From a marine gamma proteobacterium HTCC2080 (GTDB lineage: Bacteria > Pseudomonadota > Gammaproteobacteria > Pseudomonadales > Halieaceae): DNA of 64,000 nt. The DNA is taken from assembly GCA_000169115.1 (NCBI GenBank), contig AAVV01000010.1:62001-126000 (forward strand), in the 5' to 3' direction. Position 1 is the stretch's first letter, and each line of letters opens with the position of its first letter. Position numbers and translations under genes: made by a program. Under the pieces are notes generated by a model. It was given only the letters and a program-made list of their open reading frames with translations. It made no database searches and was not told where the DNA came from. Of this stretch, positions 1 to 64,000 are shown piece after piece.

Positions 1-823
1 CGACAAAGCCTGCGAGCAGCGCCACAAAGGTATCAGCAAGGACAACAATAATAGCCGCACGAGTAATCGAAAAACCTTTGGGCAAGTAGGCGCCATAAGT
101 CATCATGCCGCCCATAGCGACCCCGAGTGAAAAGAAAGCCTGACCTATCGCTGCCAATAATGTATCAGGCCCAACCTTGCTGAAGTCAGGTGTGAACAGC
201 CACTCCAACGTTTCCACAAAGCCACCCGCAAAGATGTTGTAAATGCTCAACCCAATAAGCAGCGCAAACATAAGAGGCATCATGACCGTCACCGCACGCT
301 CAATACCCCCTTTCACCCCGGAGAAGATAATCGTGCCCACAATAAGATTCCCTAACAGGGTCCAGAACAGCATGCCACCACTGTTCGCAAGCAGGACGTC
401 AAAAGCCTCAGATGAGCTTTCAGCATCGATACCAACAAAGCCGGTCATAGCGGCCTTCGAAAGATAAGACAAAACCCAACCGACCACGACTGCATAGGTA
501 ACCGCAATCGCAAATGCGGTGAGAACGCCCATTCCCCCTACCAAGCCCCAGTACCTAGAGCGACCCGACTCCTCTGCAACCCGCGTCATAGACTCAGGAG
601 GACTACTCTGCCCACGACGGCCAATAACAAGCTCGGCGACAAGACAGGGAACGCCAATACAAAAAGCACAAAATAAGTAAATTAAAACGAAGGCGGAGCC
701 ACCATTTTCACCTGTGACGTAGGGAAATCTCCATATATTTCCCAGACCCACCGCAAAGCCAACGGAGGCCATGATGAAGGCGAAACGACTCGACCAATGT
801 GCGTTACCGGCAGCAGCTGTCAT
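1..823 (-). CDS. Sodium-dependent transporter, NSS/SNF family (partial, C-terminus outside window)
   Basis: This is the N-terminal 274 residues of a Na+-coupled secondary transporter in the inner membrane. The reading frame runs off the left edge of the window. The first membrane segment carries GLGNIWRFPY, the signature of the neurotransmitter:sodium symporter family (LeuT type), where the unwound helix 1 binds substrate and Na+. Several further hydrophobic segments follow. The start is the ATG at 823, preceded by a purine-rich GAAGGGGATG stretch. Bacterial members of this family move amino acids or related solutes, but the substrate cannot be read from the sequence. The gene follows the gsp operon on the same strand after a 225-bp gap, so it is probably transcribed separately. 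Confidence 0.9.
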   Translation of the reverse strand, partial: MTAAAGNAHWSSRFAFIMASVGFAVGLGNIWRFPYVTGENGGSAFVLIYLFCAFCIGVPCLVAELVIGRRGQSSPPESMTRVAEESGRSRYWGLVGGMGVLTAFAIAVTYAVVVGWVLSYLSKAAMTGFVGIDAESSSEAFDVLLANSGGMLFWTLLGNLIVGTIIFSGVKGGIERAVTVMMPLMFALLIGLSIYNIFAGGFVETLEWLFTPDFSKVGPDTLLAAIGQAFFSLGVAMGGMMTYGAYLPKGFSITRAAIIVVLADTFVALLAGFV

Positions 824-1048
824 AGCTAGACATCCCCTTCTCTAAAGTTGTGCGCCCGTTTTACGCCGAGCCGTTTTTCCTGAAAATCAACGCACTGACC
901 TAGCAATGCCAGCATGAATACTCATACCGCCAACCTGTCAGACTGTGCACATTACATAGCGACCGACCTGGCATCACTACTGATCAGTGGCCTAGCTAGC
1001 AAACGCGCTGAATCCTTGGTCCCGCTAAGAGCCTAGTAGCGTTATTGT

Positions 1049-1792
1049 TTAAAAGCTGCCCTTAATAACCATATCAAATCCAGTAGGCTTTGGGGCTGCC
1101 AATAGCTGAAGCGCGCCAGCTAATTCTGGGTCTGTCGTTGCAGGACCCGACAGGTCAAGATCAATTTCGTAGTCGCTTTCAGCGACTACAACATCCCCCG
1201 CCACCACCAGCGTACCCGATAGGGTCGTGACTTGCCCCTGCACCCTATTGTTATCGCTCGATAAGCTCAATTGGTAATCGCCCAAGGGCACATCACCGGC
1301 TGCGGCTGCCCAGACAGCATTTTGCCAAAGCAGCTTTCCATCAAGTGCTAGAATTTGATCCGAAGCTATAGCAATTTCAGAAAAATCCGCAATGACGCGG
1401 CCACCAATATAGAGCGGTAAAAACTGACGTATCAGGCCGCTCTCGAAGCGCGCGTGAAAATTTTTAATGGCTACAATGCCCGATAGGTCCCGCGTAAACA
1501 CCCCGGTGAGCTGCTGCCCACTCCACTCAACGCTTAGGGTGACCGTGGGTCGTAAAAGCAAGAGAGACAGCGGCGAAAAATGCCAACTTGCCCTGCCGAG
1601 AACCAAGGCTCCATCGTCTAACTGCAACGCGCTACGGCCTGCTTCACCTGACCAAAATGAACCTGAAACAGCCGTAAGCACCAGTCTCTCTGGAAGTAGT
1701 ATTTCCACCAGCCTTGCCGGCGCCTGCCACACCGAAAAGCAAATCAGCAAGCACACCAGCATTAACCTGAGACGCACAGAAAACAGCTTCAC
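1049..1792 (-). CDS. gspN: Type II secretion system protein N
   Basis: GspN is a bitopic inner-membrane accessory protein of the type II secretion system. It is present in some systems and absent in others, and its exact role is unclear. The 247-residue protein has one N-terminal membrane helix (about residues 7-24) followed by a beta-rich periplasmic domain, as in the family. The call rests on this architecture and on the position as the last gene of a complete gspC-N operon. It overlaps the gspM stop by 4 bp. The downstream gap of about 225 bp has no obvious intrinsic terminator. Confidence 0.85.
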   Translation of the reverse strand: MKLFSVRLRLMLVCLLICFSVWQAPARLVEILLPERLVLTAVSGSFWSGEAGRSALQLDDGALVLGRASWHFSPLSLLLLRPTVTLSVEWSGQQLTGVFTRDLSGIVAIKNFHARFESGLIRQFLPLYIGGRVIADFSEIAIASDQILALDGKLLWQNAVWAAAAGDVPLGDYQLSLSSDNNRVQGQVTTLSGTLVVAGDVVVAESDYEIDLDLSGPATTDPELAGALQLLAAPKPTGFDMVIKGSF

Positions 1793-2265
1793 CCGGGATC
1801 AGCAACACGTATTGTTGCGTTGACACCGCCCGCGCCACTACTGCGTACGATCGCTACGTCGATAACTAAAAGGCCTTCCGTAACTTCTAATCTATACAGC
1901 CACTTAACAAGCGCATCATAGTTAATTGCCTCGAAACGCACTTGCACCTCACCACGGCTGTTCGGTTGAAGGCGCCTAACCACAAGCCCCTCGAGCTTAC
2001 TTATTCGACTGATTGCAGCCGTGAGGCTGCTTCGATCCGAGGACTGCGCCGCAGAGCGCAGAGCTACAAGGCGCGTTGCCTTCGCATCAACGCGAGTCAG
2101 CACCTCAGAAGCCCGTTGATTATTGATTTCCATCTGCTGTCTTGCCGCAGAAGCAGGCAATATTATGACCTGCACTACGACCCACACACCCACAGCGAGG
2201 ATCATCGATAATAAATAAAGTTGCTCGCGCCGAGGGCGCGCGTTGAACCAGTCCCCCAACATCAC
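1789..2265 (-). CDS. gspM: Type II secretion system protein M
   Basis: GspM is an inner-membrane component of the assembly platform that pairs with GspL and helps connect the ATPase GspE to the pseudopilus. The 158-residue protein has a short cytoplasmic N-terminus (with an RPRREQ-type basic stretch), one membrane helix at about residues 17-38, a short coiled-coil-like stretch, and a C-terminal ferredoxin-like periplasmic domain. Length and layout fit the family. It overlaps gspL by 4 bp and gspN by 4 bp, consistent with translational coupling. Confidence 0.88.
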   Translation of the reverse strand: MMLGDWFNARPRREQLYLLSMILAVGVWVVVQVIILPASAARQQMEINNQRASEVLTRVDAKATRLVALRSAAQSSDRSSLTAAISRISKLEGLVVRRLQPNSRGEVQVRFEAINYDALVKWLYRLEVTEGLLVIDVAIVRSSGAGGVNATIRVADPG

Positions 2266-3422
2266 AAGGTCACCTTCAGACGCGCTCTGACCTGAGTATC
2301 TCGTTGTGAGGATGTCTCCAAAGTTGCGTTCAAGCCGGAAGTGGTGAATCGCTCTCGAAGTGCTTCGATCTCATCATAGTTCGGGGCAAGCAAGTCCAAT
2401 CTGACCTCGCCGGCGCTATCACTGTAGTTAATGCTGCTCAGCGTAAGTTCACTGCTTACGGCAATTACTCGACCAACTCGATCGAGAATTTCGGTGAAGA
2501 TCAGACCTTTGACCCCCACGGCATATTCAGCAATCTGACGATCTAATTGCTTTTCAGCATCAACCAGAGAGCCCCTAGGATTTGCTTGTCGATAACTCTC
2601 TTCGATGGCTGCACGCAGTGCAATATTGTCGTCCTTCAACCGCCAGTATTGAGCCAAATCACTGGCAACCTGCAAAACAGCCCCGATAATCAGTGCAATC
2701 GCCAATGGTTTCCAGCTTTGCCACCAGCGCTTAAAGGGCAAACTGGGCGCAAAGGCGCCCTGGCGCATGTCGATAAACTTCTGCCCACGATCGACCAGCA
2801 TCAAAGCGGTACCAAAATGACCCTGACGCCATTGCGCAAGCTCCCGCAAAACGTCTGGTAACAGCGCCAAATTCTGGACCTGGTCCCTGCCATACACGAT
2901 CACTGCGTCAGCTGCTGTGGGCAAGGCATTCAGCAAGGGTGCCAGTAAATCATGCTCTACCCGAGCTCCCTGATGCTGACCCCACCGAAGAAGGACAGAG
3001 CGCGTCTCTACCACCAAACAGACCTCACCCGGCTGCCACGGCAAAAATAGCGCCTCATGGACAAATGCCCCCTCAAAGTCATCACCTAACGACTCCAGCC
3101 AAGAACCCATATCAGCCTGAGACGCCAATGCCACCAAATAACGATCTCCATCAATGGGGGTAAAGGCGAAATGCATCAACTCAATCGGATCAATTACCTC
3201 ATCTTCCAAAATGAAAGGGAGCGCCTGCTTCAGATGCCGATGTTCATCCGAACGGACTGATATTTCCGTTAATCTGGCCCGATCTGCAGGCACAGCGAAG
3301 GCACAATCTGCCGCTATATTTTCTGCGCTAGTATCTAAACTCACAGCCTCTTGGCCAGCACGCCATAGCCGCAAGCCTTGTGCATCGAGTCTAAGGACAC
3401 CTAGATTTTCAGACGCCGTCAT
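2262..3422 (-). CDS. gspL: Type II secretion system protein L
   Basis: GspL recruits the ATPase GspE to the inner membrane and pairs with GspM. The 386-residue protein has a large cytoplasmic actin-like domain (about 1-230), one membrane helix around residues 236-255 (PLAIALIIGAVLQVASDL), and a small periplasmic ferredoxin-like domain. This is the normal GspL layout and length. A 77-bp gap separates it from gspK upstream, the largest gap inside the operon, so a minor internal promoter is possible but none is obvious. The start is ATG at 3422. Confidence 0.9.
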   Translation of the reverse strand: MTASENLGVLRLDAQGLRLWRAGQEAVSLDTSAENIAADCAFAVPADRARLTEISVRSDEHRHLKQALPFILEDEVIDPIELMHFAFTPIDGDRYLVALASQADMGSWLESLGDDFEGAFVHEALFLPWQPGEVCLVVETRSVLLRWGQHQGARVEHDLLAPLLNALPTAADAVIVYGRDQVQNLALLPDVLRELAQWRQGHFGTALMLVDRGQKFIDMRQGAFAPSLPFKRWWQSWKPLAIALIIGAVLQVASDLAQYWRLKDDNIALRAAIEESYRQANPRGSLVDAEKQLDRQIAEYAVGVKGLIFTEILDRVGRVIAVSSELTLSSINYSDSAGEVRLDLLAPNYDEIEALRERFTTSGLNATLETSSQRDTQVRARLKVTL

Positions 3423-3499
3423 TCTGGTCGAGCCCTTTCACAATCGACGTGGATTTATCGTAACGTTCACGGGAAATAGCCTTTGAGACTTTGAGTTAA

Positions 3500-4579
3500 T
3501 CAAAGCTCCCCCTGACTTCGGTAGCGCGTTAACACTGACCCGCGACTCCGTTCCAAAACACTGTACAAGTGTAGCTCTCTCTCGGCAATCTCTACTGAGG
3601 CAGACAGCAAGAACCAATCACTGCGCTCACCGAGTAACGCTGTGAAATCGCCGACTTCTGCCCCTGAAAAAAGCGCATCTTCCAGAAATGTTTCTATGGA
3701 GAAAATGACGCCTGCAGCCCTAGCTTCCACAAGACGCAGCCCCTCTTCCTTGGACAAAGGCTCAAGCAGATCGTTAAGTGGCAAGCTACGTAAAACCGTG
3801 GCCGATGCGGTCAAAATATTGAGAACACCCCCGGTTTTCGGCCACACCGTTACAAAGGGCGCTAATGCTCTGTAAATTTCGGGAGTAACACCTGCAACAC
3901 TTCGAAGCTCACTGACACTTGCGAGGGGTCGCCCAGAGGTTCGATAGGGAGGAGTGAGGCGTTCATAAGCACCATCTTCAGCGCCATTGACTGAGCGCCG
4001 CGTGTCACTGTCGCTGAAATCTACGACTGACTGCATAATACCAATCGCTTGCTGACGATCGACCTGCACATTCTCAAGAGCCCCTAAAAGACGTATAAAT
4101 TGCCGTTGAGCCGCGCTGAACTTCGTTTCCCCCAAAGGATCCTTAGAGCCACCGTCCCCAAGAGCCTCATTTTCTGTAGGTGATGGATCACTCGCAGCCC
4201 CGTCATTCGCAGCAGATCCGACCAACCCGTTTAAATTAAATCGCCCCTGTAAATCCTCCAAACTACCGAGTAACCAACCACCTTCAGTCAATGGGAAGGG
4301 CTTCGCTTCTTCTGCCCATAGTTCCGTCAGATCATCTACCGGCCTATCTTTACCCGCATCTGATCCTGCATCTAATTGAAGTGCTACCACCCCTAACGAT
4401 TCAGCACCGCGAAGATAGGCCCAACCTTGCTCTGCAACAAAACTATTCGTTCCACGTTGTAGGTGCAGGGCAAACTCTCGCTGTAGACCGACAATGAGTG
4501 CCGAGGCGAGGGCAAACACCAACAGCGCAACAATAAGCGCAGCCCCGCCCTGCTGCTTTTTAAAGTGGAGGCAATACAT
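3500..4579 (-). CDS. gspK: Type II secretion minor pseudopilin K
   Basis: GspK is the large minor pseudopilin that forms the tip of the pseudopilus with GspI and GspJ. The leader is short and ends in Gly-Gly before AALIVALL. Position +5 is Val rather than Glu, which is the usual exception in GspK and fits its place at the tip. A large periplasmic domain with the helix-hairpin-helix-like insert typical of GspK follows, including VDFSDSDTRRSVNGAE, a region probably involved in Ca2+ binding. At 359 residues it has normal length. It overlaps gspJ by 20 bp. PilD, encoded elsewhere in the window, is the likely processing enzyme. Confidence 0.92.
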   Translation of the reverse strand: MYCLHFKKQQGGAALIVALLVFALASALIVGLQREFALHLQRGTNSFVAEQGWAYLRGAESLGVVALQLDAGSDAGKDRPVDDLTELWAEEAKPFPLTEGGWLLGSLEDLQGRFNLNGLVGSAANDGAASDPSPTENEALGDGGSKDPLGETKFSAAQRQFIRLLGALENVQVDRQQAIGIMQSVVDFSDSDTRRSVNGAEDGAYERLTPPYRTSGRPLASVSELRSVAGVTPEIYRALAPFVTVWPKTGGVLNILTASATVLRSLPLNDLLEPLSKEEGLRLVEARAAGVIFSIETFLEDALFSGAEVGDFTALLGERSDWFLLSASVEIAERELHLYSVLERSRGSVLTRYRSQGEL

Positions 4580-5207
4580 AAAGACGCTCTATTTCACCCC
4601 AATCGCTTATTTCCAATCGAATAATCAAGGCCGCAGGCAGTTTAATCGTGGCATTTGGTTGAGAAACATCGGCAAGCCAATTTTCTAGCCACAGGCGTCG
4701 ATCTAAATCTATGCCCCTGTTGATGCGCAAAGCACTGATTTCATCGAGAAACAGCAGATCAAAACTCTCTACACCTTCTAGCAATGTCACTTCTCTGGGC
4801 TCTGAAGAGCCCGATCGATCGAGTACTGACCAACTTGCCCGAATCAACCGATCCTCCTCCAGATAATAGGCGACACGCTGTAAAGTCGAACGCGGTAAAT
4901 CAACAGAGTTGTGCCAGCCCGCACGGGTCAGCGCCAACATCTGCCTAGCCAACGGGCCTCCCTCTAAGCCAGACTCCATGCCGCCAAACTCATCCAAGAT
5001 CGGACGGTCGACGACCTGGCGGATATCTCTGGAGAAAATTTGAAAGGCACGATTCATTGTGTTTATTTTTTCAGCTTCAGCACGAACCGAATCGACGCCA
5101 ACAATGACTGTAGACAAACTCACATACGCTAGAACTGCGATAACCGCGGTAATCGCCATTGCAACCAGCACTTCAATCAGCGTGAATCCGCCTCCAAACT
5201 TTCTCAC
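4560..5207 (-). CDS. gspJ: Type II secretion minor pseudopilin J
   Basis: GspJ is a minor pseudopilin of the tip complex with GspI and GspK. The N-terminus MRKFGG followed by G-FTLIEVLVAMAI is a prepilin cleavage site with Glu at +5. A hydrophobic helix and a beta-rich globular domain follow. At 215 residues it is of family length. The start is a GTG that overlaps the gspI stop in a GTGA arrangement, giving translational coupling. Its 3' end overlaps gspK by 20 bp. Confidence 0.92.
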   Translation of the reverse strand: MRKFGGGFTLIEVLVAMAITAVIAVLAYVSLSTVIVGVDSVRAEAEKINTMNRAFQIFSRDIRQVVDRPILDEFGGMESGLEGGPLARQMLALTRAGWHNSVDLPRSTLQRVAYYLEEDRLIRASWSVLDRSGSSEPREVTLLEGVESFDLLFLDEISALRINRGIDLDRRLWLENWLADVSQPNATIKLPAALIIRLEISDWGEIERLYVLPPL

Positions 5208-5605
5208 GGGCGAACACCCGGCGTTACGAATGCGGTCAAAGTATGCAGCGGCTGTGTTCTCTCCACTTCGAGAGACACCTTAACGTCGACACGAATAAAG
5301 CCCGGAATTTCGGTCGCCTGCTGCTCAATCCACCAGTACCAATCCCGCTCGGCTAAGCGTGTCTCGCCTAGCAACTCACCCTTAGGAACAGCGCCTTGCT
5401 TGGCCACCACTAGTCGCAGCTCACTCATTCGATCGGTGGCAATCCAACTCGCAATACTTCGATCCCGCAGATACTCTGTGCCATCGAGTTGTTGAAATAG
5501 TGCAAACAACAGCGCGGGAACTGCAGTGGCGACTATTGCTAAGGCCACCATGACCTCGACTAAGGTGAACCCGCTACTTTCAGCTGATTTACCGTTGATC
5601 AGCAT
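5204..5605 (-). CDS. gspI: Type II secretion minor pseudopilin I
   Basis: GspI is the minor pseudopilin thought to nucleate the tip complex with J and K. The leader ends in SSG before FTLVEVMVALAIV, a canonical prepilin peptidase site with Glu at +5. It is 133 residues long, as expected. The start overlaps the gspH 3' end by 17 bp and the stop overlaps the gspJ start by 4 bp. The order H-I-J-K is the standard minor pseudopilin order. Confidence 0.92.
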   Translation of the reverse strand: MLINGKSAESSGFTLVEVMVALAIVATAVPALLFALFQQLDGTEYLRDRSIASWIATDRMSELRLVVAKQGAVPKGELLGETRLAERDWYWWIEQQATEIPGFIRVDVKVSLEVERTQPLHTLTAFVTPGVRP

Positions 5606-6185
5606 CTAGCCTCTCGTCCGATGTTTGTAAATTAAAATCACCAAAGAAATTCCAATGAACACTAAAAAGTAGCTCGCCCGTATCCCGGGTCATCCACTCG
5701 AGCTGTCCTTCAGTGACCTCACCACTCGCAAAAAATATCACCTGCGGAGCAGGTCGTAATTCGGGATCGCGCTCACCAATCTCGACATTTGGAGACTCTG
5801 ACAAAGTCAACAATAGCTCAGCATTTTCATCAAAAACAAAGGGGGCCAAAAGTTCACGGCTGCCTCTGGGCTCGGCCCAACCCTGATCGTAGCGGCGTAG
5901 CCAGTAGCCCGTTGTTTTATCCGCCCCTTGAACAGACTTTTCCTCAAGATATAAACCATGATCTACCCCTGACATCTCCGCCTCTGCTTGAACATAATTC
6001 ATGAGTGCAGCCAGATGTTTGACATCCTCCTTCAGCGCTACGGTTCCGTCACCGCGGCCGACATTAAGGCTCACTACAGACGTCAATAAAACAATGACTA
6101 ATACAGCAATTAGCAGCTCAATTAAGCTGAATCCTTCTACAGCGAGGGGGTTACGGCCATGGAGAATCGACGGAGATATTTTCAA
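5589..6185 (-). CDS. gspH: Type II secretion minor pseudopilin H
   Basis: GspH is a minor pseudopilin that links the tip complex to the GspG fibre. The mature N-terminus FSLIELLIAVLVIV is a prepilin N-helix with Glu at +5, preceded by Gly. I place the start at the TTG at 6185, one base after the gspG stop and with a GGAG about 10 bases upstream. This gives an 18-residue leader (MKISPSILHGRNPLAVEG) and a 198-residue protein. An ATG further upstream at 6284 would overlap gspG by 98 bp and give a 51-residue leader, which is unlikely for this family. Confidence 0.88.
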   Translation of the reverse strand: MKISPSILHGRNPLAVEGFSLIELLIAVLVIVLLTSVVSLNVGRGDGTVALKEDVKHLAALMNYVQAEAEMSGVDHGLYLEEKSVQGADKTTGYWLRRYDQGWAEPRGSRELLAPFVFDENAELLLTLSESPNVEIGERDPELRPAPQVIFFASGEVTEGQLEWMTRDTGELLFSVHWNFFGDFNLQTSDERLDADQR

Positions 6186-6186
6186 T

Positions 6187-6618
6187 CTAGCGCTGCTCCG
6201 AGCTCCAGTTACCCAAATCGGCACTCTGGGCCTCTCCTCCGGGCAAGCCATCGGCGCCGTAGCTAAAAATATCAACCTCGCCATTTTCCCCAGGGAAAAG
6301 ATAGAGGTAGTTGCGGCCCCAGGGATCTACAGGAACCTCCTGTAAATACCCGCCTGCTTTGAAATTGCGAGGCTCAGGCGTCAAGGTAGAGGGCTCTACT
6401 AGGGCTATCAGACCCTGCTCAGTCGTGGGGTAGACGTAATTATCCAAGCGATAGATTTTTAAAGCTGTCTCTATCGCTTTAAAGTCGGCCTGAACTTTTT
6501 GAATACGAGCGTCATCTGCACTGTTGAGTACTGTCGGTGCGACAACACTAATAAGCAATCCCATAATCACCAGCACCACCAAAATCTCTATCAGGGAAAA
6601 CCCGTCCTGATGTTTCAT
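6187..6618 (-). CDS. gspG: Type II secretion major pseudopilin G
   Basis: GspG is the main subunit of the periplasmic pseudopilus that pushes folded substrates through the GspD secretin. The leader MKHQDG precedes FSLIEILVVLVIMGLL, with Gly at -1 and Glu at +5. The globular part ends in the calcium-binding loop typical of major pseudopilins (FSYGADGLPGG through DLGNW). The ATG at 6618 is chosen over the TTG three bases upstream because it sits 4 bases after GAGGTGA. The protein is then 143 residues, the usual length. It lies 4 bp after the gspF stop. Confidence 0.95.
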   Translation of the reverse strand: MKHQDGFSLIEILVVLVIMGLLISVVAPTVLNSADDARIQKVQADFKAIETALKIYRLDNYVYPTTEQGLIALVEPSTLTPEPRNFKAGGYLQEVPVDPWGRNYLYLFPGENGEVDIFSYGADGLPGGEAQSADLGNWSSEQR

Positions 6619-6622
6619 CAAA

Positions 6623-7843
6623 TCACCTCACCATTGTGTTCAGATCGAATATCGGCAGCAATATGGCTAGAACAATAAGCAATACTACGCCACCCATCAC
6701 TATCACCATCATTGGTTCAAACAGACCCATAACAGTACCCAAAGTCATCTCCAGCTCGCGCTCTTGATTAGTTGCGGAACGCTCTAACATGACCTCCAAC
6801 TCGCCAGAAACCTCCCCAGAAGCCACCATGTGAACCATCATTGGGGGAAAAAAAACTCCTTGAGATAGCGCTTTGTTTAAGCTTGAGCCTTCTTGTACGT
6901 TATCAGCCACCTTCGCGGCAGCTTTTTGTAGCTCTCGATTGCTCATAACGGAACCGGCGATATGCAAGGCATCCAACAAAGGTACGCCACTCGCCATAAG
7001 AATGCTGAGAGTCGACGAAAAACGAGCTGTATCAATACCGACCAACACAGTGCCAATGCCGGGTATTCGCAGCAAAAACTGATGCCACTGCAGCTGCCGC
7101 CTCGGCTCCAATAACAAGCGCCGAATACCCACGACACTTAATAACAGCCCAGCCAATAAATATACGCCCCAATTTCGCAGAAAGTCGCTAGTGGCAATCA
7201 GACCAACGGTTAATGGTGGAAGCTCTTTCTTCGTATGAGTAAAGATACCGACTAATTCGGGCACTACAAAAACCATTAGTGCCGCGACCACACTCACCGC
7301 CACACCCATCAATACAAAGGGGTAAATTAGAGCTAACTTAAGTTTCTGCGCCGTGAGCTGCCGATTTTCTGTGTACTCCGCAAGCTGCTCCAAAACCGGA
7401 GCCAACTGCCCCGCCTGTTCACCCGCGTGCACCATAGCGCGATACATTTCGCCGAAGGCTTGGGGATACTGGGCCATACCGCTCGCCAAGGTATAACCCT
7501 CAGAAACCCGGGAACGCACTTCCAAGAGGATCGATTTTATACTGGGTTTGCGAGTTTGCTCCGCAGCAGCCTGCAGGCATTCATCCAAGGGCAGCGCTGA
7601 CGCGACCAATGTTGCAAGTTGACGTGTTATGAGCGCCAGTTCGCTTGCGGATAGACCTGACTTAAAAAGACTAAAACGTGAGCGCGGGCCCTTAGCGTCC
7701 TTGACCGCCACGCCTCGAACTTCAACCGGACGCAATTTTTGCGCCCGCAACTGGGCACGCAAATGCCGCTCTGAGTCGGCCTCGAGAACCCCCTTGACCA
7801 AACGGCCTTCAGTATTTAGCGCTTTATAGCGAAAGGCACTCAT
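6623..7843 (-). CDS. gspF: Type II secretion inner-membrane platform protein F
   Basis: GspF is the polytopic platform protein that couples the ATPase GspE to pseudopilus assembly. The 406-residue protein starts FRYKALNTEGRLVKGVLEAD, the conserved GspF/PilC N-terminus. It has two homologous cytoplasmic helical domains separated by membrane helices (about residues 168-195 and 217-240) and a final helix near the C-terminus (MVIVMGGVVLLIVLAILLPIF). It is a paralogue of PilC encoded at 34563 in this window. A 15-bp gap separates it from gspE. Confidence 0.95.
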   Translation of the reverse strand: MSAFRYKALNTEGRLVKGVLEADSERHLRAQLRAQKLRPVEVRGVAVKDAKGPRSRFSLFKSGLSASELALITRQLATLVASALPLDECLQAAAEQTRKPSIKSILLEVRSRVSEGYTLASGMAQYPQAFGEMYRAMVHAGEQAGQLAPVLEQLAEYTENRQLTAQKLKLALIYPFVLMGVAVSVVAALMVFVVPELVGIFTHTKKELPPLTVGLIATSDFLRNWGVYLLAGLLLSVVGIRRLLLEPRRQLQWHQFLLRIPGIGTVLVGIDTARFSSTLSILMASGVPLLDALHIAGSVMSNRELQKAAAKVADNVQEGSSLNKALSQGVFFPPMMVHMVASGEVSGELEVMLERSATNQERELEMTLGTVMGLFEPMMVIVMGGVVLLIVLAILLPIFDLNTMVR

Positions 7844-7858
7844 ATCAGCCGTCCAGTT

Positions 7859-9409
7859 TCACTGAACTGTGGTAACGCGCAGAACTTCCTCGAGGCAGGT
7901 CTCGCCGGCAATGATACGACGACGGCCATCAGCATCAATTCCCTGATAATTCTTTCGCGCCTGCGCCAGCATGGCTTGTTCGCTGGCGCCATCATGAATC
8001 ATCTCTCGCAGCGCCTCATCAATTTCGATCAACTCATAGATCCCGGTGCGCCCGCGATATCCTGTTTCATTACAACTAGGGCAACCCGCCGCGCGATACA
8101 GTATGGGATCGCTGGTATCAAAGAGGTTAAGCAGCTCACACTCGAGGGAGCTCGGCGCATAAGCTTCACGACAGTCCATACACAGCAAACGAATTAGGCG
8201 CTGAGCCATAACGCCCAGCAACGATGAGGACAACAAAAACGGCTCTACACCCATATCCTGAAGGCGTGTTACCGCGCCAATAGCGGTATTGGTGTGCAGC
8301 GTTGATAGTACGAGGTGTCCCGTCAAAGAAGCCTGCACTGCTATTTCAGCCGTCTCGACATCACGAATTTCGCCAACCATCACCACATCGGGGTCTTGAC
8401 GTAAAATTGCCCGCAAGCCCCTGGCGAAGGTCATGTCGACCTTTGTATTGACCTGTGTTTGGCCCACACCAGGCAACATATATTCGATGGGGTCTTCGAT
8501 GGTCAGTATGTTTCTTGAACTTTGGTTTATCGAAGACAAACCCGCGTACAGCGTTGTCGTTTTACCCGAACCTGTCGGCCCTGTGACTAAAATAATGCCA
8601 TGGGGCCGCGACAGACTCTTGCGGTAAGCGTCGTGAACCTGTTCATTCATATTAAGTTGGGTAAGCTCCAGCTGTCCTGCTTGCTTATCAAGCAAACGCA
8701 ACACCACCCGCTCCCCGTGAGCTGATGGCATCGTTGACATGCGAATATCAACTGCATGGCCAGCAATACGGATTGAAATTCTACCGTCTTGTGGAATGCG
8801 TTTTTCGGCGATATCAAGCTTTGCCATGACCTTTAAGCGAGAAACTAGTAACGGCGCCAACATGCGCTTGGGGGATAAAATTTCTTTCAGAACGCCATCG
8901 ATCCGATATCTCACACTCAGCCTGTCCTCAAAGGTCTCAATATGAATATCGGATGCCTGATCCTTCACCGCCTGAGATAACACTGCATTAATTAAGCGAA
9001 TAATTGGGGCATCGTCCTCGGCATCCATAAGATCCCCGAGATCTGGAATTTCATCGACGAGACGAGCTAAATCAACGTCGGCACCAATGTCCTCGGCCAT
9101 CTGCGCTGCTTCGCTTTGTGTCCGTTGATAGGCCAGCGTCAGTTTGCGTTGAAACGTTTCAATATCGATGGCCTTAAGCTTGAACCCAACGCCTAAAAAC
9201 CGACGAACTTCCAACAACACTTCAAGCCTCATGGGTTCGGCGTGCAAAAGAAAGCACGCATCATCAATCCATTCGACAAGGACTTCATTGGCCTTGGCAA
9301 AACTGAAGGGCAAAACGCTTGTGCTCATCGGCTCACCTGCCGAAACATCATCTTCAGCCAATTCGGCGATATTCAAATCACTCATCGGCAGCGCCTGACT
9401 GTCAGTCAC
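7859..9409 (-). CDS. gspE: Type II secretion ATPase E
   Basis: GspE is the cytoplasmic hexameric ATPase that powers pseudopilus assembly. The sequence shows Walker [13 protein letters not shown], an Asp box near [14 protein letters not shown] (Walker B), the His-box region [14 protein letters not shown], and a zinc-binding pair of CxxC motifs (CMDC and CPSC). I chose the GTG at 9409, which overlaps the gspD stop as GTGA and gives 516 residues. An upstream ATG at 9487 would run 81 bp into gspD and adds a sequence that does not look like GspE. PilB at 32808 is its type IV pilus paralogue. Confidence 0.95.
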
Positions 9410-11496
9410 TGCTCTTCCACCACGTTTGTCGTTGGGAGCGAGTCCCCGGCTGGCACTTCCGTTAATTGCTTTACCTGTTCCTCCCATTCAGGCAGTACTG
9501 GAAGATTGCCGTCGTCCAGAAACATGATGCCCCGTGCCCGCCTTTCCGCTTGTTGATCACGGATGTAACGATATTTTTCGGCGGTGGCACCCCGCAAAGA
9601 CTCATCGTCGCGAACAATGGTCGGACGGATAAAAACCAGCAAATTAGACTTAGTAACAGACACAACGTCGTTTCTAAACAGGCGGCCTAACAGCGGGATG
9701 TCTTGGAGAAACGGCACGCCTTGTTGGCTGTCTTGAACATCGTCTTTAACCAACCCGCCCAACACCACAACATCACCATCTTGCGCCATTACCTTGGTTT
9801 CAATTTTACGTTCATTGGTAATCACATCTGCTGCTGCTAACAGCTGCTGGCTAATACTTGAGACTTCCTGAACAATATCGAGGACCACTGAGTCTCCCTC
9901 GTTGACTTGTGGCGTCACTTTCAAGGTGATGCCTACATTCTCGCGTTCTATCGTCTGAAACGGATTCTGCACATTACTGGCGCCCCCCGTATTGCTGTAA
10001 GAGCCCGTCACAAAGGGAACGTTCTGACCCACCGTGATATACGCCTCCTGATTATCCAGGGTTAGCAAGCTGGGCGTTGACAAAATATTGGCATTACCTT
10101 GAGTCTCTAATGCGTTCAAAATGACGGACATTGAAAGATCGTCACCCACCACTCCCCAGCCCAGCGTCGTTCCTGGAACCTGCGACAAAGCCCCCGCTAA
10201 ATCTCGGACACCAATATCAGCATTACTGTTCTCATCGCCAAGAAGCGCATTACCAATCGCCGCATTGCGCTGTTGCTGAGCGCTGCTCGTGCTGACATTG
10301 CTGCCAAATGCCCCGCTGTCATCAGCAAAAATCCACTGTAGACCCAGCTCTTGACCTTCAGTGATTTCCATCTCAACAATAATGGCTTCAACCAACACTT
10401 GGGCTCGGCGGATGTCGAGCCTTGCAATAACGGCCTCAAGCGAGGCCATTTCATCTGCGTCAGCAGTGATGATGAGCGCGTTGGTGCCCTCATCAGCTTC
10501 TATGGTGGAATTAGTATTCGTGCTGGGTTTACGGTCCCCCCCAGTATCGAGTCGGCTCATGTTTTGCATGACGCGCGTCAGAACCTCTGCAACCTCGACG
10601 GCGTCGGCATACTCTAGGTACACGACCTTGACGTTACCGCTTTGTTCTAAAGGCGTATCGAGGTAGGTAACCAAATCTAGAATACGCTGGGAATTGAGCT
10701 CATCTGCCGTGACCACGACGCTGTTGGTGCGCTTATCAGCCACCAGGGTGACCTCATCATTGCTCTCTGCACCGTCGCCACGGGATTGCTTTTCAAGTGT
10801 CTGCAGCATTTGCACCACGTCTTCGGCCACAGCATATCGAAGCTTTATCACTTGGGTGCCCTGGATCGCAGAGCGATCCATTCGATCAATAATTTCTACA
10901 ATCCGACGGATGTTAGAGGCAATATCGGAAATAATGATGGCGTTGCTTGGTGCGTACGCCGCCATATGTGCCTGCTGCGGCACAAGTGGCCGCAATACGG
11001 GAATCAGCTTTGCCGCAGATATATTTTCAAGACGAATAACCTGAGTAACGTACTCATCGTTGGAACTCATCGCACCGGAGGAAGGAACCTCTACAGGTGA
11101 TGACCGCGCATCTTTATTTGGAATCACACGAATGACATTACCTGTTCTTACCGCGGTGTAGCCCTGCACATCTAAAATCGAGAGAAATAAGTCGTACAGC
11201 TCACTCTTATTAACCGGACGTGAGGACACGACCTTTATTTTTCCTTTCACACTCGGGTCCACAACGATCGTGGCACCGGTGACATCGGCGACGAATTTAA
11301 TCAACTCTTGTATGTCAGTATCTTGAAGGTTGACCGTATATTCTTGCGCCGAGACTGTTTGGATACTCGATAGTGACGTCGCAACCAGCAACATAATCAG
11401 CCAAAAAGCGAATCGCCGGACCAACCTTTGTATCCGTTTTACTTGCTCGCAAAAGGATGTAAGCGGCGCCGCCACTGCTCGTTCAATGTCACTCAT
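9406..11496 (-). CDS. gspD: Type II secretion secretin D
   Basis: GspD forms the outer-membrane secretin channel for folded exoproteins. The 696-residue protein has a basic N-terminus and a hydrophobic signal (about 27-48, ending near VSAQE). The N0 domain follows ([22 protein letters not shown]), then three KH-like N1-N3 repeats, then the beta-barrel secretin domain with the gate motif VPFVTGSY. The signal peptide is preceded by about 26 residues, longer than usual, so a later start cannot be excluded. Its ATG overlaps the gspC stop as TAATG. No GspS pilotin gene is recognisable nearby. Confidence 0.95.
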
Positions 11497-12518
11497 TACT
11501 GCTGAGTCCCCGTCTGCAAGCTGGCCGTGAGCGTGATAGGCACACCGTCGCGCTCAATATCAAAAGTAATTTCCTGAGCATCACGCATCAACCCATACAA
11601 ACGAGCTCCGTTTGAAGCGTCAAGTAACGAAAGCCCATTTACCCCGGTGATCAGATCATTAGGCTCAAAGCCTATCGCTTTAAAATCATCGGCATTTTTG
11701 GCGGGTGTTACGCGATAACCACGTAGACCATCAGCACCGCGCACAGGTTGAACGGTGAGTAGATCTGACACCGATTGGGGCTTGTCGTAAAACCTCATTC
11801 GATAATCCGCGGCAATTTGAGCTCCCTGCTCCGACACTGTTGACGCTCTAGCCGGCTCGATCTCCGAAGTGGGCAGTTTTGATCCCTGGCTCGGGGCTAC
11901 TGTCGCGGGCTTCTCGATTAGCCCAAAAGACGCTGTGGGATCGTCAAACAACTTTAGCAGTTCATAGGCCCCATTGTTATCCAACACCACTCTAGTCGGT
12001 AATACCTTGGCAAGGCTTACCCGTGTGGCAATAGGGAGCTCGTCTCCAACGGCGAAAGTTATCTGCTTTCCTTTGACTTCAATAACCGCTGTGCCAGCAT
12101 CGGGCTCGCTACCCGCAAGGGTACCTACCAACTTTAAGTCCAATTGTGTGTCTCGCGCTCCTTCTTCTATACCATCAGGCACGGCCTCTGGCTCCAACTC
12201 AAGCGCATCTATGTCACCCATACCGATTGCGGCGCCAAACAACCCCAAATTGAGCATGCCGTCTAGCGCCACATCATCGGCACCCGAGCGCGTCATCGCA
12301 GCAATAGGTGGATTAACGACTACAGACGGCATCGGGGCAATTTGCGAGGACGGCCAAAACGTCCAAACGAGGGTCGAAGTGCTAAACGCGGCCCAAATCA
12401 AAACCAAGACAATCATCATTTTTTGAAATTGCCGCGACAAACCCATTGAATCCACACGCAGGCCAAATTCCGCCACCCTGGCCTTTAATCCATTAATCTG
12501 TTCGTACGATTTACTCAC
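11496..12518 (-). CDS. gspC: Type II secretion inner-membrane protein C (HR and PDZ domains)
   Basis: GspC bridges the inner-membrane platform and the secretin. After one membrane helix (MMIVLVLIWAAFSTSTLVW), the homology region is visible as LDLKLVGTLAG...AVIEVKGKQ...VGDEL. A C-terminal PDZ domain spans about the last 100 residues and includes GFEPNDLITGVNG. The start is uncertain. A TTG at 12602 adds a second hydrophobic stretch (YYLYGLILLIGVVQ) not expected in GspC. The GTG at 12518 has AGGG five bases upstream and gives 340 residues, and an ATG at 12446 gives 316. I use 12518. It is the first gene of the operon. Confidence 0.88.
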   Translation of the reverse strand: MSKSYEQINGLKARVAEFGLRVDSMGLSRQFQKMMIVLVLIWAAFSTSTLVWTFWPSSQIAPMPSVVVNPPIAAMTRSGADDVALDGMLNLGLFGAAIGMGDIDALELEPEAVPDGIEEGARDTQLDLKLVGTLAGSEPDAGTAVIEVKGKQITFAVGDELPIATRVSLAKVLPTRVVLDNNGAYELLKLFDDPTASFGLIEKPATVAPSQGSKLPTSEIEPARASTVSEQGAQIAADYRMRFYDKPQSVSDLLTVQPVRGADGLRGYRVTPAKNADDFKAIGFEPNDLITGVNGLSLLDASNGARLYGLMRDAQEITFDIERDGVPITLTASLQTGTQQ

Positions 12519-12698
12519 GGTACCCTGCACCACTCCAATTAACAGTATTAGCCCATAAAGGTAATAGCTCACGAGCCGTAATTTTCGAGGCCGCGAAACC
12601 AAAGTTTGCTACAAAAAAAAGCCGTAAATGATGCTTTTCGACCATACCAATACCCTCACTGGGGCCGCACTATCGCGTGATAAACAAAGCCTAAGTGC

Positions 12699-13841
12699 CT
12701 ATTGAAGCTGTGCTGCCTTGGTAATCTCCACTTCTCCCGAGATATTACAAGTACTTGCCTGTAACACCGACTCCAGCATCATTCCCGACAACTCAGAGAT
12801 CGCGCGTCCTGGGTATTCCCTAGGATTAACTGAGGCCCAGCTTACATTAGGCCTAATTTCAATGGACCCACCAGCTCCATCATCGAGTAAATCTCGGCTC
12901 AGCTCCTCTTGATATCGGGCGCCAATAGCCTCAATAGAATTGGGGTGCGCCTCCGTGACAACTACACCGAAACACATCGCATCTACGCGACCCACGGCAT
13001 CAGTTGCACGCAGCCCGCCTGCGATTTTGTGGGCCACTTCACTCAACAACCGTCCTTGAATATGCTGTTGAGACAGATTCGCCATTCCTTCGAGTCCACA
13101 AAGCCTAATAGACACCAAAGCGACATGGCGTCCTGCCCTGCTTGCACGACCGATCTCGCGGTCAAGATCCCGGGTAAAACCCTCCCGATTAGCAACACGG
13201 GTTAAAGGGTCGACCAACATTAACTCTGACGTCAGTTGAGCGCCTGTTGATAGCCGCAAAGCAACCGGCACCAAACTCATGAAATCAAAAAGTAACTCGA
13301 GATCTCCTGCATGGTTAATCAGATCAAGTCGGGGGGAGTTAAAATGCAAGCTTCCCACGATATGACCTTGCTCAACTGCAGGAATAACAAAAACCTCCTT
13401 TAGAGCAGCGCCGTGCTCCATAAGCCCCAAGTCAGCAATTTCCTGATCAGTTGTAAAGCGCGGCGCAACTTGATCTCGATATATGGAAATAATTTTAGTT
13501 GAATCAGGCGTCAGGACTAAGCGGCCGCTCAAACCTGAGAACTCGCCCAAACTGCTTCCCAACATCCCTACGGGATCATGCAACCAAAACTCAATTGGCT
13601 CACAACCTAATATTCGGCTGAGGCCCGAGAAAAAAACCTCGAGCAAGACGAGGGGGCGATTGGCCTCCAGCATGTCACCGTGTAAGGCCGTGAGTGCGCG
13701 AGCAAGGTAGCGACTGACTTCAGTCCGCTCTTCCAGCGCCACTGGGACGGGGGCCTGTACCGGAAGGCCTGGGGTGATTTCTTCCACAGAATACCCCGAG
13801 TTACTTCGCTCGCCGATGTTCCCATTCCCCCGCTCGCTCAT
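12699..13841 (-). CDS. GAF-like sensor protein with degenerate GGDEF domain
   Basis: The 380-residue protein has a GAF-like N-terminal half (about 45-195), similar in feel to DUF484/GAF proteins. Its C-terminal half resembles a diguanylate cyclase, with DPLTRVANREGF at about 211-222. The active site is lost: where RxGGDEF should be, the sequence reads GRVDAMCFG (about 284-292), and the Mg-binding and substrate residues upstream are also replaced. It therefore probably does not make cyclic di-GMP, and may be a c-di-GMP receptor or a purely structural signalling domain. An AGGCAGGT lies just before the ATG. It is transcribed towards the gsp operon, 180 bp from gspC, and is divergent from the riboswitch operon. 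No membrane segment is seen. Confidence 0.75.
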   Translation of the reverse strand: MSERGNGNIGERSNSGYSVEEITPGLPVQAPVPVALEERTEVSRYLARALTALHGDMLEANRPLVLLEVFFSGLSRILGCEPIEFWLHDPVGMLGSSLGEFSGLSGRLVLTPDSTKIISIYRDQVAPRFTTDQEIADLGLMEHGAALKEVFVIPAVEQGHIVGSLHFNSPRLDLINHAGDLELLFDFMSLVPVALRLSTGAQLTSELMLVDPLTRVANREGFTRDLDREIGRASRAGRHVALVSIRLCGLEGMANLSQQHIQGRLLSEVAHKIAGGLRATDAVGRVDAMCFGVVVTEAHPNSIEAIGARYQEELSRDLLDDGAGGSIEIRPNVSWASVNPREYPGRAISELSGMMLESVLQASTCNISGEVEITKAAQLQ

Positions 13842-13865
13842 AACCTGCCTCTACTTTCGATCGTT

Positions 13866-13895
13866 TTGGTTAAAAATCTTCGCATGCTCTATACT
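13866..13895 (+). promoter_or_regulatory. Sigma-70 promoter of the thiamine operon
   Basis: TTGGTT at 13866-13871 and TATACT at 13890-13895 are separated by 18 bp. The predicted transcription start, near 13902, lies a few bases before the first conserved helix of the TPP riboswitch. That position is what is expected for a leader controlled by this riboswitch. The -35 box matches consensus at three of six positions. Confidence 0.55.
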
Positions 13896-13905
13896 GCCAC
13901 TGTAC

Positions 13906-13992
13906 CTGCGGGGTGGCTAGCGCCTGAGATACCGAAAATTATTCGGTGAACCCGTTGAACCTGAACCGGATAACGCCGGCGTAGGGACAGGC
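13906..13992 (+). ncRNA. TPP (THI element) riboswitch
   Basis: The leader contains the conserved blocks of the thiamine pyrophosphate riboswitch in order: GGGGTG, then CTGAGATACC (the pyrimidine-sensing T-loop region), a short variable hairpin, GAACCTGA, CCGGATAACGCCGG, and GTAGGGA closing the P1 stem with the 5' tgcgggg strand. This set is diagnostic. It sits about 60 bases upstream of a TonB-dependent receptor, and TPP should switch the whole downstream operon off. It predicts thiamine-related roles for the operon genes whose individual families are broad. Confidence 0.96.
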
Positions 13993-14056
13993 CTATGAGC
14001 TCAACAGCTGTGCTGTGGACCTGTTCTATCCCGGATAAGTGAGCAAAAGGGATGTC
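13993..14056 (+). promoter_or_regulatory. Riboswitch expression platform (putative ribosome-site sequestration)
   Basis: ATCCC at 14028-14032 can pair perfectly with GGGAT at 14049-14053, which is the ribosome site plus the first two bases of the receptor ATG. The competing partner is in the aptamer: ACAGG at 13987-13991, next to the conserved GTAGGGA, pairs with CCTGT at 14020-14024. No terminator-like hairpin with a T run is present, so control is more likely translational than by attenuation. A 15-codon open frame, ATG at 13995 to TGA at 14042, fills this platform. Whether it is translated is unknown. Confidence 0.5.
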
Positions 14057-16178
14057 AACAACGTCAGCGGCAAACGCAGTAACCAACCCAGTAAAAAGCC
14101 TAGTAATCAGCGCCCAGCGCTATTCCCCGGTCGTAGCCCTAGCATTTTCAGTGCTTTTTCCTAGCGGAGCGGCGTTTGGGAATCTGGAGGAGGTCGTAGT
14201 GTCAGCGACCCTCAGACCCGCACACGCTGAACAACGCTCGATCACCATTTTTGATGAGGCATTAATTGCTGCGCGATCAGCTCAACACCTAGAAGACCTG
14301 CTCTCTGCCGCACCCAATGTAAACAGTGCCAGCGGCGCCTCTCGCGCCCGCTTTATTCAAATTCGAGGCGTTGGCGAGCGAAGTCAATTCGTCGAGCCGG
14401 TCAACGCCTCTGTCGCTATGCTGCTTGACGGTATTGACCTCACAGGGCTAGGCGCAGCTGCTACCACTTGGGACATTCAAAAAATCGAAGTTCTGCGTGG
14501 ACCTCAGGGTACTCTGCTGGGGGCCAATGCGCTCGCTGGACTCATCAGCCTGAGCAGCACCCCTATTGACAGCAAGGGCCTAAAGTTCGCCATAGGTGCC
14601 GAAAACCGGGGTGGCCGACGATTCGCAGCAGCCGGCGGAGGTGAACTCACTAGCTCTACCTCGGGAAGATTAGCGATAGAGCAATATCGCAGTGATGGTG
14701 TAATAACTAATACCTACCTGAATCGATCTGACACTCAAGATAAAGATGAGTTGACCGTTCGAGGTGGGCTGGCTTGGGAGGGCGGCGATCAGAGCATTGA
14801 AGCTAACTGGCATTTTTTTGATGTCGATAATGGTTACGATGCCTTTTCCCTCGACAACACTCGTCAGACCCTGTCGGACGAACCGGGGCGAGATACCTTA
14901 AAGACCCATGCAGGTAGATTGAAATGGCGCTCACAGGGAAGCATTAATCTGTCAGCACAACTGAGCGTCGCCAAGACGGATACCGAATACGCTTATGACG
15001 AGGATTGGGCCTATGTCGGCATTGCACCCGCTCTCGAATACAGCTCCTTCGACAACTACCTACGTGATCGCGACATGCAGAGCGTGGAAATTCGAGCTGA
15101 CAGAGACCAGCAAAACTGGCGCTGGACTTTGGGTGGCTATCTAAAGCATGAACAGGAAACGCTAACTCGTCGATATACTTACCTCGAAAATGACTTTAAC
15201 AGTGAGCTGACCGTCGACACCGGTGCCATCTTTGGACAGGTTGATTTTACTCTCACCAACACTTTGACGGCGTATGTGGGAGGGCGATTAGAGCAGCGCA
15301 AAGCCGACTATGCCGATAGCGTTGAGGTAAAAAGCGCCTTTACAGATCATCTTTGGAGTGGGCGCCTCGGTGTTGACTGGGCTCCATCCAACCAACAAAA
15401 CCTTTACCTCAGTATCAGCCGGGGGGTTCGTGCCGGCGGGCCCAACAGCATTTTGCTGTCCAGCCTGCTGACAATAACGCCCGAGAACGGCCGATCAGAA
15501 CCAGATCTTGGCCGCTTTGACGAAGAGTTTCTGATAAACACGGAACTGGGCTGGCGGTGGCAAGATGCCAGCGGAACATTACAGAGTGCACTGACTTTGT
15601 TTTCAATGGCGCGTAAAGACCAGCAAGTCAAACAATCACTCAATCTAGTCAGAGACGATGGCAGCACGCAGTTCATAGAATACACAGACAACGCCGCAAA
15701 AGGGCATAATCGAGGTGTCGAGTGGCAAGGCGTTTGGGCCCCAAGTCCCGCATTACAGTTGAGGGCATCCGTGGGTTACCTCAGAGCAAAGTTTGACACG
15801 TATCGTACAGCCACAGGGCAAGATCTTTCCGGGCGAACCCAGCCTCAGGCACCTGAATGGATGGGCAGTGTTGGGGCTAAGTGGGCCATCAAACATAACT
15901 GGTTAGCGGGGGTGGAACTTACCGCCATGGACAGTTATTTATTTTCTGACCGCCATTTAGCTCGATCCCCTGCACGGCAAATCGTCAATGCACACCTCGA
16001 CTGGCACTGGGATAGCTGGCGAATCTCACTGTGGGGACGTAATCTATCGAACGAAACGTACTACACCCGAGGTTTTGGCAGTTTCGGCAATGATCCTCGT
16101 AAGGGTTATATTTTGGAGCCCTACTACCAATACGGCGAGCCTCGGACCTATGGCATTACCCTCAACTATGAGCGCTAA
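14052..16178 (+). CDS. TonB-dependent outer-membrane receptor, probable thiamine uptake
   Basis: The 708-residue protein is an outer-membrane TonB-dependent transporter. It has an N-terminal signal (hydrophobic about 27-42, probable cleavage after AAFG), a TonB box LEEVVVSA, a plug domain including IQIRGVGER and VLRGPQGTLLGANALAG, and a beta-barrel that ends in the usual region with alternating aromatics. Control by a TPP riboswitch and the downstream thiamine genes point to uptake of thiamine or a precursor, a known role for riboswitch-linked receptors. The start ATG is preceded by AAAAGGG. The last residues are NYER instead of a terminal Phe or Trp, a small departure from the barrel assembly signal. 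Confidence 0.9.
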   Translation: MSTTSAANAVTNPVKSLVISAQRYSPVVALAFSVLFPSGAAFGNLEEVVVSATLRPAHAEQRSITIFDEALIAARSAQHLEDLLSAAPNVNSASGASRARFIQIRGVGERSQFVEPVNASVAMLLDGIDLTGLGAAATTWDIQKIEVLRGPQGTLLGANALAGLISLSSTPIDSKGLKFAIGAENRGGRRFAAAGGGELTSSTSGRLAIEQYRSDGVITNTYLNRSDTQDKDELTVRGGLAWEGGDQSIEANWHFFDVDNGYDAFSLDNTRQTLSDEPGRDTLKTHAGRLKWRSQGSINLSAQLSVAKTDTEYAYDEDWAYVGIAPALEYSSFDNYLRDRDMQSVEIRADRDQQNWRWTLGGYLKHEQETLTRRYTYLENDFNSELTVDTGAIFGQVDFTLTNTLTAYVGGRLEQRKADYADSVEVKSAFTDHLWSGRLGVDWAPSNQQNLYLSISRGVRAGGPNSILLSSLLTITPENGRSEPDLGRFDEEFLINTELGWRWQDASGTLQSALTLFSMARKDQQVKQSLNLVRDDGSTQFIEYTDNAAKGHNRGVEWQGVWAPSPALQLRASVGYLRAKFDTYRTATGQDLSGRTQPQAPEWMGSVGAKWAIKHNWLAGVELTAMDSYLFSDRHLARSPARQIVNAHLDWHWDSWRISLWGRNLSNETYYTRGFGSFGNDPRKGYILEPYYQYGEPRTYGITLNYER

Positions 16179-16201
16179 AACTCTAAAGGATATCTCTTGG
16201 T

Positions 16202-16465
16202 ATGGAACTTTCCGCTGAACTGAGCTTATACCCACTCACCGGTGACGTAGACACATCGGTGCTTGCATTTATCGACGACTTGCACTCATCGGGCCAAATC
16301 TCAGTGGTCACTAACACCATGAGCACACAAATATCTGGGGAATGGGATGCGGTCATGAGCGCGATTAATGTTGCTCTAAAACAGAGCAGTCAGCGCACAA
16401 ATCGACAAGTTCTTGTGGTGAAATACTTACCTAATCACAGAATTGAGGTTGGAGCAGAAAGCTAA
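16202..16465 (+). CDS. Small thiamine-binding protein (MTH1187/YkoF-like, single domain)
   Basis: The 87-residue protein begins MELSAELSLYPLTGD and has NTMSTQISGEWDAVMSAINVAL, the pattern of the thiamine-binding MTH1187/YkoF family with its ferredoxin-like fold. In Bacillus, YkoF binds thiamine and works with an ABC/ECF-type importer. Here there is no signal peptide and no ABC gene, so it should act in the cytoplasm or at the permease. The riboswitch and the directly following PnuT gene (0-bp gap) support a thiamine role. The family link is from motif memory. Confidence 0.75.
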   Translation: MELSAELSLYPLTGDVDTSVLAFIDDLHSSGQISVVTNTMSTQISGEWDAVMSAINVALKQSSQRTNRQVLVVKYLPNHRIEVGAES

Positions 16466-17035
16466 ATGACGGGTTGGGACGAGCCTCTTGCAGTTACTTT
16501 GGCCCTAGCCTACGTTGTTTTTGCCATCAAGGAAAAACGTACAGCTTGGATACTGGCCGCCGCAAGCGCAGCCTTATATCTTCGAATATTTTTCATGGTG
16601 GGCCTTTTTATGGAGGCTAGTCTGCAGCTGTTTTACATAGTCATGGCCGTCGTTGGGTGGATCTCATGGGGACGCGATGGCAGTACTTCCCAGCTTCCCA
16701 TACGACGCTGGCCAGCTAGCCGACACATTTTACTCTTGGCGATGGTGCTCGTCTGTGGAACCAGTATGGGGCTGCTCATGAGCCAATTTACTGATGCCAG
16801 CTTGCCCATCCCCGACAGTATTACGACACTCGCAGCATTGCTGGCAACCTGGATGGTTACCCGAAAAGTTCTAGAAAATTGGCTCTGGTGGATTGGCATT
16901 GATTTGGTATCAGTTGTACTTTTTTTAAATCGTGGTTTGGATCTGACGGCCTGGTTGTTTGCCGGGTATGTCATATTAGCCATTGCTGGGTGGCTGAGCT
17001 GGAGACGGCAGTATCAGGACCAAATACAGTGTTAG
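16466..17035 (+). CDS. pnuT: PnuC-family permease, probable thiamine transporter PnuT
   Basis: The 189-residue protein is a polytopic inner-membrane permease with about seven hydrophobic segments. The sequence ENWLWWIGIDLVSVVLFLNRGL is the conserved PnuC-type motif (N-W-x-x-W-x-x-x-D) that lines the vitamin-binding site. PnuC proteins carry nicotinamide riboside, PnuX riboflavin and PnuT thiamine by facilitated diffusion with metabolic trapping. Riboswitch control and the adjacent kinase favour PnuT. Its ATG starts immediately after the stop of the thiamine-binding protein. Confidence 0.85.
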   Translation: MTGWDEPLAVTLALAYVVFAIKEKRTAWILAAASAALYLRIFFMVGLFMEASLQLFYIVMAVVGWISWGRDGSTSQLPIRRWPASRHILLLAMVLVCGTSMGLLMSQFTDASLPIPDSITTLAALLATWMVTRKVLENWLWWIGIDLVSVVLFLNRGLDLTAWLFAGYVILAIAGWLSWRRQYQDQIQC

Positions 17036-17880
17036 AGAGCTCATTAGATAGCCTTCAAAACCATGCACTAGAGCAATTCAGCGCGTGGGCTACAGAACCG
17101 CAGCTGACGACAAGACCTCAGATTACTCAGACTTTGAATCAGGGCTCCAGCCATACAGCGATGCTAGTAGTCGCTGACGACGAGGCAAGTACTCGCTCTT
17201 ACATTTTACGCTACTGCAACCGGCCATCGACGCCACTTGGCCTTTCGTTTGGGCAGGAAATTGCGTGCATGAAACTAGCGAACGAGCGGGGCCTAGCGCC
17301 AAAAATTCTATGGCTGGACATAGACTGGCAGTCGATGGTGATAGAGTTTCTTGACGAGTCAGGCCCGGTTTCTTACGAGGAACTTGTGGCACTTGTCAGG
17401 TCAATCCATAGCTTGCCTCCTGAGCTGCCACCCTTAAACCTACAAGAGCAATTTGAGCATTATTGGCAGGTTGCTATCGAGCGAGGGCACAGCACCTCAG
17501 CATTGATCAACCCTGCAGAGCCCGCGCTACTATCGGCTATTAAGGCGCTCGAGTCCGAGTCGCCGGTTACCTGCCACAACGACTTAACCCCACCCAATAT
17601 TCGGCGTAGAAATCAAGACCTGGTGGCTATTGACTGGGAATATGCCGCCACAGGAAGCCCGCATTTTGACATGGCCACGCTATGCTGTGGGTGGCCTGGC
17701 ATAGACGCTGGCACCTTTGCTTTGGAAGCTCTAGGCAGCCGATTTTCTGCACAGTTACTGCATATTGCGATCCATCTCTACGCAACCCTTAATTGGAACT
17801 GGCACCAGGCGGCAGGCGAATCACCTACTTGTCAGCAGTCACCAAAAACACTCCTCCAACGCCTAGAGGCGTGCCTGTGA
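17029..17880 (+). CDS. APH/choline-kinase-fold phosphotransferase, probable thiamine kinase
   Basis: This is a small-molecule kinase of the aminoglycoside phosphotransferase fold. It shows the catalytic HNDLTPPN (Brenner motif HxDxxxxN) and the metal-binding IDWEYA that replaces DFG. Family members include ThiK (thiamine kinase), choline kinase and others. The riboswitch and PnuT context favours thiamine phosphorylation, which would trap imported thiamine. ThiL would then be needed to make TPP. I prefer the GTG at 17029, with AGGA nine bases upstream and a 7-bp overlap with pnuT. A GTG at 16990 would add 13 residues. It overlaps the next gene as GTGA. Confidence 0.75.
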   Translation: MLESSLDSLQNHALEQFSAWATEPQLTTRPQITQTLNQGSSHTAMLVVADDEASTRSYILRYCNRPSTPLGLSFGQEIACMKLANERGLAPKILWLDIDWQSMVIEFLDESGPVSYEELVALVRSIHSLPPELPPLNLQEQFEHYWQVAIERGHSTSALINPAEPALLSAIKALESESPVTCHNDLTPPNIRRRNQDLVAIDWEYAATGSPHFDMATLCCGWPGIDAGTFALEALGSRFSAQLLHIAIHLYATLNWNWHQAAGESPTCQQSPKTLLQRLEACL

Positions 17881-18782
17881 AAACCCGGTGTCACATTGTA
17901 GGCCCCGGGGCCATGGGGGGGCTATTTGCTTTTAGGCTAAAAGCTGCAGGATTTGACGTTTCTTTGATTGGCCGCTGCAGGGGGATCCGGCAACAAGAAC
18001 TCACACTACTGGCCGAGGCAGGCGGACAGACCGCTGTTTTCACCATTGAAGGCCCAGACGCTAAAGGGCCCATTCACCTGTTGTGGATAACCACTAAATC
18101 CTATTCGGCTCTAGAGGCGGCAACAACGCTTAGTCACCGATTTACGCCGGAAACTGTCATTGTCACTTTAGGAAATGGCATGGGATATCACGAGCGGCTG
18201 TCAGAGCTTGTTTCAGGAAAACTCATTGGGGGATCAACCACCGCCGGTTGCAGTTCGCCCAGCGAGAACATCCGCAAACTGGCCGGTGAGGGCCAAACAC
18301 GACTAGGCTGGTGGGATGGAACAAAGGCGCCCCCTGAGTGGCTTGCCGAACTCAGAAAAGCTCCATGGTTCGGTGACTGGGAGCTCAATATTGAAAAATC
18401 CCTGCTCGAAAAATTAGCGATAAACAGCATTATTAATCCGATGACTGCATTAATGAACATCACCAATGGCGAGCTCGTCGACGACCCCTATAAAACCACC
18501 TTGCATTGCGCCATCAATGAAGTGGCCAGCATCCTCCATTGGTCAGGGCACAATGAGATTGCCGAAAACCTCCCTCAAAGGGTCTTCAATGTTATTGGTG
18601 ATACCGCTTCTAACTCATCCTCAATGCGTATCGACCGGCAGCGCCATACCCAAACGGAGCATGAAGAAATATTGGGCCATCTACTCGAAAGTTTTGGTGA
18701 AACCACTACACTAGAAAAACCTGCAACACCGCTATTGTCTGAGTGGCTCAATGCGCTGCGACAGCCCTACCCAAATCAATAA
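17877..18782 (+). CDS. panE: 2-dehydropantoate 2-reductase (ketopantoate reductase)
   Basis: PanE/ApbA reduces ketopantoate to pantoate with NADPH in the pantothenate/CoA pathway. The protein begins with a Rossmann motif, IVGPGAMGG, directly after a GTG start at 17877 that overlaps the kinase stop by 4 bp. This gives 301 residues, the normal length. LEKLAINSIINPMTALMNITNGEL contains the conserved K-x-x-x-N catalytic region. ApbA was first found through thiamine-related phenotypes, which fits its place as the last gene of a TPP-controlled operon. Its 3' end overlaps the convergent kinase gene by 35 bp. Confidence 0.88.
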   Translation: MKTRCHIVGPGAMGGLFAFRLKAAGFDVSLIGRCRGIRQQELTLLAEAGGQTAVFTIEGPDAKGPIHLLWITTKSYSALEAATTLSHRFTPETVIVTLGNGMGYHERLSELVSGKLIGGSTTAGCSSPSENIRKLAGEGQTRLGWWDGTKAPPEWLAELRKAPWFGDWELNIEKSLLEKLAINSIINPMTALMNITNGELVDDPYKTTLHCAINEVASILHWSGHNEIAENLPQRVFNVIGDTASNSSSMRIDRQRHTQTEHEEILGHLLESFGETTTLEKPATPLLSEWLNALRQPYPNQ

Positions 18783-20130
18783 TGACAGACTCCCAAACCT
18801 GAGGTTGTGGCGACGCAGTGAAAGTCTGTTGATGAGCATGATACCGACCATGAGTTCGATGATCTAACGACAGCACACAGGTGTAATGGTCGCAATCGAG
18901 TCCTGCGATAAAAGTGTGTCGCTCCAATTTAGAAATGCTTTTTTGGTTGAGAGCGCGCTCCAATCGCTCAAAAAGCCAGTCGTGGCTGAAACCCAAAGGC
19001 AGCGCCGTATTAGCGGCAACGCGCACAGAACCTAATGTCAAGTAAGGCGCTGGGGATGTGCTCAAAAACACACCAAAACTACAAAGCGCCACCAGGCATA
19101 CCGACGCTAGTGTCTTGGTAAAACCATGACCCCTACTTGTGGACCGGGCAAACAAGGGCGTCATTTTTTTTGCAATGTGCTGTAGATCGAGACGAGCTGA
19201 TTGATCACTTAGGGCCTTACTTACACTCAGCTGCTCAGCACTCAACCGAGCCTTGATTGGGCATTCCCTTCCCACTACACGGGCGGCCAGTGAAGTGCGA
19301 TTCGCCGAAGGCAATAAGCGGATCTGCTGTCGATAACTGTTAGATAAACTGCTTAAAAGCCCTGTCCTAATTTCGTCACGACTCGTCAGTATTGCTGCAG
19401 AGTCCCAAAGTAAGTTTGCGCACCCTGTGCAGCCTTCAGGCTTCTCTGCCCTACTCACCACCCTCTGACCACGTTGATCACGAGTAGTTACAGGTAGATT
19501 TGCATCCAGCAGCCAATAAATCAGACAACCCAAGGCATATTGATCATCTGCAAACTCTGCAATAGCCCCGCTGTCTCGCTGGAATCCAGGGGCACCTGCG
19601 GTCGGTCGTGGTGCGCCCCTAAGCACACTGCTACTGAAATCAATCAACCGAATATGACCCTGTGCGTTTACCAAAATATTGCCCGGCGCCACATCTCCAT
19701 GCACCAGACCTGCCCTCTCCAGAGCCACAAAAGTTTTGAGTAAATCCATTACGACAAAAAGTATCTGACTATCTCCCATCGTAATTTTTTGCTCCGCTTT
19801 CAGGCTTTGCAGGGACACACCCTCGACAAATTCGAGCAACAGCCAAACCGCGCCCTCAAAATTTTGCACTTGGTAAATCTGCGGCACTACCGATGTCATC
19901 GCAGCCACTTTCGCCTGTGCTGCGAAGGTTGCCTCCAGCCTACACAGAGCCTTCTCAAACATTGATCGCCCTGTTTGAAATCGCTTACTCACCAGCATTC
20001 GATTAAGCGTGGGATCCAGAGCCAACCACGCGAGGCCCTGTCCACCACCACCCAGAAAACCGCGATTTTCCAAGGGCGGAGGTAGCCTCATGCTCTCAAC
20101 GCTATACCTATCGGGGCTTGTTCGTAACAT
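18748..20130 (-). CDS. Ser/Thr protein kinase with C-terminal membrane anchor and extracytoplasmic tail
   Basis: The 460-residue protein has a Hanks-type kinase domain: glycine loop GGGGQG at 27-32, Lys49 in VSKRF, the catalytic loop HGDVAPGNILV (Asp146, Asn151), and IDFSSS with Asp164 in place of DFG. A membrane helix at about 339-358 is followed by a roughly 100-residue periplasmic tail of unknown type. The core residues are present, so it is probably active. It lies 1 bp after the FHA/sigma-54 activator gene, which suggests that the kinase and FHA protein form one pathway, with FHA reading phosphothreonine. The target and stimulus are unknown. Its 3' end overlaps panE. Confidence 0.82.
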   Translation of the reverse strand: MLRTSPDRYSVESMRLPPPLENRGFLGGGGQGLAWLALDPTLNRMLVSKRFQTGRSMFEKALCRLEATFAAQAKVAAMTSVVPQIYQVQNFEGAVWLLLEFVEGVSLQSLKAEQKITMGDSQILFVVMDLLKTFVALERAGLVHGDVAPGNILVNAQGHIRLIDFSSSVLRGAPRPTAGAPGFQRDSGAIAEFADDQYALGCLIYWLLDANLPVTTRDQRGQRVVSRAEKPEGCTGCANLLWDSAAILTSRDEIRTGLLSSLSNSYRQQIRLLPSANRTSLAARVVGRECPIKARLSAEQLSVSKALSDQSARLDLQHIAKKMTPLFARSTSRGHGFTKTLASVCLVALCSFGVFLSTSPAPYLTLGSVRVAANTALPLGFSHDWLFERLERALNQKSISKLERHTFIAGLDCDHYTCVLSLDHRTHGRYHAHQQTFTASPQPQVWESVIIDLGRAVAAH

Positions 20131-20131
20131 A

Positions 20132-21661
20132 TTAGGTCACCCCCAAGCGGCGAAGTCGAGGCCGCAGCGCATGATGAGAAATTTTCAACTCAAGGGCGGC
20201 CGCCTTGATCGATTTAACGCGCTTCATGACCGCTAAAATATCGGTGTCAGCCAGATCATCTACCCGCACAAAAGTCGGGTGCGCCTCCAATCGACGGTAG
20301 AGAGCCTGCCGAGACACCCCTAGGACGGCAGCGGTTGCTGCAATCTCATAGTGCTGCGCCTGATACACCTGCTCCAAATGTTGATCCGAGAGCTCTTCCG
20401 GAGACCCACTTGTTTCACGCTCCTGTAGCCCCTTAATTAAAGGCAACATTGCGCTCTTATCCTGGGCAACCAACATAACTGCGTGCCGCAGCTCTCGGCT
20501 GTTTCCTGGCCATCGATGGCTCAGCGCATCGAAAAAAAATCGGGCCCAATGTGCGGCAACCTCAGGTGTTTCCATAGCATGACGGGGGTTTAGTAATTCA
20601 GAAACGTCGACATCTTTACCCAACATCATCAAAGCTTGAGGGACAATATCCTCCGGCCGTTCTCGTAACGGAGGTATTTCTAGGGTAAAGCCGGCAACAC
20701 GATGATGAAGTGCCGCTCGAAAACCATCCTGCTCAGATGTTGATTGGTCTGTCGCGGCGACGATACGAACATTCACTGTTTGCGATACTCCACCAAGGAT
20801 TTGCACCTCACCTTGCTCAAGAGCACGCAGCAATTGAACCTGAACCGCAGTGGGTGCATCTGCAATTTCGTCTAGAAACAAAGTACCTTTGTGGGCGCGC
20901 TGAAAGGCACCTAAGCGATCAATTGCTCCGGTGTAGGCGCCCCGGACACTTCCAAACAATTCGGCGGCGGCAAGATCTTGCGGGACTGCTCCTAAATTAA
21001 TAACCACCAAATGTTGTGAAGAACGGGCGCTTAAATCATGAACTGCCTGAGCGACCCTTTCTTTGCCAACACCCGATTCACCTTGAATTAAAATGGGTAA
21101 ATTCGTTGGCGCAACCAGCGCGATCTGGTGCCATAAGCGCGCCATTTCAACCGAAGCTCCAGGCAGAATTGACTTCAATAAATGCTGAGGGCCAGCCTCA
21201 TCATTGTTACCACAAGCAATCAAGCGCAGTACTAAAACCACACCATGGGACACCCTAAGTGGAACCCCTTTTATAAGAGCATCGTGATCTGCAACGAAGC
21301 CCTTATGCCCGGCGGCACCAATGCGCACGTCAGCGTGACTTACAGCCTCTATACGTAAACTAAAGTGACCATCCGGGAACCCCGATCGCTTGGGCGTCAA
21401 CACACAGGCCAAGCGGCTCACATAGTTATCTTCTAAAGTTCGCCGATCGCTAAATTCGGGGAAGTAGCGTCCTATCGACAGTTCACCCGGTATCGTTTCA
21501 GGGCTTTCAGTTTCCCAAGGACATAAGTTGGCCCAATGTCCGATACGCTGCAAATCCGGATGAAAGACTATCGTGAGACGGAGTGTAGGACGGAAGCGCC
21601 CTTGATCGCAGCCTCCCGTGCGCAGTGCAGGTCTCGTTACCAGTTCCTGAGGCACAGCCAT
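20132..21661 (-). CDS. FHA-domain sigma-54-dependent transcriptional activator
   Basis: The 509-residue enhancer-binding protein has an FHA-like N-terminal domain at about 60-145 (SIGR, LEDNYVSRLACVL, LIKGVPLRVSHG). The AAA+ domain has Walker A GESGVGKE (194-201), the sigma-54 contact loop GAYTGA (241-246) and Walker B TLFLDE (260-265). It ends in two helix-turn-helix-like motifs, about 437-459 and 483-507, where one Fis-type motif is usual. The start is the ATG at 21661, with GGAGG at 5-base spacing. Instead of a receiver domain it has a phosphopeptide reader, so the adjacent kinase is the likely input. The regulated promoter is not evident here. Confidence 0.88.
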   Translation of the reverse strand: MAVPQELVTRPALRTGGCDQGRFRPTLRLTIVFHPDLQRIGHWANLCPWETESPETIPGELSIGRYFPEFSDRRTLEDNYVSRLACVLTPKRSGFPDGHFSLRIEAVSHADVRIGAAGHKGFVADHDALIKGVPLRVSHGVVLVLRLIACGNNDEAGPQHLLKSILPGASVEMARLWHQIALVAPTNLPILIQGESGVGKERVAQAVHDLSARSSQHLVVINLGAVPQDLAAAELFGSVRGAYTGAIDRLGAFQRAHKGTLFLDEIADAPTAVQVQLLRALEQGEVQILGGVSQTVNVRIVAATDQSTSEQDGFRAALHHRVAGFTLEIPPLRERPEDIVPQALMMLGKDVDVSELLNPRHAMETPEVAAHWARFFFDALSHRWPGNSRELRHAVMLVAQDKSAMLPLIKGLQERETSGSPEELSDQHLEQVYQAQHYEIAATAAVLGVSRQALYRRLEAHPTFVRVDDLADTDILAVMKRVKSIKAAALELKISHHALRPRLRRLGVT

Positions 21662-21754
21662 GACCACCTCCACACCAGCCAAATGACGACTGGTTATGCA
21701 ATGTCATAGCGACTTTAGCGCTATTTTAAAATTGCCTACTCGTCATAAAGCTGA

Positions 21755-22561
21755 TCAGGAGACAATCACCAAAACAGAAGCCACCACAACCCAAACCGCA
21801 AGCGCTCGTTTCAATAACTCCCGAACGCGTTCTATCTGTTGATCTAGCGCTGTTTCTGTAACCGGGGAGGCCAGCTCAAACCCCTGCATCAACAGCTCAT
21901 TTGTCTGAATATCGGCATCTAATACTTTGTTCATGAATAGCGGCCGAATACTTTCAAAGTTGCCAATAGCACCGAAAGTTAACAGTAAAATCCGTGCAGG
22001 AAGCCAGTCTAGAAAGTACAACAAACGACTTATCGGACCGTTTCGATCGCCGGCCCCCAAAACCACCAATCGGTATCCTACGGCGAAGAAAGGACCAAAA
22101 AATAAAAAATAAAAAACAGGGGAAAACCAACGCTGAAAGCCTTCATACAAAAGAAATCGAGCACCATCGCGCTCTGCTGAAATAGCGTCATCTACCTGTA
22201 ACATGCGATAGCCCGCAGCGTCTAAAGCTAGCAACGCCCCTTCGACGTCACCCGCTGCGACCCGGGATTTAAACCGGTTAACAAGCTCTGGCCACTGCAA
22301 TCTTCCAAAACTGAAAAATAATGCCGGGGTGCCCAACAGCAATACGGCCGCCGCACCAAACATTTCCTCAAAAATGGCGTATACCAAAGTAAAGCCGGCA
22401 CACGGCACCACCACTAGGAGTACAAACCCCAACCAAAAGTCTGGCTCTAGAGCCGCGACCCGCCCTTGGAGGGCCTCATACCATCGATCGTTATGCAGCG
22501 GCCCACCGGATCCAATCGCGAGATAGAGTCCCGTGGCGACAAGAAATGCCAGATATGTCAT
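21755..22561 (-). CDS. ampE: AmpE-like inner-membrane protein
   Basis: AmpE is an integral membrane protein next to AmpD that is linked to beta-lactamase induction and cell wall sensing; its biochemical role is unclear. The 268-residue protein has hydrophobic segments at about residues 2-18, 43-65, 66-83, 145-165 and near the C-terminus, and FYFLFFGPFFAVGYRL in the family core. The gene order ampD-ampE on one strand supports the call. A 79-bp gap lies between the two genes. No ampR or beta-lactamase gene is present in the window. Confidence 0.85.
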   Translation of the reverse strand: MTYLAFLVATGLYLAIGSGGPLHNDRWYEALQGRVAALEPDFWLGFVLLVVVPCAGFTLVYAIFEEMFGAAAVLLLGTPALFFSFGRLQWPELVNRFKSRVAAGDVEGALLALDAAGYRMLQVDDAISAERDGARFLLYEGFQRWFSPVFYFLFFGPFFAVGYRLVVLGAGDRNGPISRLLYFLDWLPARILLLTFGAIGNFESIRPLFMNKVLDADIQTNELLMQGFELASPVTETALDQQIERVRELLKRALAVWVVVASVLVIVS

Positions 22562-22640
22562 TGCTTGAGGCTCTCCTTATAAACGGTTTAGCAGTAACAC
22601 TGCTGATTTAGATATTTTTGCCTAAATTGCTCCAGCTTAA

Positions 22641-23216
22641 TTAGAGCTTCACATTATCATTTGATACATCCGCCAACCGGTGCCAATCGAAGCACGCGCC
22701 CGGATCTGTTTTCCTACCCGGAGCAATATCACTGTGGCCTACAATATCACTTTGCTCGAGAGACGGATGGTAGCGCCGAAGGGCTTTGATCAATTGCCGC
22801 AGATGCACATATTGAACGTCAGTGTAGGCTTGGTCATCTGTGCCCTCAAGCTCTATACCTATGGAAAAATCGTTGCAGTTGGTTTGACCACACCAGTGAG
22901 ACTCGCCGGCGTGCCAGGCTCTATCTCCGCTGGCAACAAACTGTACAATTTCTCCCAATCTGGTGACCAAAAAATGGGCTGACACGCGCAGATGCGCAAT
23001 ACTCTCAAAATAAGGGTGCAGTGATGGATTTAGTGTATTCGTAAAAAGTGCTTCAATGTGTCCTCCCCCAAACTTTCCCGGGGGCAAAGATATGTTGTGC
23101 AGCACAATGAGCTGGAGAGGGGCTTCTTCGGGGCGGCAATTATAGTTGGGCGAAGCCACTTTTCGCGCTCCGGCAAGCCAGCCTTTAGAGATTGTCCAAT
23201 AGTCAGGATCTGTCAT
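22641..23216 (-). CDS. ampD: 1,6-anhydro-N-acetylmuramyl-L-alanine amidase AmpD
   Basis: AmpD is a cytoplasmic zinc amidase that removes the stem peptide from anhydro-muropeptides during cell wall recycling. The zinc ligands are visible: His in IVLHNISLPPGKFGGGH, then VGHSDIAPGRKTDPGACFDW with the later His and Asp. At 191 residues it matches the family. A GTG three bases upstream is an alternative start, and I use the ATG at 23216. It is divergent from nadC with about 60 bp between them, a common arrangement in gammaproteobacteria. Confidence 0.95.
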   Translation of the reverse strand: MTDPDYWTISKGWLAGARKVASPNYNCRPEEAPLQLIVLHNISLPPGKFGGGHIEALFTNTLNPSLHPYFESIAHLRVSAHFLVTRLGEIVQFVASGDRAWHAGESHWCGQTNCNDFSIGIELEGTDDQAYTDVQYVHLRQLIKALRRYHPSLEQSDIVGHSDIAPGRKTDPGACFDWHRLADVSNDNVKL

Positions 23217-23277
23217 CACGCTCGTATCTTATCTCATGCGGGCAGATCACCCAAAAGACCAAGCAGTAGGAGTCATG

Positions 23278-24108
23278 ATGTTAACCCAGCAGTATATTCA
23301 GCAACTCGCAGACCTTGCGCTCAAGGAGGACATTGGCAGCGGTGATATCACCGCAGAGCTTGTTCGATCCGATACTAACGCACGAGCGGTAGTGGTGAGT
23401 CGAGAGACCGGCGTACTTTGTGGAAGCACATTTGTTGATGCGGTTTTTTCGATGCTTGATGCCGAGATAAACATTGATTGGTTTAAGTCTGATGGTGACC
23501 TGCTTGAGCCCAATGACACTTTGTTTACTGTTAGCGGTAACGCTCGAAAGATTTTGACAGGAGAGCGCACGGCCCTCAATTTTTTGCAGCTACTCTCGGG
23601 CACGGCCACCCTAGCCTATCGCTTCGCGAACTCCGTTGAGGGAACGAGTGTGCGGCTTTTAGATACGCGCAAAACGATACCTGGGCTGCGTTTAGCGCAA
23701 AAATACGCAGTCACCTGCGGAGGATGTCACAATCATCGCATAGGGCTGTATGACGCTTTCCTAATCAAAGAAAATCATATTGAAGCCTGCGGTGGAATTG
23801 CCGATGCCATAAGCGCAGCTCGAAAATCCGCACCTGGAAAAACTGTCGAGATCGAGGTCGAAACCCTCAATGAACTGCAGTTAGCCCTAGCTGCAAACCC
23901 TGACCGCATCATGCTCGATAATTTTAGCGAAGCTATGCTCAGAGAAGCCGTTGCTGCTAACTCGGGTCAGTGTGAGTTGGAAGCATCGGGCAACATTACC
24001 GAACTTAATTTGCGTTCCATAGCCGAAACAGGCATCGATTTTATCTCAATCGGCGCGCTGACTAAACGCGTGGAGCCCCTAGATCTTTCGATGCGATTGG
24101 AACGCTGA
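23278..24108 (+). CDS. nadC: Quinolinate phosphoribosyltransferase (nicotinate-nucleotide pyrophosphorylase)
   Basis: NadC converts quinolinate and PRPP to nicotinate mononucleotide in de novo NAD synthesis. Diagnostic stretches include EDIGSGDITAELV near the N-terminus, GERTALNFLQLLSGTAT, LLDTRKTIPGLRLAQKYAVTCGGCHNHR (substrate-binding Arg, Lys and His residues) and IMLDNF. Two ATG codons stand in tandem at 23275 and 23278. GGAG at 23269-23272 is better spaced for the second, giving 276 residues. An ATG at 23236 is unlikely. Confidence 0.96.
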   Translation: MLTQQYIQQLADLALKEDIGSGDITAELVRSDTNARAVVVSRETGVLCGSTFVDAVFSMLDAEINIDWFKSDGDLLEPNDTLFTVSGNARKILTGERTALNFLQLLSGTATLAYRFANSVEGTSVRLLDTRKTIPGLRLAQKYAVTCGGCHNHRIGLYDAFLIKENHIEACGGIADAISAARKSAPGKTVEIEVETLNELQLALAANPDRIMLDNFSEAMLREAVAANSGQCELEASGNITELNLRSIAETGIDFISIGALTKRVEPLDLSMRLER

Positions 24109-24196
24109 TAACATGCCAAAGTCCCGCAGGTTGCTTGATTAGCCTCATTTAACTAACCAGTACGGATCGGTTTGCACCGAGCCCCCACACCTGTCG

Positions 24197-24685
24197 CTAC
24201 AGATGTATAGGACGCGATGCCACCAAAACTCCGTTTCTGTCGGCGTAGAGCCAGTAGCCCGGCAAGACGCTGACACCATCCAAACTTAAATCTACGTCAC
24301 GCTGTCCTAGCCCACGCTTATCTGTTTTGACAGGGACGACGCCTAAGGCGAGCACTCCCAAAGAAAGCGTGTCGATAATTTCGACATCACGAATCGCACC
24401 CAGGATAACGATGCCGGCCCATTGATTGTGAATCGCTTTTTTGGCCAGGTTGTCCCCTAGCAGCGACCGCCGCAGTGACTGCTGGCCATCGACGATAAGA
24501 ACCCGACCACCCCCCGGAGAAGAAACCGCTTCGGCAACGCAAGAGTTGTCTTCTTGGCAAGAGATGGTTGCCGCCGGCCCCGCGAAGCACTCTACAGTTC
24601 CAAAATGCAAAAACTGATAGGGCAGCACCTCAGTCTCAGGATAACTGTCGGACAAATCGGGCGTCGTAAAGCTTATCGCGCTCAT
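24197..24685 (-). CDS. rraA: Regulator of ribonuclease activity A
   Basis: RraA is a trimeric protein that binds RNase E and the degradosome and inhibits RNA decay. The sequence has GGGRVLIVDGQQSLRRSLLGDNLAKKAIHNQWAG and IVILGAIRDV, the conserved RraA core. From the ATG at 24685 the protein is 162 residues, close to the Escherichia coli length of 161. A TTG at 24703 would overlap the upstream gene. It lies 8 bp after the acyl-CoA dehydrogenase stop and is convergent with nadC. Confidence 0.93.
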   Translation of the reverse strand: MSAISFTTPDLSDSYPETEVLPYQFLHFGTVECFAGPAATISCQEDNSCVAEAVSSPGGGRVLIVDGQQSLRRSLLGDNLAKKAIHNQWAGIVILGAIRDVEIIDTLSLGVLALGVVPVKTDKRGLGQRDVDLSLDGVSVLPGYWLYADRNGVLVASRPIHL

Positions 24686-24693
24686 CGAGAGAC

Positions 24694-26457
24694 TCAGAAC
24701 CAATCGAGGGAAAAGCTGGAGAGTGTTTCAGCACCCTCTAAAATCATGCCCGCATGAGCCTTGCACCGCGGAAGAATACGCGCGCCATAAAACGCTGCAG
24801 TCGCTATTTTGCTGCGGCAAAAATCGACATTATCGTCTGCTGCCAGCTTAGCCTCCGCGACAAGGGCTGAGCGGGCCAACTGCCAGCCGCCAAAGAGGTA
24901 GCCCGTTTGCATAAGATAATCAAAGGCGCCGCCAAAGGCATTGAATCGATCAGAGCTCATTTGCCCCAGTAGGTGCTCAGTAGTAACTCGATGATCGGCT
25001 AGAGCGCTCGCCAGAGATTTTCCCAAAGCGCCTAACTCTGGGTGCGATGACTGCAATAGCTGCTGCGTTAGCTCGGCTATCTGAGTTTGCATGGCTTCCA
25101 TCCCAGAGCCTCCATCGCGAGCGAGCTTGCGATTCACCAAGTCCGCGGCCTGAATGCCGTTGGTACCCTCGTAAATGGGGGTGATACGAACATCACGCAA
25201 ATACTGGGCTGCGCCGGTCTCCTCAATAAAGCCCATACCTCCATGAACCTGAACGCCCAGTGAGGTTAGCTCAACGCCTATTTCTGTACACCAGCCCTTA
25301 ATGACCGGAATCATAAGATCAATACGCTGACGCTGCTCGCTCTTTACATCGGCTTCTGCGTAATGCGCTAAATCCATAGTTACTGCTTCGTTGTAAGCTA
25401 GCGCTCGCATCGCCTCGATTAAAGCCCGCATCGTCATGAGCATTCGCTTAACGTCTGCATGTTCAATAATGGCAACGCCACCCTGAACGCGCTCACGGGC
25501 ATAGGCCACAGCTTTTTGATAAGCACCCTCGGAAGCTCCCACTCCCTGCAAGCCCACCTTTAACCGGGCTTCATTCATCATCGTAAACATGCAAGCCAGG
25601 CCGTTGTTCTCTTCTCCAACGAGGTACCCTATGGCGCCGTCCTTATCACCGTAAGCCATAACGCAGGTGGGACTGCCATGAATACCCAATTTATGTTCGG
25701 TAGAAACGGGAAATGCATCGTTGCGTTCACCCAAACTACCATCGGCATTAACCAAGTACTTTGGAACAATAAACAGCGAAATACCTTTGCTTCCAGCTGG
25801 AGCATCGGGCAACCGTGCCAACACGAGGTGGACAATATTGTCCGTTGCATCGTGATCACCCCAGGTGATGTATATTTTTTGACCGAAAATACGGTAGCGG
25901 TCGCCATCACGTTCGGCCCGGGTTTTTACTGGCCCCAAGTCAGACCCTGCACCGGACTCAGTCAGATTCATGGTGCCAGACCACTCACCACTATTAATTT
26001 TCGCGAGGTAAATAGCTTTAAGTGCGTCGCTGGCATGCGCGCTAATTGCTAAAGCGGCCCCCGAACTGAGAAACGGTTCCAGGGCAAACGCCATGTCGGC
26101 ACCGTTCCAAATTTCTGAAGCGGCAGTACCGTAGATCTCGGGCAGGCCCTGCCCTCCAGCATCGGCGTCGGCGGAAATACCGACCCAGCCCCCAGCACCC
26201 AGCTCTCGTATAGCCTCGCCATAACCCGGTGGTATGTTGACCTTGCCGTCGACGCAGGTCACCGGGTGGGTGTCACCCACTCGACGTAAGGGCGCAACAA
26301 CGTCACTACCAAGCTTGCCAGCCTCATCTAACAACGCAGTTGTTAAATCGGGACCGACACCCATCTCGCGAAAACGCTCCAGTGAACCCAGCTTTTCAGC
26401 GACATCGATAACGTCGTCAATAAGGAACTGCATATCGGCAAGTGGTGCGGTGTACAT
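24694..26457 (-). CDS. Acyl-CoA dehydrogenase, long (about 590-residue) C-terminal-domain type
   Basis: This is an FAD-dependent acyl-CoA dehydrogenase of the long form that carries an extra C-terminal domain. It includes MNLTESGAGSDLGPVKTRAERDGDRYRIFGQKIYITWGDHD and YEGTNGIQAADLVNRKL near the C-terminal part of the core. The long form includes DmdC (3-methylmercaptopropionyl-CoA dehydrogenase of DMSP breakdown), but also general fatty acyl-CoA enzymes, so the substrate is open. The start is ATG at 26457 with ACGGAG upstream, giving 587 residues. It is divergent from a LysR-type regulator across 126 bp. Confidence 0.88.
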   Translation of the reverse strand: MYTAPLADMQFLIDDVIDVAEKLGSLERFREMGVGPDLTTALLDEAGKLGSDVVAPLRRVGDTHPVTCVDGKVNIPPGYGEAIRELGAGGWVGISADADAGGQGLPEIYGTAASEIWNGADMAFALEPFLSSGAALAISAHASDALKAIYLAKINSGEWSGTMNLTESGAGSDLGPVKTRAERDGDRYRIFGQKIYITWGDHDATDNIVHLVLARLPDAPAGSKGISLFIVPKYLVNADGSLGERNDAFPVSTEHKLGIHGSPTCVMAYGDKDGAIGYLVGEENNGLACMFTMMNEARLKVGLQGVGASEGAYQKAVAYARERVQGGVAIIEHADVKRMLMTMRALIEAMRALAYNEAVTMDLAHYAEADVKSEQRQRIDLMIPVIKGWCTEIGVELTSLGVQVHGGMGFIEETGAAQYLRDVRITPIYEGTNGIQAADLVNRKLARDGGSGMEAMQTQIAELTQQLLQSSHPELGALGKSLASALADHRVTTEHLLGQMSSDRFNAFGGAFDYLMQTGYLFGGWQLARSALVAEAKLAADDNVDFCRSKIATAAFYGARILPRCKAHAGMILEGAETLSSFSLDWF

Positions 26458-26583
26458 AAATTCTCCGTTCGTTTGTAATAGCGCCAAGGTCAGGAGCAAT
26501 AAGAAACAGCGCCCTGCAAAGCGACTTGCTATGATTGTGACCCCGGGTAGTGCTGTAGTGCCTTATTTGCACGAGAAAGAGCC

Positions 26584-27528
26584 GTGAAAGATCTTAATCG
26601 AATTGACCTTAATTTGCTGGTTTACCTTGACGTTTTGCTGCGCGAGCGCAATGTGACTCAGGCTGCCAATCATTTAGGGCTGTCGCAACCCGCAATGAGC
26701 AATGGCCTGCGTCGGCTACGGGATTTGTTTAACGATCCACTCCTGGTGCGTACTTCTGATGGCATGTCACCCACCGCCAGAGCTCTGGAGCTCGAACCCC
26801 TGATTAGAGACGTACTCGGAGGCGTAGAGCGGGCTATTCAACCGACTTCAGATTTTGATCCCAGCGATGCGAGCCAAGTGATTCGGGTCATGGCATCAGA
26901 TTATGCAGAATCCACCCTATTTCCCTCCGTTATTGGAGAGCTGCGAGATCAGGCTCCGGGCCTGACCCTCGACGTCATGACACCCTCTGACGTCAGCTTT
27001 CTCGATGTTGAGCGTGGCAAAATCGACCTAGTAATAAATCGCTTCGACCAAATGCCGCAGTCTTTTCACCAAATAACATTATGGTCCGATCCATTCACCT
27101 GCCTGATGAGTCGGGACAACCCTATTCTCAGCCAATTTGATCTCCAGGCTTATTTGAACGCAGATCACATCTGGGTCAGTAAGACGGGCATGGGTGTTGG
27201 CGTTGGGGTTGACCCCGATGATGTTCAACGACTGGGCTGGGTGGATACAGCACTTGCACAAATGAATGAGCAGCGACGGATCCGAGTTTTCACCCGTCAC
27301 TACCAAGCAGCCATGACTCTGGCAGAGGAAAATGACCTTATCGTGACCCTGCCGAGCCGAGCCACATGGCTGAAGCGCGATAATCCTAGGGTGGTCGTCA
27401 GGCCCGTGCCATTTGAGGTGCCTCCCCTAGAATTAAAAATGGCTTGGAGTCCCTTACTTCAGCACAATCCAGCCCACCGCTGGGTGCGCCAGACAATCAC
27501 TCGAATCGCAAGAGAGTTGAATGCCTAA
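26584..27528 (+). CDS. LysR-family transcriptional regulator
   Basis: The 314-residue protein has an N-terminal winged HTH (about 7-66, DLNLLVYLDVLLRERNVTQAANHLGLSQPAMSNGLRRLR) and a periplasmic-binding-protein-like effector domain. This type with VYLDVLLRERNVTQAA resembles the NodD/PcpR-like subgroup. The start is a GTG at 26584. It diverges from the acyl-CoA dehydrogenase gene, and a LysR regulator often controls the divergent neighbour, here possibly in response to an acyl-CoA or fatty acid. Malate synthase G follows 190 bp downstream and could also be a target. Confidence 0.9.
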   Translation: MKDLNRIDLNLLVYLDVLLRERNVTQAANHLGLSQPAMSNGLRRLRDLFNDPLLVRTSDGMSPTARALELEPLIRDVLGGVERAIQPTSDFDPSDASQVIRVMASDYAESTLFPSVIGELRDQAPGLTLDVMTPSDVSFLDVERGKIDLVINRFDQMPQSFHQITLWSDPFTCLMSRDNPILSQFDLQAYLNADHIWVSKTGMGVGVGVDPDDVQRLGWVDTALAQMNEQRRIRVFTRHYQAAMTLAEENDLIVTLPSRATWLKRDNPRVVVRPVPFEVPPLELKMAWSPLLQHNPAHRWVRQTITRIARELNA

Positions 27529-27718
27529 CGCTTGTTTATGCCTCGAAGATTCCGCGCCGAAAATGGCTTAACCCGCCCGCATAGATATTCACAAAATCAA
27601 TACCACTTATAAAATGCATTTCTGACATTTATGCGCTTAAATTACAAAAAATTGTTCATCGAAAACGCGCTGCCACTGCAAAGAGTGACTGCAGCGGGAT
27701 TCATTTGGAGAGAAAACC

Positions 27719-29890
27719 ATGGCTGAACGTATCGATTGTGCAGGCTTGCAAGTCGACGCCGGACTGCACGCCCTTTTAGAAAACGACATTTTACCGGGCA
27801 CCGCCGTCAGCTCCGATCAGTTTTGGTCGGGCTTGGCCGCTATTTTGACGGAGATGATGCCGCGCAATGTCGAGCTGCTCGAAATAAGGGCCGACATGCA
27901 GTCTAAGCTCGATGATTGGCACCGGGAACATCCTAAAAACGTGTTCAATGCTGACGAATACAAGACCTTCTTGGAGGACATAGGGTACCTGCTGCCTCAA
28001 CCCAAACATGTGCAAGTCACGACCACGCATGTGGACGAAGAAGTTGCGCAGGTTGCCGGGCCGCAACTGGTGGTACCCGTTATGAATGCGCGCTTTGCAT
28101 TGAACGCTGCCAATGCGCGCTGGGGTAGTCTCTATGATGCGCTTTACGGTACCGACGTTATTCCTGAAGATAACGGTGCCGAACGCGCTGGCGGCTACAA
28201 TCCCGTTCGTGGCGATCGCGTTATCGCTTGGGCGAGAGCGTTCTTAAATCAAAACTTCCCATTAGAAACAGGAAGCCACAGCGACGCGACGAGCTACACC
28301 GTTGAGGCAGGCGCCTTACAGGTAAAACAGAAAGACGGCAGTTGTGCGACGCTGCGGGCCAGCGAGCAATGGGTAGGCTACACGGGCGAGGCCGCTCAAC
28401 CGACCTCCATTTTGCTGAGAAACAATGGACTGCATGCCGAGATACAGATTGACAGCAACCACCCCGTGGGACAAACCGATCCTGCGGGTGTCAAAGATGT
28501 GTGCCTCGAGTCAGCTCTCACCACAATTCAAGACTGTGAAGACTCGGTAGCCGCGGTAGATGCCGAAGATAAGATTGTGGTCTATCAAAATTGGTTAGGG
28601 CTGATGCGAGGCGATCTGTCAGAAAGCTTTCAAAAAGGTGGCGCCCTGCAAACACGCACCTTGCAGCCCGATCGCCAATTCACAGCACCTGATGGCAGCG
28701 CTTTCGTGCTGCCTGGTCGCAGCTTACTTTTTGTGCGCAATGTGGGCCACCTGATGACCAACGACGCCATCCTCACAGGAGATGGTTCAGAGGTTCCCGA
28801 AGGTATTCTTGACGCGCTGTTTACCTCAGCTTGCGCGCTGCATGACATCCAGCGCACCCAAGGCCCCCGTAACTCGCGTGAAGGCAGCGTTTACATTGTA
28901 AAGCCAAAGATGCATGGGCCCGATGAGGTGAGTTTTGCCGTCGACCTGTTTAGCAAGGTTGAAGACGTTCTGGGACTGCCGGCAAACACGCTCAAAATCG
29001 GCATCATGGATGAGGAACGGCGCACCACCTTGAATTTAGCCGAGTGCATCAACCGCGCCAGTGAGCGTGTGGTGTTTATTAATACTGGGTTTCTCGATCG
29101 CACAGGGGATGAGATTCATACCAGCATGGAAGCCGGCGCTTTTACCGCAAAGAGCGCCATGAAGGGTGAAACGTGGATCAGCGCATACGAAGACTGGAAT
29201 GTGGACGTGGGGCTTAGCTGTGGCCTGCAAGGTCACGCGCAGATCGGTAAGGGCATGTGGGCCATGCCAGACCGCATGACCGACATGTTGACCACTAAAA
29301 TTGGCCATCCTAAAAGCGGCGCCAATTGTGCCTGGGTGCCCTCACCCACAGCAGCCACCCTGCACGCGACGCATTACCACGAAGTGGATGTCATGGCGGT
29401 TCAGGCTCGACTGAAAGGCGGCCCTAGGCGCAATATTGATGAGATTTTGGAGATACCGTTAAAAGGCGCAGAAGGGATGGGTGCCGACGCCATACAGCGC
29501 GAGCTCGATAATAACGCCCAAGGTATATTGGGTTACGTGGTGCGCTGGATCGACCAAGGCGTGGGGTGCTCCAAGGTTCCCGACATAGACAATATCGGTC
29601 TAATGGAAGATCGAGCGACTTTGCGAATTTCCAGCCAGCACCTTGCCAACTGGATTCGCCATGGGGTTGTCACCGAGCAGCAGGTTCAGTCCACCCTAGA
29701 ACGCATGTCGGCGATTGTAGATCAGCAAAATGCCAACGACCCCACATACCAACCCATGGCTGTCGATCTCGCCAACAACGTGGCCTTTCAAGCAGCTTGC
29801 GATTTGGTATTTATGGGAACTGAGCAACCTAGCGGCTACACCGAACCGCTGCTGCATCAGCGCCGCAAGGAATTTAAAGCCAAGCAGTAA
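27719..29890 (+). CDS. glcB: Malate synthase G
   Basis: Malate synthase G condenses glyoxylate and acetyl-CoA to malate, the second step of the glyoxylate bypass and of glycolate use. At 723 residues it has the length of isoform [24 protein letters not shown] and [18 protein letters not shown] contain active-site residues that bind glyoxylate and Mg2+. GGAGAG lies before the ATG at 27719. No isocitrate lyase gene is in the window. The 190-bp upstream region is AT-rich but shows no convincing -35/-10 pair. Confidence 0.97.
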
Positions 29891-29897
29891 CCCGGTG

Positions 29898-29927
29898 AGC
29901 CCTCCTGAAAGTTATCGAGGTAGGGCT
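29898..29927 (+). terminator. Weak hairpin between glcB and ald
   Basis: AGCCCT at 29898-29903 can pair with AGGGCT at 29922-29927 across an 18-base loop, a few bases after the glcB stop and close to the convergent ald stop. There is no T run, so it may be a weak bidirectional terminator or simply chance. Confidence 0.25.
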
Positions 29928-29947
29928 TAACAAATAATAGCTACGGG

Positions 29948-31078
29948 TCAAGCACTCAGCATGAGCGGGTTAAGCGCCTTGTCTGCGGGCAGGTAGTCGG
30001 CGTTAAGCGCTGCAGCCACCGCCTCGTGGGTGATGTGACCGGCGTGCACATTGAGGCCCTGACGCAGGTGATCATCATCTTGAAGTGCGGCCAAACCCTT
30101 ATCAGCGAGCTTAAGGGCAAAAGGCAGTGTCGCATTGGTCAATGCCATCGTCGCAGTGCGCGCCACGCCCCCCGGCATATTCGCAACACAGTAATGAACG
30201 ACGTCATCAACCACATACGTTGGCGACTGATGGGTGGTCGCTTGTGACGTTTCAAAGCAACCTCCCTGATCAATGGCCACATCGACCAACACCGCACCGG
30301 GGCGCATGGCCGCCACATCGTCTCTAGTCACTAGCTTAGGAGCTGATGCTCCGGGAATGAGGACCGCACCAATAACGAGATCGGCCGCTCGAACGTATTG
30401 CTCCACGGCATTTTGGGTAGAGTAAAGACCCACAGCCCGTCCCTGAAACAGGTCGTCGAGCTGTTGTAAGCGCTCAATCGAACGATCAAATATAGTCACC
30501 TGAGCGCCCAAACCAGCGGCCATTTTCGCGGCTTGGGTACCAACAACGCCGCCACCCAACACGACAACCCTCGCGGGCTCAACCCCAGGCACTCCTCCCA
30601 GCAGCATGCCGTTGCCTCCCTGAGCTTTTTCAAGGTGGTGTGCGCCGGCTTGAATCGACATACGGCCTGCCACCTCACTCATTGGCGCCAACAAGGGCAA
30701 TCCACCCTTAGCGTTGGTCACCGTTTCATAGGCAATGGCTGAAACCCCCGAGTCCAGTAACAGTTGAGCTTGGTCGGGGTCTGGGGCGAGGTGCAAGTAG
30801 GTGAACAAAACCTGCCCCGAACGCAGCATTCGGCACTCATTGGCCTGAGGTTCCTTAACCTTAATGATCATGTCAGCAGCGGCTAAAATATCTTCAGGAC
30901 TTGCGACTATTTGGGCCCCAACCGCCCCATAGCTGGCGTTGTCGAAACCCACGCCGACACCACCCTCGGTTTCGACCAATACCTGATGACCACGATTGAC
31001 CAACTCACGAACGCCAGCGGGCGTCATGCCAATGCGGTATTCGTGGTTTTTAATTTCTTTAGGGATGCCAACAATCAT
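29948..31078 (-). CDS. ald: Alanine dehydrogenase
   Basis: Alanine dehydrogenase interconverts L-alanine and pyruvate plus ammonia with NAD+. The N-terminus [26 protein letters not shown] is the family signature. [27 protein letters not shown] is the Rossmann fold for [14 protein letters not shown] and YLHLAPD carry the substrate-binding Lys and His. The length, 376 residues, is close to the usual 371-374. It diverges from an Lrp/AsnC regulator through a 232-bp AT-rich region, a common pairing where the Lrp protein activates ald in response to alanine. Confidence 0.96.
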
Positions 31079-31245
31079 GCCTATATCTCCTAGTTTACGC
31101 AGTGGCTGCCAATGATTCTCGTGGCCAAATAAGCCGTGAATTGCGCGTTCTGTATTGGCGTAGCATAAGAGAAAATATTTGATATATTCACTGCTTTAAA
31201 TGCTATTTTTAAGTCAATTCAACTTATAAAGATTCAATTATTAGG

Positions 31246-31251
31246 TATAAT
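31246..31251 (+). promoter_or_regulatory. Probable -10 box of the Lrp-type regulator gene
   Basis: A perfect TATAAT lies 60 bp upstream of the regulator ATG. The hexamer at 17-bp spacing, CTTATA at 31223-31228, matches consensus at only three positions. The surrounding 31140-31290 stretch is strongly AT-rich and would suit Lrp-type binding for both divergent genes, but I do not see a clear operator. Confidence 0.4.
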
Positions 31252-31310
31252 AATGTCTTATTATTTTTTATTTATTAGCCACCTCTGCCATATAACTTGG
31301 AGTGCTAACG

Positions 31311-31775
31311 ATGCCTGACAACGCGCTGAGCCGAATTGACATCAATATTCTGAAAAACCTGAAACAAGATGGGCGCGTGAGCTCTGTGGAGTTAGCACGG
31401 CGAGTAGGGCTGACCACAACACCCTGCAAAGAGCGCGTAAAACGCCTAGAAAGAGACGGCTATATTCTTGGCTATCACGCCCAGCTCAACCCCGAAAAAC
31501 TCGGCCGAGGTCTGGTGGTATTTGTACAGATCACACTGCAGCGGACGGCAGGTAATGCTTTTGAAGAGTTCACCGACGCGCTACGTGCGATACCTGAGGT
31601 TGAAGAGTGCCACTTAATCGCAGGTAACTTCGATTACCTGATAAAGGCGAGAGTTCGCGATATGAACGACTACCGAGCTTTTCTGGGCGGCAGTCTGATG
31701 CAATTACCCGGGGTGCAGGAAAGCACCAGCTACCCCGTGATGGAGGCTCTGCCCACCGCGAGCACTGAGTTGTAA
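31311..31775 (+). CDS. Lrp/AsnC-family transcriptional regulator
   Basis: The 154-residue protein has an N-terminal HTH (LSRIDINILKNLKQDGRVSSVELARRVGLTTTPCKERVKRLERDGYI) and a C-terminal RAM domain that binds amino acids and builds octamers. The ATG at 31311 has TTGGAG nine bases upstream. A GTG three codons earlier (31302) is the alternative. It resembles Lrp/BkdR/AldR-type regulators. Being divergent from ald suggests that it controls alanine catabolism, probably with autoregulation. Confidence 0.93.
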   Translation: MPDNALSRIDINILKNLKQDGRVSSVELARRVGLTTTPCKERVKRLERDGYILGYHAQLNPEKLGRGLVVFVQITLQRTAGNAFEEFTDALRAIPEVEECHLIAGNFDYLIKARVRDMNDYRAFLGGSLMQLPGVQESTSYPVMEALPTASTEL

Positions 31776-31817
31776 GGCCAGCCCGAAAAAACTGGAAGGA
31801 TTAAAGTCCAAAACTCG

Positions 31818-31840
31818 AATGTGACCAGAAATGTCACATT
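31818..31840. repeat. Inverted repeat after the Lrp-type gene
   Basis: AATGTGAC (31818-31825) and GTCACATT (31833-31840) form perfect 8-bp arms with a 7-base spacer, 42 bp after the regulator stop. The half-site resembles a CRP half-site, TGTGA, but the spacing of TGTGA to TCACA is 9, not 6. It may be a transcript-end hairpin, although the following sequence has only a broken T run. Confidence 0.5.
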
Positions 31841-31996
31841 TGAACTTAATTTCTTATTTAAAGTCCGGGGGCGTCAGCTAAACCAAACCTGTTATCTGCA
31901 AGCGCCCGTACGACAAGATACTTCCGCACTAAGAATTTTTCTTAATGTCGCTTATTTTCAGGTATTTACGAGGGATACCCAGAATTTACTAAATAT

Positions 31997-32014
31997 TTGG
32001 CATGCTTGATGCTT
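31997..32014 (+). promoter_or_regulatory. Sigma-54 (-24/-12) promoter of pilA
   Basis: The sequence TTGGCATGCTTGATGCTT has GG at 31999-32000 and GC at 32011-32012 with exactly 10 bases between them, as in the sigma-54 consensus TGGCAC-N5-TTGC. It lies 84 bp upstream of the pilA ATG, giving a leader of about 75 bases. In other bacteria pilA is transcribed by sigma-54 RNA polymerase with PilR. The remaining part of the 322-bp intergenic region (31776-32097) shows only the inverted repeat at 31818. A short open frame there (31821-32009) covers this promoter and looks non-coding. Confidence 0.65.
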
Positions 32015-32097
32015 AAAAAAGAAAGAAGCGGAGGGAATTGATACCTGCCCGCGAGTACCTATGACCCCATGGAATATAAATTCTCAGGAGAGAGCAA

Positions 32098-32514
32098 ATG
32101 AACAAAAACACCCAAAAGGGTTTCACTCTAATCGAACTGATGATCGTGATTGCAATTATTGGCATTCTCGCAGCAGTCGCGTTGCCCGCATATCAAGACT
32201 ACTCTAACAAGGCTAAGTTTTCAGAGACGTTGTCAGTGTCAGATGGATACAAGACTGCTGTGGGCATTTGCATAGCCACATTAGGCACTAAGGCTGGTTG
32301 TAACCTTAACACTAATGGCATCCAAGCTACTACCACTGCACCCACCGTAGCTAGCGTGGCTGTATTAAACGGTGCCGTGACGGTAACGTCAACAATCGCT
32401 ACTTGTGGCAATGATGGCTCAACTACCTGCACATCTGTGATAACGCCAAACGTCACCGCCGGCGCAGTTACTTGGGCACAATCTGGGACCTGCGACGCTG
32501 TTAGCTACTGCTAG
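32098..32514 (+). CDS. pilA: Type IV major pilin
   Basis: The 138-residue prepilin has the 8-residue leader MNKNTQKG, followed by [27 protein letters not shown], the canonical type IVa pilin N-helix with Glu at +5. PilD cleaves after Gly8. The globular domain contains six cysteines (58, 68, 103, 111, 132, 138), the last forming the C-terminal residue. Most pilins have one D-region disulfide, so up to three pairs here would be unusual. AGGAGAG lies just before the ATG and a strong terminator follows. It is transcribed alone, presumably at high level. Confidence 0.95.
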
Positions 32515-32552
32515 ACTATAGCCCCAAAAAAACGGAATCATTAAACGAGATT

Positions 32553-32571
32553 AGGGGCTAACGCCCCTTTT
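32553..32571 (+). terminator. Rho-independent terminator of pilA
   Basis: AGGGGC at 32553-32558 and GCCCCT at 32563-32568 form a six-pair stem with a TAAC loop, followed by TTT. It lies about 40 bp after the pilA stop and would separate the abundant pilin message from pilB. Confidence 0.8.
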
Positions 32572-32807
32572 GTTACCTCTATCAGGCTCACATCCCTACC
32601 CACAGTCAGGCCATTGATTTCCCCCCAAAAAAAACCAATCAATTTTAGCTACCCACGTTTAACGAACCTTTCATAGATTATTCGCCCTATATATTAGTTA
32701 CGGAACCTAACATTTGAGTAACTGCAGAGCACGCAAGGCATGGTGGAGCACGACCATTTTCGCTGTATACTTTCGGCTGTCATACAGATTCGCGCCATCG
32801 AGGCAGC

Positions 32808-34541
32808 ATGATGAACGTCGAGGCCACTAGAAAACCGGCTCTACTAACAGGTATTTCCGCTCGCCTAGTGGCCGATGGTGTTATTACGGGTGAGCAGGCC
32901 CAAACAGCCATCCGTGAAGCCAGCAAAAAGAAAATATCTCTCATTAGCTACCTCTCTCAGGCACTCGATATTGATAGCTATGAACTCGCCGAAATAGCCT
33001 CTGCTGAATTTGGCGTTCCCTTACTAGATTTATCTGCAATAGATCGGAGTACATTCCCGGATAAGCTTGTCTCCGCTGCGCTGATGAGCAAGCACCAAAC
33101 AATACCAATTTTTAGACGTGGCAATCGCTTATTCATCGCCCTAGCAGACCCTACAAACATTGCGGCACTCGATGAAATTAAGTTCGCGACGGGCATAAGC
33201 ACAGAAGCAGTAGTTGTTGACGAGCGAGTCCTTGCTAGGCTTCTCACCGAGCTGTTGGATCAGCAAAATTCGTTAAACTCTGAAATGGATCAGCTCGGAG
33301 ATAGTACAGAGTTTGATCTAGATATCGTTGACGAAACTGCGAGTGATATTGAGGATACCGATACTAGCGCCGTAGACGATGCGCCAATTGTTCGCTTCGT
33401 GAATAAAGTTCTTCTGGATGCCATCAAGCAAGGCGCTTCTGACATTCATTTTGAACCCTACGAAAAAGATTATCGCGTACGATTTCGGACCGACGGTATA
33501 CTTCGAGAGGTGGTAAAACCGCCCCGGGCCCTCGCTCCTCGCTTGTCGGCCCGAATAAAGGTTATGTCCCAGATGGACATTTCTGAACGCCGTGTACCCC
33601 AAGACGGCCGCATTCAAATGAAACTGTCTAAAAACCGATCAATTGACTTTCGTGTTAACACTTTGCCCACCATGTTCGGCGAAAAAATTGTCCTGCGTAT
33701 CCTCGACCCTGCCTCAGCGCAAATGGGTATTGATGCCCTTGGCTATGACGACGATCAAAAAGCACTCTTTCTTGAAGCTTTAGCAAAACCTCAAGGCATG
33801 ATTCTCGTTACAGGCCCAACAGGCTCAGGGAAAACTGTCTCGTTATATACAGGCCTGAGTATCCTTAATACGGAAGAGCGAAATATCTCCACTGCAGAGG
33901 ACCCCGTAGAGATAAATATGGAAGGCGTGAATCAGGTCTTAGTGAACAATAAGGTAGGGCTAGACTTCGCCGAAGCGCTGCGCTCATTTCTACGTCAAGA
34001 CCCCGACATTATTATGGTCGGCGAAATACGCGATATAGAAACGGCTGAAATTGCCATCAAGGCAGCCCAAACGGGACACCTAGTGTTGTCTACATTGCAT
34101 ACGAACAGTGCTGCGGAAACCATCACACGCATGATGAATATGGGTGTACCTGCCTATAACATAGCGTCCTCAGTCTCTTTGATTATTGCGCAGCGGCTTG
34201 CTCGCCGATTGTGCAATCAGTGCAGTATCCCTGAGACTGAAGTGCCGCACGAAGCATTAATGGAGCTTGGCTTCAACGATGAGATGCTCGAAACCGCAAC
34301 AATTAAACGTGCCGTTGGCTGCAACGCTTGCAAAGATGGATACCGAGGCCGCGTTGGTATTTACGAAGTAGTCAAAGTCACCAAAACTCTTGCCAACCTG
34401 ATTATGGATGGAGACAGCTCCCTCGATTTAGACAAGCAGGCTCGCCTCGAAGGTTTCGCAGACCTCCGCCTCTCGGCACTGCGGAAGGCCGCACAGGGGC
34501 TGATAAGCCTTGAAGAAGTTAATCGCGTCACAACAGATTAA
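32808..34541 (+). CDS. pilB: Type IV pilus assembly ATPase
   Basis: PilB is the extension ATPase of the type IVa pilus. The 577-residue protein has an N-terminal GspE-II domain (about 20-150) and the ATPase core with Walker [15 protein letters not shown] and RQDPDIIMVGEIRDIETAEIA. The zinc-binding CNQC and CNAC cysteine pairs follow near the C-terminus. There are tandem ATG codons at 32808 and 32811. It is followed 21 bp later by pilC. Upstream (32515-32807) holds the pilA terminator, and a TATACT before the ATG may be a -10 box without a convincing -35. Confidence 0.96.
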   Translation: MMNVEATRKPALLTGISARLVADGVITGEQAQTAIREASKKKISLISYLSQALDIDSYELAEIASAEFGVPLLDLSAIDRSTFPDKLVSAALMSKHQTIPIFRRGNRLFIALADPTNIAALDEIKFATGISTEAVVVDERVLARLLTELLDQQNSLNSEMDQLGDSTEFDLDIVDETASDIEDTDTSAVDDAPIVRFVNKVLLDAIKQGASDIHFEPYEKDYRVRFRTDGILREVVKPPRALAPRLSARIKVMSQMDISERRVPQDGRIQMKLSKNRSIDFRVNTLPTMFGEKIVLRILDPASAQMGIDALGYDDDQKALFLEALAKPQGMILVTGPTGSGKTVSLYTGLSILNTEERNISTAEDPVEINMEGVNQVLVNNKVGLDFAEALRSFLRQDPDIIMVGEIRDIETAEIAIKAAQTGHLVLSTLHTNSAAETITRMMNMGVPAYNIASSVSLIIAQRLARRLCNQCSIPETEVPHEALMELGFNDEMLETATIKRAVGCNACKDGYRGRVGIYEVVKVTKTLANLIMDGDSSLDLDKQARLEGFADLRLSALRKAAQGLISLEEVNRVTTD

Positions 34542-34562
34542 TAGCTGGAGACCAAGGACGGT

Positions 34563-35771
34563 ATGGCGACAAATATAACGTTTGTATGGAATGGACTAGA
34601 CCGACATGGCCGGAAGGGCCAAGGCGAGATTGTTTCCACTAGTCAGGCCCTAGCGAAGGCTCAGCTCCGCAAGCAGGGCATAACAGCAAAGTCGGTTAGG
34701 AAAAAGGCTAAGCCGCTTTTCTCGAGCGTGGGTAAAGGCATAAAAGCCGCAGACATTGCAATATTTTCACGACAGATGGCCACAATGATGAAAGCTGGTG
34801 TGCCATTGGTGCAAAGTTTTGAGATTGTGCAGGAAGGTCTTGAAAATGCTGCCATGAGCAAGTTAGTAGGCGAAATCAAAAGTGAGGTTTCCTCGGGAGG
34901 CGGCCTGGCACCCGCTTTGGCCAAACACCCGAAACATTTTGACGAGCTTTTTTGCAGCCTAGTCGCCTCCGGCGAGAACTCAGGGACGCTTGAGGTCATG
35001 CTTGACCGCGTTGCAACCTACAAAGAAAAGACCGAAGCGCTCAAAGCAAAAATTCGTAAAGCCATGACCTACCCCATCGCGGTAATTATTGTAGCCATTG
35101 TGGTGACGGGTATTTTATTAGTGAAAGTCGTGCCCACATTTGCTGAAACATTTAAGGGCTTCGGAGCTGACCTGCCCGGATTCACACTGTTTGTCTTGGG
35201 CATTTCTGAATTCGTGCAGCAGTGGTGGCTGTTTATAACAGTTGCACTAGTTTTGGCAATCTGGGGTTACTTCCAAGCCATTTCGCGCTCTTCTAACTTT
35301 CGGAGCAGAATAGACTCACTTGCATTGAAGCTCCCTGTCGTTGGCTCCATCGTTCACGACGCTGTTGTAGCTCGCTTTAGTCGTACCCTATCCACAACCT
35401 TTGCCGCAGGGGTGCCTCTTGTAGAAGCCTTGGATTCAACAGCGGGCGCTGCAGGTAATGCGGTTTACGCCAGGGGAATACGACAAATTAGAGACGATGT
35501 CATGTCGGGAACCTCTTTGCATCTCGCAACCCGGGGCACAGGTTTATTTCCAGCCATGCTCCTGCAAATGACCGCTATCGGTGAGGAATCTGGATCGCTA
35601 GATGAAATGCTCAGCAAAGTGGCGGATCAATACGAGGCACAAGTCGATAACGCCGTCGATAGCCTAAGCTCACTCATGGAGCCTATTATTATGTCCATTC
35701 TGGGTGTCTTAGTGGGCGGGCTTATGATCGCTATGTACTTACCCATCTTCATGCTCGGCACAGTAGTCTAG
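34563..35771 (+). CDS. pilC: Type IV pilus inner-membrane platform protein
   Basis: PilC is the platform protein acted on by PilB and PilT during pilus extension and retraction. The 402-residue protein has two repeated cytoplasmic helical domains (starting IAIFSRQMATMMKAGVPLVQSFE and VARFSRTLSTTFAAGVPLVEALD) and membrane helices at about 172-195, 218-240 and the C-terminus (PIIMSILGVLVGGLMIAMYLPIF). It is paralogous to GspF at 6623. pilD starts 11 bp after its stop. Confidence 0.96.
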   Translation: MATNITFVWNGLDRHGRKGQGEIVSTSQALAKAQLRKQGITAKSVRKKAKPLFSSVGKGIKAADIAIFSRQMATMMKAGVPLVQSFEIVQEGLENAAMSKLVGEIKSEVSSGGGLAPALAKHPKHFDELFCSLVASGENSGTLEVMLDRVATYKEKTEALKAKIRKAMTYPIAVIIVAIVVTGILLVKVVPTFAETFKGFGADLPGFTLFVLGISEFVQQWWLFITVALVLAIWGYFQAISRSSNFRSRIDSLALKLPVVGSIVHDAVVARFSRTLSTTFAAGVPLVEALDSTAGAAGNAVYARGIRQIRDDVMSGTSLHLATRGTGLFPAMLLQMTAIGEESGSLDEMLSKVADQYEAQVDNAVDSLSSLMEPIIMSILGVLVGGLMIAMYLPIFMLGTVV

Positions 35772-35782
35772 GTTTAGGGCGC

Positions 35783-36649
35783 TTGGATAACTTAAGCATT
35801 GCGCTGCAAACTTCCTGGTTTTTAACTACCGCCAGCACGCTACTAGGGCTAATCGTTGGAAGCTTTCTAAATGTCGTAATCTTTCGCCTGCCCAAAATAA
35901 TGGAACAGGCTTGGCAGCGCGACTGCTGCGAATTACTTGAACAAACGCCACCTGACACTCCTCCAATTTCGTTAAGCTCACCAAACTCCCAGTGCAGAAA
36001 CTGCGGGATAGCCATAAAACCTTGGCACAATATTCCTGTGTTGAGTTACGTTTTTCTGCAAGGGTGCTGCGCCGGATGCGGCGCCTCAATTTCTCGCCGA
36101 TACCCCATCATAGAACTCTGTACCGCTTTGCTGTCTTTTACCGCGGCGATAGCATTTGGGCCGACCCTGCAGCTGGCAGGTGCGCTACTGCTTATTTGGT
36201 CATTGATCGCCCTGACCGGCATCGACATAGACACACAGCTGCTACCCGACAGCATTACATTACCGCTGCTTTGGTTGGGGCTGCTGCTCAATATTAACTC
36301 AACATTTACCTCACTCAATGATGCGGTGATTGGTGCTGCGGCGGGCTACTTAACGCTGTGGAGTGTGTATTGGATTTTTAAACTCACTACGGGAAAAGAC
36401 GGCATGGGGTTCGGTGACTTTAAATTGCTAGCCGCACTGGGAGCCTGGTTTGGCTGGCAAGCCATACCCCTCATTATTATTTTGTCGTCCTTTGTCGGAG
36501 CGTTCATTGGCATTTTACTCATTCTTTTAAAAAAACAGGGGCGCGAAGTCCCTATGCCCTTTGGCCCCTATCTAGCCGGAGCCGGTTTGCTCACCCTGTT
36601 CTATGGTGATCAACTAACCGCCACCTACTTCAGCTTGATTGGTTTCTAG
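35783..36649 (+). CDS. pilD: Prepilin peptidase / N-methyltransferase
   Basis: PilD cleaves the leader of type IV prepilins and Gsp pseudopilins and N-methylates the new N-terminus. The cytoplasmic zinc site has CRNC (71-74) and CAGC (96-99). The two aspartates of the peptidase lie in GIDIDTQLLPD and in GFGDFKLL (Asp212). It has about eight membrane helices and 288 residues, the usual size. The start is a TTG at 35783, the only well-placed start before the conserved GSFLNVVIFRLP. As no gspO is present in the Gsp operon, it probably serves both systems. Confidence 0.96.
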   Translation: MDNLSIALQTSWFLTTASTLLGLIVGSFLNVVIFRLPKIMEQAWQRDCCELLEQTPPDTPPISLSSPNSQCRNCGIAIKPWHNIPVLSYVFLQGCCAGCGASISRRYPIIELCTALLSFTAAIAFGPTLQLAGALLLIWSLIALTGIDIDTQLLPDSITLPLLWLGLLLNINSTFTSLNDAVIGAAAGYLTLWSVYWIFKLTTGKDGMGFGDFKLLAALGAWFGWQAIPLIIILSSFVGAFIGILLILLKKQGREVPMPFGPYLAGAGLLTLFYGDQLTATYFSLIGF

Positions 36650-36662
36650 ACAGCGACATCGT

Positions 36663-37277
36663 ATGAATTTTGTAGTCGGCGTAACGGGTGGCATTGGCAG
36701 TGGTAAATCTGCCGTCACTGCACACTTGGAAAATCTTGGCATCGACGTCGTTGACGCTGATTTAGTTGCCCGGGTTGTAGTTGAACCTGGTCAACCTGCA
36801 CTAGCAGCAATTGCAGCGCACTTTGGCTCTGACATTTTACAACACGACGGAACTCTAGATCGTGCCGAACTGCGCAAAATCGTCTTTGAAGACTCGGCGG
36901 CACGGGCCTGGCTGGAAAGCGTCACTCATCCCGCGATACGACAGGAAATTGAAAGCCAGTTGCGCGGAGCGACATCAGCCTATGTGGTACTGAGTTCCCC
37001 CCTACTACTCGAAGCCAAACAACACAGTTTTGTAAATCATGTCGTGGTAGTCGACGTTACAGAAGATCTTCAAATTGAACGTACGACGGTCCGTGACAAC
37101 AACAATGCCGAGCTCGTTCGCAAGATTATGTCAGCGCAACTGCCCAGAGCAGAGCGGGTAAATCGGGCAGATGAAGTAATCGACAATAGCGGCAGTCTCT
37201 CTGACTTAAAGTTTCAAACCAACGCACTCCATAAGCGCCTGCTAGATCTTGCCCAAAAGCATAAGAGCAGTTCTTAG
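36663..37277 (+). CDS. coaE: Dephospho-CoA kinase
   Basis: CoaE phosphorylates dephospho-CoA, the last step of coenzyme A synthesis. The P-loop GGIGSGKS is close to the N-terminus, followed by GIDVVDADLVAR. The ATG at 36663 lies 14 bp after the pilD stop and gives 204 residues, the usual length. The order pilB-pilC-pilD-coaE is typical of gammaproteobacteria, where yacG often follows; here no yacG is seen. The 191 bp to mutT, a convergent gene, hold nothing I can name. Confidence 0.96.
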   Translation: MNFVVGVTGGIGSGKSAVTAHLENLGIDVVDADLVARVVVEPGQPALAAIAAHFGSDILQHDGTLDRAELRKIVFEDSAARAWLESVTHPAIRQEIESQLRGATSAYVVLSSPLLLEAKQHSFVNHVVVVDVTEDLQIERTTVRDNNNAELVRKIMSAQLPRAERVNRADEVIDNSGSLSDLKFQTNALHKRLLDLAQKHKSSS

Positions 37278-37468
37278 CGAGCAATATTAATCAGCGGTTT
37301 AGTGCGGTAAGAAAACCTCCGCTCCTATGTCAGTACGTCTAAACACTCTGATTCAAGGCCTTGAAGCGTTGTAAATAAGGTTACTAATAGCCTCCACACA
37401 ATAGGCCGAAAATTAGCATGGACACAGTGCCTGTGGATAAAGCAGTACGGGGAAATTGCGCGGTGCGT

Positions 37469-37858
37469 TTAAGTCGAAATCAAGTTCTCGACAATCGCAG
37501 CATTACCCTTTGGAAGATCAAAATCCCTCAACGACGATGGTAATGTCCAGGCCAGTGGCTGCCCTTCCACTCCCCGAGGTTCCCCCCGCCAAGCGGTGAC
37601 GCGATGAACATCCAAAAAAACCTGTCGATCGCCGTAATCATGGCGAACCTCAAGAAGGGGTGAACTGGCCTCTACGGAAATACCCAGTTCCTCTTTGAGC
37701 TCGCGAGCCAAAGCCTCAGCAACCGTCTCTCCCGGCTCGACTTTCCCCCCGGGAAACTCCCACAAGCCCCCTTGATGGAGTTCAGCGGGGCGGCGAGCAA
37801 GTAAAATACGCCCTGCGGCATCAGTCAGTACGCCGACTGCGACATGCAGCTCGGTCAA
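37469..37858 (-). CDS. mutT: 8-oxo-dGTP diphosphatase (Nudix)
   Basis: MutT hydrolyses oxidised dGTP and prevents A:T to C:G mutations. The Nudix box is complete: [24 protein letters not shown] with the catalytic REL-EE residues. At 129 residues it has the E. coli length. It lies 5 bp after argJ on the same strand in the order secA-argJ-mutT, which is found in several gammaproteobacteria. Confidence 0.93.
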
Positions 37859-37863
37859 GGCCT

Positions 37864-39060
37864 TCAGGTCCTGTATTCCGCGTTAATGCGCACGTAATCG
37901 TAAGAAAAGTCTGTCGTCCAAACACGGCTGCTGCTCGCACCGCGCTTGAGATCGACACGAATAGTCAGTTCAGGGGGCGCCATCGCTATTTGACCTTGAG
38001 CCTCCGTGTACTCGGGTGCCCTCGCCCCGTTAACTGCAATCAACACATCATTTAAGTACAAGGATACGTCTTCGACACACAGATTTTTCAGGCCCGCCCT
38101 GCCAATAGCCGCAAGCAAACGACCCCAGTTAGGGTCACTGGCAAACAATGCGGTTTTTACCAAGGGTGAATGCGCAATGGTGTAAGCAACGGCATCGCAT
38201 TCATCAGCATCTGCGCCGCCGTCAACTTGTACCTCTACAAATTTAGTAGCCCCTTCTCCATCGCGAATAATTGCCTGCGCAAGCTCCAGGCAAAGGCTTT
38301 CCAGCGCTTGGGTAAACGCCGCTAGAGCCTCGGCCCCCTCGGCCTCTATAGCGATGCCCGAGCAGCCTGTCGCCGCCATCATCGCCGCGTCGTTGGTGGA
38401 AGTATCGCCATCAACGGTAATTCGATTGAAGCTGGTCGAAACGGCCTGCCTGAACAAGCTATCAAGGAACACTGACGATATTTCAGCATCGGTGGCAACG
38501 AAGGCTAACATCGTGGCCATATCGGGTCGGATCATACCCGCTCCTTTAGCCATGCCCGTAAGAGTCACCTCGCTGCCCGAGACTGAGACCACCCGGGACG
38601 CCAATTTAGCGTGTGTATCTGTAGTGAGTATCGCCTGTGAGGCTCGCTGCCAATGAATTTCATCGAGGTCCGCGCAAGCATGAGGAAGCGCATTAATCAC
38701 GGGCTCGGCGAACAAAGGTTCACCGATAACACCCGTGGAAAATGGCAGTACCTCAGTAACCTGGCAATCCTGCATTTCTGCCACTGCCAAGCAGGTATTC
38801 TCTGCGGTTTTATAACCGGCCAAACCCGTACCCGCATTGGCATTACCGGTATTGATCAGCCAGTAGCGAGCGTTGCCAGAGCTGTCCTTCAAATGTTTCT
38901 GAGCCAGCTGCACTGGAGCTGCTCGAAACGCATTTTGAGTAAAGAGACCCACGTTGGTACTGCCGGGAGCCAACTCAATGAGCACCAAGTCATCGTGGTC
39001 AGCCTGTTTAATTCCAGCTTGGGCCACCCCAAGGCGTACCCCCCGAACAGATAGTGACAT
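37864..39060 (-). CDS. argJ: Glutamate N-acetyltransferase / ornithine acetyltransferase
   Basis: ArgJ moves the acetyl group from N-acetylornithine to glutamate and, in bifunctional forms, also uses acetyl-CoA, closing the arginine acetyl cycle. [21 protein letters not shown] contains the self-cleavage Ala-Thr with Thr as the new N-terminal nucleophile. The ATG at 39060 overlaps the secA stop as TAATG and gives 398 residues. An upstream frame to 39114 would read into secA and is not needed. Confidence 0.94.
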
Positions 39061-41771
39061 TAGCTGAGTCTTCCATGGCACTGCTTGTACTTTTTCCCAC
39101 TGCCACAAGGACACGGGTCATTGCGTCCAACTTTAGGCGCTTCTCTGACTATCGTCTGCGGCTTAGCCTGCGGTGACGCTTCCCCCGAGATTGCGTCGTT
39201 GGGTACCGCTGATGCTTGGGCATGCTCAAAAGCCACCTGTTGGCGTGCCGCGTCTTCTCGGCGACGGCGCTCAATTTCCGCTGCCTCATCAGGACGTTGC
39301 ACTTGCACATGGCTTAAAAAGCGCACCACCTCATGCTTCAAGCGATCGAGTAACGACTCAAATAATGCAAAAGACTCACGCTTGTACTCTTGCTTGGGAT
39401 TCTTGTTTGCGTAAGCCCTCAAATGAATGCCCTGACGCAGCTGATCCATCGTCGCGAGGTGCTCTTTCCACAGGGTATCAAGTACCTGAAGCATGATTTG
39501 CTTCTCAAGCTGACGCATGCCGTCCCCGACAACGCTGGCCTTGGTGTCGTAGGCCGCTTGAACCTCCTCTACAATTCTGTCGCGCAATGACTCTTCATGT
39601 AGTCCTTTGTTTTCTTCTAACCAGGCCTGCAGCGGCAGTGTCACTGCAAACTCTGCCTCAAGCTGCCGCTCAAGCCCGGGAACATCCCACTGCTCCTCTA
39701 CGCTCATGGGAGGAATAAAGCTATCAACAGACCCGTTGACCACATCCGCTCGGATTTGAGTAATCGTCTCAGTCACCTCCTCTTCACCGAGCAACGAATC
39801 CCGCTGACGATAAATGATGCGTCGCTGGTCGTTGGCGACGTCATCGTACTCGAGCAGTTGTTTTCGAATATCAAAGTTGCGGCCTTCAACTTTGCGTTGG
39901 GCCTTTTCGATGGCGTTGGTGACCATGCGATGCTCGATAGCCTCCCCATCTTCCATACCTAAGGCTTGCATGAAACTTTTGACACGGTCAGAGGCAAAAA
40001 TACGCATCAAGCTATCTTCTAGAGATAGGTAAAAACGTGAAACACCCGCATCACCCTGGCGCCCTGATCGGCCTCGAAGTTGATTATCAATTCGTCGCGA
40101 CTCATGGCGCTCAGTCCCTAAAATATGCAGACCTCCAGCCTCCAGCACAGCGTCGTGGCGCTGCAACCAAGTTTCCCGGAGCTTGGCTTCAGCTTCAGCA
40201 TCTAGGTCCCCTGCGGCTTCTAACTCAGATTCTAGATTTCCACCAAGAACAATATCAGTGCCTCTTCCTGCCATGTTAGTAGCAATCGTGACCACCCCAG
40301 GACGCCCTGCCTGAGCAATGATTTCCGCCTCTTGAGCGTGGTACTTGGCGTTAAGTACTTTGTGTTCAATATCTCCCTGTTTAAACCGCGCAGAAAGCTC
40401 CTCTGATGTCTCAACCGACGCTGTACCGACAAGGACCGGAGCGCCATTTTCAATACAGGACTTTACGTCCTCGACGATGGCGTCGAACTTCTCTTCCCGG
40501 GTCATATAAACCAGGTCGTTCATGTCTTTACGAAGCATGGGTTTATTTGTAGGTATAACAATGACCTCTAACCCATAGATCTGACGAAATTCGAAAGCCT
40601 CGGTGTCAGCGGTACCGGTCATACCCGACAATGTGTCGTATAGACGGAAGTAATTCTGAAAGGTAGTGGATGCTAAGGTTTGGCTTTCATTTTGGATGTT
40701 GACGCCTTCTTTCGCCTCAATCGCCTGATGTAATCCTTCAGAGAGTCGTCGTCCAGCCATCGTTCGACCTGTGTGCTCATCAATCAGCACCACCTGCCCC
40801 TCTTGAACGATATATTCCACATCTCGCTGATACAGGACATGTGCACGCAGACCTGAGTGAACATGATGCAATAGACCTAGGTTAGTGGCGGCATAAAGAC
40901 TGTCGTCGTCCTCTAATAAGCCCTGAGCCATTAGCAGGCCTTCGATTTTCTCATGGCCTGATTCGGTAAGCTCAATCTGACGCTGCTTTTCATCTACGGT
41001 AAAATCGCCTTCATCCAACTCCGTCTCGGGCACCAGTTGGGGAATAAGCTTGTTGATGCTCCGATACATGTCCGATGAATCGTCAGCTGCCCCTGAAATA
41101 ATAAGGGGCGTTCTTGCCTCGTCGATTAGAATAGAATCAACCTCGTCGACAATGGCGAAGGCTAGGCTCGCTTGGGCCTTGTCTGCCATGCTGAAAGCCA
41201 TATTGTCGCGCAAGTAGTCAAAACCGAATTCATTGTTGGTGCCATAAACAATGTCGCAAGCATAAGCGTCACGCTTCTCTGCGGGTCCTTGCCCAGACCT
41301 GATAACGCCCACAGTCATTCCTAGAAACGCATAAAGTGGCTCCATCCAGGCAGCATCTCGGCTAGCGAGATAGTCATTGACAGTCACAAGGTGTACCGCA
41401 TTACCGGCTAGGGCGTTTAAATAAGCAGGCAATGTCGCCACCAGCGTCTTACCCTCACCAGTGCGCATTTCTGCAATTTTGCCCTCATGCAGAACGATAC
41501 CGCCAATGAGCTGCACATCGAAGTGCCGCATACCCAATGCTCGACGCCCCGCTTCGCGGACGGTGGCAAAAGCTTCAGGAAGCAGTTCGTCGAGGGAGGC
41601 CCCGCCGGTCAAACGGCCTCGGAACTCCTCGGTCTTTGCCAAAAGCGCCGAATCGTCCAGCGCTTCGTACTCTTCCTCGAGCCGGTTAATACGGAGCACC
41701 GTTTTGCGAATGCGTTTGAGCTCTCGATCATTTCGAGTGCCAAAGAGTTTTTTTAGCGAATTAGCAATCAT
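39060..41771 (-). CDS. secA: Preprotein translocase ATPase SecA
   Basis: SecA drives unfolded proteins through SecYEG. The 903-residue protein has the nucleotide-binding folds ([20 protein letters not shown] and [19 protein letters not shown]), the second NBD with [10 protein letters not shown], and the C-terminal zinc-binding motif [14 protein letters not shown] that contacts SecB and phospholipids. Length matches the E. coli form (901). It feeds both the type II system and the pilus with their exported proteins. The gene follows the M23 peptidase by 80 bp. Confidence 0.98.
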
Positions 41772-41850
41772 TTTTAAGTCTTCAAGAAGAGTTGACGAAG
41801 GAATGTGGCTCGTTAGGGAGCCAGCCTAAATCAGAGGGTAAACGTGGCTC

Positions 41851-42783
41851 TTAGCGCAGAGTGCGTCTCACGTAACTAGACGGATCGACCGCTCTACCGT
41901 GCTTGAAGATCTCGAAATGTACATGGGGCCCCGTTGAACGCCCCGAGTTTCCCATAAGAGCAATAACGTCGCCCTGACGCACGAGATCACCGATCTCAAC
42001 GCGATTTTCCCGGTTGTGTCCGTAGCGGGTTACCAGCCCGTCACCATGGGCAATTTCGACCAGCGTACCGTAACCCGTACGCTCGCCACTCCAACTGACC
42101 ACTCCGCTCGCAACGGCAACAATGTCGTCGCCTTCAGAACCCGCAAAATCGATACCCTGGTGCCAAGCTCGCTTACCCGTGAAGGGATCGGTGCGGTTGC
42201 CATAACGAGAGGACAGCCAGCCTGCGAGAACAGGGCGACCAGCGGGGATCGCCTCAGCTTGCGCCTCAGCATCAAACAAAAGTCCAGCCAATATCTCGAG
42301 TTGGATCTCTCGATCGCTCAGTGTTGCTGACATTAAATCAAAGGACCCTTCGAGAGGGCCCGGCAACGAATCTTGCGGTTGTGATTGAAGCGGTAACATG
42401 GGCCCGCCAATAGCTGGCTCCGCGGCGAAATTGAATTCGCCCCCCTCTAAACCTGCCAAAGCCGTGAGGTGGGTACCCAAAGCGTCCAGTCTTGTCACTC
42501 TCACTTGGAGCTCGGCCAGCCTGCGGGTCATGGCCTCGAGCTTTCTACGTGCGTCAGCAGATAGCTGCGCCAACTCGCCAGCCCTGCGGCTTGCGGTAAT
42601 TTCTGCCCCAGAAAGCCTTGCCTCCTGCGCGCTTGAGGTGCCCTGGCGCTGTCCAAGCTCGTAACCCATGGCCATTAAACCCAGGGGCAGGCCGATGCAG
42701 ATAACAGATAGAGCGGCCCACGACCAACGACCAATCTCCAGCGTTCGCGATGCGGCAGTCTTTTGGACGAAGATCAGTTTCAA
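41851..42783 (-). CDS. Membrane-anchored M23 (LytM-type) peptidase
   Basis: The 310-residue protein has an N-terminal membrane anchor (about 22-45), a coiled-coil region rich in Arg, Leu and Glu, and a C-terminal M23 domain. The zinc motifs are present: HQGIDFAG (H-x-G-x-D) and GPHVHFEI (H-x-H). It is therefore probably an active murein endopeptidase or an activator of amidases. It lies between lpxC and secA. A similar gene occupies this position in other gammaproteobacteria. Confidence 0.88.
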   Translation of the reverse strand: MKLIFVQKTAASRTLEIGRWSWAALSVICIGLPLGLMAMGYELGQRQGTSSAQEARLSGAEITASRRAGELAQLSADARRKLEAMTRRLAELQVRVTRLDALGTHLTALAGLEGGEFNFAAEPAIGGPMLPLQSQPQDSLPGPLEGSFDLMSATLSDREIQLEILAGLLFDAEAQAEAIPAGRPVLAGWLSSRYGNRTDPFTGKRAWHQGIDFAGSEGDDIVAVASGVVSWSGERTGYGTLVEIAHGDGLVTRYGHNRENRVEIGDLVRQGDVIALMGNSGRSTGPHVHFEIFKHGRAVDPSSYVRRTLR

Positions 42784-42885
42784 ATCAGGGGCTCAGTTTC
42801 TTGGGGGACGTACTATGCCACGCAGCGGGGCTGCGGGAAAGCCAGCAAATTCGATCAATTCTGCACAAATGACCCCGATAAAGGC

Positions 42886-43803
42886 TTAGGCAGTGACCAA
42901 TGCCGGTGCGGGACCGTAGGATATTGGGGCCTTTTCAGCGTCCTCGAAGGTCACCATTTCCCAAGCATCTTCCTGCGCTAACAGCGCACGCAGCACCGCG
43001 TTGTTGAGTGCATGTCCTGACTTGTGGGCGCGAAACTCACCGATCAAACTGTGTCCCAATAGATACAGGTCACCGATAGCATCGAGAACCTTATGTTTTA
43101 CGAACTCATCTTCGTAACGCAGTCCGTCCTGATTCAAAATCCGAAATTCATCGACCACAATCGCGTTATCAACACTACCGCCACGTGCCAAGCCTTGGGC
43201 TCGCAGATACTCAATTTCGTGCATAAAACCGAAGGTTCTTGCCCGACTCACCTCTCTCACAAAAGACGTGGTTGAGAAATCGATCTCTGCAAACGCTGAA
43301 CGGTCATTAAAAACCGGGTGGTCAAAATCGATCGAGAATGCGACTTTGAAACCCTCAAATGGCAGCAAACTAGCCTGTTTGTCACCGTCTCGTACGGTAA
43401 CGGGCCGCTTAATGCGAATAAATTTCTTTGCCGCCGCCTGTTCTTCAATACCAGCAGACTGAAGCAAAAACACGAATGGGCCCGCACTACCATCCATAAT
43501 TGGAACTTCGGGAGCGGTGACATCGACGAAAGCGTTGTCGATGCCTAAACCCGCCATAGCTGAAAGCAAATGTTCAACTGTAGACACTCGCGCATCGCCT
43601 AGCCCTAAGCTGGTAGAGAGCGTTGTGTCACCGACACTTTGGGCGCAGGCGGGGATTTCCTGCACCGGGGAGAGGTCAGTGCGCCGAAATACAATACCGT
43701 TGTCGATAGGTGCGGGGCTTAAGGTCAAAAAGACCTTCTCACCCGTATGTAAACCCACACCCGTCGCCTTGATTGGATTCCGCAACGTTCTCTGTCTAAT
43801 CAT
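42886..43803 (-). CDS. lpxC: UDP-3-O-acyl-N-acetylglucosamine deacetylase
   Basis: LpxC performs the committed step of lipid A synthesis. [21 protein letters not shown] is the standard N-terminus. Zinc ligands are in [16 protein letters not shown] and in [11 protein letters not shown]. The catalytic His is in [11 protein letters not shown] start at the ATG 43803, which gives 305 residues, the usual length, with AAGAAGAGGG upstream. A GTG at 43836 would add 11 residues. It follows ftsZ in the normal dcw order. Confidence 0.97.
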
Positions 43804-43834
43804 GGTCGCACCCTCTTCTTTAGCTGGGCGGACC

Positions 43835-43850
43835 ACTAACCATGGTTAGT
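43835..43850. repeat. 16-bp perfect palindrome at the ftsZ-lpxC junction
   Basis: ACTAACCATGGTTAGT is a perfect palindrome. It overlaps the ftsZ stop codon and is flanked by GCGGA and TCCGC, which would lengthen the stem with a small bulge. It could form a hairpin in the ftsZ-lpxC message, or be a chance palindrome. Confidence 0.6.
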
Positions 43851-45021
43851 CCGCCTGACGCCGCAAAAATGCAGGAATATCAAAATACTCCTCTGCGCCG
43901 CTCTCCGCAGGCGCCACCGCCTGCTGTGCTCCACCCGACTGCGCAACACGTGCTCGCTTGCCGGGCGGCAAATCGTAAGTTTCACCATAACTTGGCGAAG
44001 TGACACCCAAAGTTTCCGAGGGCTTCCGGTCTACCACCGCTAGGGGCACTCTGGCTTCTGCACCACCTAGACCCGTTGCGACCACCGTCACTTTTAAGGT
44101 ATCTGCCAAGTCCGGGTCTATCACCGTACCCACCACTACCGTTGCGTCTTCAGACGCATATTCTTCAATCGTGTCGCCAACTTCGGCAAACTCGCCCAAA
44201 GATAAATCCATTCCCGCCGTTATATTGACCAGCACTCCCTTAGCACCGCTTACGTCAATATCATCAAGCAGCGGACTGTTAATGGCGCGTTCCGCGGCCT
44301 CTCGCGCCCGGTTCTCACCTGAGGCCTGGCCAGTGCCCATCATCGCCGCGCCCATTTCTGACATCACCGTACGAACGTCAGCAAAGTCCACGTTTATCAT
44401 GCCTGGGCGAATAATCAGCTCAGCGATACCTTGGACGGCCCCCAAAAGTACATCATTGGCCTCTCTGAAGGCATCTAAGAGACTGGTATTTTTGCCCAAC
44501 ACCTCCAGTAATTTTTCGTTGGGTATCGTGATTAGACTGTCACAGTGCTGCTCAAGTTCCCCAAGTCCTGATTCAGCAATTTTGAGGCGAGATTTACCCT
44601 CAAAAGAAAATGGACGGGTCACCACAGCAACCGTCAATATACCCATCTCTCGAGCTACCTCAGCCACGATAGGCGCCCCACCGGTACCGGTGCCGCCGCC
44701 CATACCTGCGGTCACGAACACCATATCAGCGCCATGCAGTGCATCGGCAATCCGATCACGATCTTCCATCGCAGCCGCCCGACCAATGTCCGGGTTCGCA
44801 CCCGCTCCAAGGCCTTTGGTAATTCCGGTTCCCAATTGCAGAACGGTCTTGGCCGCTATATCTGACAAAGCCTGCGCATCCGTATTGGCACAAATAAAAT
44901 CAACACCGTCTACGTTGTTTTCGATCATGTGTCGAACGGCATTACCGCCACCGCCGCCAACACCGACCACCTTTATAACCGCGCTCTGCGGTGCGTTATC
45001 GACTAATTCAAACATGGACAC
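43846..45021 (-). CDS. ftsZ: Cell division GTPase FtsZ
   Basis: FtsZ polymerises into the Z ring. The tubulin signature GGGTGTGGAPIVAEVA and the T7 loop region with NVDFADVRTVM are present. The C-terminal conserved peptide, YFDIPAFLRRQAD, binds FtsA and ZipA, after a short linker. At 391 residues it is of normal size. The 66-bp gap to ftsA on the same strand holds no clear promoter. Confidence 0.98.
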   Translation of the reverse strand: MSMFELVDNAPQSAVIKVVGVGGGGGNAVRHMIENNVDGVDFICANTDAQALSDIAAKTVLQLGTGITKGLGAGANPDIGRAAAMEDRDRIADALHGADMVFVTAGMGGGTGTGGAPIVAEVAREMGILTVAVVTRPFSFEGKSRLKIAESGLGELEQHCDSLITIPNEKLLEVLGKNTSLLDAFREANDVLLGAVQGIAELIIRPGMINVDFADVRTVMSEMGAAMMGTGQASGENRAREAAERAINSPLLDDIDVSGAKGVLVNITAGMDLSLGEFAEVGDTIEEYASEDATVVVGTVIDPDLADTLKVTVVATGLGGAEARVPLAVVDRKPSETLGVTSPSYGETYDLPPGKRARVAQSGGAQQAVAPAESGAEEYFDIPAFLRRQAD

Positions 45022-45087
45022 TCTCCCCTTTTTTTACAAAACCCAGTGTCACCTGGGCACTCCCCTTGTCAGACATTCTGAAAATTC

Positions 45088-46315
45088 TCAGAAGTGCCTT
45101 CCAAACCAGTCACGAACTCGTGTAGCGAAGCCACTACCCAGCTGACTACCGTTAGAGCCACCCGAGGACTCATCATCTCGGGCGCCATAAATCAGCAATC
45201 CAACTGCTGTGGCATAAATTGGATTTTTTATAATGTCGCTGAGGCCTTTGGCGTACTGAGGTGCACCCAGCCGCACAGGCATATGAAAAATTTCTTCCGC
45301 CAGCTCTACCGCGCCTTCCATTTTGGAAGTTCCACCGGTTAACAAAACCCCTGCCGGTATCAATTCTTCAAAACCTGAACGGCGAATTTCGGCCAAAATC
45401 AGCGTAAATAATTCGTCATAGCGAGGCTCAACCACCTCCGCTAATGACTGGCGTGATAAATCTCGTGGTGGTCGATCACCAACACTGGGCACTTTGATCG
45501 TCTCTTCGGCACCAGCAAGTTGCGCTAGGGCACAGGCGTATCGAATCTTTATCTCTTCCGCATGCTGGGTTGGTGTTCGTAAAGCCATAGCGATATCGCT
45601 GGTGACCTGATCACCCGCGATGGGAATAACTCCTGTATGACGAATGGCACCATCTGTGAAGATGGCGATATCGGAGGTTCCACCACCGATATCAACAAGA
45701 CAAACCCCTAGATCACGTTCGTCAGGGTAACTACTGAAAGCTCGAGCCAGCTGCTCCAGAATGATTCCATCCACCTCAAGACCACAGCGATGGATACACT
45801 TTTCAATATCTGAGCAGCATTACCGCACAGGTAACAAGGTGAACCTTAGCCTCTAGTCGCACACCCGACATTCCAAGAGGCTCTTTAATACCACCTTGGT
45901 TATCAATGACATACTCTTGCGGCAACACATGCAGCACTTTCTGATCTGCAGGGATGGCCACCGCCTGAGCAGCGTCGAGAACCCTCTCGACATCAGCTGG
46001 GACCACTTCACCCTCTCGAATCGCAACGATTCCGTGGGAGTTCATCGAACGGATATGACTGCCCGCAATCCCCACATAAACCGAGTGAATCTGGCAGCCC
46101 GCCATGAGCTCGGCTTCTTCCACCGCCCGTTGAATGGCATTAACAGTTGACTCAATATCGACCACTACGCCTTTTTTCATGCCCCGAGACGGGTGGGAAC
46201 CGATTCCAACAACCTCAATCGTGCCCTCGCCATCAACTTCACCTACTACAGCGACAACCTTCGATGTTCCTATGTCCAACCCAACGATCATGCGTTTCTC
46301 AGGTGTATTAACCAT
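45088..46315 (-). pseudogene. ftsA: Cell division protein FtsA, frameshifted in this sequence
   Basis: FtsA is the actin-like protein that tethers FtsZ to the membrane. The N-terminal part (from ATG 46315, overlapping ftsQ as TAATG) reads normally to KVHLVTCAV and then stops at 45803-45805. The C-terminal part continues in another frame (IEKCIHRCGLEVDG, then VCLVDIGGGTSDIAIF) to the amphipathic membrane anchor VRDWFGRHF. Between them the third frame encodes NAAQ, expected in FtsA. Adding one base near 45820/45821 and one near 45809/45810 restores one frame of 409 residues, the family length. Both sites are T runs on the given strand. A sequencing or consensus error is the most likely reason, as ftsA is normally essential. 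Confidence 0.85.
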
Positions 46316-47121
46316 TATGGTTTCTCCTGCCAGTTAGCCGCCGAAAAATCTCCCACGGCCCATTGCGATGTTGGCAGCAAAGCCACTGCTGCTCCGTGCT
46401 CGTAACGCATATCTACCCGCATGACAGGCTGCTGCGAAAGCTGCTCCCGCCATAGCGCGACAAATCGTCCAATTCGCTCTCGGTGGTGGTCTGCACCAAG
46501 TGCTAGCTGTACGCCGTTGTGAAGCTCAGCACTGACTTGTCCCAAGGAATCTTCATGCAATGCCACAACCTGCAGCCCAGTTGGCTCAAGCAGTGCCTCA
46601 AGGCTCTTGTAGCGACGAGTCATATCGTGCTCAGACCCTTCGGGCCCTTCTAAACGCGCCAATTCAGACCATCGATCGGCAAAAGCAGCTGGAAAGTACT
46701 CGCCCTCGTGATTCAAGAAGCCATCCAGCCCCCAGCGAGCAATAGGCCGTTGCTCTTCAATTTCAATCACTACAACATTTGGCCATCGTCTCCGGACCCC
46801 GGCACGATAGACCCAGGGCATACTTTCTAACTGCTCACGCACCTCATCAAGATCAAGGGTCAAAAATCCCGCCCGCAGGGTGGGAGCAAGCTGCGTCTCC
46901 AGCTCGCCTACGGCAACGTGTTCCACCGCACCTTCTAAAACCAATTGCTCAACGCGCAGATCTAAGAGGCGAGATCCTGTGATAAAAACACCTACAAGCA
47001 CCGCCAAACACCCGAGTGTCACAACGATTTTTAACAGCAATCGCTGTAAGCGTTGCTGCCAAGACACGCTTTCCAAGACCGCTTTATTACGAACCGCCTG
47101 CCGCCCTTGTTTACGAGGCAT
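46315..47121 (-). CDS. ftsQ: Cell division protein FtsQ
   Basis: FtsQ is the bitopic divisome scaffold that binds FtsB and FtsL. It has a basic cytoplasmic N-terminus ([13 protein letters not shown]), a membrane helix (about 30-50), a POTRA domain starting near LRVEQLVLEGAVEHV, and the beta domain. The start ATG at 47121 overlaps the ddl end by 11 bp and has GGAGG seven bases upstream. An upstream frame to 47154 is less likely. At 268 residues it has the normal size. Confidence 0.95.
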   Translation of the reverse strand: MPRKQGRQAVRNKAVLESVSWQQRLQRLLLKIVVTLGCLAVLVGVFITGSRLLDLRVEQLVLEGAVEHVAVGELETQLAPTLRAGFLTLDLDEVREQLESMPWVYRAGVRRRWPNVVVIEIEEQRPIARWGLDGFLNHEGEYFPAAFADRWSELARLEGPEGSEHDMTRRYKSLEALLEPTGLQVVALHEDSLGQVSAELHNGVQLALGADHHRERIGRFVALWREQLSQQPVMRVDMRYEHGAAVALLPTSQWAVGDFSAANWQEKP

Positions 47122-48040
47122 AACGAGCCTCCATGCTGAGCCGATAAATTTCACTTAGAAAATCGATCAAGGTCATCGAATCGGCTCGGGCTGCCATCGG
47201 AACCAGACTGTGGCTAGTCATTCCGGGAATGGTATTGACCTCCAATAACTGCCAGGCACCAGAAATGTCTCGCATAACATCAACGCGACCCCAAACCGCC
47301 GCATCGACCGCATAAAAAGCCCTCAAAGCTAATGCTGAAAGCTCAGCCTCATCGCTCGCGGTCAATCCAGATGGGCAGAAAAAACCCGTGTTATCAGACA
47401 CATATTTTGCGTCAAAATCGTAAAATTCAGATGCAGGTTCGATGCGTATTGCCGGCAGTGCTCGGTCACCCAATATTGAAACCGTATACTCCTCGCCCGC
47501 CACAAAGCACTCAGCAATAATCCCGCCTTTGTAAGCCCGCGCACGCTTCCAGGCAGCCTCAAGTTGCTCAGGAGTACTCGCTTTACTCATACCTATCGAG
47601 GAACCCTCAAGAGCAGGCTTCACAAACAACGTCCCGTGCCGCTCTATAAGGTCAGACCAATCGGTATCTGCCGTCAGCAGGGTGAAATCGGGAGTCGGCA
47701 AACCCATACCCGACCAAAGTTGTTTGGTGCGAGCCTTATCCATAGTGAGTGCCGAGCCAAGCACGCCTGAACCGCTATACGGCAAGTTCATTACATCAAA
47801 AAGGCCCTGCAATACGCCGTCCTCTCCTCCAGGTCCGTGGAGTAAATTGAACACAAAATCGATATCCGAGAGCTGATCCGCCCATTGCTCTACCGCGGGG
47901 TCAATCCGAGTAACGGGGCAACCTGCCGCCTCTAATACCGAGGCAACGTTCTCGCCACTCTGTAAGGAAATTTCTCGCTCGGCAGCGGCGCCACCCATAA
48001 GCACGGCAAATCGAACACCTGATAACAACGCCGAACTCAC
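47111..48040 (-). CDS. ddl: D-alanine--D-alanine ligase
   Basis: Ddl joins two D-alanines for the peptidoglycan stem. This is the ATP-grasp DdlB type located in the dcw cluster. Visible elements are [39 protein letters not shown], the ATP-binding [14 protein letters not shown], and the C-terminal [20 protein letters not shown]. At 309 residues it has normal length. It overlaps murC by 4 bp and ftsQ by 11 bp. Confidence 0.97.
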
Positions 48041-49473
48041 AACAACACCTCAAGGCAATCTGCCTCTGCCAACTGCCGGGCTAGCTGACCAATATTACCC
48101 GCGCCCTGGGTAAGCAAAAGATCACCCGGTTCCAGAACGTCGCACAAGACCGCAGGCACACTTTTAATATCGGGTGCAAATACAGGATCAATAGCTCCAC
48201 GCTGCCGAATACTGCGAGCCAAAGACCGTGCATCAGCCCCAGCAATGTGGTCTTCACCTGCGGAATAAACATCCAGCAGAACCAGCAAGTCGCAATCGGA
48301 CAGCACTGCCACAAAATCCTCATAAAAATCTCTTGTCCTTGAGAAGCGGTGCGGCTGAAAAACCATCACGATACGTTGGCCAGGAAATGCTGCTCGAGCA
48401 GCATTGAGAGTCGCGCGCACCTCTGAGGGATGATGACCATAGTCATCAATCATTTGCACAACACCTCCACGCCAAGCCACTTCTCCTAAAGGACTGAACC
48501 GGCGTCCGACACCAGAAAACTGTGAGAGACCATTTTCAATCGCGTCATCTGCCAAGCCAAGCTCGGTGGCCACCGCCGCCGCCGCTGCGGCATTTAAGGC
48601 GTTGTGTTCTCCCGGCATGTTGAGATTGATACTGAGTGACGACCGGCCCCGCGGCCTGTTGAGCAGAAAGCGCGTTTGCAAGCCGCTGACTGCGACGGAT
48701 GACACACAATAATCTGCTTCGCTGTCTCGGCCATAGGTCACAACCCTGCGGGTAATTTGCGGCAGCAATCGCTGCACACCCGGGTCATCTAGACACAAAA
48801 TAGCTAAACCGTAGAACGGCAAGTTATGTAAGAAATCAAGAAATGCCTGTTCGTAATTTCCAATATCCCCGGCATAGTGATCCATATGATCAGCCTCGAC
48901 ATTCGTTACAACACTGACCATGGGTAACAAATGGAGAAAGGATGCGTCGCTCTCGTCAGCTTCGACTATGAGGTATTGGCCAGCACCAAGGCGTGCATTA
49001 CTGCCCGCATTGTTGAGCAATCCGCCAATCACGAAAGTCGGGTCTTCCCCTGCCTCACCAAAAACCGATGCCAAAAGGCTAGTCGTCGTTGTTTTACCGT
49101 GTGTCCCCGCAACAGCAATGCCCTGCCGATAACGCATAAGTTCTGCCAACATTTCAGCCCGGGGCACCACGGGGATTCGCGCCTGACGCGCGGCGATTAA
49201 CTCTGGAGTATTACTCGGGATAGCACTTGATGTGACTAAAACATCTGCACCTACAATGTTTTGCGCAGCATGACCGATATGCACTTCAATACCTATATTG
49301 CGAAGGCGGCCCACAACAGGCCCGTCCTCGATATCAGATCCCGATACTTGATAGCCAAGCTGCGCCAATACTTCAGCAATACCGCTCATGCCGGAACCGC
49401 CAATACCCAACATAAAGACATGCTGGGTACCGCCCATTTGTTGGGTCACGATTTTGGAGGATTCAATGGACAA
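48037..49473 (-). CDS. murC: UDP-N-acetylmuramate--L-alanine ligase
   Basis: MurC adds L-Ala to UDP-MurNAc. It shows the N-terminal [19 protein letters not shown] fold, the ATP loop [10 protein letters not shown], and the metal-binding [13 protein letters not shown]. It is 478 residues long. It overlaps murG upstream by 11 bp and ddl by 4 bp. Confidence 0.97.
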
Positions 49474-50569
49474 GAGAGACCCCCTCTATGACTTCGGCAA
49501 CTGAGGCGGCGGCATTAGGCATAGCGAGCCGACGGGCATTACCTGCCATTATTTCTAGGCGTTGAGGGGACGCTATAAAGGCTTTTAGAAGATCGCTCAA
49601 CTGCGGCCCTAAACTAGAGTTTTGAGGCAGTAAACAACCAGCACCCGACTCGCTAAGAATGCGAGCATTTTCAGTCTGATGATCGTCAATAGCGTGGGGA
49701 AGCGGCACTAGAATGCTGGCCGTTCCGGTTACCATAAGCTCACTTACAGTTAACGCCCCCGACCGGCACACCACTAAATCTGCCCACTGGTAGGCAGCAG
49801 CCATATCATCAATGAAAGGAAATACTTGAGCCGATGCAGCGGCCACAGATCCATACTGTTTTTGTGTTGCTTCGACGTGCTGGCCACCACATTGATGGCG
49901 TATTTGTAAGCGCACCGAATCTTCTTCGGAAAGCATTGCCAGCGCATTGGGAACTCCAGAATTCAACGGGCTACTTCCCAAACTTCCGCCGACAACCAGC
50001 AATCGCATTGGGCGTTCATGAGTGAACACATTGGGAGTTTCGCTTTCTAGATCGTAAAGTGCCGAAATCTGGGCGCGCACGGGATTGCCAATTAACCGAT
50101 GACTAGCACCAGTTTTAAAAGCGCCGGGAAGACCTAATAAAACTTGCTTTGACACAGGCGCAAGCCAGCGGTTGGTGGTACCGGCAACGGCATTTTGTTC
50201 GTGGATAACCAGCGGCCGACGCAAAAGAAATGCAGCCACACCCGCAGGTCCTGAGGCATAACCTCCGAAGCCTAAAACAGCCCGCGGTTTAATTTTAAAT
50301 AGCAAGCCAAGAGAGGCTACGAAAGAGGCTAGCAGCGCGACAAGGGACTTGACCCTAAACAACAAGCCTTTTCCCCGCAGGCCCTGCACAGGCAGGGTAT
50401 GCAGCGTAAATCCGTGAGCTGGGACAACCCGACTCTCCAATCCTCGTGCGGTGCCAACCCAGTCGACCAGCCAACCTCGAGCTTCCAGCACTTGTGCTAC
50501 GGCCAACGCCGGAAAAACATGACCGCCGGTCCCCCCAGCCATAATTAAAATACGAGGTGCAGCCATCAT
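49463..50569 (-). CDS. murG: Undecaprenyldiphospho-muramoylpentapeptide N-acetylglucosaminyltransferase
   Basis: MurG transfers GlcNAc to lipid I, giving lipid II on the inner face of the membrane. It is a GT-B enzyme: [19 protein letters not shown] is the N-terminal glycine-rich loop, and [12 protein letters not shown] and [12 protein letters not shown] form the donor site. It has 368 residues. Its ATG overlaps the ftsW stop as ATGA. Confidence 0.97.
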
Positions 50570-51705
50570 GTCTGCCCCCCCTCGTAAGATCGCGAACTGC
50601 GCTCAATACGCAGCACGACGGCCAGCATGATGCAGCTCATAATCAAACTTGAGCCGCCATAGCTGATAAAAGGCAGCGTAAGTCCCTTTGTGGGTAGCAA
50701 ACCCGAGCTCACGCCCATATTGACAAAAGCTTGCCCAGAAAAAATTAAAGCAACGCCGTAGCAAATATAAGCAGGGAACCCATCGTCATCCCGTTCGGCA
50801 CGACGCCCCACCCAAAGTATTCTTCCAATAAGAGCGCCGTATAAAACAATCACTAACAAAGCGCCAAAAAAGCCAGTCTCTTCAGCCCAAATGGAAAAAA
50901 CAAAATCGGTATGAGCCTCTGGAAGATAAAATAACTTTTGAATACTGTTGCCCAGACCCACTCCCCACCAATCGCCTCTTCCATAGGCAATCAGTGACTG
51001 AATGAGCTGAAAACCAGATCCAAAAGGATCCTGCCAAGGGTCGGTATATGCGGTTAGCCGCTGCAACCGGTAAGGCGCGCTCACAATCATTACAACCAAC
51101 GCGCCAATTGCAGTGCCGACAAGCAACAAGACGTAGGAAAGGCGAGCGCCCCCTAAAAACAACATACCGAAGACCGTGCCAGTGCAAATTACCGTGGCTC
51201 CAAAATCTGGCTCCATTAGCAGCAGCAATCCGGTAACACCCAAAATCGCAACGGGCTTGGCCATACCTTGCCAATGACGCTGCACCGTTTCTGCATGCCG
51301 AACTAAGAAACTCGACATGTAGATAACCAAAGCAAATTTTACGACTTCAGAAGGCTGAACGGTTAAGGGCCCCAAGGGAAGCCATCGCTGGCTACCATTA
51401 ACATTGCGCCCCACCCCGGGAACCAATACGAGCATCAACAGTGCTAGCGCGAGTAGCAGCCAGAGCCCCGATGTTTTTTGCCAAACCTCCACAGGTACAC
51501 GGTAAGCCACCGCCCCCATACAAATAGCTAACGCTAAATAAATGCCGTGCCTGACGGTGTGGTGCCAAGGGTTATTAAAATGCCATTCACCATAGCCAAC
51601 GGAAGCTGACGCTATGGCAACTAAACCAACCAAAACAAGCGCCGCGCTGATACCTGACAGCATCGGATCAAGTCGAGTATGACTTTGAGTAGGTGCAGCA
51701 ATCAT
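50566..51705 (-). CDS. ftsW: Septal peptidoglycan polymerase FtsW
   Basis: FtsW is the SEDS-family glycosyltransferase that works with FtsI at the septum. The 379-residue protein has about ten membrane helices, with GSQRWLPLGPLTVQPSEVVKFALVIYMSSFL, PDFGATVICTGTVFGM and PFISYGGSSLIMSCIMLAVVLRI, all diagnostic of SEDS proteins. The catalytic Asp region lies in the long periplasmic loop (AHTDFVFSIWAEETGFFGALLVI). It overlaps murD by 4 bp. Confidence 0.97.
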   Translation of the reverse strand: MIAAPTQSHTRLDPMLSGISAALVLVGLVAIASASVGYGEWHFNNPWHHTVRHGIYLALAICMGAVAYRVPVEVWQKTSGLWLLLALALLMLVLVPGVGRNVNGSQRWLPLGPLTVQPSEVVKFALVIYMSSFLVRHAETVQRHWQGMAKPVAILGVTGLLLLMEPDFGATVICTGTVFGMLFLGGARLSYVLLLVGTAIGALVVMIVSAPYRLQRLTAYTDPWQDPFGSGFQLIQSLIAYGRGDWWGVGLGNSIQKLFYLPEAHTDFVFSIWAEETGFFGALLVIVLYGALIGRILWVGRRAERDDDGFPAYICYGVALIFSGQAFVNMGVSSGLLPTKGLTLPFISYGGSSLIMSCIMLAVVLRIERSSRSYEGGQT

Positions 51706-53063
51706 GATCGATGCTCCACGTGACTCATTACGGCATCACGAAACGCATCGCCACGGGCTTTAAACCCCGAGTAAAGATCGAAGCTAGCGCAGGCCGGTGA
51801 CAATAGGACTACGTCGCCAGCCTGAGCCAAAGCCGCTGCCTTCGCAACGGCATCCTCCAATGAATCGACGCGCTGTACAGGGGTGTGGGCCCCTAAAGCC
51901 AACTCAATTTCTCGAGCTGATTCACCCAAAGTTAAAACTCGTCGACAGTGATTCCTAACTTCCGGTAACAAGGCAGTAAAATCCTGCCCCTTCCCTACGC
52001 CACCCGCAATGAGTACAACGTTTTCCTGAGCGCCAAGCCCAGCAAGTGCCGCGCGAGTGGCACCGACATTCGTACCTTTACTATCGTTAATCCAACTAAC
52101 GCCTGCGTCATCAAGAACTAGTTCGCAGCGGTGCGGCAATCCTGAAAAATCTTTCAATCCCGCTATTAAACGCTCTAAGGGCAGATCGAGGGCCACGCCA
52201 AGCGCCAGCGCGGCCAGTACATTATTAAGGTTATGCATCCCCTTAAGCTTGAGTTCCGAAACTGGAAATAGTGGCGTAAAGCCACAGCAAACATAGGGAA
52301 CACCATCCAGCTGCCGAACTCCAAACTCATCAAGATCAGGATCGGTTGGCCGCCAAAGGACCTGCCGGGTGCCACCGTCTAACAAGGGCAGTGTCAGCGA
52401 GTCAGCTCTGTTGGCCACCACAGCATGCGCACCCTGAAAAATCTTATGTTTAGCGTGATGGTACCGAGGCATACTGCCGTGGCGGTCAAGATGATCAGCC
52501 GATACATTAAGGACTGTTGCCACCGCAAGCTTAAGCGGCTGCGCACGCTCCAGCTGAAAGCTAGAAAGCTCCAACACATAAAAATCTACGGCTTGATCAA
52601 GCAAATCAAGAGCCGGCGTGCCAAAATTTCCGCCCACGGCCACACGTTTGCCGCATGCACTCAGCATTGAGGCAACCATTGCAGTAACTGTGGATTTTCC
52701 ATTAGAACCGGTAATCCCGATGACCGGCGCTGACGCAGCCGCTACAAACAAATCGATATCGCCCATAACGCGGACTTTATTATTAAGGGCGAACTGCACA
52801 AGAGGGTGCTCCAGAGCAACGCCGGGAGAAACGATCAGCTCGGTAATTCCCTCTAATACCGACGGATCAATATCGCCAAAATGTAGTGGTGTTTCAGCTC
52901 CAACCGCCTGTCGCGCCGAAAGTGAATCAGACATTTCAGGGCGAGTATCCAGAGCCAAAAACGGGCACCCCTGACGTCGCCACCAGCGCGCCACTGACTG
53001 ACCCGTTACACCTAGCCCTATGATGGCTCGACGCTCTTCCGATGCGATAAGACGTGCTGTCAT
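51702..53063 (-). CDS. murD: UDP-N-acetylmuramoylalanine--D-glutamate ligase
   Basis: MurD adds D-Glu to UDP-MurNAc-L-Ala. The ATP loop is GITGSNGKSTVTAMV, and LELSSFQLE and NVSADHLDRHG are family motifs. The length is 453 residues. A 10-bp gap lies between mraY and this gene. Confidence 0.96.
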   Translation of the reverse strand: MTARLIASEERRAIIGLGVTGQSVARWWRRQGCPFLALDTRPEMSDSLSARQAVGAETPLHFGDIDPSVLEGITELIVSPGVALEHPLVQFALNNKVRVMGDIDLFVAAASAPVIGITGSNGKSTVTAMVASMLSACGKRVAVGGNFGTPALDLLDQAVDFYVLELSSFQLERAQPLKLAVATVLNVSADHLDRHGSMPRYHHAKHKIFQGAHAVVANRADSLTLPLLDGGTRQVLWRPTDPDLDEFGVRQLDGVPYVCCGFTPLFPVSELKLKGMHNLNNVLAALALGVALDLPLERLIAGLKDFSGLPHRCELVLDDAGVSWINDSKGTNVGATRAALAGLGAQENVVLIAGGVGKGQDFTALLPEVRNHCRRVLTLGESAREIELALGAHTPVQRVDSLEDAVAKAAALAQAGDVVLLSPACASFDLYSGFKARGDAFRDAVMSHVEHRS

Positions 53064-53073
53064 TGGCAGGCCC

Positions 53074-54156
53074 TCATCGCAGTTTAAGGGTCGCTAGACC
53101 GAGTAGAACGAGCATCACTGTGATAATCCAAAATCGGACAATGACACGGGGCTCGGGCCATCCTTTTAGCTCAAAATGGTGGTGTATGGGGGCCATGCGA
53201 AATACCCGCTTGCCCCTGAGCTTAAAAGATGCAACCTGAATAATGACCGAAACTGTTTCCATAACGAAAATGCCTCCCATAATGAAGAGGACAATTTCAT
53301 GTCGAATAATGACGGCAACCACACCGAGCGCTGCTCCTAATGCAAGCGCGCCCACGTCACCCATAAACACCATCGCTGGGTAGGTGTTAAACCACAGAAA
53401 ACCAAGGCCCGCTCCAGCTATGGCACCACAGAAAATAACCAACTCACCCGCTCCGGGCAGATATGCGATATTCAAATACTCTGCAAAAAAGGTGTGCCCC
53501 GACAGGTAGGCAATAGTGCCCAGCCCCGTGGCCACCATAACTGTTGGCAGAATCGCCAACCCATCGAGACCATCAGTGAGGTTCACTGCATTACTTGTGC
53601 CTACGATGACCAAGTAGGAAAACGGAATAAAGAGTAAGCCCAGAGGCAATGCCACATCTTTAAAAAATGGCACATAGAGAATTGTCTCTTCGGGATTTAT
53701 TGCGCTGCTGTAGAGAAATATTGCGGCGGAAAAGCCCACGACTGACTGCCAAAAATACTTCCACCTAGCCGGCAGCCCTCGGGAATCTTTTTCAACCACT
53801 TTTCGGTAATCATCAACCCAACCAATAGCTCCAAATGCCAATGTTGTTAACACTGCCACCCACAGATACCGGCTTTGAAGGTCTCCCCAAATCAGGCTTC
53901 CAGCGACGATCGCAACAATGATTAGCGCTCCACCCATTGTCGGCGTACCCGACTTAACAAGGTGACTCTCGGGACCGTCGTCACGAACAGACTGACCAAT
54001 TTGCAGCTGATCGAGTCGAGCGATCATCCAGGGCCCCACCCACAGGGAAATCAACAGCGCTGTCGCTGCGGCCAAAATTCCTCGCAAAGTGATGTATTGA
54101 AAGACGGCGAATCCTGCATCTACTGCGATTAACTCGCCCATTAGCCAAGTCAACAT
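53074..54156 (-). CDS. mraY: Phospho-N-acetylmuramoyl-pentapeptide transferase
   Basis: MraY makes lipid I from UDP-MurNAc-pentapeptide and undecaprenyl phosphate. It is a 360-residue polytopic protein with conserved loops: [19 protein letters not shown] (DD motif), [14 protein letters not shown], and [15 protein letters not shown] (HHH motif). The start overlaps the murF end by 7 bp. Confidence 0.98.
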
Positions 54157-55520
54157 ATGCCCTCACCCCCAGTCAGCCAATGATTGACCGCAACTTCCAA
54201 CTGAGCGCCTCGAGAGGCCTTTACCAAAGTCGTATTCGCGCCCCAGAGTGTCGGCGCGTACGTGATGAGCTCGCTTGTGTCAGTAAAACAAAGCGCACCC
54301 TCACCAAATGCAACTGCCGCTGGAGCAGCCTCAGACCCAACAGCCCACAGCTCGTCTAGTCCCGCTTCTCGAGCATAAACCCCCAGTTCTGCATGCAACT
54401 TTTCTTCATCTAGCCCCAGCTCCAGCATAGCCCCCAATACCAAGCGCCGGCGGCCGGGCTCAGAAGCAAGCACGTCTATAGCAGCCCGTACAGCCACGGG
54501 ATTGGCGTTATACGTATCGTCAATCAGCGAAGCGTCTGGAGATAAAACTGCAACACCGCCTCGACCCGGGGCAGGCTTCACCGCCGCGAGTCCCTCTCGA
54601 ATCGTAATAGCACTAATACCCAAAGCATCGGCGACGGCAGCCGCAGCTAAGGCGTTGTAAATGCCTTGCCGCCCGGGCACATTCAACGTCACCTCAACGT
54701 CCTGCTCAGGGGTTTGCAAAACAAAATCCGAACCTGAAAAGCCTTTCAGCTGCAAATCTATCGCCTGATAATCAGCCTTGCAGTTCATTCCAAATGTTAG
54801 ACACCGGGTGGGGCTGGCCCGGACGTGCCAATCGAAAACACGGGGATCATCAGCATTGATGACCGCCAGTCCATCGGCGGGCAAATCATCTAGTAATGCG
54901 CCCTTAGTCTTGGAGATGGCGTCAAGGCTGCCAAAGTTTGCAAGATGTGCCGGAGCAACATTGAGCAAGATCGCAATGTTTGGGCGTGCCATTTCACAAA
55001 GCCTAGCAATGTCGCCAGGCTTTCCAGCACCCAACTCGAGAACCGCGTATTCCGTATCGTTATTAAGATCTGCAAGTGTCAGCGGGACACCCAGCTCATT
55101 ATTTTGATTGCCTTTTGTAGCAACCACGCTACCCGCCCGAGAGAGAATTTCAGCCAACATATTCTTAGCAGTTGTCTTGCCCGCACTGCCTGTAATTCCA
55201 ACCAAAATGCCGTCATAGGCTGCACGAGTCATCGCGCCAAAAGTCTGTAAAGCAGCTTCCGAATCGCTCACGATCAATTGGGGCAAAGCGCTGCTCACTT
55301 GTTGCTGCACCAGAGCCGCCCCAGCACCTCGCTCCAGGGCCGCCTCCAAGTAGTCGTGTCCATCGACCTTAACTCCCGGGATGGCCACAAACAGATCGCC
55401 GGGCTTTACCTGCCGGCTATCGATGGCCAAACCAGAAACTTCCAATAACTTGTCGATCTCACAATGCAACTCTGCGCCGCAGCGGGCCGCAAAATCAGTG
55501 ACTGATAGCGGCGCAATCAT
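54150..55520 (-). CDS. murF: UDP-N-acetylmuramoyl-tripeptide--D-alanyl-D-alanine ligase
   Basis: MurF adds D-Ala-D-Ala to the tripeptide precursor. The ATP loop is [14 protein letters not shown], and [14 protein letters not shown] and [12 protein letters not shown] are typical. The C-terminal region includes [17 protein letters not shown]. It has 456 residues and overlaps murE by 4 bp. Confidence 0.97.
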
Positions 55521-56995
55521 GATCGCGCCCCATCAGAACTCTGAAGTTCAGATAAAACACGCTGATCGGAAAACGGAAGGCGAACACCGGCGATGTCTTG
55601 GTAGTCCTCATGTCCCTTTCCAGCAACCAAAACCGTATCGCCCGACTCAGCTAGCGCTAACGCGTGGCGAATAGCTTCAGCACGATCAACCACTACCTCG
55701 GCCTGGTTACCACACCCGGAAATTACATCTTCGATAATTTTCTCAGGCATCTCACCACGGGGGTTATCCGACGTGACGACGATGTGGTCAGCCCATCGAG
55801 CGGCTGATCGACCCATCAGAGAGCGCTTGCCGGAATCACGATCTCCGCCGCAACCAAATACCACCCAAAGCCGCCCCTTGGTCTCACCACGTAACGTCTG
55901 CAAAGCACTTTCAAGAGCGTCCGGCGTGTGCGCATAGTCGACAACTGCCAGGCGATTACCTGACATTAAAATTCGCTCCATGCGACCAGGCACAGGCTTC
56001 AAACTTTCTGCCGCAGCGCAAACCCGGTGAAAATCATGGCCTAGCCCAGTCACGGCAACAATCGCAGCAACAACATTGAAAGCATTAAAGCGACCACTAA
56101 GCGCAAGGTTGATTTCGGCGGCGCCCCAGGGGCTTTGAATCTCCAACAACATGGGGCGCATCGACCGAATAGCAACCTGCACATGAGCTTCAGCACCCTC
56201 CAGAGTGATACCGATTGCCGACGCTCCCGCCACTGCCAGAACCTGGCTTGCAACCGGATCATCGGCATTGAATATTGCTCGCTTGAGGTTAAAAGTATTG
56301 AACAGCGACAGTTTTGCCGCTGCGTAATCCGCCGCATTACCATGGTAATCAAGGTGGTCCCGAGTGAGATTGGTAAACACCCCGGTATGTAGTGACAAGG
56401 ACGCCAATCGGCCCTGATGCAGTGCATGTGATGATGCCTCAAGAGCGACGTGCTTAATGCCCTGGTGCTGCCAGTCCGCAAGCTGATGGTTAATCGTCAG
56501 CACATCTGGCGTCGTATTCATCGCATCCGCTGGGGCCGCCTCCAACCGGGAACCTAGAGTTCCCACGCAACCCGCCTCAACCCCCAAAGCTCTCAGCAAC
56601 TGCCCAACAAACTCTACGACTGATGTTTTACCGTTAGTGCCAGTAACAGCAACTAATGCCATTTCCTGACTGGGGTCCCCATAGAAATCTTTAGCCAGAC
56701 TTGGCAATTCAGCACTGAGGTCAGGCACACGCATAATGCGGCTACTGGAATCGGCGTCAGTGGAAATATTGAAATCATTGGCCTCTGCCAGTACCAAGGC
56801 TGCTCCCTGCGCCAGAGCCTGCTTTATATAGTCTCTTCCATCACGCTGGACGCCAGGGAGGGCTACAAAAATATCGCCCTCACCAACTTTCCGACTGTCT
56901 AGGGTCATATGACCATTCATATTTGGCCATGCGGTTTCGGGCAGAGCCGCATTAATGCGGTCCAGTATGTGTTGGTGGCTCGCCGAGGCAGTCAC
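55517..56995 (-). CDS. murE: UDP-N-acetylmuramoyl-tripeptide synthetase (meso-diaminopimelate adding)
   Basis: MurE adds the third stem-peptide residue. The ATP loop is VTGTNGKTS, and the C-terminal DNPRGEMPE motif (SDNPRGEMPEKI) marks the meso-diaminopimelate-specific enzyme rather than the lysine type. This fits Gram-negative peptidoglycan. It has 492 residues and overlaps ftsI by 4 bp. Confidence 0.97.
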   Translation of the reverse strand: MTASASHQHILDRINAALPETAWPNMNGHMTLDSRKVGEGDIFVALPGVQRDGRDYIKQALAQGAALVLAEANDFNISTDADSSSRIMRVPDLSAELPSLAKDFYGDPSQEMALVAVTGTNGKTSVVEFVGQLLRALGVEAGCVGTLGSRLEAAPADAMNTTPDVLTINHQLADWQHQGIKHVALEASSHALHQGRLASLSLHTGVFTNLTRDHLDYHGNAADYAAAKLSLFNTFNLKRAIFNADDPVASQVLAVAGASAIGITLEGAEAHVQVAIRSMRPMLLEIQSPWGAAEINLALSGRFNAFNVVAAIVAVTGLGHDFHRVCAAAESLKPVPGRMERILMSGNRLAVVDYAHTPDALESALQTLRGETKGRLWVVFGCGGDRDSGKRSLMGRSAARWADHIVVTSDNPRGEMPEKIIEDVISGCGNQAEVVVDRAEAIRHALALAESGDTVLVAGKGHEDYQDIAGVRLPFSDQRVLSELQSSDGARS

Positions 56996-58725
56996 TGACC
57001 GCCACCAAAACCAGCGAGCTGCGCCGGTGTTTCTGCCCCAGTCTCAGGCCGCTGATTGCGCAACCTTAAAACGCCATCAGTTATCCGAGCATAAACCGGG
57101 GCCGCCGCCGCACCACCGCCATAACTGTCACCCTGAGGCTGATCAATAACAACCGCGGTGACATAGCGAGGATTATCGATAGGGGCCACACCTACAAATA
57201 GCGCCAGATATTGATCGGGTAAATAGCCACTGGGACCTACTTTATGAACCGTCCCGGTTTTACCGCCGACGGAGAAGCCCGGCACCCGCGCCTTTTTCGC
57301 CGTACCCTCATTTCCGGTAACACGATGAAGAACCGTCAGCACCTGCTGGGCAACTTCCTTGCTAATCACACGCTCGACGGGGGGCTGCTCATCGTCCGCG
57401 CGCTTTAACAGCGTCAACGGCACTCGCCGCCCCTCATTCGCAAAAATGGCATAGGCTTGCGCCAACTGAAGGGGGGTAGCGGTGAGTCCATAACCAAAGG
57501 CGAGGGTCACCTTTTCTATCTCACTCCAGCGCTCGCGATTCGGCAAACTTCCTGACCGCTCACCGGGAAAACCAATACTGGAAGGCTCGCCCAAACCGAA
57601 TCTACGATAGACCGATAACACGGGCTCGTGACCAATAGCTTGCGCCATCTTTGTCACCCCAACCTGACTCGACTTTTCTATTACTCGCGATACCGTAATC
57701 GCTCCGTAATTTAGGGGGTCTGGTAACACTTTCCGGCCGACTCGTATTCTTCCAGGAGACGTGTCGATAACGGAATCCAGCGTAAATGCCCCCGTCTCCA
57801 GTGCCGCCACCAATGTCAAAGGCTTCATTGTCGAACCAGGCTCGAAGGCATCAGTCACCACCCGATTTCGGGTTGCCGCATAATCGAACGCAGCGCGACT
57901 ATTTGGATTGAAGACAGGATGGTTAGTCATGGCTAAAATTTCGCCCGTCCATGCATCTACAGTAACCGCCGCACCAGCCTCCGCACCCGTCTCAACCATG
58001 GCCCGCTGCAGCTCACGGTGCTGCAGATACTGAAGCCGCAAGTCGATGGCCAATTCCACAGCCTGGCCTGGCCGTGCTTCACGCACGACACCCACATCTC
58101 GAATTGCGTCTCCGTGCAAATCTTTGATATAGCGCTTTTTCCCAACACGACCGTGCAGAACCTCTTCATAGGCTTTTTCAAGTCCAGCGATTCCTTTACC
58201 GTCAACATTTGTCAGGCCAATAATCTGCGACGCCACCTCACCCGCGGGATAGAAGCGGCGATATTCCCGCTTGCCACCCACACCGGAAATTTTCAAGCCA
58301 AGCACACGACGTGCTAAGTCAGGAGTTTGATGACGCGCAAGATACATAAACCGCTTGTCAGAATAGAGATCAAGGCGCTGCTGTAACTGCTCCTCAGATT
58401 GGTTTAGGGCGCTCGCCAAAACTCCCAATCTGTTGGAGTCACGCAGTATTAGAGGATCTGCCCATAATGTAATAACAGGCGTACTGATCGCCAGCGGTTC
58501 ACCGCGGCGGTCTGTAACCATGCCACGATACGCAGGAATTTCGGCGGAACGAACCGCCCGCATGGCCCCCTGCTCCCGTAAAAATGCAGCTCCTCGCTCT
58601 TGATCAATAACCTGAATCAACACCAGCCGCCCCACCACCAAGGCCGCCAAAACCATCAGTAGAGCGACCACAGTAACGAGCCGCCAGGGCATCCCGGGGA
58701 CCGGTACAACCCGATTCCTAGCCAC
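56992..58725 (-). CDS. ftsI: Septal transpeptidase FtsI (PBP3)
   Basis: FtsI cross-links septal peptidoglycan with FtsW. It has one membrane helix (about 15-40), a class B PBP N-domain (AYRGMVTDRRGEPLA) and the transpeptidase domain. The SxxK motif is STMK (Ser298, Lys301). KTG is at about 489-491 (GGKTGTVHK). The SxN motif reads SSQ (352-354) instead of SSN, which is unusual. At 577 residues the protein has normal length. The last codon of ftsL and its start share one base. Confidence 0.96.
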   Translation of the reverse strand: MARNRVVPVPGMPWRLVTVVALLMVLAALVVGRLVLIQVIDQERGAAFLREQGAMRAVRSAEIPAYRGMVTDRRGEPLAISTPVITLWADPLILRDSNRLGVLASALNQSEEQLQQRLDLYSDKRFMYLARHQTPDLARRVLGLKISGVGGKREYRRFYPAGEVASQIIGLTNVDGKGIAGLEKAYEEVLHGRVGKKRYIKDLHGDAIRDVGVVREARPGQAVELAIDLRLQYLQHRELQRAMVETGAEAGAAVTVDAWTGEILAMTNHPVFNPNSRAAFDYAATRNRVVTDAFEPGSTMKPLTLVAALETGAFTLDSVIDTSPGRIRVGRKVLPDPLNYGAITVSRVIEKSSQVGVTKMAQAIGHEPVLSVYRRFGLGEPSSIGFPGERSGSLPNRERWSEIEKVTLAFGYGLTATPLQLAQAYAIFANEGRRVPLTLLKRADDEQPPVERVISKEVAQQVLTVLHRVTGNEGTAKKARVPGFSVGGKTGTVHKVGPSGYLPDQYLALFVGVAPIDNPRYVTAVVIDQPQGDSYGGGAAAAPVYARITDGVLRLRNQRPETGAETPAQLAGFGGGQ

Positions 58726-59003
58726 TAATATGCCCCCTCAACTATCGTGCGATACGTCGCGAGGTCAGGGGCTCGCATAATTAACTCATCCTGCGCCATC
58801 TTGGCGATGCGGTGCGGGCTTGCAAGCGTGCTTCGCTCAAGCATGAGACGGCTGTAGTCCTCTTGAAGATACCAATGCGTACCCTCAAGTCGCTGCAAAT
58901 TAGCGTAATAGGCTCGACTCGCGTGGGTGCTATGGATGATTGCAAAACTAGACATCAGCACCGCCGCTATTAATAGGGGCATCGTCCATCGCACAGACAT
59001 CAT
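58725..59003 (-). CDS. ftsL: Cell division protein FtsL
   Basis: FtsL is a small bitopic protein that with FtsB and FtsQ activates FtsWI. It has 92 residues, a membrane helix at about 7-27 and a periplasmic coiled coil (SRAYYANLQRLEGTHWYLQEDYSRLMLERSTLASPHRIAKMAQDEL by position 28-72). Sequence conservation in this family is low, and the call also rests on its place between rsmH and ftsI. Confidence 0.93.
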   Translation of the reverse strand: MMSVRWTMPLLIAAVLMSSFAIIHSTHASRAYYANLQRLEGTHWYLQEDYSRLMLERSTLASPHRIAKMAQDELIMRAPDLATYRTIVEGAY

Positions 59004-59923
59004 GCGATTCGCTCCGCCACACGCATAATTGCCGAGCGCGCCCGCGGATTGGCTGCCAACTCATCATCACTGGCCCGCCGCGGCTTACCTAATAGACGCA
59101 ACCGCTCTCCTCGCTCATCATCTCGAATAGGCACACCTCGAGGCAGCTCTCTGCCTCGGGCCTCCCGCCGCATAAAAGTCTTAACGCGCCGATCCTCAAG
59201 GGAATGGAAACTAATAACCACAAGCCGTCCCCCAACTGCCAAGAGGTCAATAACCTTACCCAGCAGGATATCGAGATCAGCCAATTCACGATTTACGTGA
59301 ATGCGCAACGCCTGAAACGTACGAGTGGCCGGATGCTTGTGCTTTTCCCAAGCCGGGTTCGCTGCAGCGACCACGGCCGCCAAGTCTTCAGTTCTCTCAA
59401 AGGGCTCTACCATTCTGCGCTTGACCAGAGCAGAGACAATGCGTCGAGCAAATTTCTCTTCGCCGAAATCCCAAAGCACGCGACGAAGGTCCGCCTCAGA
59501 TGCCGAATTAATAAATTCAGCAGCCGTCTCGCCCTTTGAATTATCCATCCTCATATCTAAGGGGCCTTGTTGCTGAAAGCTAAAGCCGCGACTACCGTCA
59601 TCGAGCTGAGGGCTAGACACCCCCAAATCTAAAAGCACCCCGGCCAAGCCTGACCCCGCTCTCTCGAGGTTGCCAAAACTGTCATGCAAAAAGCTAAAAG
59701 CAGGATTCTCACTGCTAAGTAGACGGGCGCTTTCCATTGCCTCCGGGTCTTTATCAAATGCCACCAAACGCTGCCCATCTGAAAGCACCCTCAGAATTGC
59801 AGCGGAATGACCCCCTCGACCGAAGGTTCCGTCGACGTAAACCTCACTGCCTGTGCCACCTGCACCTGCCATCAAGGCCTCCACTGCCTCCTCAAGCAAA
59901 ACAGCCTGATGCATACCACTCAT
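59000..59923 (-). CDS. rsmH: 16S rRNA (cytosine1402-N4)-methyltransferase
   Basis: RsmH (MraW) methylates N4 of C1402 in 16S rRNA with S-adenosylmethionine. HQAVLLEEAVEALM, YVDGTFGRGGHSAAIL (SAM loop), DLGVSSPQLDDGSRGFSFQQQGPLDMRMD and VISFHSLEDRRVK are diagnostic. It has 307 residues. It shares C1402 as a substrate with RsmI, which adds the 2'-O-methyl group and is encoded about 1.2 kb away at 61098. Confidence 0.98.
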   Translation of the reverse strand: MSGMHQAVLLEEAVEALMAGAGGTGSEVYVDGTFGRGGHSAAILRVLSDGQRLVAFDKDPEAMESARLLSSENPAFSFLHDSFGNLERAGSGLAGVLLDLGVSSPQLDDGSRGFSFQQQGPLDMRMDNSKGETAAEFINSASEADLRRVLWDFGEEKFARRIVSALVKRRMVEPFERTEDLAAVVAAANPAWEKHKHPATRTFQALRIHVNRELADLDILLGKVIDLLAVGGRLVVISFHSLEDRRVKTFMRREARGRELPRGVPIRDDERGERLRLLGKPRRASDDELAANPRARSAIMRVAERIA

Positions 59924-60375
59924 CAGAGCTTTAACGACAACAATTCGACCGGAAGCTCCTCAGGCGCCTCAATAGACAAAGCAGCATCGCGCTCTTCAAG
60001 CCAACGATCCTCTGACCACAGCTCCAACTTGTTGCCCTGCCCAACCAACACAATCTTTTTTTCCAGATGCGCATAATCTCTGAGGGACTGAGGCAGCAAC
60101 ACCCGCCCGTTACCATCAAGTTCAATATCTGCGGCATAACCGAGCATGAGTCGCTGAAAACGCTTAACCGCGGGATTCAAGGCAGGAAGTGACTGAATTT
60201 CTGCCTCTATGCGCTCCCACTCAGGCAGCGGGTATAGAGTCAGACAATGGCTCTGAGTATCAATAGTGATAACAACCTGCCCAGCACATTGCTCCAATAG
60301 ACTTTCGCGCTGACGCGCGGGCACGGCCAAGCGCCCCTTGGTGTCCATATTAATGTGCTGTACGCCACGAAACAT
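59923..60375 (-). CDS. mraZ: Transcriptional regulator MraZ
   Basis: MraZ is the repressor of the dcw operon. The 150-residue protein has two AbrB-like repeats with DxGR motifs: MDTKGRLAVPARQRE and LDGNGRVLLPQSLRDYA. It forms a ring that binds direct TGGGN repeats upstream of its own gene, and such repeats are present here (60384-60448). It is the first gene of the cluster and overlaps rsmH by 1 bp. Confidence 0.97.
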   Translation of the reverse strand: MFRGVQHINMDTKGRLAVPARQRESLLEQCAGQVVITIDTQSHCLTLYPLPEWERIEAEIQSLPALNPAVKRFQRLMLGYAADIELDGNGRVLLPQSLRDYAHLEKKIVLVGQGNKLELWSEDRWLEERDAALSIEAPEELPVELLSLKL

Positions 60376-60383
60376 TCAGCCTA

Positions 60384-60448
60384 ACCCACTCTTCACCCGT
60401 ATTTCCCACTTAAGCACAGTGAAACCCACTTTGCCCCACTTTTACCCA
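60384..60448 (-). promoter_or_regulatory. MraZ-box array upstream of mraZ
   Basis: Read on the minus strand, TGGGN pentamers lie at 60444-60448, 60434-60438 and 60424-60428, each separated by 5 bases (TGGGT, TGGGG, TGGGT). This is the classic three-repeat MraZ site. Two more, at 60404-60408 and 60384-60388, stand in the same 10-bp register with gaps of one unit. The upstream box touches the -10 box, so bound MraZ should block RNA polymerase, and the lower boxes lie in the leader before the ATG. Confidence 0.85.
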
Positions 60449-60476
60449 CTATAATCCCGAAAAACAGAAAGGTCAA
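60448..60476 (-). promoter_or_regulatory. mraZ: Sigma-70 promoter of the mraZ/dcw operon
   Basis: On the minus strand TTGACC (60476-60471) and TATAGT (60453-60448) are separated by exactly 17 bp. The predicted start is near 60441, about 65 bases before the mraZ ATG. The -10 box touches the first MraZ box. On the opposite strand the same bases include a perfect TATAAT (60450-60455), but without a matching -35. Confidence 0.8.
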
Positions 60477-60539
60477 TGCCGTGGCAGGCAATTTTCCTTT
60501 TCATTTCAGTCGCTTAGAGAAAATTTCTTAGGTGAAAGA

Positions 60540-60561
60540 AGCCCTGTTGCAGGGCTTTTTT
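60540..60561 (+). terminator. Rho-independent-type terminator hairpin between rnpB and mraZ
   Basis: AGCCCTG (60540-60546), a TTG loop and CAGGGCT (60550-60556) form a perfect 7-bp stem followed by six T on the plus strand. Read on the minus strand the stem is followed by TTCTTTC, so it may also end rnpB read-through before the mraZ promoter. No plus-strand gene is known to need it. The rest of the stretch 60376-60711 holds the MraZ boxes, the mraZ promoter, the rnpB 3' hairpin and an AT-rich segment (60590-60680) in which I see nothing else. Confidence 0.65.
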
Positions 60562-60685
60562 GGAAGCCCGAAAAGCATTTCCAAACAGCAGATTAGCTGC
60601 AATTGACGGATCTAACTTTAATATTAAACCCATTTAGATATATTAAATAAACTTTATATAACCAAAATAACTCTATTAGGAAGGC

Positions 60686-60708
60686 GCACCCCCACTGGGT
60701 GGGGGTGC
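60686..60708 (-). terminator. Strong hairpin at the 3' end of rnpB
   Basis: GCACCCCCAC and GTGGGGGTGC form a perfect 10-bp stem with a 3-base loop directly after the mature RNase P RNA end. On the minus strand the following bases are GCCTTCC, a poor U run. It probably protects or ends the precursor, with the hairpin at 60540 as a second stop. Confidence 0.65.
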
Positions 60709-60711
60709 ATA

Positions 60712-61054
60712 GAATGAGCCGATCGATAAGCCGGGTTCTGTCTTGGACGATCATTCATCTGCGACGAACGTCACCGTTCGCCTGTAGCGACCTACCCGGA
60801 TCCGCCGGAGGTCACGGCTAATGGATCCCTATTTGGTCTTGCTCCGAGTGGGGTTTACCATCGCCACGCCTGTTACCAGCCGCGCGGTGCGCTCTTACCG
60901 CACCTTTTCACCCTTACCTGGCAAGCCAGGCGGTTTCCTTTCTGCTGCACTTTCCGTGGGCTCACACCCCCCAGGCGTTACCTGGCACTCTGACCTCAGG
61001 AGCCCGGACTTTCCTCCATCACCTAAGGCGACAGCGATCGTCTAATCAGCTCTC
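60712..61054 (-). ncRNA. rnpB: RNase P RNA (class A)
   Basis: RNase P RNA is the catalytic RNA that trims the 5' leader of pre-tRNAs. On the minus strand it runs from GAGAGCTGATTAGACGATCG, through the universal core GGAGGAAAGTCCGGGCTCC, the conserved GTGCAGCAGAAAGGAAACCGCC region and the AAACCCCACTCGGAGCAAG block, to AGACAGAACCCGGCTTATCG near the 3' end. These are the conserved blocks of bacterial type A RNase P RNA. The length, about 343 bases, is somewhat under the E. coli RNA (377). End positions are estimated to within a few bases. Confidence 0.97.
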
Positions 61055-61058
61055 CGTT

Positions 61059-61087
61059 AATTTAAGGCTACGAGAGTCTGCACTCAA
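61059..61087 (-). promoter_or_regulatory. rnpB: Sigma-70 promoter of rnpB
   Basis: On the minus strand TTGAGT (61087-61082) and TAAATT (61064-61059) are 17 bp apart, and the predicted transcription start coincides with the estimated 5' end of RNase P RNA at 61054. The promoter lies in the 43-bp gap after the rsmI stop. Confidence 0.7.
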
Positions 61088-61097
61088 GGAAGAAATA

Positions 61098-61937
61098 TCA
61101 CTTTTTTTCACGGTTTATTAAATGGTCATACAAAATTCGAGCTTTAACGCCCGTCACCTCCGAGACTATGGATGCGGCTTTGCGAGGAGGTAGCTCCTCA
61201 GCAATACGAAACAGAAGTTGTCGGTCTTTCTCAAGCAGCGCATTATCCGACGGTTCGTCGGCCGGACCAATAAGCAAAACCTGCTCACCACGCTGCTGAT
61301 TAACATCGGCCTCCACCCAAGCCAATAGGCCCGACAGCGAGTCGCGCCTCAAAGTTTCAAACGTCTTACTGAGCTCTCTAGCGAGCACAGCCTCACGTTC
61401 TGAACCCATGATCTCGGTAGCATCGGCAAGGGTCGCTTTAATTCGGTGTGGAGCCTCATAAAAAATCAAAGTGCCTGCTTGCCGCTGCAAGGACTCCAAT
61501 CGTTTTCGCCTCTGCTGCGACTTTGCTGGCAAAAAGCCCTCAAAGAAAAATCGGTCAGTCGGCAACCCCGCACCACTCAGCGCAGTAATTGCTGCGCAGG
61601 GGCCTGGCAGTGGAATGATAGGAATATTTTTAGCCTGAGCTGCTCGCACGAGTCGAAATCCAGGGTCCGAAACTAACGGAGTTCCGGCATCGCTGATAAG
61701 CGCTATCGCCTCTCCGCCTATCATGCGAGCCAGCAACTGCTCGGTCACTTCTTCGGACACATGGTCATGGTAGGCGCACAGCGGCGTCTCAATCCCGTAG
61801 TGAGCTAGAAGCTTTCGACTGTGACGCGTATCCTCCGCAGCGACCAAGGCAACATGCGTCAAGGTGTCGAGAGCACGCTGGGTGATATCGGCTAAATTAC
61901 CAATTGGCGTCGGTACAATGTACAAACCACGTTCCAA
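61098..61937 (-). CDS. rsmI: 16S rRNA (cytidine1402-2'-O)-methyltransferase
   Basis: RsmI adds the 2'-O-methyl group to C1402 of 16S rRNA. The N-terminus GLYIVPTPIGNLADITQRALDTL and the stretches ALISDAGTPLVSDPGFRLV and IPLPGPCAAITALSGAGLPTDRFFFEGFLP are family signatures of the tetrapyrrole methylase fold. The start is TTG at 61937 with GGAG eight bases upstream. It has 279 residues. It is divergent from lpoA across only 29 bp, the arrangement known from E. coli. Confidence 0.96.
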   Translation of the reverse strand: MERGLYIVPTPIGNLADITQRALDTLTHVALVAAEDTRHSRKLLAHYGIETPLCAYHDHVSEEVTEQLLARMIGGEAIALISDAGTPLVSDPGFRLVRAAQAKNIPIIPLPGPCAAITALSGAGLPTDRFFFEGFLPAKSQQRRKRLESLQRQAGTLIFYEAPHRIKATLADATEIMGSEREAVLARELSKTFETLRRDSLSGLLAWVEADVNQQRGEQVLLIGPADEPSDNALLEKDRQLLFRIAEELPPRKAASIVSEVTGVKARILYDHLINREKK

Positions 61938-61966
61938 GAAGGCGTCTCCGTTCTATACTGCTGCTT

Positions 61967-63763
61967 ATGATCTCAAAACTTCACACTGCTCGTCTCGATA
62001 TTCGGACTATTATCTTGGTCCTGCTATCAGTTTGTTGGATCGCCGGCTGTCAAACAACAGATGCCCCGGATAAATCCTTACCCAAAATCTCCTTGGAAGC
62101 TCTTGGCCAACAGGCAATTCCAGAGCCTTTACCCGCCACCCCCGATCAGCAGTTAGATCTCGCGGCGATCAACGCCGTGCGCGACAGCGTACTCACTCAG
62201 GGGGTGGTGGCGGGACGCATCTTAAGAGATGCCTTTCTTATTAAAGGAATTGATGCGACAACAGCAGGGATCATCGATGCTGACCTCGCTTGGTACAACG
62301 GTGACATTGAAGCAGCTCAGCGACTGATGAAAGGCACCAACACCTCGAGCATAGAAGGGCAAATTTTTGTACTAGCCACCGTTGAAGAAAGAGCCCGCAT
62401 ACAAGGTCAATGGCTAGATGCAGCGAGGCTGGCACATTTTAGAATTAAACTCGAACTCAGGTCAGCGCAACTCACAACAAATGATACTCGCTCAAAATCC
62501 CTTACAACAGCGCCCGGCGATCGATTATGGACGTTGCTAATGCACCTTGATGACAGGCAATTAGAACGTGCAGCAGCAATAGCCGATGACCCAGATTGGC
62601 GTGGCTGGCTAACGTTACTGCAGGCTTATCGATCAGGTCGCGACGCCATGTACAACTGGCTTTCACTACATCCGGATCATATCGCTACCGCTCACCTACC
62701 AGCAGCGCTGGCAACTTGGTTAGATGCAGAGCCCCCAACTAACATTGGCGTACTGCTGCCACTATCAGGACGACTCAAATCTGCGGGAAGTGCGGTATTA
62801 GACGGCATAACAGAAGGCCTTTATCGGAAATTCCCAGACCCTGATAAACGCCCAAGGCTGTTTACCGTCGATACAGAGTTGCGCACTAGCGCTGTGTCCG
62901 CTTATGCAGATGCACTCAGTGAAGGCGCAGACCTTGTCATTGGCCCGCTGATTAAGTCGGAGGCTCAGAGTCTCGAAAGCCTTAAGGAGCGCCCCACTCC
63001 TGTCATTGCGCTGAACCGACCCGAGGTTTTTGCCAGCACAGAGGTATCGAACTGGAGCGCTATGAGCCTGGCCCCAGAGGACGAAGCCCGCCAAATAGCC
63101 CAACTAGCGTTTGGCCGAGGCCAAAGAAAAGCACTTCTTATTCGTCCAGACAGTGAATGGGGGCGACGAATGGAGGTGGCTTTAAACGAAATTTGGAGAG
63201 GCTTGGGAGGTGTCACTGCAGACACCCTTACACTGGCGGACAACACAGCCGTCTCCGAACAAATTGGTAACAGCGCTGGGTCGGCAGCATCGGAACAAAG
63301 AATTAAAATGCTGGAAGTCGCCTTTGAAGCGCCAGTAGCCTCACGACCGCGAAGACGGCAGGACTTTGATGTCATTTTTTTATTGGCGCCAGATCCTGCC
63401 GAGGCGCGTAGGCTGCGTCCCTTACTCATATATCACTATAGTGGTGACGTGCCTGTTTATAGTTCATCAGCCGTCTATAGCGGACATGACCACGGCCAAA
63501 ACCAAGACCTAAACGACCTTATTTTGGTCGAGACTCCCGCGGTACTGCAGGCCTTAAAAATAGACCGATACACTCGATTACAAGCTCTAGGGTTTGACGC
63601 AATATCCATGATCGATCACTGGCAACAGGCGGAAGCCACTCAGGCCACCTTATTCCAAGGGCGGACTGGACTTCTAAAGCGTCTCTCCAATGGAGAAATC
63701 GAAAGAGAACTGAATTCAGTCGCTTTTGATGGCGGCAAACTTAAAGCCCTACCGGTACGCTAA
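61967..63763 (+). CDS. lpoA: Penicillin-binding protein activator LpoA (outer-membrane lipoprotein)
   Basis: LpoA is an outer-membrane lipoprotein that reaches through the periplasm and stimulates PBP1A. From the ATG at 61967 the signal peptide ends in a lipobox, WIAGC, with the acylated Cys. A TPR-like N-domain follows, then a periplasmic-binding-protein-like C-domain (NIGVLLPLSGRLKSAGSAVLDGITEGLY, ADLVIGPLIKSEAQ). It has 598 residues. An ATG at 61904 would overlap rsmI and is unlikely. The order rsmI / lpoA-yraN is conserved in gammaproteobacteria. Confidence 0.93.
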   Translation: MISKLHTARLDIRTIILVLLSVCWIAGCQTTDAPDKSLPKISLEALGQQAIPEPLPATPDQQLDLAAINAVRDSVLTQGVVAGRILRDAFLIKGIDATTAGIIDADLAWYNGDIEAAQRLMKGTNTSSIEGQIFVLATVEERARIQGQWLDAARLAHFRIKLELRSAQLTTNDTRSKSLTTAPGDRLWTLLMHLDDRQLERAAAIADDPDWRGWLTLLQAYRSGRDAMYNWLSLHPDHIATAHLPAALATWLDAEPPTNIGVLLPLSGRLKSAGSAVLDGITEGLYRKFPDPDKRPRLFTVDTELRTSAVSAYADALSEGADLVIGPLIKSEAQSLESLKERPTPVIALNRPEVFASTEVSNWSAMSLAPEDEARQIAQLAFGRGQRKALLIRPDSEWGRRMEVALNEIWRGLGGVTADTLTLADNTAVSEQIGNSAGSAASEQRIKMLEVAFEAPVASRPRRRQDFDVIFLLAPDPAEARRLRPLLIYHYSGDVPVYSSSAVYSGHDHGQNQDLNDLILVETPAVLQALKIDRYTRLQALGFDAISMIDHWQQAEATQATLFQGRTGLLKRLSNGEIERELNSVAFDGGKLKALPVR

Positions 63764-63783
63764 CTGTGTCAAACCCAATGAAT

Positions 63784-64000
63784 AATGACCAACGTGAATA
63801 CGCAAACCGGCAAAGACGCAGAGGATTACGCCCAGAATTTTTTAATAACCCAAGGGCTACGAACTGTTGCACGTAATGTATGCTGCCGCTATGGCGAGAT
63901 CGATATTATTATGGAGCAGGGCATAACAGTGGTTTTCGTCGAGGTCCGGCTGCGCGCCCAGAAAGGGCTTCAAACAGGCGCAAGCTCAGTCAGTTATCGC
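63784..64000 (+). CDS. yraN: YraN family protein (UPF0102), partial at window end
   Basis: This is the N-terminal 72 residues of a small nuclease-fold protein of unknown role. GKDAEDYAQNFLITQGLRTVARNV, YGEIDIIMEQ and VVFVEVRLRAQ are the conserved core, with the Asp and Glu of a restriction-endonuclease-like site. The frame remains open at the window end. It follows lpoA by 20 bp, as in other gammaproteobacteria. An ATG at 63778 is in a different frame that soon stops. Confidence 0.93.

Follow-up and report, generated by a model that had tools for sequence, protein, structure and literature searches.

An FHA-type sigma-54 activator and its partner membrane Ser/Thr kinase in a marine gammaproteobacterial family, with a candidate threonine switch

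An FHA-type sigma-54 activator and a membrane Ser/Thr kinase form a two-gene unit in the marine gammaproteobacterium HTCC2080 and across its family, and in family alignments a tail threonine and two FHA pocket residues of the activator are invariant. The reading we favor, to which we give about an even chance, is that the neighboring kinase phosphorylates the tail threonine and that the activator's own FHA domain reads the mark, switching the activator. The periplasmic domain of the kinase would sense a condition of the envelope, and its cytoplasmic kinase domain would then phosphorylate the threonine in the disordered tail. The FHA domain may capture the phosphothreonine in cis or from a neighboring subunit, and capture would rearrange or assemble the AAA+ ring responsible for opening sigma-54 promoters, activating rather than inhibiting it. 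The tandem Fis-type HTHs would put this ring on bipartite or extended enhancer sites. The original prediction, made from the window alone (the whole stretch of 64,000 nucleotides that was analyzed), had a kinase sensing something in the periplasm and an FHA domain turning the signal into sigma-54 transcription, and as a whole it is partly supported.

The gene pair and its sigma-54 output

The kinase gene lies 1 bp downstream of the activator gene on the same strand (Table 1). The open frame of the activator, 20132-21682(-), is TTG-initiated; the ATG at 21661 is the better-supported start, backed by alignment with the loci L009 and L010, and coincides with the outer limit given in the original prediction.

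Table 1. Features of the activator, the kinase and the conserved upstream neighbors, in window positions
Feature	Position	Strand	Basis and remarks
FHA-type sigma-54 activator	20132..21661	(-)	509 aa from ATG 21661; Pfam, ORF call
Disordered N-terminal tail, residues 1-21	21599..21661	(-)	pLDDT 36-40
Invariant tail threonine, T9 from ATG (T16 in P0001 numbering)	21635..21637	(-)	family alignment
FHA domain, residues 25-149	21215..21589	(-)	structure model, hhalign, alignment
AAA+ sigma-54 interaction domain	20681..21160	(-)	PF00158; GAYTGA at about 20924-20941
HTH 1 (Fis type, HTH_8), residues 426-460	20282..20386	(-)	Pfam, model, hhalign
HTH 2 (repeat of HTH 1), residues 472-505	20147..20248	(-)	model, hhalign
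Membrane Ser/Thr kinase	18748..20130	(-)	460 aa; Pfam, structure model, fold match
Kinase domain, residues 20-285	19276..20073	(-)	K49, HGD D146, N151, DFS D164; model, fold match, alignment
Likely transmembrane helix, residues 338-357	19060..19119	(-)	helix in model; hydrophobic by eye
C-terminal alpha+beta domain, residues 361-459, presumed periplasmic	18754..19050	(-)	model; conserved C413, C418, W446
AmpE-like protein	21755-22561	(-)	upstream of activator, same strand; conserved neighbor
AmpD	22641-23219	(-)	upstream of activator, same strand; conserved neighbor

Kinase and activator were expected to be co-conserved in related genomes, and they are. Among the activators listed, the kinase sits directly 3' on the same strand in 73/75, and the other two (in G084 and G051) run into contig edges. 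In 11/11 further family genomes, picked since one member had already matched, the two genes are neighbors. A match to rpoN was found in 132/140 genomes, including all 75 with the activator (E=3.6e-66 in the window genome). The profile of the activator's N-terminal part matched 1/369 genomes of a class-wide sample at E<=1e-6, the window's own, and 26/390 of an order-wide sample at E<=1e-3; nine of these 26 belong to other families (seven to f210 and two to f221). In f210 the kinase was detected beside 1/7 activators, for most of which only about 340 bases downstream were covered; in genome G138 the activator beside the kinase has an N-terminus without a match to the FHA profile.

In four genomes (G069, G071, G091 and G098) a large in-frame deletion has shortened the activator, which retains its tail, some of its FHA domain and only the final HTH helix. 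The kinase stays, altered at HGD and the Gly loop in G071 and G091, and the tail threonine is kept in all four. Loss of rpoN as a simple cause of this truncation was rejected: G091 and G098 are without an rpoN match, but G069 and G071 have one.

The genes upstream of the activator are also conserved within the family. AmpD adjoins in 18/20 syntenic loci and AmpE was found in 14/20; AmpD is also present at 5/6 further family loci, missing at G098 with its truncated activator. At the two f210 loci that were read, the neighbors are hcp- and vgrG-like genes instead, and because the activator sits elsewhere outside the family, the ampD/ampE neighborhood is only a hint.

The AAA+ core of the activator is complete, as first described, with Walker motifs, GAYTGA as its GAFTGA loop and a match to Sigma54_activat (PF00158) at E=5.6e-47. 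The same family is matched by 39/39 aligned activators; the alignments hold 39 of 42 activators and 38 of 41 kinases, window included. The best row of the AAA+ structure comparison is LuxO 5ep0 (Z 24.4, rmsd 2.3, 238 residues), NtrX and FleQ/FlrC also appear among the structure matches, and the fold-search lists of the two proteins are filled with AAA+ and kinase domain matches.

Two tandem HTHs at the C terminus had likewise been seen in the sequence. HTH_8 is found in P0001 and in 38/39 aligned activators, and the structure model places helices at 426-435, 440-447 and 451-460 in HTH 1 and at 472-481, 485-492 and 496-505 in HTH 2, the second predicted to fold, like the first, as a tri-helical HTH. 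The pLDDT of the HTH block is 82-90, with 72 for residues 421-430. Aligned with each other by hhalign, the two reach a probability of 97.5 and a score of 46.6, against 12.7 for the best of 30 shuffles, and both stretches are covered in 74/75 activators; the remaining one is a fragment at a contig end. By these comparisons the two HTHs are homologous Fis-type repeats. The original prediction called the double HTH unusual; within this family the arrangement is standard.

Searches for targets used the -24/-12 promoter pattern, which has no match in the window and four scattered matches in the 20 syntenic loci. With one mismatch allowed, the window holds 9 matches where 10.7 are expected, not above chance, and the genome holds 39 against 27 in a reversed control, with no target assignable.

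The FHA domain and the tail threonine

The FHA-like sensor of the original prediction is borne out by model and profile comparison. Beta strands are modeled between activator residues 25 and 149, and the N-terminal part aligns by hhalign with 15 FHA domains at a score of 39.4 and a probability of 86.8, with the GR and VSR motifs in register, against 12.9 for the best of 20 column-shuffled profiles. The set comprises 15 of 16 domain matches, L137 (partial, with a stop) having been dropped. The same N-terminal profile scores 18.2 against the HTHs and 11.5 against the kinase tail; its score of 128.7 against the AAA+ part comes from overlapping slices and hence is no control. Pfam gives no FHA match to P0001 up to E=1, and PF00498 is absent among the best 25 of 33 Pfam families for the 39 aligned activators, where a match to a single member could be hidden. 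A PDB profile search with the N-terminal part returned three chains of TB39.8, which we take to be a protein with an FHA domain, at E 0.14-0.63, ranked below a chance-looking match at 0.0025.

The phosphate-binding positions GR and SR correspond to R65 and S82 (R72 and S89 in P0001), and each residue is present in 75/75 family activators, window included. The His of SxxH (position 92) is lost, the residue being Ala in 71/75, Pro in 3 and Ser in 1, and at the aligned place the window activator has no NG Asn. The alignments thus describe a real but degenerate FHA domain, in which two usual pocket positions are lost and the Arg/Ser pair is kept. This pair fits a phosphothreonine input, with the binding itself putative.

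Ahead of the FHA domain, the tail threonine is found in 74/74 family activators with sequence there (L155 is without a tail) and is never replaced by Ser. It is encoded by ACC 31 times, ACG 23, ACA 10 and ACT 9 among the 73 codons scored, the window's own excluded. The next-best tail column is a Pro, in 65/74, and position -2 to the threonine is acidic in 58/74 and Leu in the window activator. Apart from the threonine and its TxP neighborhood, the tail varies freely over most of its length, with a mean pairwise identity of 25% against 40% for the FHA domain (600 sampled pairs). In a disordered linker taken as a control, the best column reaches only 40/71. The use of Thr, never Ser, fits the preference of FHA domains for phosphothreonine, as given in the available portion of PMC3146460. 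Outside the close set, the aligned Thr is present in 10/12 rows of an extended set, from which L118 (fused to AmpD) and L127 (truncated) were left out, and the other two rows have a Thr a few residues upstream. The tail motif therefore drifts in these alignments beyond the close family set, which weighs against a tail-threonine switch.

On what the FHA domain binds, the original prediction had the kinase phosphorylating itself or a partner. Phosphothreonine input suits the Arg/Ser pair, and the activator's own tail threonine is the likelier ligand. It is unlikely, though still worth weighing, that the kinase phosphorylates itself or a third protein and that the FHA domain docks there, which would keep the activator at the membrane or set it free. 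The invariant FHA Arg/Ser, the tight gene pairing and the membrane-anchored kinase model would all suit such docking, and kinase residues 301-336, which lie before the membrane helix and are predicted to be disordered, could carry the sites. However, there is no Thr among the invariant or nearly invariant columns of kinase alignments A2 and A6, and the invariant tail threonine of the activator would be left unexplained.

Less likely again is that the tail threonine serves constitutively in structure or in hexamer contacts and that the FHA domain mediates protein interactions independently of phosphate, with the kinase acting elsewhere, for example, on the AAA+ domain or the linker. The loss of the His and Asn positions from the pocket would be in keeping with this, as is a crystal in which the FHA domain of DgcB also bound its unphosphorylated tail, described in the accessible text of PMC6733907. 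Such a structural role sits poorly with a tail that is predicted to be disordered and is variable except around its threonine, and the invariance of R72 and S89 has no obvious reason if no phosphate is bound.

The kinase and its changes in the genus

The writer of the mark in the favored reading, the tail-threonine switch, would be the neighboring gene product, described from the start as a Hanks-type kinase with DFS, a membrane helix and a periplasmic tail. It matches Pkinase in Pfam at E=4.1e-13, its fold match is PknB 5u94 (Z 22.2, rmsd 3.3, 243 residues), and the helix and the C-terminal domain are present in the model. For this C-terminal domain there is no Pfam match and no convincing PDB sequence match. 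Unlike the PASTA kinases PknB and Stk1, the family shows no PASTA repeats: the 38 kinases scanned match 17 Pfam families (E up to 0.05), none of them a PASTA family.

Across the 71 kinases of 300 aa or more (18 from the window's genus and 53 others), K49, D146, N151 and D164 are each kept in 71/71. The window kinase has Ala for the alpha-C Glu, Ser for the DFG Gly and no APE, and in alignment is a noncanonical member of the Hanks type. In its genus the alpha-C Glu is present in 0/18, the DFG Gly in 4/18 and the PE of APE in 11/18, against 53/53 for alpha-C Glu, DFG Gly and APE each in the kinases outside the genus. The DFS that drew attention at the outset is therefore real in the window kinase and is a trait of the genus, not of the system. 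Because the alpha-C Glu is lost in 18/18 and the DFG Gly in 14/18, activity of the window's kinase is not assured. That the function of the system is being lost or has shifted in this genus, with a weakened kinase or a pseudokinase scaffold, would agree with these counts, the four cut-down activators and the two altered kinases, but is improbable against the retention of the four residues above in 18/18 genus kinases with a full activator and against a window activator that is intact with its AAA+ core complete.

Several observations count against the tail-threonine switch itself: the FHA pocket losses, the lack of a Pfam match to FHA, the kinase losses in the genus, the drift of the tail, the f210 and G138 cases, the unphosphorylated tail bound in the DgcB crystal, and promoter matches in the window no more frequent than chance.

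Relation to known systems and meaning

How FHA-type sigma-54 activators are switched in general is, to our knowledge, not settled. Those of Myxococcus xanthus, which likewise carry an FHA sensor on a sigma-54 activator, have reportedly been proposed to read signals from Ser/Thr kinases. They were reported in 2005 (Jelsbak, Givskov and Kaiser 2005, PNAS 102:3010, as cited in PMC12288465 and PMC4320627), so the phosphothreonine route into sigma-54 put forward in the original prediction, which fits the conserved FHA Arg/Ser, is not a new idea. On a comparison by title only, what may set the present system apart from the M. xanthus set is the fixed pairing of kinase and activator genes throughout a family of marine gammaproteobacteria. 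A literature search, with most subscription papers outside its scope, turned up no report of this pair or of tail-threonine FHA sigma-54 activators.

GarA and OdhI of Actinobacteria carry a tail threonine that becomes a ligand of their own FHA domain once a Ser/Thr kinase has phosphorylated it, a layout that the activator's tail and FHA domain resemble. GarA and OdhI regulate metabolic enzymes and have no DNA-binding or AAA+ output, unlike the present activator, which carries both. Both are counted among the FHA domains that interact with themselves in the available text of PMC6733907, which also describes DgcB of Bdellovibrio (tail-FHA-GGDEF), whose FHA domain recognizes its own N-terminal tail at a conserved T14. 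DgcB shares the disordered tail with a conserved Thr before the FHA domain; in that account the phosphorylated tail is recognized and is proposed to switch the C-terminal output. That output is c-di-GMP synthesis, with the kinase not identified in the same text, whereas here the output is sigma-54 activation and the adjacent gene encodes a kinase. In alignment and model the family activator has the elements of this self-ligand layout of the OdhI and DgcB type (a disordered tail, a conserved Thr and an FHA domain), which suggests a putative phosphorylation and self-binding.

The T6SS threonine-phosphorylation pathway PpkA/Fha/PppA also pairs a Ser/Thr kinase with FHA recognition of phosphothreonine, as outlined in the portion of PMC10482370 available. 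It differs in exerting post-translational control of secretion through an Fha without a sigma-54 core, where the output here would be transcription. NtrC-family activators (NtrX, LuxO, FleQ/FlrC) have the AAA+ sigma-54 core and Fis-type HTH in common with this activator, in which an FHA input replaces the receiver or other sensor domain and the HTH is duplicated.

Extended to its full length, the tail-threonine reading becomes a complete pathway from phosphothreonine to promoter, which we hold more tentatively, at somewhat below even confidence. An envelope-sensing kinase would write a single tail phosphothreonine and the FHA domain would read it, replacing the Asp of a receiver domain, with the tandem HTH reading a longer enhancer; with its family-wide place near ampD/ampE, the pathway may report the state of the cell wall. 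The minimal two-gene unit offers one candidate site (T9), one candidate reader (R65/S82) and one candidate kinase, and beyond the window's genus there are orthologs whose kinase is canonical. If the reading is true, the unit would be a clean phosphothreonine analogue of NtrC-type control and would give the eukaryote-like kinases found in Gram-negative bacteria a defined output in transcription.

Conservation of the activator–kinase pair

The genes for the FHA-type sigma-54 activator and the Hanks-type membrane Ser/Thr kinase are consecutive and separated by one base, in an HTCC2080 genome of 3.58 Mb that is 99% complete. A family search covering 140 genomes in 28 genera, with the activator counted as present at E<=1e-60, found it in 75 genomes, all of which (75/75) also carry rpoN. 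The kinase directly follows the activator in 73 of these 75 (72 by script and genome G047 by eye), and contig ends cut the locus in the other two; the pairing put forward in the original prediction is therefore conserved among related genomes. Adjacency also holds in another eleven genomes of the family, whose activators are more diverged; they were picked because one member of the pair had been matched, and in two of them the activator's N-terminus is cut off by a contig end. The 17 loci matched by the N-terminal profile include Luminiphilus, Halioglobus, Mangrovimicrobium, and other Halieaceae. In one of the eleven further genomes, G138 (locus L226), the FHA profile fails to match the N-terminus of the sigma-54 activator beside the kinase ortholog, which may represent a sensor-domain swap.

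Coordinates of the gene pair and associated features
Feature	Position	Strand	Start codon	Basis
Sigma-54 activator	20132-21682	minus	ATG 21661	ORF analysis
Protein kinase	18748-20130	minus		ORF analysis
Kinase C-terminal domain	18754-19050			
pnuC, thiamine-kinase-like, and panE-like genes	16466-18782			

Relatives also occur in other families of the same order. In one (f210), the kinase was detected beside the activator in one of seven cases, with short downstream sequence covered for most; in genome G748, a 909-aa kinase frame follows the activator. In two f210 loci (L182 and L183, from G569 and G748), the activator relatives adjoin genes that, judged by eye from the sequences, resemble the T6SS genes hcp and vgrG. 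At the one locus read from a second family (f221), the activator and kinase genes overlap by a few bases.

Activator domains and the tail threonine

Pfam recognizes the AAA+ core and one HTH of the activator above its cut-offs. The predicted structure has two tri-helical HTHs at the C-terminus that are repeats of each other, and both are covered in 74 of the 75 family activators (the exception is a contig-end fragment), bearing out the tandem HTH-like motifs first read from the sequence. Residues 25-149 are predicted with high confidence to form a beta-rich domain. Profile against profile, the N-terminal part scored 39.4 with genuine FHA domains, compared with a maximum of 12.9 for 20 column-shuffled copies and 10.7 for other parts of both proteins against the same FHA set. 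GR and SR align with the FHA phosphate-binding positions, and the GR Arg and SR Ser are invariant in 75/75 family and 12/12 extended members; the SxxH His is replaced, and NG is absent at the aligned place.

Residues 1-21 are predicted to be disordered. The tail (residues 8-31 of the frame read from TTG 21682) aligns poorly, with 25% mean pairwise identity, except around a single position that is Thr in 74/74 sequences. It is encoded by all four Thr codons and is never Ser, so the constraint acts on the amino acid. Position -2 is acidic in 58/74 (Leu in the window), +2 is Pro in 65/74, and +4 is L/V/I/F/M in 72/74. For comparison, no column in the disordered linker preceding the HTHs is more conserved than 40/71. 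Such a pattern is what one would expect of a tail segment conserved as an FHA ligand.

The kinase and the truncated activators

In the structure predicted for the kinase, at fair to good confidence, the kinase domain is followed by a hydrophobic helix and then by a C-terminal domain; PknB (5u94) is the best bacterial structure among the matches listed (Z 22.2, rmsd 3.3, 243 residues). K49, D146, N151, and D164 are invariant in 71/71 kinases. All 53 kinases outside the window's genus retain the alpha-C Glu, the DFG Gly, and the PE residues of APE. Of the 18 genus kinases, 18 have lost the Glu, 14 the Gly, and 7 the PE. The substitution of DFS for DFG noted originally is thus real in the window's kinase but is a lineage trait rather than a general feature.

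The C-terminal domain is presumably periplasmic. It matches no Pfam family, and comparison with PDB sequences gave nothing convincing (best E 0.4). Two Cys and one Trp are invariant in 29/29 aligned tails, and 65 of the 71 kinases have a C-x(3-5)-C pair; the frames that lack it, six in all, are short or cut. Our guess is a disulfide-stabilised periplasmic sensor.

In four genomes of the window's genus (G069, G071, G091, and G098; loci L053, L058, L057, and L052), a large in-frame deletion within the activator gene joins the tail and first part of the FHA straight to the final helix of the second HTH, and both the tail Thr and the kinase are kept. The deletions fit decay of output in that lineage, and they also fit retention of a tail-FHA fragment. 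The activator gene is likewise deleted in frame, with the kinase kept, at L098 and L099. The kinases of L057, L058, and L098 have an altered HGD motif and Gly loop.

A candidate switch and its genomic setting

With its parts, pairing, and residue invariance demonstrated, the simplest account of the pair is a self-contained switch. The kinase would write phosphothreonine on the activator tail, the activator's own FHA would capture it, and the AAA+ ring would respond; the direction, signal, and targets of the switch are likewise inferred. No sigma-54 promoter above chance was found near the locus, so the targets probably lie elsewhere.

Tail-Thr FHA switches are already known for other outputs. 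According to PMC6733907, the FHA domain of Bdellovibrio DgcB recognises T14 in its own tail, and OdhI and GarA are further self-interacting cases. DgcB and the activator both place a Thr in a tail ahead of the protein's own FHA. FHA-type sigma-54 activators are themselves already known from Myxococcus. No case that unites tandem HTHs, an invariant tail Thr, and a fixed kinase partner was found in the literature searched.

Downstream of the kinase, on the opposite strand, lie panE, a thiamine-kinase-like gene, pnuC, and a TonB receptor, and the panE frame overlaps the last 35 bp of the kinase gene. This order is repeated beside the pair in many of 20 loci and has the look of a locus for uptake of thiamine or another vitamin. 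Upstream of the activator, on the same strand, are AmpE-like and AmpD genes, followed by the diverging nadC. AmpD adjoins the pair in 18 of 20 loci and in five of six further loci. In genome G011 (L118 and L188), AmpD and the FHA sigma-54 activator form a single unbroken 764-aa open frame with no AmpE detected between them. This is possibly a natural AmpD–activator fusion, which, if true, would link the system to peptidoglycan recycling.
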